Shown: positions 1 through 64,000 of the stretch, one piece after another
Numbering within the stretch: the first letter of the stretch is position 1
Layout: the number at the start of each line of letters is the position of its first letter
DNA from: Cognatazoarcus halotolerans
GTDB lineage: Bacteria; Pseudomonadota; Gammaproteobacteria; Burkholderiales; Rhodocyclaceae
Length of the DNA stretch: 64,000 nt
Reading direction: 5' to 3'
NCBI RefSeq assembly: GCF_009800965.1
Contig: NZ_WUAF01000003.1
Span: 248,001 to 312,000 of the forward strand
The notes under the pieces: model-generated
What the model was told of the DNA's origin: nothing
The model's database searches: none
Seen by the model: the letters and a program-made list of their open reading frames with translations, nothing else
Made by a program: the position numbers and the translations under genes

Positions 1-305
1 AGAACTTCCTGCACATGCATATGGAAGAAACGGACCACAACGAAGCGCTCTGGCTGGCCTGTTCGGATGCCGAGCTGATCGAACTGGAGCACCGTATCCA
101 CGCCATGATCCAACCTGCCGAGATGGCTCTGGCGCTACGCTGGATGATCCCGGCGATGACCCCGGCCGAGCGGCTCGCGGTGATGGGGCCGTTGCGCGAG
201 GCGGTTCCGCCTGCGGTGTTCGAGTCCTTGCTCGACGATGTGCGTCCTCATCTCGATGCGCGGGCGCTGGCCAAGCTGGAGAGTGGCCTGCGCCGCGCTG
301 CCTGA
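1..305 (+). CDS. Hemerythrin-like (HHE) domain protein, 3' part only
   Basis: The reading frame is already open at base 3, so the gene begins upstream of the window; only about 101 C-terminal residues are visible. The first residues, NFLHMHMEETDHN, resemble the last helix of hemerythrin-like proteins, where an H...MEE pattern supplies ligands to the di-iron centre. The remaining 85 residues are helical and match in style the C-terminal extension of betaproteobacterial HHE proteins. Such proteins bind oxygen or nitric oxide or sense redox state. The stop lies 9 bp from the convergent stop of the GAF/flavin protein. The family call is from the partial motif only; the N-terminal metal ligands are outside the window. 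Confidence 0.6.
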   Translation, partial: NFLHMHMEETDHNEALWLACSDAELIELEHRIHAMIQPAEMALALRWMIPAMTPAERLAVMGPLREAVPPAVFESLLDDVRPHLDARALAKLESGLRRAA

Positions 306-314
306 GGCGACCGT

Positions 315-1655
315 TCAGCCCTCGCCCTCGAGAACGACCGGGCGCGCCAGCGCCAGCCGGAAGCGCCCGCGTCCGGTCTTCTCGATGCGTAGATGTTCGC
401 AGCGGTCGGCCAGGCGGCGCGACAGCAGGATCAGCCGCGCGTCGAGGTTGTCACACAGTTCAGGCAATTTGAGGCCGAGGTCGAGGCGCAGCTCACGGTT
501 GGAGAACTCGCTGCGGCCGCTGTCGGCGTGTTCGCGCAGAAGCTTCCAGAGGATCGCGCCGGCGACGCCCTTGATGAGGTATTCGTCGTCGAGGAAGACG
601 CTGTTGTCGCGCCCGAAGTGTCTGACCCGCAGGGCCGCCCCTTGGCCAACCGCGGCGGGTGCGGCCGGTGCGGCGCCTTCTTCCCCGGTTGTGGATTGCA
701 GCGCGCACATGGCAAAGCCGACCTGTGCGCACAGCGCCACCAGTGCGTCCTCGAGGTCGTAGCCGAAGCGGCATTGCTGGTCGCTTTCGATGTAGAGCAC
801 CGCCATCAGGCGCTCGCCGGCGAGGATCGGCACCGCCAGCTGGCTGGATGGCTCGGCCAGGCCCGGCAGCGGGATCTCGGTTTCCAGTTCGTCGGCCAGT
901 TCGCCCTTTTCGATCTGTTCGCGGATCGCACGTCCATAGGCGTACTCCGCAGCCGGAAATATGATGCGGATCGGTGTGCGCTCGCGCGCCGCTACGCCGA
1001 TCACGCCCACGCCGACGGGAATCTCGGCGCCCGCGCCGGAGCTTGCGTAACCGCGGCTGGCGACAATGTAGAGTCGCTGGCCGCCCTCGTCGACCATCAG
1101 GAGCATCTGGTGATCCAGTGCAAAGTGGCGTTCGAGACAGCTGCCGAAGGTGTCGATGAGACCGTCCAGGCTGCGGCATTCGCGCAGCGCATCGACGCTG
1201 CGGCGCAGCGCCGGCAGCAGTGCCGGCCCGATCTCCGCAGGAGGCAGTTCCCGCCCCGGCAGCGCCTCGATGGCGAGCACCCGGTAGATGTCGGCGCCGA
1301 GCAGCCGGAACACCCCGGTCATGCCGGTCTGCGAGGCGATGCCGGCGAGCTTGGCCTTCATGCGCTCGAACAGCGCGCCGGACGTTTCGGTGCGCAGGTA
1401 GCGGATGGTGATGCGATAGCGCGCCGCGGTGTCGGGGTCCATCATCAGGACCGTTGCCTGCGGATTGGCGAGGATGTTCTCGCGGGTCTTGTTGAAGAAC
1501 TGGAAGGACAGCGCGACGTGGTCCTGGTCTACGTACATCAGCTGCGAGATGTAGGTGACGTTGGGCGTGCCGTCCGGGCTGCTGGTGGCGATGCCTGACG
1601 GCACGACGCCCTCGAGGCAGTTGCGCAGCGAATCCATGCTGATGAGGCGGTTCAT
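315..1655 (-). CDS. PNPOx-like flavin-fold / GAF / winged-helix-like fusion protein
   Basis: A 446-residue cytoplasmic protein in three parts. Residues 1-150 resemble a pyridoxamine-phosphate-oxidase-like FMN-binding split barrel (VPSGIATSSPDGTPNVTYIS near the start). Residues about 155-320 look like a GAF sensor domain ending in the typical VPILAGERLMAVLYIES strand. Residues 340-440 form a C-terminal module with VFLDDEYLIKGVAG and a closing RIEKTGRGRFRL hairpin, suggesting a winged helix. I chose ATG 1655 because it overlaps the stop of the upstream gene (ATGA), implying translational coupling; longer starts only extend into unrelated sequence. The architecture suggests redox- or ligand-responsive regulation. 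No DNA target is evident, and ligand and output are unknown. Confidence 0.72.
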   Translation of the reverse strand: MNRLISMDSLRNCLEGVVPSGIATSSPDGTPNVTYISQLMYVDQDHVALSFQFFNKTRENILANPQATVLMMDPDTAARYRITIRYLRTETSGALFERMKAKLAGIASQTGMTGVFRLLGADIYRVLAIEALPGRELPPAEIGPALLPALRRSVDALRECRSLDGLIDTFGSCLERHFALDHQMLLMVDEGGQRLYIVASRGYASSGAGAEIPVGVGVIGVAARERTPIRIIFPAAEYAYGRAIREQIEKGELADELETEIPLPGLAEPSSQLAVPILAGERLMAVLYIESDQQCRFGYDLEDALVALCAQVGFAMCALQSTTGEEGAAPAAPAAVGQGAALRVRHFGRDNSVFLDDEYLIKGVAGAILWKLLREHADSGRSEFSNRELRLDLGLKLPELCDNLDARLILLSRRLADRCEHLRIEKTGRGRFRLALARPVVLEGEG

Positions 1656-2149
1656 GGTGCCCCCGTCCCTGCCGGTAGCCGTGCCCCGGCCTGGGGGCCG
1701 GGCGTCTGGCCAAAGAGTTCCTGCGGCGTGAAGCTGACCACTGCGAACTCGCCCGGGGCGCAGGCGAGCAGGGTGCGGACCAGGGGCTCCGGCGTGTCGA
1801 AGACCTTGAGACGCCGGCTCATCTCGTCTACGTAGGGCCCGTGTATCGCCTGATCGCACTGGTCGACACTTTCAAGGCGTGCGTCGATCCCCTTGAGTTG
1901 CACCGTGCGGTGGCTTTCCGGTTCATTGAACACCGCGGCGATCCGGCCGGTCTCCTCGATCGCGCGCAATACCGGCTCGGCCTGCGGCCGCGATACCAGC
2001 AGGCGCAGCCGCGTTGGTGCCTCGGGCGCGATCCTGCAGCCCAGGCCGCGCACCAGCGTGGCCATGCCGTTGGTGCCGGTGGCGGCGAAGTGGATCGAGA
2101 TGTGGCTGGTCAGGAAGGCGGCCAGCGCCGGGTTGAGCGGGGAGGTCAT
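1652..2149 (-). CDS. Pyridoxamine 5'-phosphate oxidase-like flavin-fold protein
   Basis: A 165-residue protein with the PNPOx-like split-barrel pattern: an N-terminal helix, then HISIHFAATGTNGMATLVRG, where family members expose substrate or cofactor, and later strands around RTVQLKGIDARLES. Family members bind FMN, F420 or haem, so the cofactor cannot be assigned. The ATG at 2149 is preferred over a TTG 33 bp upstream because the alignment-like core starts just after it. The stop overlaps the start of the GAF fusion gene by four bases, so the two are very likely co-translated and may act together, with a second flavin-fold domain in the partner. Confidence 0.7.
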   Translation of the reverse strand: MTSPLNPALAAFLTSHISIHFAATGTNGMATLVRGLGCRIAPEAPTRLRLLVSRPQAEPVLRAIEETGRIAAVFNEPESHRTVQLKGIDARLESVDQCDQAIHGPYVDEMSRRLKVFDTPEPLVRTLLACAPGEFAVVSFTPQELFGQTPGPQAGARLPAGTGAP

Positions 2150-2221
2150 CGAGCGCGAAGCCTCGTCGGACGCAATGTGCAAAATCTAGCGCATCCGCGC
2201 CCGTGCGTGTGCGGGAGATTG

Positions 2222-2641
2222 CTAATTCAGCAGCGCCAGAATGACGCTGTAGCGCAAGGCCTTGCCGAGCGCCATCCAGCCGAGGCAGGGCAGCCAGCCG
2301 AGACGCAGCCAGCCTGCCGCAGCGCACAGCGCGTCGCCCACCAGTGGTGCCCAGGCGAGGATCAGCGCGGGGGCCCCGTGGCGCTGCAGCCAGGCCAGAC
2401 GCTCGGGCGCGCCGGCCTGAGGGAACAGGCGCGCCAGCAGGTAGGTGCTCATGCCGCCCAGGGTGTTGCCGACGGTTGCGAGCACCAGCGCCGCGTTGGC
2501 CTGCCCGGGATGCAGGCTTACCAGCCCGGCGAAGACCGCCTCGGAGCCGCCGGGCAGAATGGTGGCGGCCAGAAAGCTCGCAACGAAGAGCGCAGCGAGG
2601 CCCGCATCGGGGCCGGGATCGAGCAGGGTGAGGAAATCCAT
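2222..2641 (-). CDS. YqaA-family small inner-membrane protein
   Basis: A 139-residue hydrophobic protein with about four membrane segments. The segment FLAATILPGGSEAVFAGLV near residues 23-41 and the glycine-rich VGNTLGGMSTYLLAR loop are typical of the YqaA branch of the DedA/SNARE-associated superfamily, whose characterised relatives move undecaprenyl phosphate or other lipids. Length agrees with YqaA proteins (about 140-145 residues). ATG 2641 starts the family-typical N-terminus. It lies between the phosphoesterase and the flavin-fold pair on the same strand with gaps of about 70-100 bp, so co-transcription is possible but not shown. The precise substrate is unknown. Confidence 0.8.
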   Translation of the reverse strand: MDFLTLLDPGPDAGLAALFVASFLAATILPGGSEAVFAGLVSLHPGQANAALVLATVGNTLGGMSTYLLARLFPQAGAPERLAWLQRHGAPALILAWAPLVGDALCAAAGWLRLGWLPCLGWMALGKALRYSVILALLN

Positions 2642-2738
2642 GGCCGCGACTGTAACGCGATGGCGTGGGTCGCGCCTGGTACGCGCCCCACGCAGCGGCC
2701 GCGCCCCGGCGCGGGCCGGGGCGCCGGTCCCACGAGTT

Positions 2739-3800
2739 TCAGCGCTGCGGCGCGTTGGCGGCGACGATGTGCTGGATCACGCGGAACACGTTCTCGTCGC
2801 GCGGATCGACCTCGATCTCAACCCAGTGGATGTTCGCCGAGCCGAAGTTCTCGACCCGCGTGACGTTGGTCACCAGCGAGGTGGCACCGCTTGCGTCCGG
2901 CGCATTGAGCGGCTTGTCGACGCGGAAATAGTGGCTGTCGCCGTGGGCGATCATGACCGGTTTGCCGTAGGCGATGGCGTTGCGGGTGATCGCATCGAGC
3001 ACGGCGTTGAAGCCGCGGCGCTCCAGATCGCTGGCCGGCAGATCGAAGTTGGGATTGGCCTGCATGGCGATCAGCACGCCGCTGGCGCGGGTGGCCCGCG
3101 CATGGGCAAAGATCCGCTCGATCCAGGCCAGGTTGGCCGTCTCGCGCGCCTGATACTCCGCGATGCGGTCGGCGCGCGGGTTTTCGTAGCTGTCGGAGGC
3201 GTCGATCTGGTTCCACGGGGCGAGATCGTTGTTGCTGCCGATTACGTGCAGGGTGGCGATGGTGGCGCCAGAGAAGGACCATAGCTGGTTCTCGACGAAG
3301 GTCTCGAAGCCGCGTTCGAAAGCCTGGGTGTGCACCCGCATCGGCTTGCCGCCGGTGCTCATGCCGGGTACCGGGTAGAAGATCTCGCGCAGCTTGGCGA
3401 GCCGTTCCACCGGGTTGTAGCCGCCGTTGTTGCTGCGGTGGCAGTCAGTCCAGTCGTTATCGCCCGGGGTCAGCACGAAGGCGGTGCGGAAGGTCTGGTA
3501 TTGCTCGAAGCGATGCATCAGCAGGGCGTCGTCGCAGCGCTCGCTGCCGGCCTTGATGTCGCCGGTGTGGATCACGAAGCGCACTTGGCGCGCGTTGTTG
3601 ATTTCCTTGATGACACGGTCGAATTTCGGTTCGGCTGCAGTACCGTAGGGCGTATCGCCGATCAGCGCGAACGAGGCGGTGTTGCGGGCGTGCTCGTTGA
3701 CGCGATTGCCCCAGGGATTGTCGTCGGCGATGGCGGGCGCCGACAGGGTGAGGCTGGCGAGGGCGGAAAGCGCGAGCACGCGCAGACGTCGGGAATGCAT
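2739..3800 (-). CDS. Secreted calcineurin-like metallophosphoesterase
   Basis: A 353-residue protein with a clear Sec signal peptide (about residues 1-25, ending SAPAIA before DDNPWG). Metallophosphoesterase blocks are visible in order: FALIGDTPYG near residue 45, VIHTGDIKAG near 77, LTPGDNDWTDC near 110, and PVMIAHGDSHYFR near 285, which supply the Asp/His/Asn ligands of a two-metal centre. It therefore probably hydrolyses a phosphoester in the periplasm; the substrate is not evident. The gene is divergent from ilvA, with about 200 bp between the two starts. The start ATG is followed directly by the signal peptide, which fixes the N-terminus. Confidence 0.78.
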   Translation of the reverse strand: MHSRRLRVLALSALASLTLSAPAIADDNPWGNRVNEHARNTASFALIGDTPYGTAAEPKFDRVIKEINNARQVRFVIHTGDIKAGSERCDDALLMHRFEQYQTFRTAFVLTPGDNDWTDCHRSNNGGYNPVERLAKLREIFYPVPGMSTGGKPMRVHTQAFERGFETFVENQLWSFSGATIATLHVIGSNNDLAPWNQIDASDSYENPRADRIAEYQARETANLAWIERIFAHARATRASGVLIAMQANPNFDLPASDLERRGFNAVLDAITRNAIAYGKPVMIAHGDSHYFRVDKPLNAPDASGATSLVTNVTRVENFGSANIHWVEIEVDPRDENVFRVIQHIVAANAPQR

Positions 3801-3971
3801 TGGAAGTCTCCTTGATAGGATGGTCGGGCTGGGGCGCCCGGCGGTGCTTGAAACGGGTCGGGCACCGAGACTCTAGGCAGTCAATGTGTCGGTTTCGTGT
3901 CCCGAGAGAAGTGTGTCGGCCGATGATGCCGAAAGCGTGCCTTGCGGCGGTGCAGCGCGGGCTGTTACGCT

Positions 3972-4006
3972 CCAACCCTTTTCCCCCGTGGACGCAAGGG
4001 TTCTGG
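3972..4006 (+). promoter_or_regulatory. Leader hairpin sequestering the ilvA ribosome-binding site
   Basis: AACCCTT at 3974-3980 is perfectly complementary to AAGGGTT at 3996-4002. Flanking CCA and TGG extend the pairing with a small bulge. The AAGGG at 3996-4000 is the only plausible Shine-Dalgarno for ATG 4008, so the helix would hide it. Seen in sequence; the regulatory role is inference. Confidence 0.35.
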
Positions 4007-4007
4007 C

Positions 4008-5531
4008 ATGACCGCGAAGCAGGCAGACGATTATCTGGAGCGCATCCTCAATGCGCAGGTTTATGACGTGGCGGAGGAAACGCCGCTCGATTACGCGCCC
4101 AACCTGTCTGCCCGAATTCACAACAGCATTTTCCTCAAGCGCGAAGACATGCAGCCGGTCTTCAGCTTCAAGATCCGCGGCGCCTACAACAAGATGGCCA
4201 AGCTCTCGCCGCAGGCGCTCAAGCGTGGCGTGATCTGCGCCTCCGCCGGCAACCACGCCCAGGGCGTGGCGCTGTCCGCGAGCTTCCTCGGCGTGCGCGC
4301 GGTGATCGTGATGCCCACCACCACGCCGCAGATCAAGATCGATGCGGTCAAGAACCGTGGCGGCGAGGTGGTGCTGGCGGGCGAATCGTATTCCGACGCC
4401 TACGCCCACGCGATCGAACTCGAAAAGGCCGAAAAACTCACCTTCGTCCACCCCTACGACGATCCCGACGTGATCGCCGGCCAGGGCACCATCGCGATGG
4501 AGATCCTGCGCCAGCACCCCAAGCCGCTGCATGCGGTGTTCTGCTGCGTTGGTGGTGGCGGCCTCATCGCCGGGGTTGCTGCCTACATCAAGCGGGTGCG
4601 GCCGGACGTGAAGATCATCGGCGTGGAGGCGGTCGATGCCTGCGCCATGACCCAGTCACTCGAGAAGGGTGAGCGGGTCGAGCTCGAGCAGGTCGGCCTG
4701 TTCGCCGACGGCGCGGCGGTCAAGCTGGTGGGCGCGGAAACCTTCCGACTTTGCCAGCAGTATGTGGACGAGATGATCCTGGTTGACAACGATGCCATCT
4801 GCGCCGCGATCAAGGATGTGTTCGAAGACACCCGCTCCATCCTCGAACCGGCCGGCGCGCTCGCCGTGGCCGGTGCCAAGGAATGGGCCAAGCGCAACAA
4901 GCTGCGCGACAAGACGCTCGTCGCGGTGGCCTCTGGCGCCAACATGAACTTCGACCGCCTGCGTTTCGTCGCGGAGCGCGCCGAGCTCGGCGAACAGCGC
5001 GAAGCGGTGCTGGCGGTGACGATCCCGGAAAAACCGGGCTCTTTCCGCAAGTTCATCGGCGTGCTCGGCAACCGCAACATCACCGAATTCAACTACCGCT
5101 ACGCCAACCAGGAAGTCGCCCACATCTTCGTCGGCGTCTCGGTGCACAACCGCAGCGAGGCCGAGCGCCTGGTGGAAATGCTCGAGCGCCACGAACTGCC
5201 AGCCATCGATCTCACCGACGACGAGATGGCCAAGAGCCACATCCGCTACATGGTCGGCGGCCACGCCCCGCAGGCGGACAACGAGGTGCTCTACCGTTTC
5301 ATCTTCCCCGAGCGCCCCGGCGCACTCATGAATTTCCTTTCGACTCTGCGCTCTGACTGGAACATCAGCCTCTTCCACTACCGCAACCATGGCTCCGACT
5401 TCGGCCGCGTGCTGGTCGGCATGCAGGTCCCCGAGGCCGACAAGCCGGCCTTCCAGGACTTCCTGGATCGGCTGGGTTATGAATACGTGGATGAGAGCGG
5501 CAATCCGGCCTACCGGATGTTTCTTGGCTGA
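4008..5531 (+). CDS. ilvA: Threonine ammonia-lyase, biosynthetic (IlvA)
   Basis: A 507-residue PLP enzyme converting L-threonine to 2-oxobutanoate and ammonia, the first step of isoleucine synthesis. The PLP lysine sits in SFKIRGAYNKM (near residue 55), followed by SAGNHAQGVA and the glycine-rich phosphate-binding CVGGGGLIAG loop. After residue about 335 there are two ACT-like regulatory repeats, each opening with a PEKPGSF- or PERPGAL-type turn, as in the long isoleucine-feedback-inhibited form. ATG 4008 is chosen because family N-termini start near MTAKQADDYL and an AAGGG lies 7 bp upstream. It stands alone between a divergent phosphoesterase gene and a strong terminator. Confidence 0.95.
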   Translation: MTAKQADDYLERILNAQVYDVAEETPLDYAPNLSARIHNSIFLKREDMQPVFSFKIRGAYNKMAKLSPQALKRGVICASAGNHAQGVALSASFLGVRAVIVMPTTTPQIKIDAVKNRGGEVVLAGESYSDAYAHAIELEKAEKLTFVHPYDDPDVIAGQGTIAMEILRQHPKPLHAVFCCVGGGGLIAGVAAYIKRVRPDVKIIGVEAVDACAMTQSLEKGERVELEQVGLFADGAAVKLVGAETFRLCQQYVDEMILVDNDAICAAIKDVFEDTRSILEPAGALAVAGAKEWAKRNKLRDKTLVAVASGANMNFDRLRFVAERAELGEQREAVLAVTIPEKPGSFRKFIGVLGNRNITEFNYRYANQEVAHIFVGVSVHNRSEAERLVEMLERHELPAIDLTDDEMAKSHIRYMVGGHAPQADNEVLYRFIFPERPGALMNFLSTLRSDWNISLFHYRNHGSDFGRVLVGMQVPEADKPAFQDFLDRLGYEYVDESGNPAYRMFLG

Positions 5532-5545
5532 GGGGCGGCAATGGG

Positions 5546-5573
5546 GGCGACACCGATGGTGTCGCCGTTTCTA
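5546..5573 (+). terminator. Intrinsic terminator after ilvA
   Basis: GGCGACACC (5546-5554), loop GAT, GGTGTCGCC (5558-5566): a perfect 9-bp stem with a 3-nt loop followed by GTTTCTA, 14 bp after the ilvA stop. It separates ilvA from the accessory ATPase/TPR unit. Confidence 0.8.
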
Positions 5574-5802
5574 ATTGGAGCGTGTCTATTTCTTCCGAGG
5601 TGATTTTGGTCGAGAGGATTGGGCTGGGCGCCCCCTGCTTCGATCCCGGAAGGCGGCACATCAGGTCTGTTTCCTGACGCACCAACCAGTGGGTGGGTCC
5701 TGTTGTCCAACCCTACGGGGCAGGGCGGCTTATGGAGCTGGCCTTTAGTACGTAGAATCGAAACTTGCGGGTTTCGGGTAGTCGCCAGTAAAGGGGCAGC
5801 GG
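5574..5802. other. Intergenic region upstream of the ATPase/TPR unit
   Basis: About 230 bp without a convincing gene. A possible -10 hexamer TAGAAT lies at 5753-5758 without a good -35. A short GAAAC/GTTTC inverted repeat (5760-5764, 5771-5775) follows. Any promoter for the downstream pair must lie here because ilvA is terminated. Nothing recognisable as an attachment site was seen. Confidence 0.4.
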
Positions 5803-7161
5803 ATGGATGACAAGAGAAAGCGGGCAAAACAGTTCTACAACGCGCTCGATTTCGACAAGCCAATCAATTTCGGGCTCGACCGGCTCGTGTCGGCTGAAAG
5901 GGCCCTGCCCGAAAAGATTTATGTGCCTTGCATCCATGGCGGTAGCGAGCGCGATCCGGTTGAAGAGCTTGCCAACCAGATTGATTTCTCGTTGAGCGCC
6001 GGCTCCTACCTTTTCTCCGGCAATCGTGGTACCGGCAAGACGACTGAACTGCTCCGCCTCGCGAGGCGCCTGGAGGAGTTGAGTTGCGAAGTCTTCTATG
6101 TAGACATGGCGGACTATCTCCCGCTTACCCAGCGCATCGAAGTCACGGATTTTCTGATCAGCGTGATAGGCGCATTCTCCGAAAAGGCCGCTGAGCGTAT
6201 CGGTGAGAACCCCGCAGGAGCGGGGTATCTCGAGCGGGTCTTGCAATTTCTGCAGGCGGAGGTGTCCTTCGATGAAATCAAGCTGCCAGCCGGCCCCATC
6301 GAATTCAAGGCATCGCTCAACCAGAACCCCAGCTTCAAGCGAGAGCTTCAGAAGAAAACCCGCGGTGTCGTCGAACGGCTGGTCGAACAGGCGCGCGCCT
6401 ATGTACTGGATGTAGTCGAGGCACTGCGGCAGAAGCGTAGCGATCCTGACCTGAAGATCGTCCTGATTGTCGACTCGATAGAGCGGCTACGCGGCGTTGG
6501 CGACAGTCAGGATGTCCGGGAGATTTTCAAGAGCGCCGAGACGCTGTTCGCCTCGCACGCCGACAAGTTGCGTTTTTCCGGGCTGAATACGATCTACACC
6601 GTGCCGCCATATCTGTCGGCGCTGGCGGGCGGGCTGGGCGCCTATTATGCGGGCGGCCGGATTTACACCTTGCCAAGTCTGCACATCTACACCTGTTGTC
6701 CAGAGCCAGGCAAAGCCCCAGCGACGGACGAGACCGGCATCGCGAAAATGCGCGACATCGTGGATCGACGCTTCGCCTTCTGGCGGGATTTCTTTACCGA
6801 GGCGGCACTTGCAAGGCTTGCCCAGAGTTCGGGCGGGGATCTCCGCGACTACTTCCGGATGCTTCGGTTGGCGCTCGCTCGCGCGCCGCAGTCAGCGTTG
6901 CCGCTTTCCGGCGGCATCGTGGAAGATGCCGAAAACGCGGTGCGAAACGACATGCTACCCATTGCCGACGACGACCGCGTCTGGCTTCAGGAAATCAGTC
7001 GCACCCACAAGCCAGCCCTCCCGAGTCTGGACAAGCTGCCCGACTTTGCGCGCCTGCAACAAGGCAAGTACGTGCTGAACTATCGCAACGGTGAGGACTG
7101 GTACGACCTTCATCCACTGCTGCGGATGGAACTGGACGGAAATGGCGGACGCCGGACTTGA
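5803..7161 (+). CDS. P-loop ATPase (AAA/STAND-like) of a two-gene accessory unit
   Basis: A 452-residue cytoplasmic ATPase. Walker A GNRGTGKTT is at residues 73-81 and a hydrophobic Walker B ending in Asp (IVLIVDSIE) at 219-227. The helical stretch GGDLRDYFRMLRLAL at about 344-358 resembles the sensor-2/lid helix of Orc/Cdc6-like and STAND NTPases. The C-terminus (YVLNYRNGEDWYDLHPLLR, about 423-441) looks like a small winged-helix segment. It overlaps the next gene by 20 bp, so the two are made together. G+C is visibly lower than in ilvA: the 60-base line at 6061 has 33 G/C, the line at 4201 has 44. The specific function is unknown. A signal-transducing or immune ATPase controlling the TPR partner is inference. 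Confidence 0.72.
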   Translation: MDDKRKRAKQFYNALDFDKPINFGLDRLVSAERALPEKIYVPCIHGGSERDPVEELANQIDFSLSAGSYLFSGNRGTGKTTELLRLARRLEELSCEVFYVDMADYLPLTQRIEVTDFLISVIGAFSEKAAERIGENPAGAGYLERVLQFLQAEVSFDEIKLPAGPIEFKASLNQNPSFKRELQKKTRGVVERLVEQARAYVLDVVEALRQKRSDPDLKIVLIVDSIERLRGVGDSQDVREIFKSAETLFASHADKLRFSGLNTIYTVPPYLSALAGGLGAYYAGGRIYTLPSLHIYTCCPEPGKAPATDETGIAKMRDIVDRRFAFWRDFFTEAALARLAQSSGGDLRDYFRMLRLALARAPQSALPLSGGIVEDAENAVRNDMLPIADDDRVWLQEISRTHKPALPSLDKLPDFARLQQGKYVLNYRNGEDWYDLHPLLRMELDGNGGRRT

Positions 7162-8650
7162 CGATCTTTGGCAGAAGCTTCGCCCTCATCTCGAGTGGGC
7201 AGAGGGTTTCAGCCTTGTTCTCTTGTTCGGCCACAACCCGAAGGCGGCGGATGCCCTGCGAGTCAGGTTGGAGGGTATTTGTAGCCTTCGTACCCAACGC
7301 CTGCAGAAGCCCGACCCGCGGCTCGATACCGGGGATCTTCTGAAGAGCATACTCAAAGCCCGCCCGAGACCTGGATCGGGGCCGCTCTGGGTCGATCTGA
7401 CACCGGTTGCGCAAAGGGACGAGAAAGGCGTGGGCGATCTTCTGATGCGACTCAATGAGCGTCGCTTCCTGCTCGAATCCGAGGTCCGCCTACCGCTCGT
7501 GCTTATATTGCCCGGCGAGTTCCGGGCGCGCTTTCATGCGCTGGCGCCCGACCTATGGGCTGTTCGAAGTTTTTCCGACGCGTTGCCCCTGTTTGATCAA
7601 GATGCCTCTGCGGGCTCCCTTGGGGTATCCCGGGGGGCGCGAGATGAGGTGCCGAGCCTTGCCATATCCCGGATTCCATCGGCTTCCGAACGTGAGTGGC
7701 AACGCCTGTTTGCGGCGTCGTCTGCCGGCGAAGGGCTTGATCTAGCGGACGCGGCGCAGGCATTTGAGGCCGCTATCGAACGCGGTGCGATTTCGGACGC
7801 CAAGGTGATTGCAGCGCAGGCGCTGGCAATTGCACGGGTGCGTGCGCGCAAGACTTCGGGCAAAGGCCCACAGGTGCTGCGCGACCTGTCTATTGCTCTC
7901 GATAACGTGGGCAGGGTGGCGCGTGATCTCGGGGATCTGTCGGCGGCGCGGGTGGCCTTCGAGGAGAGCCTGTCGCTGCGCCGGCAGCTGCGCGAAGCCC
8001 TTGGCGAGGGCCCACAGGTGCTGCGCGACCTGTCTATTGCTCTCGATAACGTGGGCGGGGTGGCGGGAGATCTCGGGGATCTGTCGGCGGCGCGGGTGGC
8101 CTTCGAGGAGAGCCTGTCGCTGCGCCGGCAGCTGCGCGAAGCCCTTGGCGAGGGCCCACAGGTGCTGCGCGACCTGTCTGTTTCGCTCGATAACGTGGGC
8201 GGGGTGGCGCGTGATCTCGGGGATCTGTCGGCGGCGCGGGTGGCCTTCGAGGAGAGCCTGTCGCTGCGCCGGCAGCTGCGCGAAGCCCTTGGCGAGGGCC
8301 CACAGGTGCTGCGCGACCTGTCTGTTTCGCTCAATAACGTGGGCAGGGTGGCGCGTGATCTCGGGGATCTGTCGGCGGCGCGGGTGGCCTTCGAGGAGAG
8401 CCTGTCCCTTAGCCGGCAGCTGCGCGAAGCCCTTGGCGAGGGCCCACAGGTGCTGCGCGACCTGTCTGTTTCGCTCGATAACGTGGGCGGGGTGGCGGGA
8501 GATCTCGGGGATCTGTCGGCGGCGCGGGTGGCCTTCGAGGAAAGCCTGTCTCTGCGCCGGCAGTTGGCGGAGTCGTTTCCGGACATTCCTAGGCTTTTGC
8601 GCGACCTTGAGCGCACCACGGCACTTGTCCGGAAACTGGACGAAACTTGA
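7142..8650 (+). CDS. TPR-repeat protein, partner of the P-loop ATPase
   Basis: About 502 residues. Residues 1-180 form an alpha/beta domain I cannot name, with strands such as GFSLVLLFGHN, GPLWVDLTPVA and RLPLVLILPGEF followed by APDLWAVRSF. Residues about 185-240 are helical. Residues 242-481 are five near-identical 48-residue repeats, each with helix A (VLRDLSVSLDNVGGVARDLG) and helix B (SAARVAFEESLSLRRQLREA), a tetratricopeptide-like hairpin. A degenerate sixth start follows before the C-terminus. ATG 7142 lies inside the 3' end of the ATPase gene after GGA; an earlier start would run into unrelated sequence. The repeats probably bind a protein or peptide, and the N-terminal domain may be the effector or adaptor. 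No catalytic motif was found. Confidence 0.68.
   Translation: MADAGLDDLWQKLRPHLEWAEGFSLVLLFGHNPKAADALRVRLEGICSLRTQRLQKPDPRLDTGDLLKSILKARPRPGSGPLWVDLTPVAQRDEKGVGDLLMRLNERRFLLESEVRLPLVLILPGEFRARFHALAPDLWAVRSFSDALPLFDQDASAGSLGVSRGARDEVPSLAISRIPSASEREWQRLFAASSAGEGLDLADAAQAFEAAIERGAISDAKVIAAQALAIARVRARKTSGKGPQVLRDLSIALDNVGRVARDLGDLSAARVAFEESLSLRRQLREALGEGPQVLRDLSIALDNVGGVAGDLGDLSAARVAFEESLSLRRQLREALGEGPQVLRDLSVSLDNVGGVARDLGDLSAARVAFEESLSLRRQLREALGEGPQVLRDLSVSLNNVGRVARDLGDLSAARVAFEESLSLSRQLREALGEGPQVLRDLSVSLDNVGGVAGDLGDLSAARVAFEESLSLRRQLAESFPDIPRLLRDLERTTALVRKLDET
7865..8584 (+). repeat. Five tandem 144-bp coding repeats
   Basis: Units begin with GGCCCACAGGTGCTGCGCG at 7865, 8009, 8153, 8297 and 8441, exactly 144 bp (48 codons) apart. 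Units 1-4 differ from each other at only a few bases; the fifth diverges in its last 25 bp. Variable codons sit at the same few positions in every unit (IA or VS, D or N, G or R, G or R) in mosaic combinations, pointing to recent duplication with gene conversion or unequal crossover. Confidence 0.95.
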
Positions 8651-8732
8651 GGCGCTGTGGGTAGTCGTGCGGAATCGTCGCGCTACGCGGGGGATGGCGG
8701 AATCCTGCATGGGTCATGCGTTTACGGTCCCA

Positions 8733-8750
8733 GCGGGGTTGAATTCCCGC
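8733..8750. other. Short GCGGG/CCCGC hairpin between convergent genes
   Basis: GCGGG (8733-8737) and CCCGC (8746-8750) flank GTTGAATT. The stretch superficially resembles a tRNA T-arm followed by an acceptor strand, but the C of TTC is replaced by G and no tRNA 5' half is present. It is most simply a weak terminator for the TPR gene or for the minus-strand gene beyond it. Confidence 0.3.
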
Positions 8751-8792
8751 GATCCCAACATCGCCGAGGCTGACGGCCCCGGACGGGATCGC

Positions 8793-9074
8793 TCAGCCCG
8801 CGTCGGCCAAACCCTTGGCGACGATCTCCGCCATCAGCGCGTTGATGCCGCCTTCGTGCGTGGCGCCGCGTGCCTGCAGGGTCCTGACCAGCTCCGACGG
8901 CAGTTTGCAGGCAAAGGGTACCAGCCCCAGTGCGCGCTCCTGCTGGCGCTGTTCTCGCTTGTCGAGGGTTTTGCCCGAGGCGCCGCCGAAGCGATCGGGC
9001 GTGCCGGCGGCGCCCATTCTGGCGTTGATCTTGAGACCGAGATTCTTCTGCAGGTCGGTGGGTTTCATTGTCAT
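8793..9074 (-). CDS. Small conserved-looking hypothetical protein
   Basis: A 93-residue, basic, probably helical protein with no signal peptide or membrane segment. It opens with MTMKPTDLQKNLGLKINARM. A lysine/arginine/glutamine-rich middle (LDKREQRQQERA) precedes LVPFACKLPSELVRTLQARG and a C-terminal helix. The short SELVRTL-type helix resembles ribbon-helix-helix-like small proteins, but I cannot assign a family. The codon pattern and high GC match the host genes rather than the ATPase/TPR unit. It ends about 140 bp from the TPR gene stop. A second ATG six bases downstream (9068) is an equally plausible start. Confidence 0.55.
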   Translation of the reverse strand: MTMKPTDLQKNLGLKINARMGAAGTPDRFGGASGKTLDKREQRQQERALGLVPFACKLPSELVRTLQARGATHEGGINALMAEIVAKGLADAG

Positions 9075-9164
9075 GACTGTGGTGATGTTCCGTTATCGCG
9101 GCAAGGACGCCGGTGGCCGGCATTATCGTCCAAAGGTGGGCCGGCGATGTGGTTGCGAGGCGCT

Positions 9165-11288
9165 TCAGGCAGCGTGGCCGGTACCGCTCTGAGGACCGGC
9201 GTGAGGTGGAATGTCGTAGCCGGCGAGGTGCTGGTCGAGATCGGGACCGTCCAGCACGCGGCCATCCATGAACTGATCGGGGCCGAGGCATAGCGGTCGA
9301 GGCGTTGCGTCGAGCGTCCAGTCCTGCGCATGGGCGCCCTCGGGCTTCCAGTCTTCGGGCGGTTGGGCATCGCCGAAGGCGGCCGCCTGGCGGTAGATGT
9401 CGCTGCGGTAGACGTCTGCGCACAGGCGCGCGACGTTGCGCGGCATGCGTACCTGCCCCCAGCGCACCATCTGGCCGAGCAGCCAGGCGGCATGCGAGTG
9501 CCACGGAAAGTTGGCCGCTCCGGCGTGGAAGCACTGGTGGGCATCGATGCTGCCGCCGGCCCGCGTGCCGCCGAGCGAGCGCATCAGCAGGTCCTGCGAT
9601 ACATTGACATAGCGGCCATGGCTCAGTATCTCGCAGGCGCTGGCGCGGTTGTCTTCCTTGTCGAGCCACCAGCAGGCGTCGAGCAAGGCCTTGATCATTG
9701 CGCGGTGGGTGTTGGGATGGGCGTCGGCCCAGGCACGGGTCACGCCGAGCACCTTCTCGGGGTGGTTGTTCCAGATCTGCCAGGTCGACACCAGCGGCTT
9801 GCCGATGCCGCCTTCGGCGGCCACGCTGTTCCATGGCTCGCCAACGCAAAAGCCGTCAAGCACGCCGGCGGCGAGGTAACCCACCATCTGCGATGGCGGC
9901 ACGACGGTGAGCTGCACGTCGCGGTCGGGGTCGATACCGCTGCAGGCCAGCCAGTAGCGAAGCAGGTAGTTGTGACTGGAGTGCGGCGCGACGATGGCGA
10001 ACACCATGCGCCGCTGGCGGGCAGCCCTGCGACGCTCGACCTCGCGGCGCAGGGCATGGGCAGCGCTGAGGGCATCGACCGCTTGTTCCGCTGCCTCGTC
10101 TTCAGCAAGCCCCAGGCGCGACCACAACTCACTCGAGACGGTGATCGCATTGCCATTGCGCCCAAGGCTCATGGCGGTCACCAGTGGGGTGGCCGAGGCA
10201 TCGAGCGCCGCCGCGATCGGCATTGCCGCGAGCATCTGGGCGCCGTCGAGCAGGCCCAGCGAGACCTTGTCCTGGATGTTGCTCCACGAGGATTCGCGCG
10301 AGAGCCTGACGTTCAGCCCGGCGGCGTCGAAGAAGCCTTGTTCGAGCGCGATCGCCAGCGGCGCGCAGTCGATCAGCGGGATGAAACCCAGCGAGATATC
10401 GGCTTTTTCCAGCGTCTTGCCGTTACGTTCCGGCTGTGAGGCAACCCAGTCCGCCATGAAGATGACCGAGTCTTCGGCAGGCGGGATCTCGGCCGTCGTG
10501 GGAGGAGTGGGTTCGGGCAGGTAGCGACCGAGACGATCGCCGAGAACCTCGAGCAGTCGGCCTGCCTCCTCGCTGCGTTCGAGGTCGAGGCGCGCCCGCG
10601 GACGCAGCAGGTTGACGTCGATCTGGGAACTCACGACCACGCCGTCCTCAAGGTCGAGGCAGAGTATGCGATCCGACATCAGCACCGCCTGTTCGACGTC
10701 GTCGGTGGCGAACAGCATGGTGCGGGTCATGCGCGCCTGCAGGTCGAGCATCAGGTCGAGGTTCTGGCGCTTGAGGATCTCGTCGAGTCCGTCGAACAGA
10801 TGGTCGAGGCACACCAGCGGCGCATCACTGACCAGCAGCCGCGTCAGTTCGACCCGTGCCAGGGCGTGCTTCGAAAGTGTCGAAAGCCGTTGCGCACCGA
10901 GGTCTTCGATGCCGGTGAGACGCAGATTGTGGTTGACCCAGGCCCGTGCTTCCGCCCGGCCGACCCGGCGGCCGAGACTCGCTGCGGCAGCGCGCTGAAG
11001 ATAGGTGGTGACACGCTGCAGGAGAAAGCGCTCGGGCTTTTGCCTGACCAGTACGACCCGCCGGTTGGCCGCGCAGAGTTCGCGTCCGTCAAGCAGCACG
11101 CCACCCAGGCGCGCGGGCCGTGCAGCAACCAGCGCTTCGAGCACGGCCGAGGCAAGCCCCGGCTGGCGGGCCATGATCCCGAGCGCAGTGCCTTCGGGCA
11201 GGTGAAGGTTGAAATCCTCGAGGCGCCAGTGCCCACCCTGGCCATCGGACAGGTCGAGGGTGAGGCGGGTGGATTCGAGCTGGGGCAA
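9165..11288 (-). CDS. Degenerate ABC-ATPase / NrtA-like nitrate-binding fusion
   Basis: A 707-residue protein. Residues 1-255 follow the fold order of an NrtD/NrtC-type ABC ATPase but every catalytic motif is altered. The P-loop position reads LGIMARQPGLA (no GKS/T), the signature LSTLSKHAL (no LSGGQ), Walker B VCLDHLFDG (His for the catalytic Glu), and the switch region FATDDVEQA (Asp for His). From residue about 297 the sequence matches NrtA/CmpA/NasS-type nitrate-binding proteins (ADISLGFIPLIDCAPLAIA, NHPEKVLGVTRAWADAHPNT). No signal peptide precedes it, so binding is probably cytoplasmic. No permease gene is adjacent, so a nitrate sensor is more likely than a transporter. The start is TTG 11288, with AGGA about 8 bp upstream. 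Confidence 0.75.
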   Translation of the reverse strand: MPQLESTRLTLDLSDGQGGHWRLEDFNLHLPEGTALGIMARQPGLASAVLEALVAARPARLGGVLLDGRELCAANRRVVLVRQKPERFLLQRVTTYLQRAAAASLGRRVGRAEARAWVNHNLRLTGIEDLGAQRLSTLSKHALARVELTRLLVSDAPLVCLDHLFDGLDEILKRQNLDLMLDLQARMTRTMLFATDDVEQAVLMSDRILCLDLEDGVVVSSQIDVNLLRPRARLDLERSEEAGRLLEVLGDRLGRYLPEPTPPTTAEIPPAEDSVIFMADWVASQPERNGKTLEKADISLGFIPLIDCAPLAIALEQGFFDAAGLNVRLSRESSWSNIQDKVSLGLLDGAQMLAAMPIAAALDASATPLVTAMSLGRNGNAITVSSELWSRLGLAEDEAAEQAVDALSAAHALRREVERRRAARQRRMVFAIVAPHSSHNYLLRYWLACSGIDPDRDVQLTVVPPSQMVGYLAAGVLDGFCVGEPWNSVAAEGGIGKPLVSTWQIWNNHPEKVLGVTRAWADAHPNTHRAMIKALLDACWWLDKEDNRASACEILSHGRYVNVSQDLLMRSLGGTRAGGSIDAHQCFHAGAANFPWHSHAAWLLGQMVRWGQVRMPRNVARLCADVYRSDIYRQAAAFGDAQPPEDWKPEGAHAQDWTLDATPRPLCLGPDQFMDGRVLDGPDLDQHLAGYDIPPHAGPQSGTGHAA

Positions 11289-11401
11289 GCGGATTTCCTG
11301 GCTGCGGCGGCCGGCGGGTTGTCGGCAGCGTGGTCAGAGGTCATTCTAGGCCGCATTTGCCGCACTGCAACAACCGATCGTCGCCTGGCGCTGCCAGCGC
11401 C

Positions 11402-12661
11402 CTAGCCGTAACGCCGTGCCGCCTCCACCGCCAGCCCCGCGCCGATGCTGCCGTAGAGATCGCCTTCGACGGATCGGGCCGCCGGCAGTTCCGCGGCGAT
11501 GCGCGCGCGCAGCTGGGCGACGCCGCTTGCCCCGCCGGTGAAGTAGAGGGTATCGACCTGGTCCCTGCGCAGCCCGGTCTGGTCGAGCAGTTCACCGACG
11601 CATGCGCCAACCTGTTCGACCAGCGCGCGGGTGGCCTGGGTGAAGTCGTCGTCGCCGATCGATACCGTGAGTCCGGCTTCGAGCCGATCCAGCGCCAGCT
11701 TTGCTGCGGGTGCCTGCGACAGATCGATCTTGGCCTGCTCCACCCGCAGCGCCAGCCAGTGTCCTTCGCGCTGGCCGATTAGTTTCGAGAGGCGGTCGAG
11801 CGGCGCGCGTTCGGCTGCGTCGCGGTAGATATGCTGCAGGTCGGCCCAGACCTGCCGTGTGTAGGCGAAGTTGATGGTGTGCCAGGTGGCGAGCTGGAAG
11901 AAGATGCTCGCGGGCAGCTGCGCACCGCTTTTCATGAGACCGCGGTAGCCGAGCAGCGGCATCACGCATTCCAGGCTCAGGGCGCGGTCGAAATCGGTGC
12001 CGCCGATATGGATGCCGGCGTTGCCGAGCAGGTCTTCGTGGCGCTCGAGGCCGCGGGCGCGTTCGGGCGAGAGTCGTACGATCGAAAAGTCTGCGGTGCC
12101 GCCACCGATATCGGCGATCAGCACGAGCTCCTCGTTCGACAGGGAGCTTTCGTAGTGCAGCGCGGCGCCGATCGGCTCGAACTGGAAGCTGACGTCGCGG
12201 AAGCCCACCTGCCGGGCGATCGCCTCTAGGGTGTCCTGGGCCTTGCGGTCGGCGGCGGCGTCATCATCGACGAAATGCACCGGGCGGCCGAACACCGCCT
12301 GGTCGAAGCTGCGGCCGGCCTGTGCTTCGGCGCGCAGCTTGAGCTCGCCGATGAAGCTGGCGAGGAGGTCGCTGAAACGCAGGGCGCGGCCATGGACCTC
12401 GGTCTGGCCGTCGATCAGGCTGCTGCCGAGCAGGCTTTTGAGGGCGCGCATCAAGCGGCCTTCGTAGCCTTCCAGGTATTCATCCAGCGCGGCGCGGCCG
12501 AAGCAGGTGGTGTCTTCATCGGCGTTGAAGAACACCGCCGAGGGCAGGGTGGGCTTGCCGTCTTCGAGTGGCAACAGGGCGGGTGCGCCCGGGCGAAGCC
12601 AGCCGACCGTGGAGTTGGAGGTGCCGAAGTCTATGCCGCAGGCGCGGGCAGGCTGTTGCAT
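11402..12661 (-). CDS. Hsp70-family chaperone-like protein (YegD type)
   Basis: A 419-residue actin/Hsp70-fold ATPase. The phosphate-1 loop is CGIDFGTSNSTVGW at residues 8-21, phosphate-2 is LIADIGGGTADFS near 185, and the adenosine motif is YFTGGASGVAQL near 375. It ends shortly after the nucleotide-binding domain, so it lacks the beta-sandwich substrate domain of DnaK, as in YegD. It lies 113 bp upstream of the nitrate-binding fusion on the same strand, so co-transcription is possible. It is divergent from the pyrophosphatase-like gene. Its clients are unknown. Confidence 0.88.
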   Translation of the reverse strand: MQQPARACGIDFGTSNSTVGWLRPGAPALLPLEDGKPTLPSAVFFNADEDTTCFGRAALDEYLEGYEGRLMRALKSLLGSSLIDGQTEVHGRALRFSDLLASFIGELKLRAEAQAGRSFDQAVFGRPVHFVDDDAAADRKAQDTLEAIARQVGFRDVSFQFEPIGAALHYESSLSNEELVLIADIGGGTADFSIVRLSPERARGLERHEDLLGNAGIHIGGTDFDRALSLECVMPLLGYRGLMKSGAQLPASIFFQLATWHTINFAYTRQVWADLQHIYRDAAERAPLDRLSKLIGQREGHWLALRVEQAKIDLSQAPAAKLALDRLEAGLTVSIGDDDFTQATRALVEQVGACVGELLDQTGLRRDQVDTLYFTGGASGVAQLRARIAAELPAARSVEGDLYGSIGAGLAVEAARRYG

Positions 12662-12765
12662 TCAAGCGCTCTTCAGGCTGGATCGATTGCCGATGCTACC
12701 TGAGGGGGGCTGCAGCGGCCAGCGGCGCGCATGCCCGCGGCGCTCATCCGGAGTAGTCTTGCGCC

Positions 12766-13278
12766 ATGTCTGCCCAGTCTCCGTTTGCCTGCCTGCCCGG
12801 CACCGGCGATGACGAAGCGCCCGAATTCGAGGTGATCATCGAAGTGCCGCGCGGCGGCTTCGTCAAGCGTGGTTCAAGCCTGGCGGTGGATTTTGTCTCT
12901 CCGCTGCCGTGTCCCTACAACTACGGGGCGATACCGGCCTACATCGGCATGGAGGGCGACCTGCTCGATGCGGTGGTGCTCGGTCCACGCCTGGCGCTCG
13001 GCAGTGTCGTGCGGGTTCGCGCCTGGGGGGCGGTCACCTTGACCGACCGCGGCATGTCCGACGACAAGCTGATCTGCGGGGCCCGTCCGCCCAGCCCGCG
13101 CGAGCGCGAGCGGGTGCTGCGCTTCTTCCGTTTCTATGCCCGTTGCAAGATGCTGCTCAACCTGTGGCGTGGGCGGCCGGGACGCAACGCCTGCGAGGGT
13201 TGGATCACGACCGCCGAGGCGATCGCGCGGGCTCGGCCCAGGGCGGATGCGTCGCCCGCGCCGTTGGTCGATTTCTAG
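12766..13278 (+). CDS. Divergent inorganic pyrophosphatase-like protein
   Basis: A 170-residue protein with the family I soluble pyrophosphatase core: PCPYNYGAIPAYIG, then GDLLDAVVLG and TDRGMSDDKLICG, which retain several metal-binding Asp residues. Compared with the E. coli enzyme the first Asp of the D.D..D motif is Glu. The segment carrying the Glu and Arg after the first Lys is deleted or changed (VKRGSSLAVDFVSPL), and the late Tyr-Lys pair reads FYARCK. Hydrolysis of pyrophosphate is therefore plausible but not assured. ATG 12766 is the only start preceding the core. The gene is convergent with the ceramidase-like gene. Confidence 0.72.
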   Translation: MSAQSPFACLPGTGDDEAPEFEVIIEVPRGGFVKRGSSLAVDFVSPLPCPYNYGAIPAYIGMEGDLLDAVVLGPRLALGSVVRVRAWGAVTLTDRGMSDDKLICGARPPSPRERERVLRFFRFYARCKMLLNLWRGRPGRNACEGWITTAEAIARARPRADASPAPLVDF

Positions 13279-13307
13279 GGTGGCAGTGTTGCCAGCGATC
13301 CTCGGCG

Positions 13308-13949
13308 CTATCGGTGGTCCGCACTTTGCAGCGCGCGTATGCAGCACCACAGTACGCCCGCGTTGAGCAGGTGCCAGCCGAAATGGGTACCCAGCGGAAA
13401 GCTCGCGCACACTGCCTTGTCGATGCTGCGCAGGAGAATCGACACGGCGAAAAGGGCTGCCGCAAGGCGCAGCCAGCGGCCGGCGAGATGCTGGCGGCAG
13501 CTCAGGGCGAGGGCGATCAGCGCGAGCCAGGGGCCGAGGTAGATCCCCGAGCCGTTGAGGGCCGGCGCGCGTGCCGCGAAGGCGATGCCGGCGCTCATCA
13601 CCAGCATGGCGGTTACTGCAATGCTCGCGCCCGGTTCGCGCCAGCCATGCAGGCGCACGAGCGCCCGGTGCAGATAGACGATCACGAAGATCGCGATGAA
13701 GCCGACGTCGAGCGCGCTGGCCCACACCTGCGCCACGGTGTGAAAGACCAGGCTGCCCGCGCCGACCAGACCGGTCAGCCAGGCGAGCGCGCGCAGGTCG
13801 GCCGGGGCGCCACGATCCATGCCGCGCAGCAGGAGCCAGGCCGCGAACATGAAGGCGAGGTTGGAGAGGGCATTGACCGGCTCGGCCCACAGCAGGGCCG
13901 AAGTGCGTTCGCAGTACAGATCGATCGGCTCGAGCGCGTGCAGGCTCAT
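13308..13949 (-). CDS. Ceramidase-like (CREST superfamily) integral membrane protein
   Basis: A 213-residue protein with about seven membrane segments. Motifs fit the alkaline-ceramidase/CREST hydrolase superfamily: LWAEPVNALSNLAFMFA in the first segment, SLVFHTVAQVWASALDVGF in the middle, and a C-terminal FPLGTHFGWHLLNAGVLW carrying two His residues. These His and Asp residues form a metal site in characterised members. The ATG at 13949 overlaps the stop of the folate gene upstream (ATGA), indicating coupling. The bacterial substrate is unknown. Confidence 0.75.
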   Translation of the reverse strand: MSLHALEPIDLYCERTSALLWAEPVNALSNLAFMFAAWLLLRGMDRGAPADLRALAWLTGLVGAGSLVFHTVAQVWASALDVGFIAIFVIVYLHRALVRLHGWREPGASIAVTAMLVMSAGIAFAARAPALNGSGIYLGPWLALIALALSCRQHLAGRWLRLAAALFAVSILLRSIDKAVCASFPLGTHFGWHLLNAGVLWCCIRALQSADHR

Positions 13950-14572
13950 TCGGGCGTCGCCGTACGTTCGAACACCAGGCCGGCCTCGGTGACGATGTAG
14001 TCCATCGGGTGGTCGTGCGGTTGCGGCTGCACCGAGTCGGCGCGGGCGAGCTCGAAGGCCACGCCGACACTGCGCGGTGGCGTGGCCATGGCTGCGAAGG
14101 TGCGGTCGAAGAAGCCGCCGCCGTAACCGAGGCGGTAGCCCTGCGCGTCGAAGACGTTGAGCGGAATCAGCACGAGGTCGGGTTCGACCTGCGGGCTTTG
14201 CGCAGGGATCGGGATGCCGTGGGGATCCCGCGACATCGGCGTATCCGCTGTCCACTTTCTGAATACCATGGGCGTTGCTGCCCGGGTGACGACCGGAATT
14301 GCGGCGGTGCGGCCGGGTGCGGCGGCAAGCCATGCGGTGACCAGCGCGCGCAGGTCCGGTTCGCCACGGTAGGGCCAGCAGAAGGCGAGGCAGCTTGGCG
14401 CCAGCCTGGCGAGCAGGGGCTCAAGTCCGGCGATGATCCGTCGATTCAACTGCGAATAAAGGTCGGCGGGCAGCGCTTCGCGGGCGACAATACGCTCGGT
14501 GCGCAGCTGGCGGCGGAACTGTTGGACGCGCTGGGCGTCCGCTTCATGGACGTGTCGGGTCAAAGGCGGCAT
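13946..14572 (-). CDS. 5-formyltetrahydrofolate cyclo-ligase
   Basis: A 208-residue enzyme expected to convert 5-formyl-THF plus ATP to 5,10-methenyl-THF. The hallmark C-terminal loop DAQGYRLGYGGGFFDRTFA, which binds the nucleotide phosphate, is at about residues 140-158. It is preceded by LVLIPLNVFD and the mid-protein AFCWPYRGEPDLR. The N-terminal RRQLRTERIVAREAL helix with basic residues also fits. ATG 14572 is chosen by family length (about 190-210); a longer start would overlap the divergent transglycosylase gene further. Its stop overlaps the ceramidase-like start. Confidence 0.88.
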   Translation of the reverse strand: MPPLTRHVHEADAQRVQQFRRQLRTERIVAREALPADLYSQLNRRIIAGLEPLLARLAPSCLAFCWPYRGEPDLRALVTAWLAAAPGRTAAIPVVTRAATPMVFRKWTADTPMSRDPHGIPIPAQSPQVEPDLVLIPLNVFDAQGYRLGYGGGFFDRTFAAMATPPRSVGVAFELARADSVQPQPHDHPMDYIVTEAGLVFERTATPE

Positions 14573-14606
14573 CGTTGAACGAACAATATCGCAGGGATGG
14601 TAAGGG

Positions 14607-16529
14607 ATGAAGAACAGGCTGTGGCGGTCGATCGTGGCCGCGACGCTGATGGTGGGGGCCATTGCGGCCCATGCGCAGAGCGGGGACGAGCGGATTCTCG
14701 CAGCGCGCGAGGCGCTGCGGACCGGTGACCGGCAGACCCTCGAGGCGCTGGCGGCCTTCCATGAGCCGCATCTGCTGGACGCCTACGTCGACTACTGGTT
14801 GTTGATGAACGTGCTGGCGCGCATCGAGCCGCCCGACCGCGCGCTGATCGAGGACTTCCTCTCGCGCAACCGCGGCACCGTGCTTGCCGAGCGGCTGCGC
14901 GAGGCCTGGGTGAGGCGCCTGGCCAAGGACGGCGACTGGTTGGGCGTGACGGTGGCCTATCCGGAGCTGCGCTCGTCGGATCGCGATGTGCGCTGTCACT
15001 ATCTCAACGCGCGCTTGCTCACCGGCGACCAGGGGGCACTCAACGGTGCCCGGGCGATGTGGGACGAGGGTATCGAGACGGTCGAGGCCTGCCAGCCACT
15101 GATCAATGCGCTGGCGGTGGCCGGCAAGATCGACAACGATGACATCTGGTGGCGCATCCGGCGTCTCATGGAAGGGCGCAGGCCCGCGGTTGCGCGCAGC
15201 CTCAAGGCGTGGCTGCCCACCGACGAAGTGCCGGCCGAGGGTGACATGGAGCGCATGCTGGCCGGCCCGGAGAGCTATCTCGACCGCTTGCCGATCAATT
15301 TTGCGATCACTCGTGGCGGCCGCGAAATGGCGATCGCGGCGCTGGTCCGCGTGGCCCGCGAGGATGCGCTGGCTGCCTATGTGCGTTTTTCGCGGCTCAA
15401 CGACCGCTTCAGCGCTGCCGAGCGTGGCTACGTTTATTCGGTCATCGGCTGGCTCGGGGCTGAGCAGCACCTGATCCAGGCGGCCGAGTGGTTCAAGGCG
15501 GCCGGCGATGTGCCGATGAGCGCCGATCAGCGCGAATGGCGTGTGCGGGCTGCGCTGCGCCTCGAAGACTGGCGGGCGGTGGCGCGGGCGATCGAGGGTA
15601 TGCCCGACGAACAGCGTGCGGAAACGACATGGACCTACTGGCTTGCCCGCGCGCAGGAGAAGGCAGGGCGTCGCGAAGAGGCGCGTCGCCTTTACGCGAC
15701 GATTGCCGACGAGACCGATTTCTACGGCCTGCTGGCAGCCGAGGAGTTGGGCCGGAAGTTCGAGACGGCGGCTGCCGGTGGCAAGAGTGGCGGCGAGGAA
15801 GCGGCGCGGGCGGAGTCCGATCCGGGCTTGCGGCGGGCGCTGGCGCTGTTCCGTCTGGATCTGCGGACCGAGGCGGTACGCGAATGGAACTGGGCGCTGC
15901 GCGACCGTGACGACCGCTTTCTGCTGGCCGCGGCCGATCTGGCACGGCGCAACGAGATCTATGACCGGGCCATCAACACCGCCGAGCTGGCGCGTGGCAT
16001 GAGCGATTACGAACTGCGCTTTCTGGCGCCCTACCGGCAGATCATCGAGCCCCAGGCACGCCAGCAAGGCCTCGACGTGTCGTGGGTCTATGGCCTGATG
16101 CGCCAGGAGAGTCGCTTCATCAGCGTGGCGCGCTCGAACGTCGGGGCCCAGGGCTTGATGCAGGTGATGCCGGCGACCGGCAAGTGGGTTGCCGGCAAGC
16201 TCGGCCTGAAGGGCTACAGCCTGTCCTGGCTGCGTGATCCGGATACCAACGTGATGATCGGCACCAATTACATGCGTCTCATCATGGAGGGGCTGGACAA
16301 CCATCCGGTGCTGGCCTCGGCCGGTTACAACGCGGGCCCCGGGCGGGCGCGGCGCTGGCGCGATACGCGACCGCTGGAGGGCGCCATCTACGCCGAGACG
16401 ATTCCCTTCGACGAAACCCGCGACTACGTCAAGAAGGTGATGGCGAACTCGGTGGTCTATGGCGCCCTGTTCGAAGGCCGACCGCAGTCGCTCAAGGGGC
16501 GCCTCGGCACCGTGATGCCGGGCCAATGA
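14607..16529 (+). CDS. Soluble lytic murein transglycosylase (Slt-type)
   Basis: A 640-residue periplasmic enzyme with a signal peptide (cleavage after AAHAQ near residue 25). A long alpha-helical superhelical U/L region spans about 30-470, and a C-terminal SLT lysozyme-like domain contains GLMRQESRFISVARS. The catalytic Glu is residue 501 (codon 16107-16109), followed by GAQGLMQVMPATGKWV and SAGYNAGPGRARRW. It cleaves the MurNAc-GlcNAc bond to form 1,6-anhydromuropeptides. Length and layout agree with E. coli Slt70. ATG 14607 has AAGGG just upstream. The gene is followed closely by the epimerase and may be co-transcribed with it. Confidence 0.93.
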   Translation: MKNRLWRSIVAATLMVGAIAAHAQSGDERILAAREALRTGDRQTLEALAAFHEPHLLDAYVDYWLLMNVLARIEPPDRALIEDFLSRNRGTVLAERLREAWVRRLAKDGDWLGVTVAYPELRSSDRDVRCHYLNARLLTGDQGALNGARAMWDEGIETVEACQPLINALAVAGKIDNDDIWWRIRRLMEGRRPAVARSLKAWLPTDEVPAEGDMERMLAGPESYLDRLPINFAITRGGREMAIAALVRVAREDALAAYVRFSRLNDRFSAAERGYVYSVIGWLGAEQHLIQAAEWFKAAGDVPMSADQREWRVRAALRLEDWRAVARAIEGMPDEQRAETTWTYWLARAQEKAGRREEARRLYATIADETDFYGLLAAEELGRKFETAAAGGKSGGEEAARAESDPGLRRALALFRLDLRTEAVREWNWALRDRDDRFLLAAADLARRNEIYDRAINTAELARGMSDYELRFLAPYRQIIEPQARQQGLDVSWVYGLMRQESRFISVARSNVGAQGLMQVMPATGKWVAGKLGLKGYSLSWLRDPDTNVMIGTNYMRLIMEGLDNHPVLASAGYNAGPGRARRWRDTRPLEGAIYAETIPFDETRDYVKKVMANSVVYGALFEGRPQSLKGRLGTVMPGQ

Positions 16530-16577
16530 GATGCAGGCCCGGCCGGACGGGAATTCGTCGAAGGTGAGAGGGGTGTC

Positions 16578-17540
16578 ATGAAGGCGAGGGAAGTGTTGCT
16601 GGTCGGCGGTTCAGGTTTCGTGGGCAGCGCGATTGCCAACCGCCTGTCGGAAGCGGGCGTGCGGGTGCGCATTCCGACGCGGCGGCGCGAGCGGGCGCGC
16701 CACCTGTTGCTCCTGCCCACGGTCGAGGTGATCGAGGCGGATGTGCACGACCCGGCGACGCTCGCCCGGCTCACGCGAGGTGTGGATGCGGTGATCAGCC
16801 TCGTCGGTGTCCTGCATTCGCGACCTGGTTCGCCTTACGGCGCCGATTTCGAGCGTGCCCATGTGAGCCTGCCGGAGAGGCTCGTCGCAGCCTGCCGCGG
16901 AGCGGGCGTGAGCCGGCTGGTGCACATCAGCGCGCTCGGTGCTGCGAAGGACGGGCCTTCCGAATACCAGCGCTCGAAAGCCGCCGGCGAAGCGCACATC
17001 CGTGCCGGCAGTCCGGACATTGCCTGGACCATTCTGCGGCCCTCGGTGATATTCGGGCCGGGCGACAGCTTCCTGAACCTGTTTGCCGGCCTCGTGCGGC
17101 GTTTTCCGGTGATGCCGCTGGGCGGTGCGGGTGCCCGTTTCCAGCCGGTGTTCGTGGGCGATGTGGCCGACGTGGTGGCGCGCTGCCTCGATGACGAGCG
17201 CAGCGCCGGCCAGACCTGGACGCTGGCCGGCCCGACCGTCTATACCTTGCGACAGCTGGTCGAGTATGTCGGCGATCTCACCGGTTGCCGCCGTCCGGTG
17301 ATTCCCCTGCCCGAGGGGTTGGCGATGCTGCAGGCCGGAATGCTCGAGATGCTCCCCGGACCGCTGATGAGTCGCGACAATGTGCGTTCGATGCGGGCCG
17401 ACAACGTTGCCGATGGCGCGCCGCTGCCCTGGGATATGTGCCCGACGCCGCTGGAGGCGGTCGCGCCTGGCTACATCGGCGGGCAGCGACCACATGCGCT
17501 GCTTGGCGTGTATCGCGAATTCAAGCGTCGTCACCACTGA
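16578..17540 (+). CDS. NDUFA9-like NAD(P)-dependent epimerase/dehydratase family protein
   Basis: A 320-residue atypical/extended SDR protein. The N-terminal Rossmann motif VLLVGGSGFVGSAIANRL at about residues 6-23 binds NAD(P), and DAVISLVGVLH follows. The active-site region reads YQRSKAAGEAHI, giving the Tyr-x-x-x-Lys pair in the SEYQRSKAAGE form usual for the complex I NDUFA9-like branch. The segment TILRPSVIFGPGDSFLN is also characteristic. The substrate is unknown; the bacterial branch is often annotated as a complex I NDUFA9 subunit family protein. It lies between slt and cca on the same strand, with gaps of 48 and 36 bp. Confidence 0.87.
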   Translation: MKAREVLLVGGSGFVGSAIANRLSEAGVRVRIPTRRRERARHLLLLPTVEVIEADVHDPATLARLTRGVDAVISLVGVLHSRPGSPYGADFERAHVSLPERLVAACRGAGVSRLVHISALGAAKDGPSEYQRSKAAGEAHIRAGSPDIAWTILRPSVIFGPGDSFLNLFAGLVRRFPVMPLGGAGARFQPVFVGDVADVVARCLDDERSAGQTWTLAGPTVYTLRQLVEYVGDLTGCRRPVIPLPEGLAMLQAGMLEMLPGPLMSRDNVRSMRADNVADGAPLPWDMCPTPLEAVAPGYIGGQRPHALLGVYREFKRRHH

Positions 17541-17576
17541 CACGAAGGTATCTGGTAGCGCGAGGAGGCGTTGGCG

Positions 17577-18674
17577 GTGAAGGTCTATACGGTTGGTGGT
17601 GCGGTGCGCGACGGGCTGCTCGGACTCGAGGTCAAGGACCGCGATCATGTCGTGGTCGGTGCGACACCCGCGCAGATGCTGGCCCTCGGCTTCGCCCCGG
17701 TAGGCAAGGATTTTCCGGTTTTTCTGCACCCGGAAACCCACGAGGAATACGCCCTGGCGCGCACCGAGCGCAAGACCGCGCCGGGCTACAAGGGTTTCGT
17801 GTTCCACACCGACCCTTCGGTCACGCTGGAAGAGGACCTGGTGCGCCGCGACCTGACCATCAATGCCATGGCGCTGGATGAGAATGGTTCGTTGATCGAT
17901 CCGTACGGTGGGCAGCGCGATATCGCGGCGCGCGTGTTGCGCCACGTGAGTAACGCGTTTGCCGAAGATCCCGTGCGCATCCTGCGTTTGGCTCGTTTCG
18001 CCGCGCGATTCGAAGGATTTTCGGTGGCGCCCGAGACGATGGCGCTGATGAGCTCGATGGTGGATGCGGGCGAGGTCGACGCCTTGGTGGCGGAGCGCGT
18101 GTGGCAGGAGCTCGCCAAGGGGCTGATGGAGCGCCGGCCGTCGAGAATGTTGCGAATTCTCGCCCACTGCGGCGCACTCGCGCGCCTGCTGCCTGGTTTG
18201 CCGGTCGAGGGGCCGACGCTGGAACGGCTCGATGCCGCGGCAAGCGTTGACAAGCCGTTGACCGTGCGCTGGGCGATCCTCGTCGGCGGTGCCGGCATGC
18301 TCGAGGACAAGGCGCGCGCGCTGTCGGAGAGGGTCAAGGCGCCGGGTGACTGTCGTGACCTGGCGATCTTGCTGGCGCGCGAGCGCAGCGCTCTGTCCTC
18401 GGCGGCTTCGGCCGGTGCGGCAGCGGTACTTGCCTTGCTCGAGCGCTGCGACGCATTGCGGCGTCCGGGGCGCTTTGCAGAGCTGCTCGAAGCGGCCGGC
18501 ATGATGGGGGATGTCGGTGATGTCCCGGTTGCGCGCCTGCAGGCGGCGCTGGAGGCGGTCCGGGCGGTCGATGCCGGTGCCGTTGCGAGGGCGACAGGCG
18601 ATCGCGGACAGATTCCGGCACGCGTGCAGGCGGCCCGCGTTGCGGCGTTGGCGGATTCGGGGGCGCTCGACTGA
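17577..18674 (+). CDS. cca: CCA tRNA nucleotidyltransferase without HD domain
   Basis: A 365-residue enzyme adding CCA to tRNA 3' ends. The class II head is clear: [20 protein letters not shown] with metal Asp residues at 21 and 23, then [36 protein letters not shown] and [20 protein letters not shown]. The GTG at 17577 is preferred over a TTG at 17571 because GAGGAGG (17562-17568) is then at ideal spacing and the N-terminus aligns with E. coli Cca. It is shorter than E. coli Cca (412 residues), and no HD phosphohydrolase motif is visible in the C-terminal 130 residues. Confidence 0.93.
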
Positions 18675-18716
18675 AGCTCGAAAAATGTTGTCTCGGCCAC
18701 GTGGAAAGGGCCAAGT

Positions 18717-18736
18717 GCCGCTGGTGAGCCAGCGGC
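18717..18736 (+). terminator. Hairpin between cca and pbpC
   Basis: GCCGCTGG (18717-18724), loop TGAG, CCAGCGGC (18729-18736): a perfect 8-bp stem 42 bp after cca. There is only a weak pyrimidine run after it, so it may be a poor terminator. It sits immediately before a TATACT (18744-18749) that could serve as the -10 element of the next gene. Confidence 0.45.
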
Positions 18737-18755
18737 CTCTGCTTATACTTCCGCC

Positions 18756-20762
18756 ATGTTGATTGCACTGCACCCCGCGCGCACGGTCCTGGTGCGCCGG
18801 CTTGTCCGTGGCGTGGCAAGCCTGATGCTGCTGTGTGCTGCCGTCGTCGCTCAGGCCATGGTGCTGCCGAGCTTCGACGAGGTCCGTGCCGCTTACCAGC
18901 CATCGACGGCCATCCTGCTCGATCGCTTCGGACAACCGATTTCGGAAGTGAGCCTTGCAGCGAGGACCCGCAGGCTCGAATGGACGCCCTTGCGCACACT
19001 CGCGCCACCGATGAAAGAGATGCTGCTGGTGGCGGAGGACCGTCGTTTCTTTCAGCATTCGGGGGTCGATTGGCGAGCCTTCGTCGCGGCCCTGTGGCAG
19101 AACCTCTGGTATGACCACAAGCGCGGTGCTTCGACCCTGAGCATGCAGCTTGCCGGTCTGCTCGATCCTGCACTGCATCCCAGCCGCGAGGAAGGAGGTC
19201 GCCGCACGCTTGTCCAGAAGTGGGACCAGACCTTTGCTGCACAGGCTCTCGAGACGCGCTGGAGCAAGGAGCAGATCCTTGAGGCCTACCTGAATCTCGT
19301 GCATTACCGCGGCAATCTCCAGGGCGTGGCGGCGGCGTCGTGGGGGCTTTTCCAGAAACTGCCAGGGGAGCTCAAGCGCCCGGAGGCCGCAATACTCGCA
19401 GCGCTGCTTCGTGCGCCCAATGCGCGCCCGGGCCTGGTCGAGCGGCGCGCCTGCGAACTGCTGGAGCGGGTTGGTGCGCGTGGCGAATGCAGCGGCATGC
19501 GGCAGGCGCTGTCCCGGCTGGACGGCACCACGCTGGCGCCACGCTGGAACGGCGCGCCGCTCCTCATGCGCAGGTTGCAACTGCATTCGGGCGACAGGCT
19601 TCGTTCGACTCTCGATCCGGCGTGGCAGGCGGCTGCCCTGGCGGCAATAGCGCAGGCCACGGATCCGGACAACGGGTCGCCCGATGCGGCCTTGTCGATC
19701 ACCGTGCTTGACGGGCCGGATGCAAGTGTCAGGGCGTACGCAGGGCCGCTCGTCCCGGATGGAGGCGATGCGTTGACGGTGCGCCACGCCGCCGGGGCGA
19801 TGTTGCTGCCATTTTCGGCCGGCCTGGCGATCGAGCGACAGTCGCTGACCGCGGCGACGCTGTTGCCGCCACTTCATCCGGCCGATGGCGGCGGCGTGAC
19901 TGGGGGCTCGGACTGGATGAGTGTGCGCGTTGCGCTTCGTGCAGATCCGCGCCGACTGATGACGCTCCCGGGCGGGCGGTCGCTGTTCGAGTTCTCGCAA
20001 GACAGTGGCCGTCGCGCCATCGATCCCGATCAGGCGCGACTCGACTCCCTCGAACTCGGTGGACTGTATCTGGCCCTCTTCAGTGGGGGCCGCTGGGTTG
20101 CACCACGCTGGCTGTCGGACTCCCCGCGTTCGCTAGGGCATACCCTGTTGCGGCCCGAGGCCGCGTTCATTGCCGCGGACATGCTGCACAGCGCCGATCG
20201 GCTGTCCTGCGAGCGCAGTTTCGTTGCCCGTGATGACAGTGGAGCATGGTTCGTGGGCGCGCTCGGGCTTGCAACCGTGGTGCTGCGCGTCGATGGCGAA
20301 GCGGATCAGGAGCATGTGCTGCGCGACGCCTGGCGGTCGATCAGGGCATCCACCCCCGCGGTGGCATCCTGCCTGCTGCCGATGCAGGATGTGCCGCCAA
20401 GCGTGGTACAACAGATGGTCGCTTTTCGTCCCGCGGTAGAGGCGCCACGACGCGAGTGGTTCGTGCGGGGCACCGAACTGGCGGTGTCGAGCATTTCGCC
20501 CATGGCGATCCGGATAGTGCAGCCGCGACAGGGGGCAATCGTGGATGGCTCGCGGGCGGCCAGGGAGCCCGATTACCGGACGCTGTTCCTCGCTTCCGCC
20601 GATTTGCCGGAACTTCGCTGGTATCTCGACGGCAAGCTGATCGGAGAGGGGGGACGGGCCTGGTGGCGGCCTTTGGCAGGGCTGTACCGACTCGAACTGC
20701 GCGACGTCGACGGCCGGCAGATCGACACGATCGATTTCGCGGCCCGCGCCCCGCTGCATTGA
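18756..20762 (+). CDS. pbpC: Penicillin-binding protein 1C-like; intact glycosyltransferase, degenerate transpeptidase
   Basis: A 668-residue protein with an N-terminal signal anchor (about residues 13-36). The GT51 peptidoglycan glycosyltransferase domain is intact: MLLVAEDRRFFQHSGVD with catalytic Glu 94, RGASTLSMQLAG, KWDQTFAAQALETRWSKEQI and AYLNLVHYRGNLQGVAAAS. In the transpeptidase domain the position of the active-site SxxK reads GAMLLPF (347-353), so both Ser and Lys are missing. The expected KTGT strand reads FVARDDSGAWFVG. The C-terminus keeps a PBP1C-type beta domain (SPMAIRIVQPRQGAIVDGS onward). It should polymerise glycan strands but not cross-link them. Confidence 0.85.
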   Translation: MLIALHPARTVLVRRLVRGVASLMLLCAAVVAQAMVLPSFDEVRAAYQPSTAILLDRFGQPISEVSLAARTRRLEWTPLRTLAPPMKEMLLVAEDRRFFQHSGVDWRAFVAALWQNLWYDHKRGASTLSMQLAGLLDPALHPSREEGGRRTLVQKWDQTFAAQALETRWSKEQILEAYLNLVHYRGNLQGVAAASWGLFQKLPGELKRPEAAILAALLRAPNARPGLVERRACELLERVGARGECSGMRQALSRLDGTTLAPRWNGAPLLMRRLQLHSGDRLRSTLDPAWQAAALAAIAQATDPDNGSPDAALSITVLDGPDASVRAYAGPLVPDGGDALTVRHAAGAMLLPFSAGLAIERQSLTAATLLPPLHPADGGGVTGGSDWMSVRVALRADPRRLMTLPGGRSLFEFSQDSGRRAIDPDQARLDSLELGGLYLALFSGGRWVAPRWLSDSPRSLGHTLLRPEAAFIAADMLHSADRLSCERSFVARDDSGAWFVGALGLATVVLRVDGEADQEHVLRDAWRSIRASTPAVASCLLPMQDVPPSVVQQMVAFRPAVEAPRREWFVRGTELAVSSISPMAIRIVQPRQGAIVDGSRAAREPDYRTLFLASADLPELRWYLDGKLIGEGGRAWWRPLAGLYRLELRDVDGRQIDTIDFAARAPLH

Positions 20763-20777
20763 GTGCGCAGTTGCAGG

Positions 20778-20981
20778 TTACAGCGTTCGCAGCAGCAACC
20801 AGGCGAGGAAGGACAACAGGATGGTGGTCGTGAACGGAAAGTGGAAGTGCTTGCCGCGAATGCGCAAGCTCAGATCTCCGGGCAATTGGCCGAGCTTGAG
20901 CGCTCGTGCGCCGCGAGTCTGGATGATGCCGGTGAGCACCACCACGAGAAATATCACGACAACCCACTTGAGCATCTGCAT
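20778..20981 (-). CDS. DUF2905 family small membrane protein
   Basis: A 67-residue protein with two membrane segments around a short loop: MLKWVVVIFLVVVLTGII, then KLGQLPGDLSLRIRGKHFHF, then a C-terminal hydrophobic helix. The LPGD...R.G..FYFP-like loop is the DUF2905 signature. Function is unknown. It is convergent with pbpC, with only 15 bp between stops. ATG 20981 or the internal ATG at 20975 could be the start. Confidence 0.8.
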   Translation of the reverse strand: MQMLKWVVVIFLVVVLTGIIQTRGARALKLGQLPGDLSLRIRGKHFHFPFTTTILLSFLAWLLLRTL

Positions 20982-21089
20982 TCCTTCGAAATATGCGCCA
21001 TTAGACCGTATTCAAGGAAATGCCGCCACGCAAAGAGCCTATCCGCTTTGTTATAGTGGCTGGCTCGTCACCTTGAATGCCCCCTTGCG

Positions 21090-21710
21090 ATGATCGATCT
21101 CTACACCTGGAAAACCCCGAACGGCCGGAAAATTTCGATCATGCTCGAGGAGTGCGGACTCGCCTACGAATTCAGGGCCGTGGATATCGGTAGCGGGGAG
21201 CAGTCGGCACCGGAGTTCGTTGCGCTCAATCCGAACCGCAAGATCCCGGTGATCGTGGATCACGAGGGACCGGACGGGCGACCGATGGTGGTCATCGAGT
21301 CCGGTGCGATTCTCGTCTATCTGGCCGAAAAGTCGGGGCGATTCATGCCGCGCGATCCGCGCTCCCGATCCGAGGTGCTGCAGTGGTTGATGTTCCAGAT
21401 GGGAAGCGTCGGACCAATGCTCGGACAGGTTCATCATTTTCTGCGCGCCGCGCCGGAACGGGTCCAGTATGCGGTCGATCGCTACGGGGCGGAGGCGCGA
21501 CGCATTTATGGCGTACTCGAGTCTCGCTTGGATGGGCGAAGCTGGCTGGCCGGAGACGATTACAGCATTGCCGATATCGCCACGTTTCCTTGGATTGCCC
21601 GTCATGACTGGCAACGGATCGAGCTTGCCGACTATCCGCAGGTAAAACGCTGGTTCGACGCCCTTTGCGCGCGCCCAGCCGTGCAAAGAGGCATGGAGGT
21701 GCCGGCATGA
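21090..21710 (+). CDS. Glutathione S-transferase (YfcG/Ure2p-like)
   Basis: A 206-residue GST. The N-terminal thioredoxin fold contains YTWKTPNGRKISIMLEE, where TPNG replaces the usual Ser/Cys catalytic start and matches the disulfide-reductase-active YfcG (nu) class. The cis-Pro motif NRKIPVIVD and ESGAILVYLAEKSG bind glutathione. The all-helical C-terminal domain includes GDDYSIADIATFPWI, the N-capping box. Its stop overlaps the start of the following hydrolase gene by four bases, so the two are co-translated. The physiological disulfide or electrophile is unknown. Confidence 0.9.
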   Translation: MIDLYTWKTPNGRKISIMLEECGLAYEFRAVDIGSGEQSAPEFVALNPNRKIPVIVDHEGPDGRPMVVIESGAILVYLAEKSGRFMPRDPRSRSEVLQWLMFQMGSVGPMLGQVHHFLRAAPERVQYAVDRYGAEARRIYGVLESRLDGRSWLAGDDYSIADIATFPWIARHDWQRIELADYPQVKRWFDALCARPAVQRGMEVPA

Positions 21711-22513
21711 ACGCCAGCTTCTTTGGTGAGATCGAGGTCATTGCCCGGTTGCCGGAGGCCGATCCGGTTCGGCCCAGACCGTTGCTGTTCGTCCATGGAG
21801 CCTATGCCGCGGCATGGTGCTGGGACGAACATTTCCTGCCTTATTTCGCGAAACAGGGCTATGCGTCGTATGCCTTGTCGCTGTCGGGCCACGGTGGCAG
21901 CCGCAGGCGCGAATTGCTCGATTCCTATTCGATCGACGACTATGTCGATGATCTGGTCGAGGTGGCCAACCGCATGCCGGGCGAGCCGGTGCTGATCGGG
22001 CATTCGATGGGCGGCATGGTGGTGCAGAAATATCTCGAGCGCAGTTCCGCGCCGGCCGCGGTATTGCTGGCATCGGTGCCGCCGCAAGGGCTGCTCGGGT
22101 CGGCGCTCGGCCTGGCTTTTCGCAAACCGGGCCTGATGACCGACCTCAATCGCATGCTTGGCGGGGGACATCCGGATCCTCAGGGGCTGCGCGATGCGCT
22201 CTTTCATCAGCCGCAGGACGAAGCGAAGCTGATGCGTTACTACGAACAGATGCAGCCCGAGTCCCTGCGCGCGATCTGGGACATGACCTTGTTCAACCTG
22301 CCATCGCCCGCCGCCCTTCATCGCGTACCGATGTTGATCCTCGGCGCTGAACACGACAATCTCATTCCACCTGATCAGGTCGAGATGACTGCCCGGACCT
22401 ATGAGCTCGAAGCCGAAATATTTCCCGGGATGGGGCACGGGATGATGCTCGAGGCGGGGTGGAAGGATGTCGCCAGCAGAATATGCAAGTGGCTCAAGAG
22501 CCATCGCATGTAG
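21707..22513 (+). CDS. Alpha/beta-hydrolase fold protein
   Basis: A 268-residue hydrolase. The oxyanion region is FVHGAYAAAWCWDE, the nucleophile elbow GHSMGGMV carries the catalytic Ser near residue 104, and the late LGAEHDNLIPPDQV and GMGHGMMLE supply the acid and His. ATG 21707 overlaps the GST stop (ATGA) and has GGAGG 7-8 bp upstream, which decides the start. Esterase or lipase-like activity on a small substrate is likely; coupling to the GST suggests a shared stress or detoxification role, which is inference. Confidence 0.88.
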   Translation: MNASFFGEIEVIARLPEADPVRPRPLLFVHGAYAAAWCWDEHFLPYFAKQGYASYALSLSGHGGSRRRELLDSYSIDDYVDDLVEVANRMPGEPVLIGHSMGGMVVQKYLERSSAPAAVLLASVPPQGLLGSALGLAFRKPGLMTDLNRMLGGGHPDPQGLRDALFHQPQDEAKLMRYYEQMQPESLRAIWDMTLFNLPSPAALHRVPMLILGAEHDNLIPPDQVEMTARTYELEAEIFPGMGHGMMLEAGWKDVASRICKWLKSHRM

Positions 22514-22675
22514 CCTTCCGTGCCAGGTTTGACATTCTCGTTGTGATCTTCTTCCTCGCGTAACCTTGATCCGCATACCATGCTGCCAATGCGGGCGTCG
22601 ATGTTCGGCGTCGCTGGCAGGAGGTCAGGTCACGGCGGCAGCCGTCGTGCGACACGGGGGCAGAGGACAAGAACC

Positions 22676-22870
22676 ATGACAGACGAAAACGACAGTTTCG
22701 AGATCAACGCGGATCCCTACGGCGACGAGATTCTCAACGCCAACTGGATGCCGCAACCGGAGGTCCCACTGCGCGCGGTGCGTTCGGCGGCCGCGGACGA
22801 GACCCATCAGCACGCCGGAGCGGCAGATGCCGATGCGTTCCTGAGCGGGATCTATCTCAACCAGGAATAG
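22676..22870 (+). CDS. Small acidic hypothetical protein
   Basis: A 64-residue acidic protein starting MTDENDSFEINADPYGDEIL and ending FLSGIYLNQE. There is no signal peptide, membrane segment or Cys. GAGG lies about 10 bp upstream of ATG 22676. It stands alone in a 380-bp gap between the hydrolase and the convergent methyltransferase, with a good consensus-like TTGACA at 22529-22534 but no matching -10. I cannot assign a family. Low complexity is mild and codon use is like the neighbours, which favours a real gene. Confidence 0.5.
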   Translation: MTDENDSFEINADPYGDEILNANWMPQPEVPLRAVRSAAADETHQHAGAADADAFLSGIYLNQE

Positions 22871-22891
22871 GCGCAGTGTGCCGGGCGATGC

Positions 22892-24049
22892 TCACAGCGC
22901 ATGGAGCCGGTCGCCGCGTGAGAATCCGAGCAGGTTCGTCGGGATGTTGCGGCCGAGGGCCAGCACCTTGAAGAGCTCCCCCATCTCTTGCGGGGTGGTC
23001 AGGCGCTGTGCCGCGCGGGCCGCGCGGATGTAGTCACTGCTCTCGCGCGGGCCGCGCCGGTCGAGTATTTCGAGCAGCCCGCAATTGAACAGAAAATGTG
23101 CTTGGCTGGTGTAACCCAGCACATCGAGGCCCGCCTCGAAGGCGGCCTCGGCCACGGCGGTGAAATCCACAAACGCCGTGATGTCGTTCAGGCCGGGCCA
23201 CAGTAGCGGTTCCGCGTGGGCATGATGGCGGTAATAGCACAGCAATGTTCCGCTCGAGCGACTCGGCAGGTAAAACTCCGATCGCGGGTAGCCGTAGTCA
23301 ATCAGCAGGATGGCACCTCGCTCGAGCCGTTCGGCCACGCTGGCGATCCAGGCCCTGGCGGCGAGATTCAGCTCGCTGACATATTCTCCTGATTCCGGTA
23401 GCGCGATATCCAGTGCCCGGGCACTGTCCAGCACCTTGCCTCGTGCAGGGCGGTCGGCCCATTGCAGTGCAGTGCTTTCGTCCAGCGTGACGCCGCGCTC
23501 GAAGATGCCTTCGGATCGCCAGGCCACCAGATGTACCGGCAGGACGTCCAGCAGTTCATTGGCCAGAACGACACCCTCGAAACCGGTCGGCAGAGCGTCG
23601 ATCCAGCGGACCCGGCCCGCAAGCTGCGGGACCTTCTCGGCAAGCGTATCGAACTGTCGGGCACGCAATTCACCGGAGAGTTCGAGGATGAGGTATTCCT
23701 CGGGCAGCATGCCGACACGGTCGAGTTCGGCCAGTACGTCTGCCGCGAGAAGGCCGGTTCCCGCGCCGCACTCCAGAATTCTCGCGGCCGAGGCGCTCAT
23801 GATCTGGCAAAGCTGCCGCGACACGGTCTGGCCGAAAAGGGGTGTCAGTTCCGGTGCGGTGATGAAGTCGCCGCCTGGGCCGAACTTGCGACTGCCGCCG
23901 CTGTAGTAACCCAGCCCCGGTTCATAGAGGGCCATCTCCATGTATCGTGCGAATGAAATCCAGCCTTCCTCGCGAACGAGCACATGTATGCGCTCGAGGA
24001 GCTGGTGGCTATGGGATAGTGCGTCGTCCGAAGGGCTGGGTAGATTCAC
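22892..24049 (-). CDS. MidA/NDUFAF7-like SAM-dependent methyltransferase
   Basis: About 385 residues. The N-terminus has ISFARYMEMALYEPGLGYYS followed by FGPGGDFITAPELTPLFGQ, the hallmark of the DUF185/MidA family. The SAM-binding glycine loop is ILECGAGTGLLAADVL, then VVLANELLDVLPVHLV and ILLIDYGYPRSEFY. Mitochondrial NDUFAF7 methylates an Arg of a complex I subunit; the bacterial substrate is less certain. The start is ambiguous between GTG 24049 (chosen, aligning with family N-termini) and TTG 24070; neither has a strong Shine-Dalgarno. It is convergent with the small acidic gene and divergent from the pteridine reductase. Confidence 0.88.
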   Translation of the reverse strand: MNLPSPSDDALSHSHQLLERIHVLVREEGWISFARYMEMALYEPGLGYYSGGSRKFGPGGDFITAPELTPLFGQTVSRQLCQIMSASAARILECGAGTGLLAADVLAELDRVGMLPEEYLILELSGELRARQFDTLAEKVPQLAGRVRWIDALPTGFEGVVLANELLDVLPVHLVAWRSEGIFERGVTLDESTALQWADRPARGKVLDSARALDIALPESGEYVSELNLAARAWIASVAERLERGAILLIDYGYPRSEFYLPSRSSGTLLCYYRHHAHAEPLLWPGLNDITAFVDFTAVAEAAFEAGLDVLGYTSQAHFLFNCGLLEILDRRGPRESSDYIRAARAAQRLTTPQEMGELFKVLALGRNIPTNLLGFSRGDRLHAL

Positions 24050-24189
24050 GACGGGTGATGCGGTTGCCAAAGGACGCGAGTTTAGCGCGGAATGACCGCG
24101 CCGCCATCGGGGGCCGTGCGAGCGGCTCGCGCACTCGCGGTATCCTTTGCGTTTGGAGAGTACTTCTCTCCGGCAATCTGGAGTGATCG

Positions 24190-24939
24190 ATGTCGATGGA
24201 TACGAACCCGCCGGTGGTGTTGATTACCGGTGCAGCACGTCGTGTCGGGGCCGAGATAGCGCGCCAGTTGCATGGCGCTGGTGCCAATCTCGTGCTCCAC
24301 TATCGAAGCTCTCATGCCGAAGCGATCGCGCTTGCCGGTGCGCTCGATGCGGTGCGCCCCGGTTCCGTTGTCGCCTTGCAGGCAGACCTGCTCGATCCGG
24401 CGACGCCGGAGCGCCTTGTCGGCACGGCGCTGACTGCTTTCGGGCGACTGGACTGCGTGGTGAACAATGCGTCGACCTTCTTCCCGACACCGATCGGCGG
24501 GATTGATGAGGGGGCTTGGAACGATCTGCTCGGTTCGAATCTCAAGGCGCCTCTTTTCATCGCGCAGGCGGCCGCTCCGCACCTCAGAGCGCGTCGCGGT
24601 TGCATCGTCAACATTGTCGACATCCATGCCGAGCGGCCGCTCAAAGACTATGCGACATACTGCGCGGCGAAGGCCGGGCTGGCAGGTCTGACACGTGCCC
24701 TGGCGGTGGACCTGGCTCCTGAAGTCCGGGTAAACGGTGTCGCACCCGGTGCCATCGAATGGCCTGAGGATGGTCAGTTCGCGCCCGAGGAGCGCGACGC
24801 GATCGTGACACACAGTCTGCTCAAGCGAACCGGTTCTCCCGCGGACGTTGCCCGTACCGTGCGCTTCCTGCTGTTTGACGCGCCTTATGTTACCGGCCAG
24901 ATCATTGCGGTCGACGGAGGGCGAAGCGCCCACCTGTGA
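24190..24939 (+). CDS. folM: Pteridine reductase-type short-chain dehydrogenase
   Basis: A 249-residue SDR. The cofactor motif is VLITGAARRVGAEIARQL, with Arg in place of the usual Gly as in pteridine reductases and FolM. NNASTFFPTPIG follows, and the catalytic YATYCAAKAG gives Tyr-x-x-x-Lys near residue 157. VNGVAPGAIEWPEDGQF and TGQIIAVDGGRS complete the fold. It probably reduces dihydromonapterin or dihydrofolate-like pterins with NADPH. ATG 24190 has GGAG upstream; a second ATG six bases later is also possible. It precedes ttcA on the same strand with its own promoter-like box between. Confidence 0.85.
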   Translation: MSMDTNPPVVLITGAARRVGAEIARQLHGAGANLVLHYRSSHAEAIALAGALDAVRPGSVVALQADLLDPATPERLVGTALTAFGRLDCVVNNASTFFPTPIGGIDEGAWNDLLGSNLKAPLFIAQAAAPHLRARRGCIVNIVDIHAERPLKDYATYCAAKAGLAGLTRALAVDLAPEVRVNGVAPGAIEWPEDGQFAPEERDAIVTHSLLKRTGSPADVARTVRFLLFDAPYVTGQIIAVDGGRSAHL

Positions 24940-24966
24940 CCTGTCATGCCCGGCAGCGGATATAAT
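24935..24966 (+). promoter_or_regulatory. Promoter-like element for ttcA
   Basis: A perfect TATAAT lies at 24961-24966, 26 bp before the ttcA GTG start, in a short AT-containing patch. The only -35-like match is TGTGAC at 24935-24940, spaced 20 bp, so the -35 is weak. Seen in sequence; activity is inference. Confidence 0.5.
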
Positions 24967-24992
24967 TCCGCTTTGTTTTCCAGAGACTTGCC

Positions 24993-25910
24993 GTGACATC
25001 AGCCAATGCGGAGACCCCTGTCGAAGCGGGTGAGAGCAGCCATTCGAATACTTTTCTGCGCCTGAAGAAAAAGATCGAGCGCAGCGTCGGCGAAGCGATC
25101 GCCGACTTCAACATGATCGAGGACGGCGACACCGTCATGGTGTGCATGTCGGGCGGCAAGGATTCGTATTCGCTGCTTTCGGCGCTGATGGCACTTCGGT
25201 CACGGGCTCCGGTGACGTTCCGGCTCATCGCGATGAATCTGGACCAGAAGCAGCCTGGCTTCCCGGAGGACGTGCTGCCAGGCTATTTCGAATCCGTCGG
25301 TGTCGACTACCGAATCGTGACCGAGGATACCTATTCGATCGTCAAGGACAAGATCCCCGAGGGAAAGACCACTTGCTCACTGTGCTCTCGGTTGCGGCGC
25401 GGCATCATCTACCGAACCGCCAGGGAGCTGGGTGCCACCAAGATCGCACTTGGCCACCACCGCGATGACATCATTGAGACACTCTTTCTGAACATGTTCT
25501 TTGGCGGCCGGATCAAGGCAATGCCGCCGAAGCTGCTCAGTGACGATGGCCAGCACATGGTGATCCGGCCACTGGCCTACTGCGCCGAGCGTGATCTGGC
25601 GCGGTTTGCACGGGGCATGGCCTTTCCCATCATTCCCTGCAACCTCTGTGGCTCTCAGGAGAACGCCCAGCGCAAGCAGATCAAGGCGATGCTCGAGAGC
25701 TGGCAGAGCCTGTACCCGGGGCGTGTCGAATCGATCTTTACTTCCTTGCGCAACGTGGTGCCTTCACATCTGGCCGACGAGACGCTGTTCGGATTCAAGT
25801 CTCTTGCCCATGGTGCCGTAATCGACGAGGGCGATACCGTTTTCGATCGCATCGATCCGATTGCGCCTGTGCAGCCTGTACGGCTGGAATTTGGCAGGCC
25901 GGGCAACTGA
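24993..25910 (+). CDS. ttcA: tRNA 2-thiocytidine(32) synthetase TtcA
   Basis: A 305-residue ATP-dependent iron-sulfur enzyme thiolating C32 of tRNA. The PP-loop is SGGKDS at residues 53-58. The first CxxC is Cys128/Cys131 (CSLC, inside [12 protein letters not shown]) and the second is Cys216/Cys219 (CNLC, inside [12 protein letters not shown]), which hold the cluster. [19 protein letters not shown] is a family signature. The start is GTG 24993; the upstream frame has no better start and the length matches E. coli TtcA (311). It stands as a single gene after folM. Confidence 0.95.
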
Positions 25911-26078
25911 GTTGCCGGGATTTGCGGCTCGTCCGGATGGCTGGAGACTATATTGCAGCGTTCCATTACAGGTATGATTGCCGCATTGCAGCGGCGCCTT
26001 GGCGCCCTAGCATCCCGGCGTCATCGCGAATTTTCAAGGGAATCGAGGCAGGCCGGCTAGAGACCGGCTTCAAGATCT

Positions 26079-26948
26079 ATGGGCCAACGGCGAAATCGGT
26101 GCGTCTTGTTTGCGGAACTCTTCGGCGGTGCACGTGCGGGCACCCGCAGCGATTATGTCGAGCTTGCACACGCTGCGGAGCGGTCCATCAATCGTGTCGA
26201 GAGGGTGGTTGAATCCAATTCCGGGAGCGTGATCGCACGGACTCCGAATTCCCTGACGGTGCGCTTCGAGGAGTGTGATGCCGGCGTCCTCGCCGCCTGC
26301 GAAATGCAGGACCGCGTGTCTGGCATGCTCCCGGTCATGGGCGTTCGGATCATGATCCGTATCGGCGTGCATTATGGGCCTGTCGATGAGGTCTCGAATG
26401 CGACCGAGCCTGTGGCTGCTTTCGCGGAGCGTCTGGCGGGGCTCGCCCGCCCGGGTGAGGCGCTTGCCAGTGGCGAGGCCGTCATGCTGCTGGGCAGCGC
26501 GACACGGCACTTTGCCGGGGCGGAGCCGATCGCGGGGGCTCGGGCGGAGGCGCTCGAGTGGCCTGTCTACCTTCTTGGCAGGCGAATCGGCGTGACCACG
26601 TCGGCGCCGCCTGCGGCACTCATCACGCCCCGACTCCGGCTGAAGCACCAGAATGATGTCCTAATACTCGAGGAAGCCCGTCCCATCATGCTGCTGGGGC
26701 GTGAGCAGGGTAACGACATCGTGATCATCGACCCGCGTGCCTCGCGACAGCACGCGCGCATCGAGAGGCGGCGTGAAGGTTTCGTGCTGGTTGACCAGAG
26801 TACCAATGGCACGTTCGTTGCCGACGGTGAGGGGCGGGAACGCTGCATCAAGCGTGAAGACGTGGTCCTCGGTGGGCAGGGGCGGATAGGTTGCGGTTTC
26901 TCGGCAAACGATGTCGAGCGGGATCTGGTTTTCTACGAGGTCGTGTGA
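26079..26948 (+). CDS. Degenerate nucleotide-cyclase-homology domain fused to FHA
   Basis: A 289-residue cytoplasmic protein. Residues about 8-165 follow the class III cyclase homology domain (VLFAELFGG where cyclases have an FxDI-type metal motif; RIGVHYGPV), but the second metal-binding Gly-Asp region reads ARTPNSLTVRF, so catalysis is unlikely. Residues about 200-289 form an FHA domain with GREQGNDIVI, SRQHARIERR and STNGTFV, the phosphothreonine-binding loops. ATG 26079 is the only start after an in-frame stop at 26058. It probably reads Ser/Thr phosphorylation; no kinase gene lies in the window. Confidence 0.82.
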   Translation: MGQRRNRCVLFAELFGGARAGTRSDYVELAHAAERSINRVERVVESNSGSVIARTPNSLTVRFEECDAGVLAACEMQDRVSGMLPVMGVRIMIRIGVHYGPVDEVSNATEPVAAFAERLAGLARPGEALASGEAVMLLGSATRHFAGAEPIAGARAEALEWPVYLLGRRIGVTTSAPPAALITPRLRLKHQNDVLILEEARPIMLLGREQGNDIVIIDPRASRQHARIERRREGFVLVDQSTNGTFVADGEGRERCIKREDVVLGGQGRIGCGFSANDVERDLVFYEVV

Positions 26949-26959
26949 ATTGCCAATAT

Positions 26960-26999
26960 GGAAACGGTTCAGGGCCCCGATGGGCCCTGAACCGTTTCC
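26960..26999. terminator. Perfect 18-bp inverted repeat, bidirectional terminator
   Basis: Left arm 26960-26977 (GGAAACGGTTCAGGGCCC) and right arm 26982-26999 are perfect reverse complements around a CGAT loop. It lies between the convergent FHA gene (stop 26948) and psiF (stop 27012). No long T-run follows on either strand, but the stem is very stable. Confidence 0.75.
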
Positions 27000-27011
27000 G
27001 CGGGCTGTGCC

Positions 27012-27263
27012 TCAGGGTTTGGCTGTCGTTGCCTTGCCGGGGCCGCCCTTGGACGCCGCCGGTTTGATCGTTGCCTGAGGGGATTTCTTCGTCGACAGGC
27101 AGGATTTCATGAAGGCCTTGCGGTCGTCTCCCTTGAGTGCCTTGACCTTTGCATCCTTGTTGCACGTCTTCATGCGTTCCTGCTGGGTGCCTGCAAGGCT
27201 GGCGGATACCAGCCCGAACTGCAGCGTGGCGATGGCGCAAAGGCCGATCAGGAATTTTTTCAT
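27012..27263 (-). CDS. psiF: PsiF-repeat small secreted protein
   Basis: An 83-residue protein with a signal peptide (residues 1-23, ending SASLAG). One PsiF repeat follows: QERMKTCNKDAKVKALKGDD then RKAFMKSCLS, with the two conserved Cys residues about 23 apart. The C-terminus is a low-complexity Lys/Ala/Pro/Gly tail. E. coli PsiF is induced by phosphate starvation and has no known biochemical role; no Pho box was recognised here. A strong GGAG lies 7-8 bp before ATG 27263. Confidence 0.82.
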   Translation of the reverse strand: MKKFLIGLCAIATLQFGLVSASLAGTQQERMKTCNKDAKVKALKGDDRKAFMKSCLSTKKSPQATIKPAASKGGPGKATTAKP

Positions 27264-27343
27264 TTTCTCCTCCTTATTGATGAAGACTCACAATGGAGTG
27301 TTGCTGCAACTGCGCAACGAGGATGATTATGCCGAATGGTTAG

Positions 27344-28285
27344 CTATATGTCATTTTTTGAGTTCTCGAGGGCTCGACGCTGACGTTCGATGAAGTCCTC
27401 GGTGGTGTTGATGCCGCGGAACTTGAGGATGGTCGTGCGTACTGCCGCTTCAAGCAGAACCGCTATGTTGCGACCCGCAGCGACCGGGAGGACGATACGG
27501 GGAAGTCGAACGTCGAGGATGTTCTGGATCTCTTCTCCATCGGGCAAGCGGAGCGGATCATGGTGTCCGGGTTGTCGCTTTTCGAGATGGACGACCAGTC
27601 TCAGCCGCATTTTCCTGCGACAGGCGGTTTCCCCGAAGATCGTGCGGATATTGAGGATGCCGAGGCCGCGCACCTCGAGAAAGTCCGTCAGCAGATCGGG
27701 ACTCCTTCCTTCGAGCACGGTCGGTGCGATGCGCGAAAACTCGACGACGTCATCTGCAACGAGGCCGTGCCCACGGGAGATCAGTTCAAGTGCAAGTTCC
27801 GACTTCCCACTGCCGGAGTCGCCGGTGATGAAGACACCGATCCCGAGGACATCGACCAGAACGCCGTGCAGAGATATCTTCTCGGCGAGCTGGCGTGACA
27901 AGTGAAGACGCAACAGATCGACCACGCTGGCCGCCGCGGAGCGTGTTGCTAGCAGCGCGATGCCGTGACTGTCGCAGGCGTTATTTATGAGTCCGGGGAT
28001 GTCGCAACCATCTGCAACGATGACGGCCGGCGGTCGGGCCGCAAGGATTTCGTCGAGGATGTGTCCGATCTTCTCGCGGGACTGACGTTGCGCCCATGAA
28101 AGCTCTGCGGCGCCGAGAACCTGCAGCCGACCAGGATGAATCAGGTTGAGGTGCCCTACGAGATCGGCGGGCCAGACCTTGTCGTCAGAGATCGAGATGA
28201 TCGAATCGAGGCTGCCGCAGACGAGCTGCAGGCCGAGCTTTTCCTGATGTGCGTCAAAGAGCCGCGCTAAGCTGGTCTGGCGCAT
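27344..28285 (-). CDS. hprK: HPr kinase/phosphorylase
   Basis: A 313-residue bifunctional enzyme that phosphorylates and dephosphorylates HPr at Ser46. The Walker A loop GDSGSGKS is at residues 155-162. The catalytic VADDVVEFSRIA with Asp follows, then the C-terminal signature LEVRGLGILNIRTIFGETA. In betaproteobacteria it works with PtsN and NPr-like HPr in regulation rather than sugar uptake. ATG 28285 lies inside the 3' end of ptsN (32-bp overlap), so the two genes are coupled. The N-terminal MurF-like domain is complete. Confidence 0.95.
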   Translation of the reverse strand: MRQTSLARLFDAHQEKLGLQLVCGSLDSIISISDDKVWPADLVGHLNLIHPGRLQVLGAAELSWAQRQSREKIGHILDEILAARPPAVIVADGCDIPGLINNACDSHGIALLATRSAAASVVDLLRLHLSRQLAEKISLHGVLVDVLGIGVFITGDSGSGKSELALELISRGHGLVADDVVEFSRIAPTVLEGRSPDLLTDFLEVRGLGILNIRTIFGETACRRKMRLRLVVHLEKRQPGHHDPLRLPDGEEIQNILDVRLPRIVLPVAAGRNIAVLLEAAVRTTILKFRGINTTEDFIERQRRALENSKNDI

Positions 28286-28739
28286 CGCTGCCCCAGTTGG
28301 CGAACATCGAGTGGATTTCGTCGGCGTCGGCAGCCTTTAGTAGCGATTCCCTGAACTCGCGATCACTGAACATCTGGGCAAGTTCCGAAAGGAGCTGAAG
28401 GTGATGCTCGTTGGCCTGCTCGGGAACCAGAAGCACGAACATCAGGCTGACGGGTTTGCCATCAGGTGCATCGAACTGTACGGGCGACTCGAGGCGGAAG
28501 AAGCCTCCCACGGCATCCTTGAGGCCCTTTATCCTGCCGTGTGGGATGGCGATCCCTTGTCCAAGGCCGGTCGAACCCAGGCGTTCTCGCGCAAACAGGC
28601 TATCGAAGACGGTACTGCGGGCAATACCCTGGTTGTTCTCGAATAGCAGGCCAGCCTGTTCGAAAACGCGTTTCTTGCTGCTCGCCTCGAGGTCGACAAC
28701 GACGTTGCTGGAGGGGAGAAGTTGGGCGATCAGGTTCAT
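28254..28739 (-). CDS. ptsN: PTS IIA-like nitrogen regulatory protein PtsN
   Basis: A 161-residue EIIA-Ntr. The phosphorylated His is His67 in GLGQGIAIPHGRIKGL. The fold continues through PVSLMFVLLVPEQANEHHLQ, both typical of the fructose/mannitol EIIA family. It links the nitrogen phosphotransferase chain to potassium, nitrogen and phosphate signalling. It is placed between hpf and hprK in the rpoN cluster and overlaps hprK. A terminator-like hairpin lies 16 bp upstream of its ATG, so expression may be partly separated from hpf. Confidence 0.95.
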   Translation of the reverse strand: MNLIAQLLPSSNVVVDLEASSKKRVFEQAGLLFENNQGIARSTVFDSLFARERLGSTGLGQGIAIPHGRIKGLKDAVGGFFRLESPVQFDAPDGKPVSLMFVLLVPEQANEHHLQLLSELAQMFSDREFRESLLKAADADEIHSMFANWGSDAPDQLSAAL

Positions 28740-28754
28740 CTGCTGGATGCGAAA

Positions 28755-28777
28755 CGGCGCCTTTCGGGAAGGCGCCG
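28755..28777 (-). terminator. Attenuator-like hairpin between hpf and ptsN
   Basis: CGGCGCCTT (28755-28763), 5-base loop, AAGGCGCCG (28769-28777): a perfect 9-bp stem. Read leftward, it is followed by TTTCGC. It lies in the 136-bp gap between hpf and ptsN, which are transcribed leftward, and could partially terminate hpf transcripts. Confidence 0.6.
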
Positions 28778-28875
28778 TGTGAACAGTCCTTCGGGCTTTG
28801 GCATCGCTGCGCTTTCGCGGGTCGTGAAAACGCGCGAATTATATACCCAAGCCCGGGTGAAGAGTGTGCCGTGCT

Positions 28876-29205
28876 TCAGGATTCCTCCGCCGCCGTGCGA
28901 TGTTTGATCGCGTCGTGTCCGTGTTCCTGATTCTTCTGTTTGTATTTCAGTACCTGGCGATCAAGTTTGTCGGTCATCGCATCGAGCGCCGCATACAGGT
29001 CCTGATCCGCCGCCTCGACGAACAGATCCTTGCCGCGCACGTGTACCGTTACCTCCGCTTTCTGAACGAGTTTTTCGACCGACAGGATGACGTTTACGCT
29101 GGTCACGTTGTCGAAATGGCGGATGACGCGGTCGAGTTTGGTGGTTACATACTCGCGGATTGCGGGGGTCACTTCGACATGATGTCCGGTGATGTTCAGG
29201 TTCAT
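28876..29205 (-). CDS. hpf: Ribosome hibernation promoting factor (HPF/YfiA family)
   Basis: A 109-residue short-form hibernation factor. It begins MNLNITGHHVEVTPAIREYV and continues with KLDRVIRHFDNVTSVNVILS and EVTVHVRGKDLFVEAADQDL, the beta-alpha-beta fold that binds the 30S decoding region in stationary phase. The C-terminal tail is basic and His-rich and does not contain the dimerisation domain of long HPF. It lies 13 bp downstream of rpoN, the standard location for the gene formerly called sigma-54 modulation protein. Confidence 0.95.
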   Translation of the reverse strand: MNLNITGHHVEVTPAIREYVTTKLDRVIRHFDNVTSVNVILSVEKLVQKAEVTVHVRGKDLFVEAADQDLYAALDAMTDKLDRQVLKYKQKNQEHGHDAIKHRTAAEES

Positions 29206-29218
29206 GATCTTTCCTCTT

Positions 29219-30667
29219 TTAGATCGACTTGCGCAGACTGACCGGCGGAATATTCAGCGACTCACGGTACTTAGCGATCGTGCGTCGCGCCACCACAATA
29301 CCCTGCTGGCCCAACAGTTCGGCAATCTTCGCATCGGACAGGGGCTTTTTCCTGTCTTCGGCATCCACCAGCTGGCGAATCAGCGCACGAATCGCCGTTG
29401 AAGATGCCGCTCCACCAGTGTCAGTGGCAACGTGACTGCCGAAAAAATACTTGAGTTCGTAAACGCCCCGGGCGGTCGCCATGTATTTCTGGTTCGTTAC
29501 CCGGGAAATCGTTGATTCGTGCAATTCCAGAGCGTCTGCAATCTCCCGCAGGGTGAGCGGGCGCATTGCCACTTCTCCATGATCGAAGAACTGCCTTTGC
29601 TGGTCAACGATCGCCTGGGAGACCCTGAGTATGGTATCGAACCGTTGCTGCACATTCTTTAGCAGCCACTTGGCCTCCTGCAGCTGTCCGGACAAGGCCG
29701 CAGACGCACCCCTGTTCTGCTGCAGTATGCGCGCGTACATGTGATTGATGCGCAGTTTGGGCATCGCTTCAGGGTTGAGACTCGCGACCCAGTTGCCCCT
29801 GATCTTGCGGACGACCACGTCCGGGACAACATAGCGCGTTTCGGATGTGGCGAAATCAGCCGCCGGACGCGGGTTCAGACTGCAGATGAGTGCATGTGCC
29901 TCACGCAATTCGTCGTCACTGCAATGCAGGGCGCGCTTGAGTCGCGTGAAGTCACGGCTGGCTAGCAACTCGAGGTGCTGCGCGACGATTTCCCGGGCCA
30001 GGCGTGTCGTCGCATCGTCTGCCATCGCGCGAAGCTGCAGCGACAGGCACTCCTGCGGAGAGCGGGCGCCAACTCCGGCCGGCTCCAGGTTCTGTACGTG
30101 ACACAGCGCGATTTGGAGATCCTCTATCTCGAGCTCGAGTTCCTCACGAAGCAGTGGCAGAAGGTCTTCCAGATCCTGGGTAAGGTACCCGTCATCATCG
30201 AGTGCTTCGATGATGAAGCGAACCAGCGCCCGGTCCGTGTCCGAAAGTGGCGTGAGGGCGATCTGACTGTCCAGGTGTTCCCGCAACGAGACCGAGGCGG
30301 CCTGGATGTCCTGGAAGTCCGAGTCGTCGTCATCGTCACGGGAGCTGCCGCTCCCGCTGCTGCTGGTGCTCATCCAGTCGCCCAGTTCCTCGTTGTCCCT
30401 GGGTTCGTCACGCGCATCGTCGTGAGCTGTCTCGCTGGCGTCGCTGCTATCCGAATTCTCCGGCGCTGCCTCGCGGGTCTCGTCCTGTGCTGTGCCATGG
30501 TCACCGTCGAACCCGTCTTCGCGCTCCAGCATGGGGTTTTCGTACAGCGCCTGTTCGATCTCCTGGTTGAGCTCGAGAGTAGACAGCTGCAGCAGACGGA
30601 TGGACTGCTGAAGCTGTGGGGTCAGCGTCAGGTGCTGGGAAAGTTTTAGCTGTAGGGTGGGTTTCAT
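29219..30667 (-). CDS. rpoN: RNA polymerase sigma-54 factor RpoN
   Basis: A 482-residue sigma-54. Region I is the glutamine/leucine-rich LQLKLSQHLTLTPQLQQSIR at the N-terminus that contacts enhancer-binding proteins. Region II is an acidic stretch (residues about 50-115, rich in Asp and Glu). The C-terminus holds the helix-turn-helix (TLREIADALELHESTISRVT) and the RpoN box ARRTIAKYRE that reads the -24 element. Length is normal. It is transcribed with lptB upstream (18-bp gap) and hpf downstream. Confidence 0.96.
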   Translation of the reverse strand: MKPTLQLKLSQHLTLTPQLQQSIRLLQLSTLELNQEIEQALYENPMLEREDGFDGDHGTAQDETREAAPENSDSSDASETAHDDARDEPRDNEELGDWMSTSSSGSGSSRDDDDDSDFQDIQAASVSLREHLDSQIALTPLSDTDRALVRFIIEALDDDGYLTQDLEDLLPLLREELELEIEDLQIALCHVQNLEPAGVGARSPQECLSLQLRAMADDATTRLAREIVAQHLELLASRDFTRLKRALHCSDDELREAHALICSLNPRPAADFATSETRYVVPDVVVRKIRGNWVASLNPEAMPKLRINHMYARILQQNRGASAALSGQLQEAKWLLKNVQQRFDTILRVSQAIVDQQRQFFDHGEVAMRPLTLREIADALELHESTISRVTNQKYMATARGVYELKYFFGSHVATDTGGAASSTAIRALIRQLVDAEDRKKPLSDAKIAELLGQQGIVVARRTIAKYRESLNIPPVSLRKSI

Positions 30668-30685
30668 TCGAGTGACAGGAGCCGG

Positions 30686-31408
30686 TTACATCCTGAAATG
30701 TTCGCCCAGATAGACACGACGGACCTGTTCGTTTTTCACGATATCGTCCGGCGTGCCACTGGCAAGTACCTCGCCAGCGTTGATGATGTAGGCACGGTCG
30801 CAGATGCCGAGCGTCTCCCGAACATTGTGGTCGGTTATCAGCACGCCGATTCCCTTTTCCTTGAGGAAGCGGATGATCTTCTGGATGTCCAGCACGGCGA
30901 TCGGGTCCACTCCGGCAAAGGGTTCATCGAGCAGTATGAGCTGCGGGTCTGTCGCCAGCGCCCGGGCAATTTCGCAGCGCCGCCGCTCGCCCCCCGACAG
31001 AGAAAGTGCCTGACTGTCGCGCAGGTGCTCGATGCCAAGCTCCTCGAGCAGCGATTCGAGACGTTCCTGCAGGTTGGCGCCACCATGTCCCTGCAGTTCC
31101 AGCACGGCCTGGATGTTCTCCGCGACGGTAAGTTTACGAAAGACGCTCATTTCCTGCGGCAGGTAGGACAACCCGAGCCGCGCGCGAGAATGAATCGGCG
31201 AGTGGGTGATCAGTTGCCCGTCAAGGCTGATCTCCCCTCCGTCCGCCGCCACCAGGCCGACGATCATGTAGAAACAGGTCGTCTTGCCGGCACCGTTGGG
31301 GCCAAGCAGACCTACCACCTCGCCGCTGCCAACTTCGAATCCGACTTCGCGGACGACGGTGCGGGCCCGGTAGCTCTTGCGCAGGGCGCTGACTCTAAGC
31401 AGGCTCAT
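30686..31408 (-). CDS. lptB: Lipopolysaccharide export ABC ATPase LptB
   Basis: A 240-residue ABC ATPase powering LPS extraction from the inner membrane with LptFG. Walker A is [13 protein letters not shown], the Q-loop is [19 protein letters not shown], the signature [15 protein letters not shown], Walker [14 protein letters not shown], and the switch His is in [11 protein letters not shown]. It precedes rpoN, as in most proteobacteria. However, the gene upstream is recX (14-bp overlap) instead of lptA/lptC, which must be elsewhere. Confidence 0.95.
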
Positions 31409-31850
31409 GATCCGGGTCTTTGAGCAAGGTTCGAATAACCTCCGATGAAAACCCCCGGCTCTGGAGGAAACGGGCCTGCCGGGCCCATTCCTTCATGTCT
31501 GGCGGTGCCGAGGTGTATTTCCGCTTCCAGATCGCTTGCGCCCGGGCAAATTCGTCGGCGCCTGTTTCAGCCTCGATCGCTTCGTCCATGAGCGCTTCTG
31601 CAACACCCCGACGAGCAAGCTCGTGGCGCAGGCGCTGGACGCCGAAGCGCGCCGCATGACTGCGTACATACGCGTGAGCGAACCGCGAATCCGATAGCAG
31701 ATCGAGCTCGACAAGACGGTCAAGCAAGGTAGCGACGTCGTCCCCGGTCGCGTGTGCTGCAAGCTTGTGGGCAAGCTCGCTACGTGAATGTTCGCGTAGC
31801 GCCAGCAGGCGGAGCGCTTTTTCCCGGAGGTCGATACCCGCCATTCCCAT
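31395..31850 (-). CDS. recX: RecA regulatory protein RecX
   Basis: A 151-residue, all-helical RecX. Repeats include [40 protein letters not shown] and [20 protein letters not shown], characteristic three-helix modules, ending [18 protein letters not shown]. It binds in the RecA filament groove and inhibits RecA. It lies 8 bp downstream of recA and overlaps the lptB start by 14 bp. ATG 31850 or the second ATG at 31844 could start it. No LexA box was recognised upstream of recA. Confidence 0.92.
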
Positions 31851-31858
31851 GCCCTGCT

Positions 31859-32896
31859 TCAGGCTTCGGCTTCTGCCTGGCTGGCGCTGGCAATTGCCGC
31901 CATGCCCGGCAGGTTCACCGCTGCTCGTACCTTGTTCTCAATTTCGCGCGCGAGGTCAGGGTTGGCGCGCAGGAACTCGCGGGTGTTGTCCTTGCCCTGG
32001 CCGATCTTGTTGCCGCCATAGGCATACCAGGCGCCCGACTTATCCACGATCTTGTGCTCGACACCAAGGTCGATGATCTCACCTTCGCGGGAGATGCCGC
32101 TGCCGTAGAGAATGTCGAAATGGGCTTCGCGAAATGGCGGCGAAACCTTGTTCTTGACGACCTTGCAACGAGTCTCGGAGCCGATCACCTCATCGTTCTT
32201 CTTGATCGTGCCGGTACGGCGGATGTCAAGACGGACCGACGCATAGAACTTGAGCGCGTTGCCTCCGGTGGTGGTTTCGGGGCTACCGAACATCACGCCG
32301 ATCTTCATGCGAATCTGGTTGATGAAGATGACCAGCGTGTTGGTGCGCTTGATGTTGGCGGTGAGCTTGCGCAGTGCCTGGCTCATGAGGCGCGCCTGCA
32401 GACCGGGTAGCTGGTCGCCCATCTCGCCCTCGATCTCGGCTTTCGGGGTTAGTGCGGCGACGGAATCGATGACCACGATGTCGACGCCCCCCGAGCGGAC
32501 CAGCATGTCCGCGATCTCAAGCGCCTGTTCCCCGGTATCCGGCTGTGAAATCAGCAGGTCGTCGATCTGTACGCCGAGTTTTGCGGCGTAGCTGACGTCG
32601 AGTGCATGCTCGGCGTCAATGAAGGCCGCGGTGCCCCCGAGCTTTTGCATTTCTGCAATGACCTGCAGGGTCAGCGTCGTTTTGCCCGAGGATTCAGGGC
32701 CATAGATCTCCACCACACGACCGCGTGGGAGGCCGCCGAGGCCGAGGGCAATATCCAGACCAAGCGAGCCGGTCGACACGACTTCGATGTCCTTGGCAAC
32801 ATCGCCGTCGCCCATGCGCATGATGGAGCCCTTGCCAAACTGCTTTTCGATCTGGGCCAGGGCTGCGGTAAGGGCTTTGGCCTTGTTGTCGTCCAT
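31859..32896 (-). CDS. recA: Recombinase RecA
   Basis: A 345-residue recombinase. Walker A is GPESSGKTT near residue 70. The MAW motif and loop L1 are near [20 protein letters not shown], and loop L2 is [20 protein letters not shown]. The C-terminus is short and acidic (SQAEAEA). ATG 32896 starts [20 protein letters not shown], the family N-terminus. There are 64 bp between it and pncC upstream. I looked for a CTGT-N8-ACAG LexA operator there and found only half-matches. Confidence 0.97.
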
Positions 32897-32960
32897 GTCT
32901 TGTTCCTTCGGATTTGGTTTGAATTATGGCACAGAGTTTGCGTGTGGTGACCTGAAAGCC

Positions 32961-33446
32961 TCAGGCGTAGATGCGTGCCAGCGTCTTGAGGGCGTGGATC
33001 ACCGCTTGTCGGCGTACTGCTTCCCGGTCACCCGCAAAGCGTTGCGTCGAGGCCTGGGCCGGGCTGTCCCGGTGTCCCCAGGCGAAGCAGACGGTTCCGA
33101 CAGGTTTTTCATCGCTGCCACCGCCGGGTCCGGCGATGCCGGAAATCGCAAGGGCGACCTCGGCACAGGATCGCTCCAGGGCGCCCGCGACCATTTCCTT
33201 GACGGTTTCTTCGCTCACTGCACCTGCGGAGCGGAGCACTGAGGGATCGACCCCCAGCAGTTCGCGCTTCGCGTCGTTGGAATAGGTAATGAATCCGCGA
33301 TCGAACCAGTTGGAGCTTCCCGCGGTTGCCGTTACGACTTCGGCAACCCATCCCCCGGTGCAGGATTCTGCGGTGGCGAGGCGCCAGCCGCGGCTGCGCA
33401 GGAAATCGCCGGTTTGAAAAGAGAGTTCGGCCAGTTCGGCATCCAT
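32961..33446 (-). CDS. pncC: CinA C-terminal family nicotinamide-nucleotide amidohydrolase
   Basis: A 161-residue stand-alone CinA C-terminal domain that deamidates NMN to NaMN. Signatures are LATAESCTGGWVAEVVTATA at the N-terminus, FITYSNDAKRELLGV, GAVSEETVKEMVAGA and AISGIAGPGGGSDEKPVGTV. The competence-damage N-terminal domain is absent. It is placed between pgpA (12-bp gap) and recA (64-bp gap) in one leftward run, the usual pgpA-pncC-recA order of betaproteobacteria. Confidence 0.93.
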   Translation of the reverse strand: MDAELAELSFQTGDFLRSRGWRLATAESCTGGWVAEVVTATAGSSNWFDRGFITYSNDAKRELLGVDPSVLRSAGAVSEETVKEMVAGALERSCAEVALAISGIAGPGGGSDEKPVGTVCFAWGHRDSPAQASTQRFAGDREAVRRQAVIHALKTLARIYA

Positions 33447-33458
33447 GGGTTTACTCAG

Positions 33459-33938
33459 TTAGGCAATGATGCGATGGGCAAGGGCGAGCACGAGCAGTGT
33501 GTATCCGGCCGCCAGAACATCATCGAACATGACGCCGAGGCCACCCTTGATGCGTTGGTCGGCCCAGCGGATCGGCGGGGGCTTGATGATGTCGAAGAAG
33601 CGGAAGAGCACGAAGGCGGCTGTCTGCCAGGCGAGTGTCGGCGGCGTGAGCATGAGGATCAGCCAGAATGGCACCATTTCGTCCCAAACGATCGCGCCGT
33701 GATCGGAGACCCCCAGTGCCTGCCCGGTGCGTTCCGCTGCGATGATGCCGAAGAGGAAGGCAGCAAGCAGGAAGAACAGGAAAACGGTGTCGCTGAGTGG
33801 CGCCCTGATCAGCGGATAGAGCAGCCACGCCGCAAGGGTACCTGCGGTGCCCGGGCCCTTGGGTACCAGGCCGCTGCCGAAACCACAGGCGACGAAGTGC
33901 GCCGGATGGGAGAAAAGGAAGGCGGTTGTCGGGCGCAT
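33459..33938 (-). CDS. pgpA: Phosphatidylglycerophosphatase A
   Basis: A 159-residue inner-membrane phosphatase that dephosphorylates phosphatidylglycerophosphate. FGSGLVPKGPGTAGTLAAW near the N-terminus and HGAIVWDEMVPFWL and FFDIIKPPPIRWADQRIKGG later are the conserved cytoplasmic loops; the final GLGVMFDDVLAAGYT carries the metal-binding Asp pair. About four membrane segments. It follows thiL after a 76-bp gap, as in E. coli thiL-pgpA. Confidence 0.95.
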   Translation of the reverse strand: MRPTTAFLFSHPAHFVACGFGSGLVPKGPGTAGTLAAWLLYPLIRAPLSDTVFLFFLLAAFLFGIIAAERTGQALGVSDHGAIVWDEMVPFWLILMLTPPTLAWQTAAFVLFRFFDIIKPPPIRWADQRIKGGLGVMFDDVLAAGYTLLVLALAHRIIA

Positions 33939-34014
33939 TGCACTGGCTTCGGTCGGTTGTTATGGCTGTAAATATTAACAGTATTGGCCGTGCCGTGGTG
34001 GCCGGGCTGGCGCT

Positions 34015-34974
34015 TCAGTTGAAATGATCGAATCCGCAGGCGGGGAGCGGTTTCTCCGTGCCGTTGGCTGCCTGGGTACGGAGGTGACCACGCTGGTCGT
34101 CTATTCTGCCGATCCGGTGGAGAGGCAAAGCGAGTGTGTGCGAGATCGCCAGAATCTGCTCGCGGTGCGCCGCAGCGGCGGTAAACAGCAGTTCGTAGTC
34201 GTCGCCGCCGTGCAGCAGGGCCTGCATCGTTCGCTGCGGGTCGGGGCAAGCGGCGGTGAGTGCCGCAATGGGGATTGAATCGGTGTCGAGAACGCAGCCT
34301 ACCTGCGAGCGCTCGATGATGTGTCCAAGATCCCCCAGCACGCCGTCGGAAACGTCGAGCATCGCACTGGCCAGCCCGCGCAACGCTTTGCCCAGGGCTA
34401 CGCGGGGTTGCGGGCGATGGAGCGCCAGCATGAATTCGTCGCGATATGCCGGGCCGAGTTCCAGCTCGCCGCGTAGCGCGGCAAGTGCCAGCGCGGCGCG
34501 GCCGGGCTGGCCCGATATCCAAAGATCGTGCCCCGGTCGGGCGCCGTCCCTGGTGACGGCACAACCGCTCGGCACCTCTCCAAAGATTGTCGGGCACAGA
34601 TTGAGTGGCCCGCGCGTTGTATCACCCCCGATCAAATCTATGTCGAAGGTGGTGGCGCAGTCATAGAACCCGCGCGCAAAGGCCGTCAGCCAGGCTTCGT
34701 CGGCGACCGGCAGGCTGAGCGCAAGTGTTGCCCACCGGGGCGTGGCACCCATTGCCGCAATGTCCGAGACGTTTACTGCCAGGGTTTTCCAGCCCAGTGA
34801 TTCCGGGTCGCAATCGCTGAAGAAATGCGTGCCTGCGACGAGCATGTCGGTCGATACCACCAATTGCATTCCGGCGCTCGCCGTCAGCAGGGCGCCGTCG
34901 TCCCCCCCGGCCAGATCGGTGTGCCCGGTGGCGCGGGAGAAGTGGCGGCTGATGAGGTCGAATTCGGATGGCAT
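34015..34974 (-). CDS. thiL: Thiamine-monophosphate kinase
   Basis: A 319-residue kinase phosphorylating thiamine monophosphate to the cofactor. GGDDGALL near residue 24 and VVSTDMLVAGTHF near 39-51 bind Mg-ATP. GWKTLAVNVSDIAAMGATPR follows, then DLIGGDTTRGP and SDGVLGDLGHI. The family start is MPSEFDLISRHF. It is the first gene of the thiL-pgpA-pncC-recA run and faces the divergent asnO. In E. coli and many proteobacteria thiL follows nusB directly; here nusB is 5 kb away. Confidence 0.95.
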   Translation of the reverse strand: MPSEFDLISRHFSRATGHTDLAGGDDGALLTASAGMQLVVSTDMLVAGTHFFSDCDPESLGWKTLAVNVSDIAAMGATPRWATLALSLPVADEAWLTAFARGFYDCATTFDIDLIGGDTTRGPLNLCPTIFGEVPSGCAVTRDGARPGHDLWISGQPGRAALALAALRGELELGPAYRDEFMLALHRPQPRVALGKALRGLASAMLDVSDGVLGDLGHIIERSQVGCVLDTDSIPIAALTAACPDPQRTMQALLHGGDDYELLFTAAAAHREQILAISHTLALPLHRIGRIDDQRGHLRTQAANGTEKPLPACGFDHFN

Positions 34975-35046
34975 CTTGGCGGCGAGACGTGCGTTGCGGC
35001 AACTTTAACGCAGGAGGGGCAACGCGCCCACATCAATCCAATTTGG

Positions 35047-35071
35047 TTTGTACAAACATAATTTGTACAAT
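35047..35071. promoter_or_regulatory. Paired TTTGTACAA operator-like repeats
   Basis: TTTGTACAAA at 35047-35056 is a perfect palindrome, and ATTTGTACAAT at 35061-35071 repeats its core 14-15 bp further on. They bracket a CATAAT that could be a -10 box. The geometry suits binding of a dimeric repressor or activator. The sequence pattern is seen directly; the regulator is unknown. Confidence 0.45.
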
Positions 35072-35109
35072 TTCATTTTTCCAGTCTGCGCGAGCACCGT
35101 GTGCGAGCC

Positions 35110-35152
35110 GAAAGCCCCCGCCCACACCATCGTTGGCCTCGCGGTGGCTTTC
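35110..35152 (+). other. Imperfect leader hairpin upstream of asnO
   Basis: GAAAGCC (35110-35116) with CCGC just after pairs with GCGG and GGCTTTC (35141-35152). The loop is about 18 nt and the stem is followed by CTTTCCCTT. It may be a leader attenuator for the NAGGN operon or a terminator of transcripts from the left. Confidence 0.35.
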
Positions 35153-35296
35153 CTTTCCCTTGAGGTCCGCCTCGTCATGCGGCGAATCCGCCGCCGGAAG
35201 TGTTCCGCCGTGCCTGCCAGGTTCCGGGGCCCGTCATCTCCTGTCGTGACAGCCCCGATGTCGTTCGCGCGGTGGATTTGGACAAGGAGTGAATGA

Positions 35297-37069
35297 ATGT
35301 GTGGAATTGCAGGTGAGATCCGCTTCGACGGCGTGACGCCGGATGTGGCTGCGCTGGCGTCGATGACTGCGCAGCAGGCGGCACGAGGGCCGGACGGCTA
35401 CGGTCTCGTGGTTTCCCCGGGGCGAGCCTTCGGGCACCGGCGACTGAAGATCATGGATCTCTCCGATGCCGCCCAGCAGCCGATGGTCGATCCGCAGCTC
35501 GGGCTGGGGATCGTTTTCAATGGTGCGGTTTACAACCATCCGGCGTTGCGCCGCGAGCTCGAGTCGCTGGGCTATGTTTTCTACTCGCATGGTGACACTG
35601 AAGTGCTGCTCAAGGCCTACCACGCCTGGGGGCCGGACTTCGTGCAGCGTCTCAACGGCATGTTCGCGTTCGCGATCTGGGAGCGCGATTCCGGCCGCGT
35701 CCTGCTGGGACGCGACAGGCTAGGCATCAAGCCGCTCTACTACGCGGATCTATCGGGCGGGCTGCGGTTTGCCTCGACCCTTCCGGCGTTGCTCGCGGCG
35801 GGCGGCGTCGATACCGCGATCGATCCGGTCGCGCTGAATCACTACCTCTCCTTTCATGCCGTCGTGCCAGCCCCTTACACACTGTTTTCCGGTGTCCGCA
35901 AGCTTGCTCCCGGTACCCTGCTGACCATAGAGGCCGACGGGCGGCGCAGCGAACGCCGCTTCTGGTCCCTCGACTACAGTCGTAGCGCGGCCGACGAGAA
36001 CCGCTCCTTCGAAGCGTGGCGCGAGATTCTGCTGGAGGCGCTGCGTGCTGCCGTGAAGCGACGTCTGGTGGCCGATGTGCCGGTTGGTGCCCTGCTTTCC
36101 GGTGGCGTCGATTCGAGTCTTATCGTTGGTCTAATGGTCGAGGCCGGGGTCCAGGACCTGCGAACCTACAACGTCGGCTTCGAGGATGTGGGGGGCGAGA
36201 AGGGGAACGAGTTCGAGTACGCCGACATCGTCGCCAGGCGGTTCGGCACCATCCACGAACGCATCTTCGTGCCCGAGGCCGAACTGCTGACCCGCCTGCC
36301 CGAAGCCATCTCGGCGATGAGCGAGCCGATGGTCAGCCACGACTGCATCGGCTTCTATCTGCTTTCGGAAGCGGTCTCGCGGCATAGCAAGGTGGTTCAG
36401 AGCGGGCAGGGGGCGGACGAAGTCTTCGGCGGCTATCACTGGTATCCGAAGCTGGACGGTAGTACGACGCCGGTGGCGGATTACCTCGAAGCCTTCCGCG
36501 ATCGAGACCACGCCGAGTACCGCGAGCTGGTGCAGGACCGCTACCTCGCCGGCGATGCCTCGGCCGAATTCGTGGCGGCCCGCTTCGCCGATCCCGGGGC
36601 GTTCGACCCGGTCGATCAGGCGCTGCGCCTCGACACCACGGTGATGCTGGTCGATGATCCGGTGAAGCGCGTGGACAACATGACCATGGCCTTCGGTCTC
36701 GAGGCACGCGTGCCGTTTCTCGACCATGAGCTGGTCGAGCTCGCCGCACGCATCCCCGCCCGGCACAAGCTCGCCGGCGGGGGAAAGGGCATCCTCAAGG
36801 AAGCGGCGCGCAAGGTCATCCCTTCCGAGGTCATCGATCGTCCCAAGGGCTATTTCCCGGTGCCGGCCCTCAAGTACCTCAAGGGCAATGTACTGGATAA
36901 CGTGCGCGATGCGCTGGGCAGCCGTGCGGCGCGCGAACGGGGCTTGTTCCGCCAGGCCTACGTCGACCGGCTGCTCGACGATCCGATGGCGCACATCACG
37001 CCGCTGCGCGGTTCCAAGCTGTGGCAGCTGGGGCTGCTCGAGCTTTGGCTGCAGAGTCATCTGCCCTGA
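35297..37069 (+). CDS. asnO: N-acetylglutaminylglutamine amidotransferase (asparagine-synthase family)
   Basis: A 590-residue two-domain enzyme. Cys2 of MCGIAGEIRFDG is the glutaminase nucleophile; the class II domain continues with ARGPDGYG and GIVFNGAVYNH. The synthetase domain carries the pyrophosphate loop LLSGGVDSSLIVGLM near residue 265, and later SGQGADEVFGGY. It is expected to amidate N-acetylglutaminylglutamine to NAGGN, an osmolyte. The assignment over ordinary AsnB rests on the adjacent synthetase and M42 peptidase genes. AAGGAG lies 8 bp before ATG 35297. It is the first gene of a tight three-gene operon. Confidence 0.9.
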   Translation: MCGIAGEIRFDGVTPDVAALASMTAQQAARGPDGYGLVVSPGRAFGHRRLKIMDLSDAAQQPMVDPQLGLGIVFNGAVYNHPALRRELESLGYVFYSHGDTEVLLKAYHAWGPDFVQRLNGMFAFAIWERDSGRVLLGRDRLGIKPLYYADLSGGLRFASTLPALLAAGGVDTAIDPVALNHYLSFHAVVPAPYTLFSGVRKLAPGTLLTIEADGRRSERRFWSLDYSRSAADENRSFEAWREILLEALRAAVKRRLVADVPVGALLSGGVDSSLIVGLMVEAGVQDLRTYNVGFEDVGGEKGNEFEYADIVARRFGTIHERIFVPEAELLTRLPEAISAMSEPMVSHDCIGFYLLSEAVSRHSKVVQSGQGADEVFGGYHWYPKLDGSTTPVADYLEAFRDRDHAEYRELVQDRYLAGDASAEFVAARFADPGAFDPVDQALRLDTTVMLVDDPVKRVDNMTMAFGLEARVPFLDHELVELAARIPARHKLAGGGKGILKEAARKVIPSEVIDRPKGYFPVPALKYLKGNVLDNVRDALGSRAARERGLFRQAYVDRLLDDPMAHITPLRGSKLWQLGLLELWLQSHLP

Positions 37070-37082
37070 CCGGAGACACACC

Positions 37083-38816
37083 ATGACCAGCAAGCCCGCA
37101 ATGCGTCGTCGTGGTCGCGTGCCGCCCGGACCACCTGGTCATCAGCCCGAGCCGCATCGCAATGCGGTGGTGGAGTGCGGCTGGGGGCGGCTTATCGGTG
37201 GTCACACCTTCCAGGAGCCAGCGTGCATTGCCGCCGCGCTGCTCGAAGAGCGAGCCGGCCAGCGCGACATTGCCTTTTATGTCGAGAGGCCGCACGTCGT
37301 GGTCGCGCAGGCGCCGCAGCAGCTCTTCATCGATCCGTCGGAGGCTTTCCGTCTTCAGCTCTCCGGCTATCGGCCGTCACGTGCGACGCGCAAGGGCTTC
37401 ACCATCCGGCGTCTGCGCACCCGTGCCGACGTCGCGGCGGTCAATGCGCTCTATCGCAGCCGGCGCATGGTTCCCGTGGACCCGATGCGGGTCTGGGGGC
37501 AGCGTGCCGAGCGGCAGATCATCTATGCCCTGGCGGAGGACCGGGCCAGCGGAGAGGTGATCGGTGTGGCGATGGGTATCGACCATGCGGAAGCCTTCGG
37601 CGATGCGCAGCCGGGTGCCAGCCTGTGGGCGCTCGCGGTGACGCCGCAGGCGAGCCATCCAGGGGTCGGCGAAGCGCTGACTCGCTATCTCGCCGAGCAT
37701 TTCCAGGCCCGCGGGCGACTCTACATGGATGTTTCGGTGCTGCACGACAACGCATCGGCGATCGCGCTCTACGAAAAGCTCGGCTTCCAGCACGTCCAGG
37801 TGTTCGCGGTCAAGCGGCGCAATGCGATCAACGAGCCGTTGTTCACCGGCCCTCAGACCGATGCCGATGCCCAGCTCAACCCCTACGCCCGCATCATCGT
37901 GGACGAGGCGCGCCGGCGCGGCATTCACGTCGAGCTGCTGGATGCCGAGAACGGCTATTTCAGACTCAGTCTGGGCGGGCGGGGCGTGGTCTGCAGAGAA
38001 TCCCTGTCGGAGCTGACAACCGCGATCGCGATGAGTCGCTGCGCCGACAAGCGGGTGACGCTGCGCCTGCTCGCCGAAGCCGGGCTCAAGGTGCCGGACC
38101 AGACCACCGCGGGCGAGCCGGACGACAACGCGGCTTTCCTGAAGCGCCATGGTGCCATCGTCGTCAAACCGGTCGACGGAGAGCAGGGCAAGGGGATCAG
38201 CGTCAACCTCACCGCGGCGGACGACGTCGAGGCGGCGATCGCAAGCGCCGGTCAATACTGCGACCGGGTTCTGCTCGAGCAGTACTGCGCCGGTGAAGAC
38301 CTACGTATCCTGGTGATCGACCATCAGGTCGTGGCCGCGGCGATCCGGCGTCCTCCCGTCATTACCGGCGACGGGGTGTGCACCGTTACCGAGCTGATCG
38401 AGAAACAGAGTCGCCGGCGCGCCGCTGCCACCGGCGGCGAGTCGCGTATTCCGCTCGATGCGGAAACGCAGCGCTGCGTCGCCGCCCAAGGGTTCGAGAT
38501 GGACGCCGTGCTTGAGCCCGATGCGCGACTGACCGTACGCAACACTGCCAACCTGCACACCGGCGGCACCATCCACGATGTCACCGCGGCGCTCAATCCT
38601 GCCCTTCGCAGCGCCGCCCAACGGGCCAGTCGTGCGCTCGACATCCCGGTGACCGGGCTCGATTTCCTGGTGCCGGCGGTCGACGGCACCGATTACGTGA
38701 TCATCGAAGCGAACGAACGGCCCGGTCTCGCCAACCACGAACCCCAGCCAACCGCGGAGCGATTCGTCGACCTGCTGTTTCCGCGCACCCGCATCGAGGA
38801 GGACCCGAATGAATGA
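37083..38816 (+). CDS. ngg: N-acetylglutaminylglutamine synthetase (GNAT plus ATP-grasp)
   Basis: A 577-residue fusion. Residues about 105-265 are an acetyltransferase domain (SLWALAVTPQASHPGVGEAL is the acetyl-CoA loop region; VLHDNASAIALYEKLGFQHV the C-terminal helix). Residues about 285-570 are an ATP-grasp ligase related to cyanophycin synthetase (VVKPVDGEQGKGISVNL, VLLEQYCAGEDLRILVID, VIIEANERPGL). It would acetylate and join two glutamines. ATG 37083 follows GGAGA and lies 13 bp after asnO; its end overlaps the next gene by 8 bp. The first 40 residues are a basic Pro-rich extension. Confidence 0.9.
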   Translation: MTSKPAMRRRGRVPPGPPGHQPEPHRNAVVECGWGRLIGGHTFQEPACIAAALLEERAGQRDIAFYVERPHVVVAQAPQQLFIDPSEAFRLQLSGYRPSRATRKGFTIRRLRTRADVAAVNALYRSRRMVPVDPMRVWGQRAERQIIYALAEDRASGEVIGVAMGIDHAEAFGDAQPGASLWALAVTPQASHPGVGEALTRYLAEHFQARGRLYMDVSVLHDNASAIALYEKLGFQHVQVFAVKRRNAINEPLFTGPQTDADAQLNPYARIIVDEARRRGIHVELLDAENGYFRLSLGGRGVVCRESLSELTTAIAMSRCADKRVTLRLLAEAGLKVPDQTTAGEPDDNAAFLKRHGAIVVKPVDGEQGKGISVNLTAADDVEAAIASAGQYCDRVLLEQYCAGEDLRILVIDHQVVAAAIRRPPVITGDGVCTVTELIEKQSRRRAAATGGESRIPLDAETQRCVAAQGFEMDAVLEPDARLTVRNTANLHTGGTIHDVTAALNPALRSAAQRASRALDIPVTGLDFLVPAVDGTDYVIIEANERPGLANHEPQPTAERFVDLLFPRTRIEEDPNE

Positions 38817-40044
38817 TCAGACCGTGCCGGCACTGCCGGCAATCGACTACGCCTATCTCGAGGAGACGCTGCTCCATCTGCTCGCGATCCCCAGCCCGGT
38901 CGGTCTGACCGATGGTGTGGCGCGCTACACCGCGGGTCGGCTCGAGGCGCTCGGAATTCCCTACGAGCTGACCCGTCGCGGCGCCATCCGCGCCACCTTG
39001 CGCGGACGCGAAAGCCGACCCGCGCGCGCCATCGTCGCCCACCTCGACACCCTCGGTGCGATGGTCCGGCAGATCAAGCCCAATGGGCGCCTCGGCGTCG
39101 TGCCGATCGGCCACTGGTCCTCGCGCTTTGCTGAAGGCGGGCGGCTCACGATCTTCACCGACAACGGCCAGCTGCGCGGCACCTGCCTGCCGCTCAAGAC
39201 CTCGGGCCACGCTTTCGGTGACGAGATCGACAGCCAGCCGGTCGGCTGGGAGCATGTGGAGGTGCGGGTCGACACGCCGGCGCGCAACGCCGAGGATCTC
39301 ATCGCCGCGGGCATCAACGTGGGTGACTGGATCGCCTTCGATCCCCAGCTCGAGATCCAGCCGGATGGATATGTGAACTCCCGCTATCTCGACGACAAGG
39401 CCGCGGTGGCGGCACTGCTTGCCGCCTGCAAGGCGATCAAGGATTCCGGCCGGGTGCCACCGGTCGACGCCTACCCGCTGTTCACGATCACCGAGGAAGT
39501 CGGCTCAGGCTCGTCGGCCGCGCTTCACGGCGATATCGCCGAGATGGTAAGCATGGACATCTCGATTGCCGCGCCGGGTCAGAACACCGATGAGCAGGCC
39601 GCGACGATCTGCGTGCAGGACATGTCCGGCCCTTTCGACTACCACCTCACCCACAAGCTCATCAGGCTCGCCACCGAGCACGGCATCCGTCACCGGCGCG
39701 ACGTGTTCCGCTACTACCGTTCGGACTCGGCCGCGGCCGTGGAGGCCGGCAACGACATCCGCACCGCCCTGATCGGCTTTGGCGCCGACGCCTCGCACGC
39801 GCAGGAGCGAACCCATCGGGACGCGCTGGAAGCCCTGGCGCAGCTTACTGCTGCCTACATGCTCTCGGAACCGGTTGCCCGCCGCGACCGCACTTCGATG
39901 GGCTCGCTCGAGGGCTTCACCGAACAGCTCAGGCCGGAAGACATGCTGGTACCGACGACGCCCCTGCCGGTTCCGGGCGAATTCATGGAGCCCGACGGTG
40001 TTGCCGCAGCCGCGGTGGACGCGGAGTCGAGCGAGCGGATGTGA
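38809..40044 (+). CDS. NAGGN-system M42-family metallopeptidase
   Basis: A 411-residue peptidase of the M42/M20 co-catalytic zinc type. Ligands are visible in order: IVAHLDTLGAMV (His, Asp), NSRYLDDKAAVAALLAA (bridging Asp), FTITEEVGSGSS (Glu pair), VSMDISIAAPG (Asp), and DASHAQERTH (His). It is always found with asnO and ngg in NAGGN clusters and probably recycles or trims the dipeptide osmolyte. Start ATG 38809 overlaps the ngg stop, indicating translational coupling. The last 45 residues form a non-conserved Pro/Ala tail. Confidence 0.9.
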   Translation: MNDQTVPALPAIDYAYLEETLLHLLAIPSPVGLTDGVARYTAGRLEALGIPYELTRRGAIRATLRGRESRPARAIVAHLDTLGAMVRQIKPNGRLGVVPIGHWSSRFAEGGRLTIFTDNGQLRGTCLPLKTSGHAFGDEIDSQPVGWEHVEVRVDTPARNAEDLIAAGINVGDWIAFDPQLEIQPDGYVNSRYLDDKAAVAALLAACKAIKDSGRVPPVDAYPLFTITEEVGSGSSAALHGDIAEMVSMDISIAAPGQNTDEQAATICVQDMSGPFDYHLTHKLIRLATEHGIRHRRDVFRYYRSDSAAAVEAGNDIRTALIGFGADASHAQERTHRDALEALAQLTAAYMLSEPVARRDRTSMGSLEGFTEQLRPEDMLVPTTPLPVPGEFMEPDGVAAAAVDAESSERM

Positions 40045-40069
40045 GTCGCCGCCGCCGCTGGGCGACTCA
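40042..40069. terminator. Bidirectional hairpin formed by two convergent stop codons
   Basis: TGAGTCGCC (40042-40050) pairs perfectly with GGCGACTCA (40061-40069) around a 10-nt loop. The outer TGA is the peptidase stop codon and the outer TCA is the complement of the nusB stop. It is the only terminator-like structure between the two convergent operons. Confidence 0.6.
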
Positions 40070-40516
40070 GCCCCTGCGGCCCTTCGCGGCCGCTTCGACT
40101 TCGGTGGCGCGCAGCTTAGCGGCGAGCTTGTCGAGCACGCCGTTCACGAAGCGGTGGCCGTCGGTGCCGCCGAACTCCTTGGTGAGTTCGATGGCCTCAT
40201 TGATGATCACCCGGTAGGGCACTTCGATGTGGTGGGTGAGTTCCTGCGCAGCGAGCAGCAGCACCGCGTGCTCGACCGGAGAGAGCTCGGCTACCTCGCG
40301 GTCGATCAGCGGCGCGATCTCGGCATCAAGGGCTTCGGCATTGGCGAGGGTGCCACGCAGCCGGCTCGCGAACATCTCCCGGTCGGCCTTGTCGAAGCCG
40401 CTCACTTGGGCAAGGTGATCTTCGATCAGGGCCACGCCACTGTTGTTCAGCAGCCACTGGTAGATGCCCTGCAGCGCGAACTCACGGGCCCGGCGGCGCG
40501 AGGATTTATTGCTCAT
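40067..40516 (-). CDS. nusB: Transcription antitermination factor NusB
   Basis: A 149-residue all-helical RNA-binding protein of the rRNA antitermination complex. [19 protein letters not shown] at the N-terminus, [20 protein letters not shown] in the middle and [20 protein letters not shown] then [10 protein letters not shown] at the end are the conserved blocks. Its ATG overlaps the ribH stop (ATGA), the standard ribH-nusB coupling. It is now the last gene of its run because the usual downstream thiL lies beyond the NAGGN operon. Confidence 0.97.
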
Positions 40517-40983
40517 GCCAGCGCCCTGAGCAGGTTGGCCATCTCGACGGCAGCCTGGGCACAGTCGGTTCCCTTCTCGTGCATGCGCGCGAGCGCCTGG
40601 TCATCGTCCTCGGTGGTGAGGACCCCGTTGGCGATCGGGATGCCGGCGTCGAGCGTCACGCTGGTAATGCCGCTGCCCTGTTCGTTCGAGACCAGCTCGA
40701 AATGGTAGGTTTCCCCGCGGATGACCGCGCCGAGCGCGACGAGCGCGTCGAAGCGGCCCGATCCTGCCATCTTCTGCAGCACCAGCGGGATCTCCAGCGC
40801 GCCGGGCACGGTGGTGATCAGCACGTCGTCGGGTTTGACGCCGAGACGCAGGAGTTCGGCGGTGCAGGCCGACAGCAGGCCTTCGCAGACGTCCTGGTTG
40901 AAGCGGCTCATGCAGATGCCGATGCGCAGGCCTGCGCCGGCGAGATCGGGTTCGATTTCGGGAATGTTGTCGAAACGTGCCAT
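40513..40983 (-). CDS. ribH: 6,7-dimethyl-8-ribityllumazine synthase
   Basis: A 156-residue lumazine synthase, penultimate step of riboflavin synthesis. The blocks are [58 protein letters not shown] (with the catalytic His near residue 90) and [23 protein letters not shown] 40983 is chosen because the family starts a few residues before the first strand; a longer frame upstream would run into the ribBA end. It is co-transcribed with ribBA and nusB. Confidence 0.96.
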
Positions 40984-41032
40984 GGATGTTCTTCTCTTCA
41001 AGCCGGCCCCTTGCTCAAGGTTGGCCGGGGAT

Positions 41033-42142
41033 TCAGGACTGGGTGTCATCTACCGGCAGATAGCCGCAGATCTCGAGGCCGAAACCGGCCATGCTGGGTA
41101 TCTTGCGTGGGCTGGCGAGCAGGGTCATCTTGCCGACGTTCAGATCCCGCAGCATCTGCGCGCCGATACCGAAGAGGCGCGGATCCCACTTGACCGCGGG
41201 CTTGGGCGCGCTCGGGTCGTTGGTGAGTGCCGCCAGCAGGTCGCGACTGCTTTGCGGCCGATAGAGCAACACCACAACGCCCTTGCCGGCCTCGGCAATC
41301 GCGCGCAGTGCCGCATCCACCGGAAAACTGTGGCGGCCGCTCTTGGGGTCGAGAAAGTCGAGCACCGAGATCGGCTCGTGGACCCGCACCAGGGTTTCAC
41401 AGGCCGGGTCGATGGTGCCGCAGTGCATGGCGAGGTGCACATCGCCGGTGGTCTTGTCTTCGAAGGCGGTCAGGGTGAAGCAGCCGTACTCGGTGTCGAC
41501 CTGCTTTTCGCTCACCCGTTCGATCAGGCTCTCGGTGGCGGCGCGATATTCGATGAGGTCGCGGATCGCGCCGATCTTGAGTTGGTGGGTCGCTGCGAAC
41601 TCGATCAGGTCGGGCAGCCGCGCCATCGTGCCGTCGTCCTTGAGGATCTCGCAGATCACCGCGGCGGGCTCGACGCCGGCCAGCTGGGACAGGTCGCAGC
41701 CTGCTTCGGTGTGGCCCGCGCGGATCAGCACGCCGCCTTTCTGGGCGGTCAGCGGAAACACGTGGCCGGGCATCACGATGTCGTCCGGCTTGGCGTGGCG
41801 CGCCACCGCGACTTGGATGGTGCGGGCACGGTCATGTGCCGAAATGCCGGTGGTGACGCCGGTCGCTGCCTCGATCGAGACGGTGAAGGCGGTGCCGTGC
41901 GGGGTGCGGTTGTCGCGCACCATCTGTTGCAGGCCGAGCTGGCGGCAGCGCTCATCGGTGAGGGTCAGGCAGATCAGGCCGCGGCCATGCTTGGCCATGA
42001 AGTTGATCGCCTCGGGGGTGACGAACTCCGCGGCCATCACCAGGTCGCCTTCGTTCTCGCGATCTTCCTCGTCCACGAGGATGACCATTTTTCCTGCCTT
42101 GATGTCGGCAATGATGTCGCTGATCGGCGCGAGTGCGCTCAC
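41033..42142 (-). CDS. ribBA: RibBA: active DHBP synthase, degenerate GTP cyclohydrolase II domain
   Basis: A 369-residue two-domain protein. Residues 1-200 are 3,4-dihydroxy-2-butanone-4-phosphate synthase with [20 protein letters not shown] (acidic metal loop) and the substrate motif [11 protein letters not shown]. The C-terminal half keeps the RibA fold. However, the zinc-binding Cys cluster and the ECLTGD-type motif expected after VRVHEP are replaced by [17 protein letters not shown], so cyclohydrolase activity is doubtful. GTG 42142 is chosen because GAGGGAG lies about 8 bp upstream and the N-terminus then matches RibB. No FMN riboswitch was recognised in the 174-bp leader. Confidence 0.92.
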
Positions 42143-42316
42143 GGTGGGCTCCCTCGTCCTGTGGGTCCCGAGGGGCACAGGCGATTATGGTTGTGGCAGG
42201 TCCGTGCCGTCGACCCGAAGGTGCGCCGGGCACGGAGCACCGGAAACCCGCTAGTTTAACGTCCGTTCGCAAAGGGGGCCAGCGCGTGCCCATGTCGGCA
42301 TCCAGAGGGGCGGCGT

Positions 42317-44377
42317 TCAGAAATCGATACCGCCCTCGATGCGCAGTGTCCGTCCGTCCTGGCGGAGCCGGTCGAAAGCATGGTCGATCGACACGGGGTG
42401 GTCGTAGCGGTGGTCGAACAGATTGCTGATCTTGATCGCGGCATGCATGCCGCCCGGCAGGCGGCTGGCAACCAGGTTCGCGTCGAGCAGGGCGAAGCCA
42501 CCGGTTCGCGCGCCGGCATGGGTGATACGCCCGCTCTCGTAGCGCGCTTCGAGGCCGATTTCGACGCGATCGCCGAGCGGCGTCGAGGCGTCGAGTTTGA
42601 GCATGTTGCGTGGCGCGTTGGTCAGGCTGGCGCCGGTCGTATCGTCACGACCGCGCTGAAACGAATAGCTGCCCCGCAGGCGGGCTCCGCCGGGCCATGC
42701 ATGTTCGGCCTCGAGTTCGAGCCCCTTTACGCTGGCCCGCGCGAGATTCACGAAACTCGTCGTGCCATCCCCGTTCTCGACATTGTCGATCAGGTCCGTT
42801 ACCGCATAGCCGAACAAGGACGCGGCAAGCCGGCTGCGTGCGCTGCTGTATTCCCAGATCGCTTCGAGCGTGCGGATCCGTTCCGGCTTGAGGTCCGGGT
42901 TGGCGCGACTGAATCCCTCCACCGAATAGAACCGTTCGTAGGTGTTCGGCGCCCGGAATGCGCTGCCGTAGAGGAGCTTCGCCGTGGTCGACCGGTCGAC
43001 ATGGTAGATCACGCCGATGCGGGGATTGGTCGAATCATCTCCAGTCGTGAGACGGTCCCAGCGCAGGCCGATGGCGACGCTGAGCGCTTCGCCGAAGCGT
43101 ATTTCGTCCTCCACGAAAAGGCCCGCTGCGGAGTCACTGCGCTTACGGTCGAGGTAGATTGCCCGCGGTGCGATATCCGCATTGAACATGCTGCTGCGCG
43201 GATCCCAGCTCGCGTCACCCCAGAGCGAAACGGTATGTCCGTCGAAACGCTTCGTGCGGAGCTGCCCCTCGAGCGTAATCCGCTCGCCGATGTCACGGTC
43301 GAAATTGAGCGTCACCGGTGGATAATCGGTCGGGTAGCTGCCGGTGTATTCATAGCGCGTGTAGGCGGCCTGCAGGCGGGCTTCGGTTCGATCGGGCAGC
43401 GTGAATTCGCGCGTGGCACCGACCAGCAGGTACTGATCGTCGAACTGGCTTCGCGGGTCGTTGAAAACCTGGCCGTAAGGCGCGGTCGGGACGAACTTGT
43501 TGCGCTTGGCGGACATGAGCTCGAAGCGCCAGTCGTCACCCTGCAGCTTCGCAAAGAAGCGGTTGAACGATTCCCGGTCCATGTCGTCGGCTAGGCCATT
43601 GTTGTTCGAGGGCTGGTTGAAGGCGGGGATCCGGAGATCGTCCCCTCCGCGATATTCCCGCGAGGCGCTTAGCAGCAATACCGCCCCATCGCTCACCGGA
43701 ACGGTACTTGTCGCGCGGAGGCCACGCAGGTCCCCGGTGCCGGCGGACGCCACGACCTCGTTTCGCCGTATCGCCGCAGGCCGCCGCGTGGTGATGTTTA
43801 TGACGCCGAAGAAGGCATTGTTTCCGTAGGCCGCCGATCCGGGGCCGGGGAGAAATTCGATCTGCTCGATGAGGGCAAGGTCCACCGGGAATTCGTTGCC
43901 GACGGGACCCTGCGAGTACACCGGATCGGATAGGCGGATCCCGTCCACCAGAATCAGGATGCGAGTGTTGAAGTCGCCCGAGCGCGAGAAACCGCGGACG
44001 CCCAGATATTCGTAACCGCGGTCATAGCTGGTGTACAGCCCGCGTATCGAGCGCAGGACTTCGGCGAGGCTGCGATAGCCGTGTCGTCTGATGTCTTCCG
44101 CGGTCACGATGCTCACCCGCGACGGCGCTTCGCTCACTTTCTGGGGAAATCTGCCTGCGCCGGCGACAATCTGAACCTCCATCAGCTGGCCAAGATCCAT
44201 CTCGATCAGTCGATCCAGTTCGGCGTCGTCCGCCGCCGAACTGGTCAGGGGAATGCACGCGAGTACCAGCAGCAAAAGCCGATGCCGCCAGGCCTGGGGT
44301 TGGCGGTCGTCGGGCTCGAGCGGTGCGCCCTTCGAGTCGGCGCGCAAGGGGGGCGGTGCAGATGCCACAGGCCTCAC
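42317..44377 (-). CDS. TonB-dependent outer-membrane receptor
   Basis: About 686 residues. A basic N-terminus precedes a hydrophobic signal segment (LLLLVLACIPLTSSAAD near residues 34-50). The plug domain has SRVSIVTAEDIRRHGYRSLA, LGVRGFSRSGDFNTRILILV, DGIRLSDPVYSQ and GPGSAAYGNNAFFGVINI, and a 22-strand-type barrel ends in the C-terminal aromatic IEGGIDF. The start is uncertain (GTG 44377 or GTG 44368). The substrate cannot be read from sequence. It is inserted between ribE and ribBA, so a vitamin-related substrate is conceivable but unproven. Confidence 0.88.
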   Translation of the reverse strand: MRPVASAPPPLRADSKGAPLEPDDRQPQAWRHRLLLLVLACIPLTSSAADDAELDRLIEMDLGQLMEVQIVAGAGRFPQKVSEAPSRVSIVTAEDIRRHGYRSLAEVLRSIRGLYTSYDRGYEYLGVRGFSRSGDFNTRILILVDGIRLSDPVYSQGPVGNEFPVDLALIEQIEFLPGPGSAAYGNNAFFGVINITTRRPAAIRRNEVVASAGTGDLRGLRATSTVPVSDGAVLLLSASREYRGGDDLRIPAFNQPSNNNGLADDMDRESFNRFFAKLQGDDWRFELMSAKRNKFVPTAPYGQVFNDPRSQFDDQYLLVGATREFTLPDRTEARLQAAYTRYEYTGSYPTDYPPVTLNFDRDIGERITLEGQLRTKRFDGHTVSLWGDASWDPRSSMFNADIAPRAIYLDRKRSDSAAGLFVEDEIRFGEALSVAIGLRWDRLTTGDDSTNPRIGVIYHVDRSTTAKLLYGSAFRAPNTYERFYSVEGFSRANPDLKPERIRTLEAIWEYSSARSRLAASLFGYAVTDLIDNVENGDGTTSFVNLARASVKGLELEAEHAWPGGARLRGSYSFQRGRDDTTGASLTNAPRNMLKLDASTPLGDRVEIGLEARYESGRITHAGARTGGFALLDANLVASRLPGGMHAAIKISNLFDHRYDHPVSIDHAFDRLRQDGRTLRIEGGIDF

Positions 44378-44392
44378 AAGTGCGAAATGTCA

Positions 44393-44412
44393 GTGCCCGT
44401 GTCTACGGGCAC
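44393..44412 (-). terminator. Hairpin between ribE and the TonB receptor gene
   Basis: GTGCCCGT (44393-44400), loop GTCT, ACGGGCAC (44405-44412): a perfect 8-bp stem, 39 bp downstream of ribE in the direction of transcription and 15 bp before the receptor start. It has no strong T-run and could end ribE transcription or act in the receptor leader. Confidence 0.45.
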
Positions 44413-44451
44413 GATTTGCGAAACCTTTGGATTCCCGACGAACGGACCGCC

Positions 44452-45054
44452 TCACCCTTCCGCTTCCCGCTGATAGGCCATCATCCGCTCCACGTAGCGC
44501 GCGATGATGTCGATTTCGAGATTGACCCGGCTGCTGGCCTGCAGGCGTTTGAGCGTGGTCACTTCGACGGTATGGGGGATCAGATTGATCGAAAAATCGG
44601 TCCCGTCGACGCGATTGACGGTGAGACTGACACCATCGACGGTGATCGAGCCCTTGCGCGCGATGTAACCTGCGATCTCGCGCGGTGCGCGAATCACGAG
44701 TTCGTGACTTTCTCCGACGGGTTCGAACTTCAGCACCTCGCCGACACCGTCCACATGACCGGTGACGATGTGCCCGCCGAGGCGGTCGTCGGCACGCAAG
44801 GCCTTTTCCAGGTTCACCTCACCCGGTGCGCCCAGTCCGATCGTGCAATTGAGGCTTTCGCGCGAGACATCGAACTGCACATGGTTGCCGTCGATGGCAA
44901 CGACGGTCAGGCATACGCCGCTATTGGCGATGCTGTCGCCGATGTGCACGTCGTCGAGGCCCAGCGCACCGGCTTCGACAGTCAGGCGAACGCCGTCCTC
45001 GAGCGGGGCGACGTGTTCGATTCGGCCGATGGCGGCCACGATTCCGGAAAACAT
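44452..45054 (-). CDS. ribE: Riboflavin synthase, alpha chain
   Basis: A 200-residue enzyme dismutating two lumazine molecules to riboflavin. It has the twin lumazine-binding barrels. The first begins MFSGIVAAIGRIEHVAPLED with IANSGVCLTVVAIDG and LGGHIVTGHVDGVG; the second has GSITVDGVSLTVNRVDGTDF and INLIPHTVEVTTL. ATG 45054 gives the invariant MFSGIV start. No ribD frame follows or precedes it in the window, so the deaminase/reductase must be elsewhere. Confidence 0.96.
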   Translation of the reverse strand: MFSGIVAAIGRIEHVAPLEDGVRLTVEAGALGLDDVHIGDSIANSGVCLTVVAIDGNHVQFDVSRESLNCTIGLGAPGEVNLEKALRADDRLGGHIVTGHVDGVGEVLKFEPVGESHELVIRAPREIAGYIARKGSITVDGVSLTVNRVDGTDFSINLIPHTVEVTTLKRLQASSRVNLEIDIIARYVERMMAYQREAEG

Positions 45055-45328
45055 GAGAGTCTGGGAGGCTGATGGATGGAGTGGCAATCTTAGGCGATTT
45101 CGGTCTCGGCGGGCGAATGCGAGCGCGCGGTCGCGTGCCGTTTCCGGTTGACCGACGACAGGTCGGGCGCAGACCGGGCGCATACTCCTCCTGTCCTTTC
45201 TTTGCGTGGAATACAGGAGCTTGCATGGGCAGCAATGACCATCCATCCGCGATCGCGGTTGCGCCTGCACGGTCGGGGTGCGGCCTTCGCGGCGTCCCCT
45301 TTTTTTCGCACTGCCAGGGGCTCCGGCC

Positions 45329-46186
45329 GTGAATGCACCGAACGTTTCCGATCGGGCTGCCCCGGGCATGCCGGCACCCCGGATCGTCGGCCGTCCGGGT
45401 CTGGGCGGGAAACTCGAACTCGTCGTGCGGCGAATCCAGAACCTCTCCGAGGTGCCGTTTCCCGAACCCTGCCTCGTACACGTTACGCGAGGCCAGAAGC
45501 GCCTGACGGTGGGCGACGAGAACTTCACCGCCGGGCCGGGCGAGGTGCTGTTCGTCAACGCCGGGGTGCGTGCGTCAATGTTGAACCTGCCCGATGAGGA
45601 CGGGCTGTACACCGCGACTTGCGTGGTGCTGGCGAGCGATCTGGTACGCGAGCACGCGGGCGCGCGGGGAGGGCCGCCGGGCGTGCCGTGGCGCGCCCTC
45701 GCCAAGCCGGATCTCGATGGTGGCGTGCTGGCGGCACTGGTCCACGTGGCGGATGGAATGTCCGCGCAATCCCCCCTCTCCGACCGATTGTTGCGTCATC
45801 GCCTGCTCGAGTTGCTGATCGCGCTCGACGACGCCGGCTGCTGGTGTCGCGTCGCCGCGGTTGCCGGCATGGCCGAGCGTGCGCGCCGGATACTTGGTGC
45901 GGAGCCCGCGGCACCCTGGACCGCGGCCACGCTCGCGGCGCGGCTGCACCTCGGCGAGTCCAGCCTGCGTCGCGCGCTCGGCGCCGAGGGGCACAGCTTC
46001 CGCGGCCTGCTCGACGAAGTGCGCATGGGGCTTGCGCTGGCCCTGCTGCAGGGGTCGAGTTACAGCGTGCAGCGGATTGCGCTGGAATGTGGCTACGCCT
46101 CGGCCTCCCGTTTCAGTGCGCGTTTCCGCTGTGCCTTCGGGGTGCTGCCGTCGGTCCTGCGCGGGGTGTCCGGCGCAAGACGCTGA
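45329..46186 (+). CDS. AraC-family transcriptional regulator
   Basis: About 285 residues. The N-terminal 160 residues have cupin-like sensing strands (LVHVTRGQKRLTVGDENFTA, GEVLFVNAGVRASML). The C-terminal 100 residues hold the double helix-turn-helix: TAATLAARLHLGESSLRRAL for the first and YSVQRIALECGYASASRFSA for the second. GTG 45329 is favoured; an internal ATG 13 codons later is possible. The cofactor-sensing ligand and target are unknown; the divergent ribE and the following PEBP gene are nearest. Confidence 0.85.
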   Translation: MNAPNVSDRAAPGMPAPRIVGRPGLGGKLELVVRRIQNLSEVPFPEPCLVHVTRGQKRLTVGDENFTAGPGEVLFVNAGVRASMLNLPDEDGLYTATCVVLASDLVREHAGARGGPPGVPWRALAKPDLDGGVLAALVHVADGMSAQSPLSDRLLRHRLLELLIALDDAGCWCRVAAVAGMAERARRILGAEPAAPWTAATLAARLHLGESSLRRALGAEGHSFRGLLDEVRMGLALALLQGSSYSVQRIALECGYASASRFSARFRCAFGVLPSVLRGVSGARR

Positions 46187-46276
46187 GCGCTTCTGCATAT
46201 CAATCGAGCGGATCGGGCGCGCGATGATGGTCCGTGCGGTTCATGCTGGTGACGCCAATCAGCAGAGGAGATCATC

Positions 46277-46849
46277 ATGGCGCGTTCCGTGTTCAATCAG
46301 AATTTCATCGTCCTTGCCCTTGCATCGACCGTCCTGGTATCGCCGGGTTGGGCGGCCGGCTTTGCCCTGTCGAGCAAGGATCTGGCGCCTGGGGCACCAA
46401 TCGCCCAGCGATTCGTGTTCAAGGGCTTCGGCTGTGACGGCGGCAATCTTTCGCCGGCACTGGAATGGCACGATCCGCCAAGCGGCACCCGGAGTTATGC
46501 CTTGACCGTGTTCGATCCGGATGCGCCGACCGGCAGCGGCTGGTGGCACTGGGTGGTGGTCAATCTGCCGGCCGACGCGGCCGGCCTGCCCACCGGCGCA
46601 GGTGCCGCGTCGGGCGCGGACTTGCCGTCCGGCAGCCAGCAGGTACGCACCGATTTCGGCTCACCCGGCTACGGTGGCCCATGCCCACCGCCCGGTCATG
46701 GGCCGCATCGCTACGTATTCACGGTGTACGCGCTCAAGGTGCCAAAGCTGGAATTGCCAGCGGATGCCACTGCCGCGCTGGCAGGCTTCATGATCAACGC
46801 CAACAGCCTGGGCAGCGCGACGTTGACGAGGACCTACGAACGGAAGTGA
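46277..46849 (+). CDS. YbhB/YbcL-type (PEBP) secreted protein
   Basis: A 190-residue protein with a signal peptide (about 1-27, ending SPGWAAG). The phosphatidylethanolamine-binding-protein fold shows FKGFGCDGGNLSPALEWHDP, ALTVFDPDAPTGSGWWHWVV, the DFGSPGYGGPCPPPGHGPHR anion-binding turn and YVFTVYALKVPKLELP. The bacterial role is unclear. GAGGAG lies 7-8 bp before ATG 46277. Its stop is 3 bp from the convergent dsbD stop. Confidence 0.9.
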   Translation: MARSVFNQNFIVLALASTVLVSPGWAAGFALSSKDLAPGAPIAQRFVFKGFGCDGGNLSPALEWHDPPSGTRSYALTVFDPDAPTGSGWWHWVVVNLPADAAGLPTGAGAASGADLPSGSQQVRTDFGSPGYGGPCPPPGHGPHRYVFTVYALKVPKLELPADATAALAGFMINANSLGSATLTRTYERK

Positions 46850-46852
46850 GCC

Positions 46853-48709
46853 TCAACCGCCGATCTGGTCGAGGATCGCACCGAACTCGTCGGCCGGCTT
46901 GAAGCCGACGACCCGTACGCCCTCGATCTCGCCGCCGCCGGGGCGGAAAAACACGATCCCCGGTGGGCCGAACAGGCCGAAGCGCTTGAGCAGCGCCTTG
47001 TCGTCGTCGTTGTTGGCGGTGACGTCGGCCTGCAGCAGGAGCATCGCCCCCATGCGCGCGGCGACGGCAGGGTCGCTGAAGGTGAAGCGTTCCATCTCCT
47101 TGCAGGAGACGCACCAGTCCGCATAGAAGTCGAGCAGCACCGGACGGGTCGATGCGGCGATGCGGGCATCGAGTTCGGCTACCGAGCGGACACGCTCGAA
47201 GCGGGCTTCCGCAGCGGCGGCGACCGCATTGCCTCCGCGCAGCACCGTCAGTGGCTGAAGCGGATCGCGGGAGCCGGCCAGCGCGCCGATAAGCAGCGCG
47301 GCACCCGCGAGCAGGCTGACGACGCCAAATCCCTTCCAGAACCGCTGCCAGCCGCGACTGTGCGGCGGCAGCGGGTCGAGCGCGTGCAGGAAGACGCCCG
47401 AGAAGATCAACAGCGCGGCCCACGCCAGCATCGGCACAAGCGGAGGTACCACGGGGGTGAGCAGCCACACCGCCACACCAAGCAGAATCACCCCGAAGGC
47501 CTTCTTGACGCCTTCCATCCACGGCCCGGCCTTGGGCAGGATGCTGCGCGCCGCGAGGCCGACCGCGAGCAGTGGCGCGCCCATGCCCAGTGCCATCACG
47601 AACAGCGCCGTGCCGCCCAGTGCAGCGTCGCCGGTCTGGGCGATGTAGAGCAGCGCGCCGGCCAGTGGTGCGGCCACGCAGGGGCCGACGATCAGCGCCG
47701 AGAGCGCGCCCATCACCAGCACGCCACCGAGACTGCCACCCTTGTTGTGATTGGCGGTGTCGCTCAGGCGGCTTTGCAGCGCGGTGGGCAGCTGCAACTC
47801 GTAGAAGCCGAACATGGAGAGCGCCAGCAGCACGAATATCACGGCGAAGCTGCCGAGCACCCAGGGGCTCTGCAGGGCCGCCGACAACAGCGTGCCGGAT
47901 ATCCCCGCGGCCACGCCGGCCGCGGCGTAGGTTACCGCCATGCCGAGCACGTAGGCCAGCGACAGCGAGAAGGCGCGGGAGCGGGAGATGCGGTCGCCAT
48001 GGCCGACGATGATCCCCGAGAGAATCGGGATCATCGGGAAGGTGCAGGGCGTGAAGGCCAGCAGCAGGCCGAAACCGAAGAAGGAGAGCAGCACCAGCGG
48101 CAGGCTCTGTTCGCCGAGCAACTTGGCGATCGATGCGGATTCGTCCCCGCCCGCAACGGCTGCCGGCGTGCTTGCGGGCGACCCGGAGGCGGATTCGAGC
48201 GGTGCGCCGCTACCGATCGCACGCGACAGGAAACCGCCGCCCGTTCCGCCGGCGGTGCTGCCGGTGAGCGAGATCTCGGTCGCCTGGGGGGTTGGCGGAT
48301 AACAGATGCCCATGTCGGCGCAGCCCTGGCTGGTGACCGTGAGGGTAAAGCGGTCGAGCTCGGCGGGCGCCGAGACCGGAACGCGGAAGCGCAGCTGGCC
48401 GCGGTAGGTTTCGACCTTGCCGAAGAACTCGTCGTCCTTCACCTTGCCGGCGGGCAGTTGCGCTTCGCCAAGCTGGACGGTCGAGGGTTCGGCAGAGAAG
48501 TGGAACTTGTTCTTGTAAAGGTAGTACTCGGGCGCAATGTCGAAGACGACCTCGATGGTCTCGGGGTCGAGCGACCGGGCGGTCTGGCGAAAGGCCTCTT
48601 CCGGACGGAGCGGTTCGTCGGCCGCTCCTGCGTACAGCGAGAAAAAGGTGAGCAGGATGGCCAGCAGGACGGTCAGCGGCGCACGAAAGGCGGTTGTGAA
48701 GGGTTTCAT
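46853..48709 (-). CDS. dsbD: Thiol:disulfide interchange protein DsbD
   Basis: A 618-residue inner-membrane reductase carrying electrons from thioredoxin to the periplasm. It has a signal peptide (1-30), a periplasmic alpha domain with SQGCADMGICYPPT, and eight membrane helices including FTPCTFPMIPILSGIIVG and GPCVAAPLAGALL, the two buried Cys. A C-terminal thioredoxin-like domain has CVSC at residues 533-536 in YADWCVSCKEME. ATG 48709 starts directly before the signal peptide. It lies 20 bp after cutA, the cutA-dipZ order also seen in E. coli. Confidence 0.95.
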   Translation of the reverse strand: MKPFTTAFRAPLTVLLAILLTFFSLYAGAADEPLRPEEAFRQTARSLDPETIEVVFDIAPEYYLYKNKFHFSAEPSTVQLGEAQLPAGKVKDDEFFGKVETYRGQLRFRVPVSAPAELDRFTLTVTSQGCADMGICYPPTPQATEISLTGSTAGGTGGGFLSRAIGSGAPLESASGSPASTPAAVAGGDESASIAKLLGEQSLPLVLLSFFGFGLLLAFTPCTFPMIPILSGIIVGHGDRISRSRAFSLSLAYVLGMAVTYAAAGVAAGISGTLLSAALQSPWVLGSFAVIFVLLALSMFGFYELQLPTALQSRLSDTANHNKGGSLGGVLVMGALSALIVGPCVAAPLAGALLYIAQTGDAALGGTALFVMALGMGAPLLAVGLAARSILPKAGPWMEGVKKAFGVILLGVAVWLLTPVVPPLVPMLAWAALLIFSGVFLHALDPLPPHSRGWQRFWKGFGVVSLLAGAALLIGALAGSRDPLQPLTVLRGGNAVAAAAEARFERVRSVAELDARIAASTRPVLLDFYADWCVSCKEMERFTFSDPAVAARMGAMLLLQADVTANNDDDKALLKRFGLFGPPGIVFFRPGGGEIEGVRVVGFKPADEFGAILDQIGG

Positions 48710-48729
48710 TGGATGGCGCAGGGGCGAAA

Positions 48730-49056
48730 TCATGATGGGGTGGTTTCGGACGCCACCCAGGCAAGGTAGTCCGGAAGACCATGTGTCACAGGGACCGCGA
48801 TGATCTCGGGAAGTTCGTAGGGGTGGTGCCGGCGGATCGCCGCCTCGAGCGCGGGATAGCAGGCTGCTGTGGTCTTGATCAGCAGCGGCGTCTCGGTGGC
48901 ACTCTCGAGTTTGTCCTGCCAGCGATAGATCGAGCAGCACGGCGCGAGGATGTTTACGCAGGCAGCCAGGCGAGCCTCGAGCAGCGCCTCGGCGAGTCGC
49001 CGCGCAGTGTCTTCGTCGGGCGCATTGCAGATTGCCAGCAGGGTCGTTTCCGCCAT
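48730..49056 (-). CDS. cutA: CutA divalent-cation tolerance family protein
   Basis: A 108-residue trimeric ferredoxin-fold protein. Family signatures are LLAICNAPDEDTARRLAEAL, ARLAACVNILAPCCSIYRWQ and HHPYELPEIIAVPVTHGLPD then YLAWV. It is associated with copper and other metal tolerance but its molecular role is unsettled. It is upstream of dsbD in a two-gene unit and divergent from queF, with a 225-bp control region between. Confidence 0.94.
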   Translation of the reverse strand: MAETTLLAICNAPDEDTARRLAEALLEARLAACVNILAPCCSIYRWQDKLESATETPLLIKTTAACYPALEAAIRRHHPYELPEIIAVPVTHGLPDYLAWVASETTPS

Positions 49057-49153
49057 TCGGGCCTCGATTCGTGGTGCGACGCCTGTCGCGAAGGGCGCAG
49101 CGTAGCAGTATCGGCGCGCGTCGCAAGACTAGCATTGTGCTGGCGGCCGCGTC

Positions 49154-49169
49154 CCTGACCTGGGTCAGG
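49154..49169. promoter_or_regulatory. Palindrome in the cutA-queF divergent region
   Basis: CCTGACC (49154-49160), TG, GGTCAGG (49163-49169) is a perfect 7-bp inverted repeat with a 2-bp spacer, 30 bp upstream of the queF -35 box and about 100 bp from the cutA start. It could be an operator; no regulator is known from the sequence. Confidence 0.4.
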
Positions 49170-49199
49170 CGTCGGCCCGGCGAGATAGTGCGACCATGC

Positions 49200-49228
49200 C
49201 TGACACGGCGGCACCGAGGGCATATAAT
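49200..49228 (+). promoter_or_regulatory. Sigma-70 promoter for queF
   Basis: CTGACA (49200-49205) and TATAAT (49223-49228) are separated by exactly 17 bp, close to consensus, 54 bp before the queF ATG. The best promoter match I noticed in the window. Confidence 0.7.
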
Positions 49229-49281
49229 CCGCCCCCTCTCCGCATCGTCGTCGCGCCATGTGTCGCGGCAAGAGTCCCGCC

Positions 49282-50130
49282 ATGAGCCAGCCCGTGCCTC
49301 CCGCCGGTGCGCCCGAGCAGTCGCCGCTCGGCAAGCCGTCCGGCTATTGCTCCGAATACGCGCCAGCACTGCTTTTCCCGATCGATCGCGCACCGAAGCG
49401 CGCCGAGCTTGGAATCCACGGCGCGTTGCCCTTCGTCGGCGAAGATCTCTGGAACGCTTACGAGCTTTCTTGGCTCAATCCGCGCGGCAAGCCGGTGGTC
49501 GCGATGGCGACTTTTCGGGTGCCGGCCACGTCGCCGCGTCTGATCGAGTCGAAATCGCTCAAGCTCTATCTCAATTCGTTCAACGGCACGTGCTTCGACG
49601 ATGCCGCGGTCGTGCGCGAAACGATCGGGCGGGATCTCTCGGCGGCGAGCGGCGCGGCGGTCGAGGTCGAGCTGCACACCCTCGATACGCGCCCGACGCG
49701 CGAACTGGACTACGCCGTGGGCGAACTGATCGACACGCTCGACATCGAGATTGACGATTACCTCCCCCGTCCCGGGCTGTTACGTGTCGACACCACGTGT
49801 GAGCCGGTCAGTGAAACCCTGGTCTCTCAGCTGCTCAAGTCCAATTGCCTGGTGACCGGCCAGCCCGACTGGGGGACCGTGGTGATTCGCTACAGCGGCC
49901 AGCCGATCGACCGCGCGTCGCTGCTGCGCTACATCGTATCGTTTCGCGATCACAACGAATTCCACGAGCAGTGCGTTGAACGGATCTTTACCGACCTGCG
50001 CCGCTACTGTGCGCCGCAGCGACTCGCCGTGTGGGCACGTTACACGCGCCGCGGCGGGCTCGACATCAACCCCTTCCGGGCCGATCCGGGTGAGCCTCCG
50101 CCGGACAATTCCGGCGACATCAGGCAGTAG
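49282..50130 (+). CDS. queF: NADPH-dependent 7-cyano-7-deazaguanine reductase
   Basis: A 282-residue enzyme reducing preQ0 to preQ1 for queuosine, in the long (E. coli-type) fused form. The substrate loop [13 protein letters not shown], then [16 protein letters not shown] with the catalytic Cys at residue 189 (codon 49846-49848), and [15 protein letters not shown] and [14 protein letters not shown] complete the fold. ATG 49282 aligns with E. coli QueF in length (282 residues); an earlier frame start adds eight unrelated residues. It is transcribed alone from a good promoter. Confidence 0.95.
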
Positions 50131-50147
50131 TTCTTCCCGGTTGGCGC

Positions 50148-51737
50148 TCAGCCCAGCGAGCGCTCGAGGTGCTGGATGAGCGCGCGGAGTTCGCCCGCCG
50201 TCGCGCGGAGTTGCCCGGCGGCCGTCCCGACCTGATCGACGCTTGCGTTGTTGGATTCGACCGAGGTCGAGATGGCTTCCATTGCCACTGCGACTTCGTG
50301 CGATGCGGATGCCTGCTGGTCGAGCATCTGCCGGATATCGGTGGAAAGGCCACTGGCCTTGATGCTGGCAGCGCGGATTTCCTGCAGGCTGGCACTGCTT
50401 TCGTTGATCTGCTTGGTGCCGACCGAGACCTTGCCGGCGGCCGACTGCATCGTCCCCACGGCGGTTTCTGAGTCCGAGGTGATCAGCGCGACCGCTCCGG
50501 CGATGTCCGTCGTCGATGCGGCGGTACGCTCGGCCAGCTTGCGGACTTCGTCAGCCACCACGGCAAAACCGCGGCCTTGCTCGCCTGCACGCGCCGCCTC
50601 GATGGCCGCGTTGAGGGCGAGTAGATTCGTCTGTTCGGCGATTTCACGGATGATGCGGCTGACCTCGCCGATCTTTTCGACCGAAGCGTTTACCCGCTCG
50701 ATCTCCAACCGGGCGGCATCGACGACGTTTACCACCGCCTCGCTGCTGCGGATGCCCTCCGACATCGAGCGCATGGCCACCGAGACCGCTTCTTCGGTGG
50801 CCTGTGCCGCTTCGGCGTTCATTTCAGTGTTTCCCGCGATCTCGTTGACCGATGCGCTCATTTCCTCCATGGCCGCGGCGACCTGCATGACGCGTTCGCC
50901 CTGAAGGGCGGTGGCTTCGGAGAGGTCATGCACGGCACCTTCGAGCTCGCGCGAGCGCTCATCGACGTCGCGCGCCGCCACCAGCACGTCGGCGAACATG
51001 GCGCGCAGGTGGATGCGCATCGCTTCGAGCTGCGCAAAAGGCCGGGCCAGACCGCGACGTGGCGTGTCGATGCCTTGTTCCAGACGGCCTTCGTCGAGTG
51101 CGCTGATGTGCGCCCCGAGCCGCTCGAGCGGCATGCCGATGTTCAACTGGTAATAGCTTGCCGTGGCAATCGACAGCCCGGCGGCAACCGCGCCGGCGAT
51201 GGCGCCCGCGCCGCCGTCCAGCCAGGCGGCTGCCGCAGCGAAAAGCGCGCTTGTTGCGGTGAGCGCCCAGATCGTGTTGTGCTGCCGCCGCAGGCTGCCG
51301 ACCCGGGCCGTTCGTGGAAAGGTCGTCTGCTTGTCGCGGACCCTTGCGTAAAGCGATTCCGTCGCGGTGACCGAGGCGCGTGCGGGTGCGCTGCGTACCG
51401 ACATGTAGCCGACCGTCCGCCCGCTTTCGCAGATTGGCGTGACGAAGGCATCCACCCAGTAGAAGGCGCCGTCCTTGCAACGATTCTTGACCAGCCCCCG
51501 CCAGGGCTGTCCGGCCTTGAGGGTCGCCCAGAGGTCGGCGAAAGCCTCGGGCGGCATGTCGGGGTGTCGTACGACATTGTGGTTCTTGCCGATCAGTTCG
51601 TCGGCCCGAAAACCGCTGATCTCGACGAATGCGGCGTTGGCATAGGTGATCAGACCTTTCAGGTCGGTCTTCGTCACAATCGGCCGGCCCGGCCTGAGGT
51701 GGCGCTCTTCCCCGGTCACCGGCATGTTGATCTTCAT
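50148..51737 (-). CDS. Aer-like PAS methyl-accepting chemotaxis protein
   Basis: A 529-residue chemoreceptor. The N-terminal PAS domain (about residues 15-125) has [37 protein letters not shown] and [20 protein letters not shown], the Aer pattern that binds FAD and senses redox or oxygen. Two hydrophobic segments (about 155-205) anchor it with almost no periplasmic loop. The C-terminal MCP signalling hairpin tip is [20 protein letters not shown] and [25 protein letters not shown] sits 5 bp before ATG 51737. No receptor-tethering pentapeptide is seen at the end. Confidence 0.93.
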
Positions 51738-51846
51738 GAACGCCTCTCCGTGTTTGCGTGGAGACGGCGGCACGCGGCGCATCTCCCATTGCGCAAGAAC
51801 GGCCGAATTTGTTGCGGCTTGAGCGCGTCGTCACACGTCGTGGAAT

Positions 51847-53013
51847 TCAGCCGCGTGCAGGACGCTTCCAGCCCAGGATGAACAAGGCGAGCGTGCCCGC
51901 AACCACGCCCCAGAAGGCCGAGCCGACGCCGCCGAGGCTCACGCCGGAAGCCGTTACGAGAAAGGTGATCAGCGCGGGCTCGCGTTGCCCTTCGTCCTTC
52001 ATCGCGGTGGTGAGTCCGCCGGCGATCGTGCCGAACAGGGCCAGTCCCGCGATGGCCAGCACGAGTTCGCGCGGGAAGGCTGCGAAGAGCGCGCCCACCG
52101 TGGCGCCGAATACCCCGACCAGCAGGTAGAAGAAACCAGCAAAGAGGCTCGCCAGGTATCGTTTTGCGGGATCTTCGTGGGCCTCGCGCCCCATGCAGAT
52201 CGCGGCGGTGATCGCGGCCAGATTGAGCGCAAAGCAACCGAAGGGGGCGAGCAACAGGTTTGCCGCGCCGGTCCAGCCGATCACCGGTGAAATCGGCACC
52301 GCGGTATAGCCGGCGGCGCGCAGCACCGCGGTGCCCGGCACGTTCTGTGAGCCCATGGTAACGATGAACAGCGGGATGCCGATCCCCAGCATGGTCTGAA
52401 GGTTGAAGCTCGGCGCGGTGAACACCGGCACCGCAAACTCGAGGCGCAGCGCCTCGAAATGCAGCAACCCCTGTGCCGCAGCGATCGCGCTGCCCAGCGC
52501 GAGTACCAGCACGATGGCGTAGCGCGGCAGCAGGCGCCGTGCTACCAGGTAGGCGAGGAACATCGCGAACACCAGGCCGAAGCGTTGCCCCATGGCGACG
52601 AATACTTCCATGCCGAAGCGCACCAGCACGCCGGCCAGCATCGCTGCGGCAATGCCCGGGGGAATCCGGTCCATCACCCGCTCGAAGCCCCGCGTGAGGC
52701 CGGCCAGCAGGATCAGTACGGAGCAGAACATGAAGGCGCCGATTGCCTCGGACATGGGGACGCCGACCAGTGCGGTGACCAGCAGCGCCGCGCCGGGCGT
52801 CGACCAGGCGGTCACGACCGGCGCGCGGTAGCGCAGCGAGAGGCCGATGCAGGTCACCCCCATGCCGATGCCCAGCGCCCACATCCATGAACTCAGCTGT
52901 GCCGGACTCGCGCCGGCGGCCGCTGCGGCCTGAAAGACGATGGCCGCCGAACTGGTGAAACCGACCAGAACGGTGACGAAGCCGGCGGAAAAGGGGGCGA
53001 GTAGCTTGCGCAT
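51847..53013 (-). CDS. benE: BenE-family benzoate/H+ symporter-like transporter
   Basis: A 388-residue integral membrane protein with about 11-12 helices. Diagnostic segments are FSAGFVTVLVGFTSSAAIVF at the N-terminus, APVVTAWSTPGAALLV, and IPLFIVTMGSQNVPGTAVLR. GYTAVPISPVIGWTGAANLL, the BenE signature, follows. Characterised BenE proteins import benzoate with protons, which fits an aromatic-degrading host, but no catabolic genes are adjacent, so the substrate is only inferred. ATG 53013 is chosen because the membrane protein starts immediately after it; longer starts give a non-hydrophobic tail. Confidence 0.88.
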   Translation of the reverse strand: MRKLLAPFSAGFVTVLVGFTSSAAIVFQAAAAAGASPAQLSSWMWALGIGMGVTCIGLSLRYRAPVVTAWSTPGAALLVTALVGVPMSEAIGAFMFCSVLILLAGLTRGFERVMDRIPPGIAAAMLAGVLVRFGMEVFVAMGQRFGLVFAMFLAYLVARRLLPRYAIVLVLALGSAIAAAQGLLHFEALRLEFAVPVFTAPSFNLQTMLGIGIPLFIVTMGSQNVPGTAVLRAAGYTAVPISPVIGWTGAANLLLAPFGCFALNLAAITAAICMGREAHEDPAKRYLASLFAGFFYLLVGVFGATVGALFAAFPRELVLAIAGLALFGTIAGGLTTAMKDEGQREPALITFLVTASGVSLGGVGSAFWGVVAGTLALFILGWKRPARG

Positions 53014-53428
53014 GGGTGGGGCGTGCAAAGGACAAAGGCCGGAAGAATCGTTCTCCGCGGCGAGTTCCGACAGGGACAATTTGCTGCGCCTGCGGCGATA
53101 CGCCGCCAGGGAGTGTGGGTGCTGGAAATTCTGCCATCGGTTTCGGGGGAGCTTCGGGCACGAAGTGGGTTGCCAACTGACCATGCCGAAGCTTCTTTCG
53201 GGCTAGCAGGAATCGGGCACCAGGCTTGTCATCGTGTCAAGGCTGGTCGGGTCCGGTCAGCGTGTGAAATGGACGCTGACAGATTGAAAAGGGGCCGCCG
53301 AGCATCTTCTCGGCCCCGCCGAGCGGATTTCAATGCATGAATATTGGGGCGGTGCTTTTCGTCGGGAAAACCGAGGTGCGGGCCACCGGGCATGTATTCA
53401 GTCGACGAAAGTGTGTCCAGGAGTGCCC
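53014..53428. other. Gene-free stretch between benE and the PEP-CTERM remnant
   Basis: About 415 bp without a supported gene. It contains the benE leader and a hairpin at 53291-53317 (GGGGCCG and CGGCCCC arms with CCGAG/CTCGG inside). Open frames through it have no recognisable protein features. Confidence 0.5.
53291..53317. terminator. Hairpin upstream of the PEP-CTERM remnant
   Basis: GGGGCCG (53291-53297) pairs with CGGCCCC (53311-53317); an alternative inner pairing is CCGAG with CTCGG. There is no T-run. It could be a terminator relic or leader structure. Confidence 0.4.
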
Positions 53429-53767
53429 ATGCGATTCGAACCTCTCGTCCTGGTCCTCACCGTTGCGGCGCCGGGGGCGCATGCGCCGATGCACCGGTAC
53501 CGAGGTCGGCTTCAGCGGCTCGACGCAGCCTTGTGACACGGAAAGCGGTGGCCAGGCCACCCTCAGCGGCGAGTGGGATACGACTGCGCTGACGCAGGAA
53601 ACAACGCAAATGTCACCTCGACCGGCCAGAGCCGGCAGATGACGCTGAACCTGCTTGCCAACGTGATCGCGCCGCGCGTCGAGACCGTTCCGGAGCCCGG
53701 CAGCCTGCCGTTGCTGTTGGGCAGCCTGGGCATGCTGCTGGCCGTTTCACGCCGTCGCCGGGCTTGA
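53429..53767 (+). pseudogene. PEP-CTERM protein gene broken by two compensating frameshifts
   Basis: AGGAG (53419-53423) precedes ATG 53429, which starts a signal-peptide-like MRFEPLVLVLTVAAPGAHA. That frame hits a stop at 53534-53536. The middle of the protein (GTEVGFSGSTQPCDTESGGQ, about 53494-53553) is in another frame. The original frame resumes with NNANVTSTGQSRQMTLNLLA and ends in a textbook PEP-CTERM tail: VPEPGS, a hydrophobic helix, then SRRRRA, stop 53765-53767. Exosortase would sort such a protein to the outer surface. As read, it cannot make one continuous polypeptide; sequencing error is the alternative. Confidence 0.68.
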
Positions 53768-53830
53768 ACCGTGGGCTGGCCGGCACAAGGCCGGCAGAAC
53801 CAAGGAGCGCCAGGGCGCGCCGGCCTGTAT

Positions 53831-54442
53831 TCAGCTCTTTGGCGGTTCGGTCGAGACGAAGCTCGGGCGGGCGAGCAGCGCTTCCGCGTAGGTGGCGAGG
53901 ACGGGGTGACGATGACGCCAGTCGATCGTGGGCTGTCGCAGGTCGAGGTAGGCGAGTGCGCAACCCGCCGCCACATCGCCCAGCGACAGCCCGTCGCCGT
54001 TCAGCCCGTTGCGGGATTGCACGTGTGCCGACAATGCGTTCAGGCCGCGCAGGATCTTCTCGCGCTGGCGGGCCAGTGCGGTATCGCTGCGCTCGTCGTC
54101 CGGGCGGTTTGCTTCGAGAAAGGCGGCGACCGCGGCATCGGTAATGCCGTCGGCAAGGGCCTCGGTCTGTCGAACGTCGAGTGCTGCGCGGCGATCGGCC
54201 GGGATCAGCACTGGCGCCACGCCGAGCAGCTCGAGGTATTCGGCGATCACCGGTGAATCGAACCACACCCGACCGTCGCTGGCGACCAGAACCGGCACCT
54301 TGCCCAGCGGGTTGTACTGGGGCACGTGCGTGTCGGGACTCCACGGAATGTCGATCTCGAGCTGGAAGGGCAGGCCCTTTTCCGCGAGGATCACGCGAAT
54401 CTTGCGGGCATAGGGGCTGGTCAGCGAGGCGATGAGTTTCAC
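53831..54442 (-). CDS. Glutathione S-transferase (YibF-like)
   Basis: A 203-residue GST. The N-terminal motif ASLTSPYARKIRVILAEKGL carries the catalytic Ser/Tyr position, NPLGKVPVLV is the cis-Pro turn, and FDSPVIAEYLE binds glutathione. The helical C-terminal domain includes GDGLSLGDVAAGCALAYLDL. GTG 54442 is favoured over an earlier start because AGGA lies about 9 bp upstream and the family begins right there. Substrate unknown. It is 63 bp from the PEP-CTERM remnant on the opposite strand. Confidence 0.9.
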   Translation of the reverse strand: MKLIASLTSPYARKIRVILAEKGLPFQLEIDIPWSPDTHVPQYNPLGKVPVLVASDGRVWFDSPVIAEYLELLGVAPVLIPADRRAALDVRQTEALADGITDAAVAAFLEANRPDDERSDTALARQREKILRGLNALSAHVQSRNGLNGDGLSLGDVAAGCALAYLDLRQPTIDWRHRHPVLATYAEALLARPSFVSTEPPKS

Positions 54443-54583
54443 GGTTCGTATCCTGCCTTTGTCGTCAGCCGCGCTGGGCCGGGAGGAAAGGATCGGTAAT
54501 TGCGACGGACCGGGCAAGTGTACCGGCGCCCGGCGGACGGGAACGGCGCACGGGCGGCAGCGATCTGTCCGGCCGGGCCGGCC

Positions 54584-55231
54584 TCACAGCGCTTGCCAGC
54601 TTCGCAGCATGAGCTCGCGGATGATATTGAGCTTGCCGTGGAAGAAATGGTCCGCGCCAGGCACGACGACGACCGGCAGGGTCTGCGGTCGCGCCCAGTC
54701 GAGCACATTGGCGAGCGCCACCGTTTCGTCCTGTTCGCCGTGGATGACGAGGCTGTGTGCCGGTACCGGTTCGGTGGTGTAGCTGCGCGCGCCGCTGACC
54801 TCGCCGGAGGCGAGGCCGACAAGCACGATGTGTCTTGGTGGCGTGACGCTGCCTTCGAGTCGCGCAATGACCCGGGTCTGCACGTAGGCGCCAAAGGAGA
54901 AGCCGCCGATGCCGATCGGCAGCGCCCCCCAGCGCGACTGCGCCCAGGCAAGCACCGCCAGCAGATCCTCGGTCTCCGCCATGCCGTGGTCGTGTTCGCC
55001 CTCGCTTTCACCGACGCCACGGAAGTTGGGTCGCACTGCAGCGTAACCGAGGTCGCGGAAGGTACGGGCCAGGGTGTGGGCGATCTTGTTGGTGTTGGCG
55101 CCGCCGAACAGCGGGTGCGGGTGCGCCACAATGGCGATGCCACGCGCCTTCTCGGGCGTGTCGATGAGTACCTCGATGATCCCGTCGGGGCCGTTCAGCA
55201 GGGCACGTTCGGTGGGCTGGGGGCGTGACAT
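54584..55231 (-). CDS. Alpha/beta-hydrolase (short serine-hydrolase family)
   Basis: A 215-residue hydrolase. Early HPHPLFGGANTNKIAHTLAR is the hallmark of the YtxM-like/OPR branch of small alpha/beta hydrolases. RPNFRGVGESEGEHDHG follows, then the elbow GGFSFGAYV with the nucleophile Ser. VIHGEQDETVALANVLDW gives the acid, and VPGADHFFHGKL the His. ATG 55231 lies 18 bp after the ferredoxin stop, so both are probably one operon. Substrate unknown. Confidence 0.88.
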   Translation of the reverse strand: MSRPQPTERALLNGPDGIIEVLIDTPEKARGIAIVAHPHPLFGGANTNKIAHTLARTFRDLGYAAVRPNFRGVGESEGEHDHGMAETEDLLAVLAWAQSRWGALPIGIGGFSFGAYVQTRVIARLEGSVTPPRHIVLVGLASGEVSGARSYTTEPVPAHSLVIHGEQDETVALANVLDWARPQTLPVVVVPGADHFFHGKLNIIRELMLRSWQAL

Positions 55232-55248
55232 GGCAGTCCTCCGGATCT

Positions 55249-55560
55249 TCAGGGCAGGCGCAGGCGGTCGACGATCTCGCCCTCGACCAGGTGGCGATCG
55301 ATGATCTCGTCGATGTCCTCCTTGTCGACATAGGTGTACCAGACCTCTTCGGGATAGACCACCAGCACCGGGCCTTCGTCGCAGCGGTCGAGGCAGCCGG
55401 CCTTGTTGATGCGGATCTTGCCCTTGCCCTTGAGGCCGAGTTTGCCGATCCGATCCTTGGCGTAGGTCTGCATCTCCGTGGCGTGCTGATTGTTGCAGCA
55501 GGTCTCGCAATCGGCGCGCTGGTTGGTGCAGAAGAAGACGTGGTGCTTGAAGTAGCTCAT
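55249..55560 (-). CDS. Thioredoxin-like [2Fe-2S] ferredoxin
   Basis: A 103-residue protein resembling the thioredoxin-fold ferredoxins. Cluster ligands are expected from HHVFFCTNQRADCETCC near the N-terminus and from KAGCLDRCDEGPVLVVYPEE later, giving the C-x(8-12)-C ... C-x3-C layout. WYTYVDKEDIDEIIDRHLVE closes the fold. ATG 55560 starts MSYFKHHVFF, typical of the family. It is tightly linked to the hydrolase downstream and 37 bp from the VanZ-like gene upstream. The redox partner is unknown. Confidence 0.9.
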   Translation of the reverse strand: MSYFKHHVFFCTNQRADCETCCNNQHATEMQTYAKDRIGKLGLKGKGKIRINKAGCLDRCDEGPVLVVYPEEVWYTYVDKEDIDEIIDRHLVEGEIVDRLRLP

Positions 55561-55597
55561 CGCGAGGCTCCGGTGGCGGTGGCGGGGATTATATCGA

Positions 55598-56677
55598 TCA
55601 TCTTCGGGGACCTGCGCTGCGCAGGCTGCCGAGCAGGCCGAGATAGACAAGGGCGAGAAACGGCCACAGGCTGGAGACCAGCACGGTAGCGCCGTGGAAA
55701 TTGAGGAAGTGACCCTGGTTGAGCAGTGGAACGTTGGCCTGGAGGTAGGGGTTGTCGGGCGCGAGGTTGGCGAGCACGGTTGCTATCAGCAGGGCCAGAC
55801 CGGCGAGGACCTGCACTCCCGCTCGAGGCAGCAGCAGCGCCAGACCGAGTATCGGTATTCCGGCCACGAGGCCGACGCTTGCCCCCGGCGTAAGCCAGTT
55901 CAGCGGCTGGCCCGGCACGAAGAAGCTGCTGGCTGCAAGGGTCTTGGTGGCCAGTCCGAGCACGATCAAGGTGGCGATCGACCATGGGCTGGGCTCGCGC
56001 ATCATGCTGCGTGCAAGCAGGCCGACCGCCACCAGGTGGCTGGCCGTGATGCTCGCTTCGAGTCGCAGGAACTGTGGCGCGCTGAACGAAAGCGGGGTGG
56101 GCAGTGCCAGCAGGCTGCGCAGGTCGCCGCTGCCAAACAGCAAGGACTCGGGCGACAGCTGGGTAAACAGCCAGAGACCCAGCAGCATCAGCCCGGCGTC
56201 GCCGAGATTGCCATGCAGGATGCGGCGCATGCGCCAGCGATGGAGCCAGCCGCGGCGATCGAAAAGGTCGTGTCCGATATAGGCGCCGGCGAGCGCTCCC
56301 AGCAGTGCCCCGAGCGTATTGCAGCCGAGATCGACGTTTGAAGGCACCCGCGTGGGCAGGAAGTTCTGCACCGTCTCGAGTGAAAGACTCAGCATTGCGC
56401 ACAGGACGACCGTGAGCAGCACGCAGGTGCTGCGCGACAGGCGGGATGGCATGGCCGGCACCATCACGAAGCCCAGCGGCAGGAAGCCGAGCACGTTCAG
56501 GATCAGGTCGATTCCGCGGTAGTAATGTGGCCATGGCGCGGCCAGGAAGTCGAACAGGGGCAGGCCGGTTTCGCGCCAGCCCGAAAATGGGTTGAGGCAG
56601 GCGTATATCACCAGCAGGCCGTAGGCGATGGCGAGATGGCGGGGCAGTGCGGTGGTCAGGCGGGGTCGTACGGGCAT
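55598..56677 (-). CDS. VanZ-like membrane protein
   Basis: A 359-residue protein with about nine membrane segments. The N-terminal third matches VanZ-like proteins: FSGWRETGLPLF, DLILNVLGFLPLGFVMVP, and SLSLETVQNFLPTRVPSNVD with LGCNTLGALLGALAG, the diagnostic charged loop. The remaining helices are less conserved. Function is unknown; the VanZ namesake affects teicoplanin resistance. The gene lies 112 bp downstream of the iron operon on the same strand. Confidence 0.85.
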   Translation of the reverse strand: MPVRPRLTTALPRHLAIAYGLLVIYACLNPFSGWRETGLPLFDFLAAPWPHYYRGIDLILNVLGFLPLGFVMVPAMPSRLSRSTCVLLTVVLCAMLSLSLETVQNFLPTRVPSNVDLGCNTLGALLGALAGAYIGHDLFDRRGWLHRWRMRRILHGNLGDAGLMLLGLWLFTQLSPESLLFGSGDLRSLLALPTPLSFSAPQFLRLEASITASHLVAVGLLARSMMREPSPWSIATLIVLGLATKTLAASSFFVPGQPLNWLTPGASVGLVAGIPILGLALLLPRAGVQVLAGLALLIATVLANLAPDNPYLQANVPLLNQGHFLNFHGATVLVSSLWPFLALVYLGLLGSLRSAGPRR

Positions 56678-56789
56678 GCAAGGGACGGGCAGGATCGATT
56701 GCCGATTCTAACCATGTTCGCCCGGACAGGCGGGAGCCTGCCGATCGGAGCGCGGACGGGGTCGGGCGATCGACGGGTCCCCGCCAGCG

Positions 56790-58172
56790 CTACCAGACGA
56801 AATACATGAGCAGCCAGGGTAGCACCGCTCCCACGGTCGCGATCGAGAACGCGGCGAAGGCCGCGAGCGCCGGTCCTGCGCCGATGGCCATGCGGGAGAG
56901 CATCCGTGCCGCCAGGATGAGGCTGGCGAGCAAGGCCGCGGCGAGCAACAGCAGACGGATGGCGGACAGGTGTCCGATCTCGATGCCTTCGGCGGCAAGC
57001 AGTGTTACGGTCAGTGCCGACAGCCCTAGAAAGACGCCGATCCCGCCCAGCGGGATGAGTGCGTAAGCCAGTTGCAGATGGCTGCGCGGACGGCCCGCGA
57101 ACCGTCCCGCCAGACGCAGCCACAGGCTTATCCAGCCACCGATCAGCAGGGCAGCCAGGCCGATGTAGGCGAGGATCAGCACACCGTCCAGCCAGGTAAA
57201 CACGTCACTGGCTTCAGGGTAATGAGTGAGCAGCCACCACGGCGCGTCGTCGCCCAGCAGCGCAAAGCTGTCGTGGTCGATCAGCCATGCCGCAATGGTG
57301 GTCCTGGCCTGCACGAACCACGGTGAAGCCGACCACTGGAAGGCCCCGATCGCGGTGCCGATCAGGCCGAAAACGAGCAGTCTGACCTCCCACGGTTGGG
57401 CATCGTCGGCCTCAAGCTGCGCAATCTCGCTGGCCGGCTTGCGGACCGCCAGCTCCACCGCATCGCGGTGGCCGGCACAGCGCCCGCACATGTGGCAGCC
57501 GGCGCTGCTCTGCATGCGCCGGATATCCACCAGCGGAGCACAATTGACCGGTAGCGCACGGGCCGTGTCGGCGCGCTCCCAGCGCGCGCGATCGGTGCGG
57601 AAGTGCACCGGGGCGAGGCGCGACAGCAGACCGAACACGCCATTGACCGGGCACAGATGGCGGCACCAGACTCGCTTGCCGCGGCCATACACCAGGCCGA
57701 CCGCAATTGCGGCAAGGGTCGATCCGCCGAGCACCAGCAGGGCCGCCTTGGGGTACTCGTAGACGCTGACTAGCTGGCCATAGATGGTGGTGCCGAGGAA
57801 GGCGACGAAGGGCCAGCCGCCCCACTTGATCCAGCGCGGTACCGGCCGGCCGAGGCCGACCTGGCTGACCTGCTCGGTGACGAAGCCCTCGGGGCACAGC
57901 ACCCCGCACCAGGCCCTGCCCATCAGCATCATGCTGACCAGTACGAACGGCCACCACAGCCCCCAGAAGACGAACTGGGCAAAGCGGGTGAGGTTGTTCC
58001 AGAGGTGTGCCTGGCTGTCGGGCAGGGGCAGGAAGGCCGGAGCGGTGACGAGGAAGGCGTAGGCGATCAGGGTGATCCACTGCAGCGCGAGGATCGCACT
58101 GCGGTGGCGCAGCATGAAGCGGCCAAAGGCTGCGAAACGGGTCGGCGCGGGGGCCGGGAGGGTGGCGCTCAC
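56790..58172 (-). CDS. Membrane polyferredoxin of the FTR1 iron uptake system (FtrD-like)
   Basis: A 460-residue protein with about nine membrane helices and cytoplasmic 4Fe-4S ligands: WCGVLCPEGF, WCRHLCPVNGVFG and AGCHMCGRCAGHRD. This is the NapH/FtrD pattern, thought to deliver or accept electrons during ferrous iron oxidation or uptake. GTG 58172 overlaps the FTR1 stop (GTGA), so the two are translationally coupled. A longer frame upstream is the permease in another frame and is not used. Confidence 0.88.
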   Translation of the reverse strand: MSATLPAPAPTRFAAFGRFMLRHRSAILALQWITLIAYAFLVTAPAFLPLPDSQAHLWNNLTRFAQFVFWGLWWPFVLVSMMLMGRAWCGVLCPEGFVTEQVSQVGLGRPVPRWIKWGGWPFVAFLGTTIYGQLVSVYEYPKAALLVLGGSTLAAIAVGLVYGRGKRVWCRHLCPVNGVFGLLSRLAPVHFRTDRARWERADTARALPVNCAPLVDIRRMQSSAGCHMCGRCAGHRDAVELAVRKPASEIAQLEADDAQPWEVRLLVFGLIGTAIGAFQWSASPWFVQARTTIAAWLIDHDSFALLGDDAPWWLLTHYPEASDVFTWLDGVLILAYIGLAALLIGGWISLWLRLAGRFAGRPRSHLQLAYALIPLGGIGVFLGLSALTVTLLAAEGIEIGHLSAIRLLLLAAALLASLILAARMLSRMAIGAGPALAAFAAFSIATVGAVLPWLLMYFVW

Positions 58173-58969
58173 ACGCTTCTCCGCGGCGCGCGCAGCAGCC
58201 AAAGGGTGCCGATCCAGTACAGCATCCACAGCCCAAGGATGCTCAGCGCCGGGCGCGCGCGATAGCCTGCGAAGCTGCCGAGCAGGCCGTTGTCGCGCAG
58301 CAGGGCGCTGCTGTCCCACACCGGCTCGACGAGTGGCGGCAGCCATTCGAGATTGAGGAAGGCCTCGAGTCCCGACACCAGCAAACCCGAGGCGAGCAGC
58401 AGCAACAGCACCTCGCTGATACGGAAGAACACTCGCTGCGGAAGCAGGCGCGAGCCCTTCAGGAAGAGCGCCGCGGTGACCGCCGCGAGCGCTGCACCGA
58501 TGGCGGCGCCGGCCATCAGTGAAGTCCAGCCGCCGGAATTTTCGGCGATGATGCCGTAGAGGAAGAGCACTGTCTCGGTGCCCTCGCGCCCCACTGCGAT
58601 CGCCGCGAGCAGGGCCGCGGACAGGCCGCCGGTCTGCTCTGCCGCGCGCGTCAGGCCGGACTCCAGCTCGCGCTTGAGGGTGCGGCCGTGATGGCGCATC
58701 CACACCACCATGTGGGTCACCAGCAGCGCGGCAACGATCATGATGCAGGCCTGGAAGGCCTCCAGCGTGTTGCCGGCGAGCTGGGACTGGAAACCCAGCA
58801 TGGCCAGCGCCAGCACGGCGGCCAGGCCGATGCCGCCCGCGACCCCGAGCCAGAGATGGGCGAGACGGATGCGTCCGTCGCCGCGTGCCTGGATCCATGA
58901 ATACAGGATGGAGACGATCAGGATGGCCTCGACGCTTTCGCGCCAGATGATGAAGATGGTGTTACCCAT
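58169..58969 (-). CDS. FTR1-family high-affinity iron permease (FtrC-like)
   Basis: A 266-residue permease with seven membrane helices. Two REXXE iron-binding motifs are visible: RESVE in FIIWRESVEAILIVSILYS near residue 10 and REGTE in IAVGREGTETVLFLYGI near 130. The C-terminal LSILGLWMLYWIGTLWLL is the last helix. It moves iron across the inner membrane, probably after oxidation by the periplasmic cupredoxin. ATG 58969 is 12 bp after the cupredoxin stop. Confidence 0.93.
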   Translation of the reverse strand: MGNTIFIIWRESVEAILIVSILYSWIQARGDGRIRLAHLWLGVAGGIGLAAVLALAMLGFQSQLAGNTLEAFQACIMIVAALLVTHMVVWMRHHGRTLKRELESGLTRAAEQTGGLSAALLAAIAVGREGTETVLFLYGIIAENSGGWTSLMAGAAIGAALAAVTAALFLKGSRLLPQRVFFRISEVLLLLLASGLLVSGLEAFLNLEWLPPLVEPVWDSSALLRDNGLLGSFAGYRARPALSILGLWMLYWIGTLWLLRAPRRSV

Positions 58970-58981
58970 GGAAGGCGCTCC

Positions 58982-59305
58982 TCACTTGGCGACGATCTCG
59001 CCCTTGGCGGTGTCGGGATGGAACTCGCCAAAGAACGGGTAGCGACCGGCCTTGAGCGGCGCGAACATGATCTTTCGGGTGACGCCGGGCGCCAGCACGG
59101 TTTCCTTGCGCAATTCGGTACTTTCGAACTCTTCCGGACCGGCGTTCCGGTTGGTGATCTCGAGGCGGAAGCGCGTGTCGGCAGGTACCTCGATGACGGA
59201 CGGGATAAAGCGGCCGTTCTCTGCGACCAGCGTGAAGGTCGGTGTGTCGGCGAGCGCGGTGCTCGCCGCGACGGCAAGGCAAAGGGCGGGTACAAGGCGG
59301 TGCAT
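58982..59305 (-). CDS. Periplasmic cupredoxin of the iron uptake system (FtrB-like)
   Basis: A 107-residue protein with a signal peptide (about 1-19, LVPALCLAVAASTALADT). The cupredoxin barrel ends with FAPLKAGRYPFFGEFHPDTA, whose Phe-His and following residues replace the normal blue-copper loop. ESTELRKETVLAPG supplies the Glu-rich face. It probably binds Cu or Fe(II) and passes iron to FTR1. ATG 59305 starts the signal peptide. A strong hairpin separates it from the porin gene upstream. Confidence 0.85.
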   Translation of the reverse strand: MHRLVPALCLAVAASTALADTPTFTLVAENGRFIPSVIEVPADTRFRLEITNRNAGPEEFESTELRKETVLAPGVTRKIMFAPLKAGRYPFFGEFHPDTAKGEIVAK

Positions 59306-59329
59306 GGAGCGGTTCTCGAAACGACTCGA

Positions 59330-59357
59330 CCCCGTCACGCCGGAGGCGGTGACGGGG
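59330..59357 (-). terminator. Hairpin between porin and cupredoxin genes
   Basis: Left arm 59330-59341 pairs with 59345-59357 through 12 bp with a single bulged base and a 3-nt loop. It sits in the 73-bp gap inside the leftward iron operon. It could partially terminate or protect the P19-porin transcript, giving different levels for the permease genes. Confidence 0.6.
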
Positions 59358-59378
59358 CCTGGTTGCAGGAAGATGGCC

Positions 59379-60776
59379 CTAGAAGGCATACAGGGCGCGG
59401 AGCCCGGCTGCGGTGACCAGATCGGCGTCGCCGTCCGCGCCGGCCCGGCGGATGAATTGCAGGTCCGGCGTCAGGGCGAGGTGGTCGTTGATCTGGAAGC
59501 GGTAGTAGAGCTCGGCCAGCTGTTCCGCGCCGCTGGCGACATAACCCCAGTCGGCCAGGCCGGACGAGGCGGAGCGGAATCCGTCGGCGCTGCGCAGCCA
59601 TGCCCAGGCAAAGCCGGCGCCGTCCTGGCTGCGCCCCCAGCCATCACCAGTGAGCTCGCCGCCCACCGTCACAGCGCGGTCGAACGCGGCGCGGCCACGC
59701 ATGCCTTGACCGTAGCGGGCGAACAGGCTCAGCGATTCGCTCACCTTCTGGTCGGCGCTGATGCCCCAGCCGGCATGGTCACGCTCGACACCGTCGTAGC
59801 CTTCCGCCTGGGGGTTGTTCCAGGCATACAGACGGTAGCTGCCGTCGAGTCCGCCGAAGGCTTTCAGGTTCTTCTCGAGCTGGGCGATGACGAAGGGGCG
59901 GGTGAAACTCCGACCGAAGGTGCTCGCGTCGCCGGCGCCGAACAGCCCGAGCGAGGCGCCCCAGCCGTTCTCGTCGTTCATCCACGCAACGCGCATGCCC
60001 GGGGTGAAGCCGTACTGGTCGGCGCCAAGCTGGCCGCCCGAATCGAGCAGCGGGTTGTGCACAAACACGTTGTTCAGGAAGCGGCTCGATTCGTCATCGG
60101 CGAGCGCGTTCTGATCGAAGAATGCGAAGGGGTCGATCTTGCCGACGGTGAGTTCCAGATGTGCGGGCGCACCCTCGAGCGAGGCGGCGCCGATCGGCAT
60201 ATCGAGCTGGTACCAGGCCTGGGCGAGGATGGCAGTGGCGTTCCCGTCCGGCACGCCGTCCTGCTCGAAGGCCATGCTGTTGGTGGCCCCGGTAAAGAAG
60301 GGGCGGGTGTCGGTGTGGCTGCCTCCCTGGCCGAAACGGGCGTGGACGAAAAACTTGCCTTCGCCGTCGCCAATGCGACCGCCCGGCAGGGTGACCCCGA
60401 GGTCGCCACGCCAGCCAAGCACGGTCTCGTTCCGGCCGTCCACGCGACCTTCGCCCGACATGCGTTGCGCCACCGTACCGACGCTCAACTCGGCGGAGAT
60501 CCCTTCGAGTGTTTCGGCGAGCGCCGTGGCGGGTGCGGCTGCTGCAGCCCGCTGTTCGACGGTCTTCAGGCGGGCGGCCACCGCCGGCTCACCCTCGGTG
60601 ATGCGCTCGTTGTCGAGGGCTGTGCTCAGCGCACGGTTCTCGGCTTCCAGCCTGGCGACGCGCTCGGCAAGTTGCCGGACCATTGCGCGCAGATCGCCGT
60701 CGTCGGCCGCCATCGCCGGAGAAGTGCTGATCAGCAAGGCGAGCGCCGCGGCGCCCGGAAGCAGGGTTCGGCGCAT
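59379..60776 (-). CDS. OprB-type carbohydrate-selective porin-like protein
   Basis: About 465 residues. A signal peptide ends STSPAMAADD near residue 24, then a coiled coil (LRAMVRQLAERVARLEAENR) as in outer-membrane porins. A barrel carries WGISADQKVSESLSLFARYG and ELYYRFQINDHLALTPDLQF, with a C-terminal Phe (LYAF) for BAM recognition. OprB homologues take up sugars, but its place inside the FTR1 operon suggests a role in iron-complex entry. ATG 60776 shares its A with the P19 stop (TGATG); a TTG one codon earlier is not needed. Confidence 0.82.
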   Translation of the reverse strand: MRRTLLPGAAALALLISTSPAMAADDGDLRAMVRQLAERVARLEAENRALSTALDNERITEGEPAVAARLKTVEQRAAAAAPATALAETLEGISAELSVGTVAQRMSGEGRVDGRNETVLGWRGDLGVTLPGGRIGDGEGKFFVHARFGQGGSHTDTRPFFTGATNSMAFEQDGVPDGNATAILAQAWYQLDMPIGAASLEGAPAHLELTVGKIDPFAFFDQNALADDESSRFLNNVFVHNPLLDSGGQLGADQYGFTPGMRVAWMNDENGWGASLGLFGAGDASTFGRSFTRPFVIAQLEKNLKAFGGLDGSYRLYAWNNPQAEGYDGVERDHAGWGISADQKVSESLSLFARYGQGMRGRAAFDRAVTVGGELTGDGWGRSQDGAGFAWAWLRSADGFRSASSGLADWGYVASGAEQLAELYYRFQINDHLALTPDLQFIRRAGADGDADLVTAAGLRALYAF

Positions 60777-61315
60777 CAATAACCACCCTTCTTGCCGATG
60801 CCGGCGTAGGTGAATTCATACTCGACGGTGAAGGGTGCGAACCACGGCTTCACGCCGGTCTCGCGGTCGGTGTGGCGGCCAAAGTGGGCGTGCGGGTTGG
60901 CCGTTGGCGGAGCGATGGTGTATTTCACCGTGTACTTGCCCGGCCCCATGAGCTTGACGTTGTTCCCGTAGTGCGGCCCGTCGCTGGCGACCATGGGCAT
61001 GAAATCACCCTTCAGCACCTCGGCCGAACCCTTCTTGCTGATTTCGTAATTGATCACCAGATAGGGAATCCAGTCTCCCTCGGCGAAGCCGTTGGGATTG
61101 CCTGCCGCCGCACGGATGTCGGCTTCCATGTGTACATCGCTCTTCGCCGCTGGCGTCATCATCCCGGCGGGCTCCATTTCCACCGGCTGCAGGTAAACCG
61201 CTGCGATTTCCATGCCGTGCAAGTGCTGAGGGGTGCCGATCGGATATTCGAGCGCATGGCTGGTGAGCGGTAGGGAGATCAGTGCCAGGGTGGCGAGGTG
61301 GCGTGCGGAAAGCAT
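60776..61315 (-). CDS. P19/FtrA-like periplasmic iron-binding protein
   Basis: A 179-residue protein with a signal peptide (1-21, ending LTSHALEY). The P19 fold is shown by HLHGMEIAAVYLQPVEMEP, the metal-binding SDVHMEADIRAAAGN, and YLVINYEISKKGSAEVLKGD. DGPHYGNNVKLMGPGKYTV and HAHFGRHTDRETGVKPWF supply His and Met. Campylobacter P19 and E. coli FetP bind Cu(II) and Fe for a partner FTR1 permease. It is the first gene of the operon, just after a Fur-box-like sequence, and its stop overlaps the porin start. Confidence 0.92.
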   Translation of the reverse strand: MLSARHLATLALISLPLTSHALEYPIGTPQHLHGMEIAAVYLQPVEMEPAGMMTPAAKSDVHMEADIRAAAGNPNGFAEGDWIPYLVINYEISKKGSAEVLKGDFMPMVASDGPHYGNNVKLMGPGKYTVKYTIAPPTANPHAHFGRHTDRETGVKPWFAPFTVEYEFTYAGIGKKGGY

Positions 61316-61350
61316 GGAAGGGGCTCCAGATGAGTTTGTGAAATATTACG

Positions 61351-61375
61351 AATAATGAGAATGATTTGCAATTAT
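61351..61375 (-). promoter_or_regulatory. Fur-box-like operator before the iron operon
   Basis: The AT-rich run AATAATGAGAATGATTTGC (61351-61369) followed by AATTAT matches the 6-1-6 NAT(A/T)AT Fur pattern well (consensus GATAATGATAATCATTATC), within otherwise GC-rich DNA, 35-60 bp upstream of the P19 start. It implies repression by iron-loaded Fur. Confidence 0.7.
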
Positions 61376-61469
61376 ATTTTCTTCCTGGAAGGGCGATGTT
61401 CGCGGGACGGTCGGGCGGGCGCCGGGGCCGCCCGATGCAGGCCCTGCGCCTTGGTTCTACAATGCCGCC

Positions 61470-62702
61470 ATGAAGACGCTCCGCCCCCTGATGCTGGCCG
61501 GTTCTCTGCTGGCCACCGCTACGCTTCCCGCCCTCGCGGCCGACGACTTTTCCGCCTGCCTTGCCGGCCTGCGCAAAGATGCCGCGGCGAGCGGGGTGAG
61601 CGGCGCGACCTACGAAAGATTCACCGGCGGGCTCGAGCCCGACATGTCAGTGGTTGAGTCGCTCGACTATCAGCCCGAATTCCGGACACCGATCTGGGAC
61701 TATCTCGCGGCCCTGGTCGACGACGAGCGCATCGCGGATGGTCGCGCGATGCTGGTGCAGTGGGCGGATACCCTCAAGGCGGTTGAGGCGCGTTTTGGCG
61801 TCGATGCCGCTACCGTTGTCGCGGTGTGGGGCGTGGAGAGCAACTATGGCCGGAATTTCGGCAAGCGTCCGCTGGTCACTTCGCTGGCAACGCTGTCATG
61901 CTTCGGCCGCCGGCAGAACTATTTCCGCGGCGAATTCTTTACCACCCTGAAGATTCTCCAGGAGGGCCATGTCGCACCGGAGCATCTCAACGGCTCCTGG
62001 GCGGGTGCTTTCGGTCATACCCAGTTCATGCCCTCGACCTTCATGCGGGTCGCGGTGGATTTCGACGGAGATGGGCGGCGTGACCTGGTCGACAGCGTAC
62101 CCGACGCGCTCGCCTCGACAGCCAACTACCTCGCCCGGGCGGGCTGGCGCAGTGGCGAGCCGTGGGGTTACGAGGTCAGGCTGCCGCAGGGCTTCGATGC
62201 GAACCTGGCGGGCCGCAAGAAACGCCGGCCCCTGGCCGAATGGGTCGCCATGGGGGTGACGAGGATCGGCGATCAGCCAATGGCGCCGCATGACGGCCCG
62301 GCGGCCGTGCTGTTGCCCGCCGGCGCCGAGGGGCCAGCCTTCCTGGTATTCCGTAACTTCGATGCGATCTACAGCTACAACGCGGCCGAAAGCTATGCGT
62401 TGGCGATCGCCCATCTGTCGGACCGGCTCAGGGGGGGCGGTGAATTCATCACCCCCTGGCCGACCGACGATGCCGGCATCTCGCGCGCCGAGCGCCGCGA
62501 GCTGCAAACCCTGCTGCTGACGCGCGGCCACGACATCGGCGAGGTGGATGGCATGATCGGCAGCCGCACCCGCGAGGCGATCAAGGTCGAGCAGACGGGC
62601 CTCGGTTTCGAGGCCAACGGCCGGGCCGGACGCAAGATCCTCGATGCCTTGCGCCGACAGCCGCCGCCCGCGACGGCACCCGACGCTAATCCTGCCCGCT
62701 AG
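61470..62702 (+). CDS. MltB-type lytic murein transglycosylase with peptidoglycan-binding domain
   Basis: A 410-residue secreted enzyme. It has a signal peptide (1-23, ATLPALAADD). The SLT_2 domain has the catalytic Glu at 123 in VVAVWGVESNYGRNFG. GAFGHTQFMPSTFMRVAVDF and VDSVPDALASTANYLARAGW follow, then a peptidoglycan-binding-1 domain near 340-400 (LQTLLLTRGHDIGEVDGMIG). No lipobox, so it is soluble or loosely attached, unlike MltB. It is divergent from the iron operon; its stop overlaps the convergent glutamate-synthase-like gene by 17 bp. Confidence 0.92.
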   Translation: MKTLRPLMLAGSLLATATLPALAADDFSACLAGLRKDAAASGVSGATYERFTGGLEPDMSVVESLDYQPEFRTPIWDYLAALVDDERIADGRAMLVQWADTLKAVEARFGVDAATVVAVWGVESNYGRNFGKRPLVTSLATLSCFGRRQNYFRGEFFTTLKILQEGHVAPEHLNGSWAGAFGHTQFMPSTFMRVAVDFDGDGRRDLVDSVPDALASTANYLARAGWRSGEPWGYEVRLPQGFDANLAGRKKRRPLAEWVAMGVTRIGDQPMAPHDGPAAVLLPAGAEGPAFLVFRNFDAIYSYNAAESYALAIAHLSDRLRGGGEFITPWPTDDAGISRAERRELQTLLLTRGHDIGEVDGMIGSRTREAIKVEQTGLGFEANGRAGRKILDALRRQPPPATAPDANPAR

Positions 62703-64000
62703 GGACCGCCCGGGGGCCGAAACGCACCGGCGGATGCGGAAAGAGTTCGTCGAGCGGCACCGAGCGGCCGGTGTCCTGCACCTCGCGGGCGTGGTGGCGC
62801 TGCAGCTCGCGCGGCGAGGGGACGCCGCAGGAATGGGCGATGAGGCCGACCTCGTGGGTGAGGTTGCGGTGAAAGCTCGCCACCCGCACCGCCTTGTCGG
62901 CTGGGTCCAGGCCGTACTGCAGGCGCGGGTCGTGGGTGGTGATGCCGGTGGGGCAGGTGTTGCGGTTGCACTGCAGCGCCTGGATGCAGCCCAGCGCGAA
63001 CATGAAGCCGCGCGCGGTCACCACTACGTCGGCGCCGAGGCACAGCGCCCAGGCGACGTTGCCGGGCACCATCAGCTTGCCCGAGGCGATCACCCGAACC
63101 CGCTCGCGCAGGCCGTATTCGACGAGTTTGTCGACCACCACCGGCAAGGCCTCGCGCAGCGACAGGCCGACCATGTCGATGAGCGGCTGCGGCGCGGCGC
63201 CGGTACCGCCTTCGGCGCCATCCACGGTGATGAAGTCGGGCGCCGACGCGCTGCCGCGCGCATTGATCTCGGTAGCGAGGCGGTCCAGCCAGCCGCTCTG
63301 GCCGATCACCGTCTTGATGCCGACCGGCTTGCCGGTGATCTCGCGCACGCGGGCGATCAGGTCGAGCAGGTCGGCCTCGGAATGGATGTCCTTGTGACGG
63401 TTGGGGCTGATCGAATCATGACCCACCGCGATGCCGCGGATCTCGGCGATCTCGGGGGTGACCTTGGCGCCGGGCAGGATGCCGCCTTTGCCGGGCTTGG
63501 CGCCCTGGCTGAGCTTGATTTCGATCATCCTGACCTGTGGATGGGCGGCGACCGCGCGCAGCTTGTCCTCGGACAGCTGTCCGTCGAGGTCGCGCACGCC
63601 GTACTTGGCGGTGCCGATCTGGAACACGATGTCGCAGCCGCCCTCGAGGTGGTAGGGCGAGAGCCCGCCCTCGCCGGTGTTCATCCAGCAGCCCGCCATC
63701 TTGGCGCCGCGAGACAACGCCAGCACCGCCGGCCTTGAGATCGCGCCGAAGCTCATGCCCGAGATGTTGATGACGCTAGAGGTGGTGTAGGGCTGGCGGG
63801 CGTAGGGGCCGAAGGTCAGCGGCGCGGGCTCGACCGCGTCCTCGTCGAGGGTCGGGTAGGGGCAGTTGAGGAAGACGATGTTGCCGCGCTCGTGGATGTT
63901 GCGGGTCGAGCCGAAGGCCACCGTGTTGTCGACGTTCTTGGCAGCGCGATAGACCCACACCCGCTGGGCGCGGTTGAAGGGCAGCTCCTCGCGATCCATG
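62686..64000 (-). CDS. FMN-binding glutamate-synthase family protein, 3' part
   Basis: At least 437 residues; the frame is open to the window edge, and family members carry about 100 further N-terminal residues including a membrane helix, so the ATG at 63999 is probably internal. Glutamate-synthase-type FMN and [3Fe-4S] features are visible: ISGMSFGAISRPAVLALSRG, GCWMNTGEGGLSPYH, IEIKLSQGAKPGKGGILPG, ITVDGAEGGTGAAPQPLID and CNRNTCPTGITTHDPRLQYG with the Cys ligands. It lacks the glutaminase domain and resembles stand-alone FMN-binding GltB-like proteins, whose reaction is uncertain. Confidence 0.9.
   Translation of the reverse strand, partial: MDREELPFNRAQRVWVYRAAKNVDNTVAFGSTRNIHERGNIVFLNCPYPTLDEDAVEPAPLTFGPYARQPYTTSSVINISGMSFGAISRPAVLALSRGAKMAGCWMNTGEGGLSPYHLEGGCDIVFQIGTAKYGVRDLDGQLSEDKLRAVAAHPQVRMIEIKLSQGAKPGKGGILPGAKVTPEIAEIRGIAVGHDSISPNRHKDIHSEADLLDLIARVREITGKPVGIKTVIGQSGWLDRLATEINARGSASAPDFITVDGAEGGTGAAPQPLIDMVGLSLREALPVVVDKLVEYGLRERVRVIASGKLMVPGNVAWALCLGADVVVTARGFMFALGCIQALQCNRNTCPTGITTHDPRLQYGLDPADKAVRVASFHRNLTHEVGLIAHSCGVPSPRELQRHHAREVQDTGRSVPLDELFPHPPVRFGPRAVPSGQD

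What the first reader, a model, noticed from the sequence alone, without database searches (positions are those of the whole stretch)
9165..11288. Catalytically dead ABC domain fused to a nitrate-binding domain
The order (ABC-like then NrtA-like) copies NrtC. Yet the P-loop, signature, Walker B Glu and switch His are all replaced, there is no signal peptide, and no permease gene is adjacent. A soluble two-domain protein of this kind may be a nitrate or related-anion sensor analogous to NasS, with the dead ATPase acting as a docking or dimerisation module.
Basis: partly seen in the sequence, partly recalled or inferred. Interest (0 to 1): 0.65.

Follow-up and report, generated by a model that had tools for sequence, protein, structure and literature searches.

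The report
Nitrate sensor with dead ATPase half
A soluble bacterial protein joins a worn-out transporter motor to a nitrate-sensing domain; the motor half looks dead yet is still kept by selection, so it seems to be a transport subunit recycled into a nitrate sensor, which has not been tested at the bench here.

Summary
ORF 9165-11288(-) encodes 707 aa: an ABC-ATPase fold (res. 1-258) joined to an NrtA/NrtC-CRD-type domain (291-699), no export signal, no adjacent permease. Walker A Lys, signature Gly-Gly, catalytic Glu and switch His are all replaced.

It is not a one-off. Nine distinct dead fusions were found in one family (three genera): Glu and His lost in 9 of 9; dN/dS of the dead half 0.11-0.35, below the linker in each of six pairs. 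Eight relatives from other families keep every ATPase motif; 6 of 8 directly follow nrtB and 8 of 8 have nirB close by. The parent is thus an NrtC-like transport ATPase carrying a NasS-type sensor.

A simple NasS-NasT role is not: 4 of 9 dead-fusion genomes show no NasT, and 4 others keep a NasS-like protein beside NasT. Two genomes show no NrtA or NrtB, so a transport role fails there. Best reading: free-standing cytosolic nitrate/nitrite sensor on a non-catalytic ABC scaffold. Partner unknown; nitrate binding untested.

The parts
9165..11288 (-). gene of the dead-ABC / NasS-type fusion, 707 aa, TTG start
   Evidence: eight full-length orthologues (four, all eight)
10569..11288 (-). ABC-ATPase-like half, residues 1-240, catalytically degenerate
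   Evidence: ABC_tran; NrtC NBD Z 28.9; motifs
11145..11171 (-). Walker A remnant ARQPGLASA (Lys lost)
10854..10877 (-). signature remnant LSKHALAR (Gly-Gly lost)
10794..10814 (-). Walker B remnant VCLDHLF (Asp kept, catalytic Glu -> His)
10695..10712 (-). switch (H-loop) remnant FATDDV (His -> Asp)
10419..10568 (-). linker, residues 241-290, partly disordered (pLDDT below 50 at 261-283 and 285-289), fastest evolving
9369..10418 (-). NasS / NrtC-CRD-type substrate-binding domain, residues 291-640
   Evidence: NMT1_2; CmpC CRD Z 48.9
9753..10286 (-). span holding the five predicted nitrate ligands Trp335, Asn380, His439, Gly483, Lys512
   Evidence: ligands of NrtA from a passage of PMC13204499
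9168..9368 (-). C-terminal tail, residues 641-707, aligned in part to the C-terminal extension of NrtA and the CmpC CRD

Best explanation
The gene is a derived NrtC-like protein. In relatives from other families an nrtD-type nitrate-transport ATPase and a NasS-type cytosolic nitrate sensor are fused in one protein inside nitrate-assimilation operons. In the family of the window the fused gene stands outside such operons, its ATPase half has lost the residues for nucleotide hydrolysis and most of the permease-docking (Q-loop) sequence, while the sensor half stayed tightly conserved. The product is a soluble, cytosolic nitrate/nitrite sensor: anion binding should close the clamp and change its contact with a partner, and the dead ABC half serves as the scaffold, dimer or contact surface. 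Shown here: anatomy, loss of motifs, kinship, retained selection, retained ligand residues, no detected NrtA or NrtB in two host genomes. Inferred: nitrate binding, the partner (an ANTAR antiterminator such as NasR or NasT, or a PII-type protein, or none of these) and the gene targets.
For: Glu and His lost in 9 of 9 dead fusions, all motifs intact in 8 of 8 live ones. 6 of 8 live fusions directly follow nrtB (L206, L207, L208, L210/L064, L211, L100); all 8 have NirB (810-976 bits, cut-off 578) next to them or, in L065 and L208, one gene away. Two live fusions tested pass TIGR01184 (338 and 344 bits, cut-off 291.8), the window protein does not (59.6). L213 and L086 show the unfused order NrtD then NasS-like. 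SBD tree: dead fusions a clade 95/98 within an 89/91 group with 7 of 8 live fusions. Best SBD relative beside nasT and not beside nrtB in 61 of 70 non-fusion loci; it scores above the NrtA-slot protein in 19 of 21 loci that have both. dN/dS of the dead half 0.11-0.35, SBD 0.09-0.21, linker 0.29-0.94 over six dead pairs, the dead half below the linker in 6 of 6; in the one live pair the ABC half (0.08) is more constrained than the SBD (0.15), the reverse of the dead ones. Ligand residues 4 of 5 identical to NrtA, the fifth as in NasS-like rows and both CRDs. G001 and G002 carry the fusion; beyond it no NrtA-type hit at 1e-60 or stronger than 6e-13, and no NrtB at 1e-20. All 9 dead-fusion genomes have NirB matches (8 over cut-off, G305 in two contig-edge pieces). 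The CmpC CRD is reported to sense nitrate (review passage, PMC13249358).
Against: None of the nine window genes tried, apart from the fusion itself, matches in any of the 8 other dead-fusion loci, so no partner is named by context. NasT does not track with the fusion, and ANTAR proteins are common anyway (62 of 101 relatives). Genus mates G003 (completeness 80) and G004 (93) show no fusion. The AU test does not reject the dead SBD grouping with periplasmic NrtA at 0.05 (p 0.078) nor all fusions with cyanobacterial CRDs (p 0.18), so 'NasS-type' rests on similarity, topology and lack of export signal. In the ABC tree all fusions as one clade are rejected (p 0.00015), so the exact parent of the dead half is unsettled. 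The linker is not a neutral standard and dS reaches 1.2 in the most distant dead pair. The window row keeps a Q-loop Gln. No binding data exist.
Confidence: 0.5

Rival explanations
1. Regulatory NBD subunit of an ABC nitrate importer: the dead half replaces one NrtD in the NrtB/NrtD transporter coded elsewhere, and the sensor half inhibits transport, as the CRD of cyanobacterial NrtC/CmpC does.
For: The own genome has an intact NrtB (236.6 bits, cut-off 209) and NrtD (335.7, cut-off 291.8) with NrtA and NasT on C22. Domain order and folds match NrtC/CmpC. Importers with two different NBD chains, NrtBCD and CmpBCD, are solved.
Against: G001 (completeness 100) and G002 (89) show no NrtA beyond the fusion and no NrtB at 1e-20. 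The Q-loop/docking stretch is the least conserved part of the dead ABC half (pairwise identity 0.27, against 0.88 in live fusions). The gene is not linked to a transporter in the stretches read of 9 loci.
Confidence: 0.15
2. NasS in the strict sense: it holds NasT (or the ANTAR part of NasR) inactive until nitrate or nitrite binds.
For: SBD closest to NasS-slot proteins. All 9 dead-fusion genomes have at least one ANTAR protein; NasR (NIT+ANTAR) confirmed in G000, G001, G005 and G216. In G000 the only other protein over the NMT1_2 cut-off has a twin-arginine-type leader (motif recalled), so the fusion is the only cytosolic candidate for its NasT. NasS-NasT dissociates on nitrate or nitrite (PMC3795266, passages).
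Against: No NasT-type frame in 4 of 9; NasR has its own nitrate domain; G029, G129, G305 and G318 have a NasS-like protein beside NasT (G129's runs off a contig end). The fusion is not beside nasT in any of the 9 dead loci read. Relatives such as G239 have NasT with an exported NrtA and no fusion, so NasT can occur without a cytosolic NasS of this type. All 16 genomes, with or without fusion, have an ANTAR protein.
Confidence: 0.2
3. A sensor or carrier for another anion (nitrite only, bicarbonate, formate, chlorate) rather than nitrate.
For: The fold family includes bicarbonate-binding CmpA (2i48, Z 45.2); specificity was not tested.
Against: The NrtA Lys269 equivalent is Lys512 in 9 of 9 dead rows; CmpA holds bicarbonate with a Glu (Glu271 in a review passage; that it stands at the Lys269 place is recalled). 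NirB matches occur in all 9 host genomes.
Confidence: 0.1
4. Decaying pseudogene or relic with no present function.
For: ATPase motifs lost; presence patchy within the genus (4 of 6 genomes).
Against: Nine open frames of 692-723 aa without a stop (G129's frame runs longer upstream and was cut), dN/dS of the dead half 0.11-0.35, SBD identity 0.84-0.90 in the five closest pairs.
Confidence: 0.05

Closest known systems
Cyanobacterial NrtC / CmpC (NBD + C-terminal regulatory domain)
   Same: Domain order, both folds, cytosolic CRD with nitrate-type site
   Different: ATPase motifs lost, no nrtA/nrtB linkage, TIGR01184 cut-off not reached; Q-loop stretch diverged
   Same: Same two domains, 38-43% identity, SBD group 89/91 with 7 of 8
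   Different: They keep all ATPase motifs (8 of 8); 6 of 8 directly follow nrtB, L065 has no nrtB in its stretch and L209 ends at a contig edge; 8 of 8 have nirB close by
NasS of NasS-NasT systems
   Same: Cytosolic NrtA-like domain, best sequence match, same ligand residues (His in 28 of 32 NasS-like rows)
   Different: Carries an ABC-like half; not beside nasT; host may lack NasT
Periplasmic NrtA (2g29) and exported NrtA types
   Same: Fold (Z 48.4) and ligand residues
   Different: No signal peptide; the operon NrtA rows form a separate 100/100 branch, though grouping with it is not rejected at 0.05 (p 0.078)

Membership tests
NrtC (ATPase subunit with regulatory domain) | ABC domain followed by NrtA-like domain | tested here: met
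NrtC (ATPase subunit with regulatory domain) | working ATPase motifs (Walker A Lys, LSGG, Glu, His) | tested here: not met
NrtC (ATPase subunit with regulatory domain) | TIGR01184 ntrCD above its cut-off 291.8 | tested here: not met
   59.6 bits; two live fusions 338 and 344
NrtC (ATPase subunit with regulatory domain) | encoded with NrtA and NrtB | tested here: not met
   two host genomes show neither NrtA nor NrtB
NasS | NrtA-like domain without export signal | tested here: met
NasS | nitrate-coordinating residues conserved | tested here: met
   Trp, His, Gly, Lys identical to NrtA; Asn in place of Gln, as in 31 of 32 NasS-like rows
NasS | single-domain protein encoded beside nasT | tested here: not met
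NasS | binds NasT and releases it on nitrate or nitrite | not testable with these tools
   needs purified proteins
NrtA (exported nitrate-binding protein) | signal peptide or lipobox | tested here: not met
   (hydropathy only; no signal-peptide program was run)
ABC ATPase | ABC fold | tested here: met
ABC ATPase | catalytic Glu and switch His | tested here: not met
   lost in 9 of 9

The most novel reading that the evidence does not exclude
A free-standing pseudo-ATPase/nitrate-sensor protein, made from a transporter ATPase, that reports cytosolic nitrate or nitrite without an ABC transporter and without NasT: a third way, beside NasS-NasT and NIT-domain sensors, to feed nitrate status into nitrate assimilation, with the dead ABC half as the output surface.
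Probability: 0.35. Interest if true: 0.68.

Novelty: new variant of a known kind. Interest (0 to 1): 0.5.

Why it matters
Cyanobacterial work shows that the NrtC/CmpC regulatory domain controls its own transporter. The series found here (unfused NrtD + NasS, live fusion in the operon, partly eroded fusion, fully dead fusion away from the operon) would show such a regulator outliving the transporter it came from, with the motor kept as a scaffold. It gives a ready set of natural intermediates to test what a pseudo-ATPase does in signalling. It also warns annotators: such genes may be called nitrate-transport ATP-binding proteins although two host genomes show no matching transporter.

Tried and rejected
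NasT partnership by co-occurrence: rejected as a general rule. Conserved neighbours: of nine window genes (the fusion among them) searched against the 8 other dead loci and 7 live or split loci at 1e-5, only the fusion matched; some of these loci are short contigs (5.6 kb for G005). RNA leader: no Rfam match at gathering score in the window; the 132 nt around the start fold no better than shuffles (z -0.50). Origin from cyanobacterial NrtC: the SBD data do not reject it (p 0.18); the ABC data reject fusions + NrtC/CmpC as one clade (p 9.5e-5), but also reject all fusions alone (p 1.5e-4), so repeated fusion or exchange of parts is likely and the parent is unsettled. Pseudogene: disfavoured. 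PADLOC hits of neighbours are weak. Literature: (held open-access library only) listed no paper whose title or shown abstract start describes a catalytically dead NrtC or an NrtD-NasS fusion; of the listed papers I saw passages of five (PMC3795266, PMC6603209, PMC5623697, PMC13249358, PMC13204499) and only listings of the rest.

Limits of the counts: the named-genome scan kept the best 80 of 134 relatives. Genome searches scored only the first candidates of a loose first look (2 or 3 per genome; up to 11), so absence there is at that depth. The NasS-slot count uses same strand, under 700 bp, NasT over 60 and NrtB over 100 bits. Tree rows (72, 38, 41, 34 rows) were picked by hand from the loci. 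Absence in G001 and G002 depends on completeness (100 and 89). The G129 frame has an unclear start and was cut at residue 166 of the open frame; three live frames were trimmed to the likely start before aligning. NasT against NasR was judged by frame length, neighbours and, for the proteins, by Pfam.

Full report
What is there. The ORF at 9165-11288 on the minus strand is open for 707 codons from a TTG. Its N-terminal half scores as an ABC transporter ATPase only weakly (27.5 bits, cut-off 25), its C-terminal half strongly as NMT1_2 (270 bits). The best solved relatives by sequence are NrtC and CmpC of cyanobacteria. A model from a 30-row alignment has mean pLDDT 88, pTM 0.64 and two confident domains with a loose linker around 261-289; it matches the NrtC nucleotide-binding domain (Z 28.9, 2.2 A over 248 residues) and the CmpC regulatory domain solved with nitrate (Z 48.9, 2.1 A over 365). 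How the two halves lie to each other is not settled: the full-length NrtC and CmpC chains superpose with rmsd over 20 A.

The ATPase is dead by its motifs. In the window protein the Walker A Lys is Ala, the signature Gly-Gly is Lys-His, the catalytic Glu is His and the switch His is Asp; a Gln stands at the aligned Q-loop column. Over nine distinct dead fusions Glu and His are lost in 9 of 9, the first signature Gly in 9 of 9 and the second in 8 of 9, the Walker A Lys in 7 of 9, the Q-loop Gln in 8 of 9; the Walker B Asp stays in 9 of 9. Two rows (G029, G129) keep a Walker A Lys and so look like an intermediate stage.

It is a family, not an accident. Full-length relatives were found in 9 of 297 genomes of the same family, in three genera: 4 of the 6 genomes of the own genus, G029 and G129 of g25, and G216, G305 and G318 of g100. 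Among 399 genomes drawn over the order only the own genome matched at 1e-155. Among 369 of the class there were 12 matches: the own genome, seven fusions, one unfused pair (G920) and three matches to the sensor half alone. Seven of the dead fusions have named records, all Rhodocyclaceae metagenome bins.

Where it came from. L206, L207, L208, L210 (= L064), L211 and L100 directly follow nrtB; L065 has no nrtB in its stretch and L209 ends at a contig edge. NirB over its cut-off stands close to all eight, downstream in seven (with one gene between in L208) and upstream, with a small gene between, in L065. A NasT-type protein lies in the stretch read of three of them (L206, L210, L211; Pfam response regulator + ANTAR), and there no separate NasS-type protein was seen. 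L213 and L086 show nrtD followed by a separate NasS-like gene. In the SBD tree the nine dead rows form a clade (95/98) inside a group (89/91) with seven of the eight live fusions; L065 falls outside, and one clade of all 17 is not rejected (p 0.18). The ABC tree is less kind: all fusions as one clade are rejected (p 0.00015), with long branches warned of. So fusion may have happened more than once.

The sensor half is NasS-like. In the 80 loci kept from the named-genome scan, 10 are fusions; in 61 of the other 70 the best SBD relative lies beside nasT and not beside nrtB, and in loci with both kinds the NasS-slot protein scores higher in 19 of 21. Since these loci were found by similarity to the query, this is a statement about nearest kin, not about frequency. 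Grouping with periplasmic NrtA is disfavoured but not rejected at 0.05 (p 0.078). The nitrate ligands of NrtA (Trp102, Gln155, His196, Gly240, Lys269; passage of PMC13204499) map to Trp335, Asn380, His439, Gly483 and Lys512, unchanged in all nine dead rows; Asn is the usual letter at the second place in NasS-like rows (31 of 32) and stands in both CRDs.

Selection. Nei-Gojobori estimates for six pairs of dead fusions give dN/dS 0.11-0.35 for the ABC half, 0.09-0.21 for the SBD and 0.29-0.94 for the linker; the ABC half lies below the linker in 6 of 6 pairs and above the SBD in 6 of 6. In the one live pair the order of constraint is the other way round (ABC 0.08, SBD 0.15). The dead half is therefore kept, but less tightly than the sensor. 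The pairs are not independent (three come from one trio) and the linker is no neutral standard. The least conserved part of the dead ABC half is the Q-loop/permease-docking stretch (mean identity 0.27 against 0.88 in live fusions).

Context in the genomes. The own genome has NasT - NrtA with a twin-arginine-type leader (recalled motif) - NrtB - NrtD on contig C22 and a NasR (NIT+ANTAR) at C22:230397. NasR was also confirmed in G001, G005 and G216. NasT-type frames occur in G000, G029, G129, G305 and G318 but not in G001, G002, G005 and G216; in G029, G129, G305 and G318 a NasS-like protein without evident leader lies beside NasT. NirB matches are present in all nine (8 over cut-off, G305 in two contig-edge pieces); the two genus mates without the fusion have none over cut-off, one of them a contig-edge fragment. 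That agrees with a link to nitrite/nitrate assimilation, but six genomes of one genus, two of them incomplete, are few. A NarK-type porter over its cut-off lies close to nirB in G000, G001, G216 and G305, so G001 has another nitrate route. G001 and G002 show no NrtA beyond the fusion (no further hit at 1e-60, none stronger than 6e-13) and no NrtB at 1e-20.

How it most likely works. A review passage reports that nitrate binding to the CmpC regulatory domain frees it from the ATPase domains (PMC13249358, passages), and NasS releases NasT on nitrate or nitrite (PMC3795266, passages). Both use a cytosolic NrtA-like clamp as a switch. I infer the same switch here, with the dead ABC half as the contact or dimer surface, and output on nitrate assimilation rather than on transport. 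The partner is not shown. A NasT partnership cannot be general; a role as a transporter subunit cannot be general either. Confidence 0.5 for the sensor reading as stated.

Verdict. New variant of a known kind (NrtC/NasS), interest 0.5.

Noticed in passing
window 5803-8650 (+): A weak AAA/ATPase-like ORF overlaps by 71 bp a TPR protein with 4.9 copies of a 144-bp repeat (96% matches, 7865-8563); such near-identical repeats beside an NTPase may mark a conflict or signalling system.
   Followed up: partly
L206:8020-10167, L207:5562-7742, L208:5861-8125, L211:8087-10372, L100:7377-9551, L064:9989-12070: Live NrtC-like fusions in nrtA-nrtB-fusion-nirB operons, three of them (L206, L064/L210, L211) with NasT and no separate NasS in the stretch read: one protein may serve as transport ATPase and as nitrate sensor.
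   Followed up: partly
L044:9199-10599 and L146, L148, L152, L153: NrtA proteins with twin-arginine-type leaders (motif recalled) branch inside the cytosolic NasS-like group, so export and cytosolic sensing seem to have been swapped within this lineage.
   Followed up: partly
window 11402-12661 (-): Hsp70 relative (nearest NCBIfam model NF008673, 275.6 bits, under its cut-off 331) just upstream on the same strand, 113 bp away; not found beside the other dead fusions.
   Followed up: partly
L172:12004-18309, L171:10607-16612, L050:14116-18043: Response-regulator-like genes and a large ORF lie beside the nitrate transporter genes in three family members; the one scanned (L171:10607-12181) has receiver, PAS and SpoIIE phosphatase domains.
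   Followed up: no
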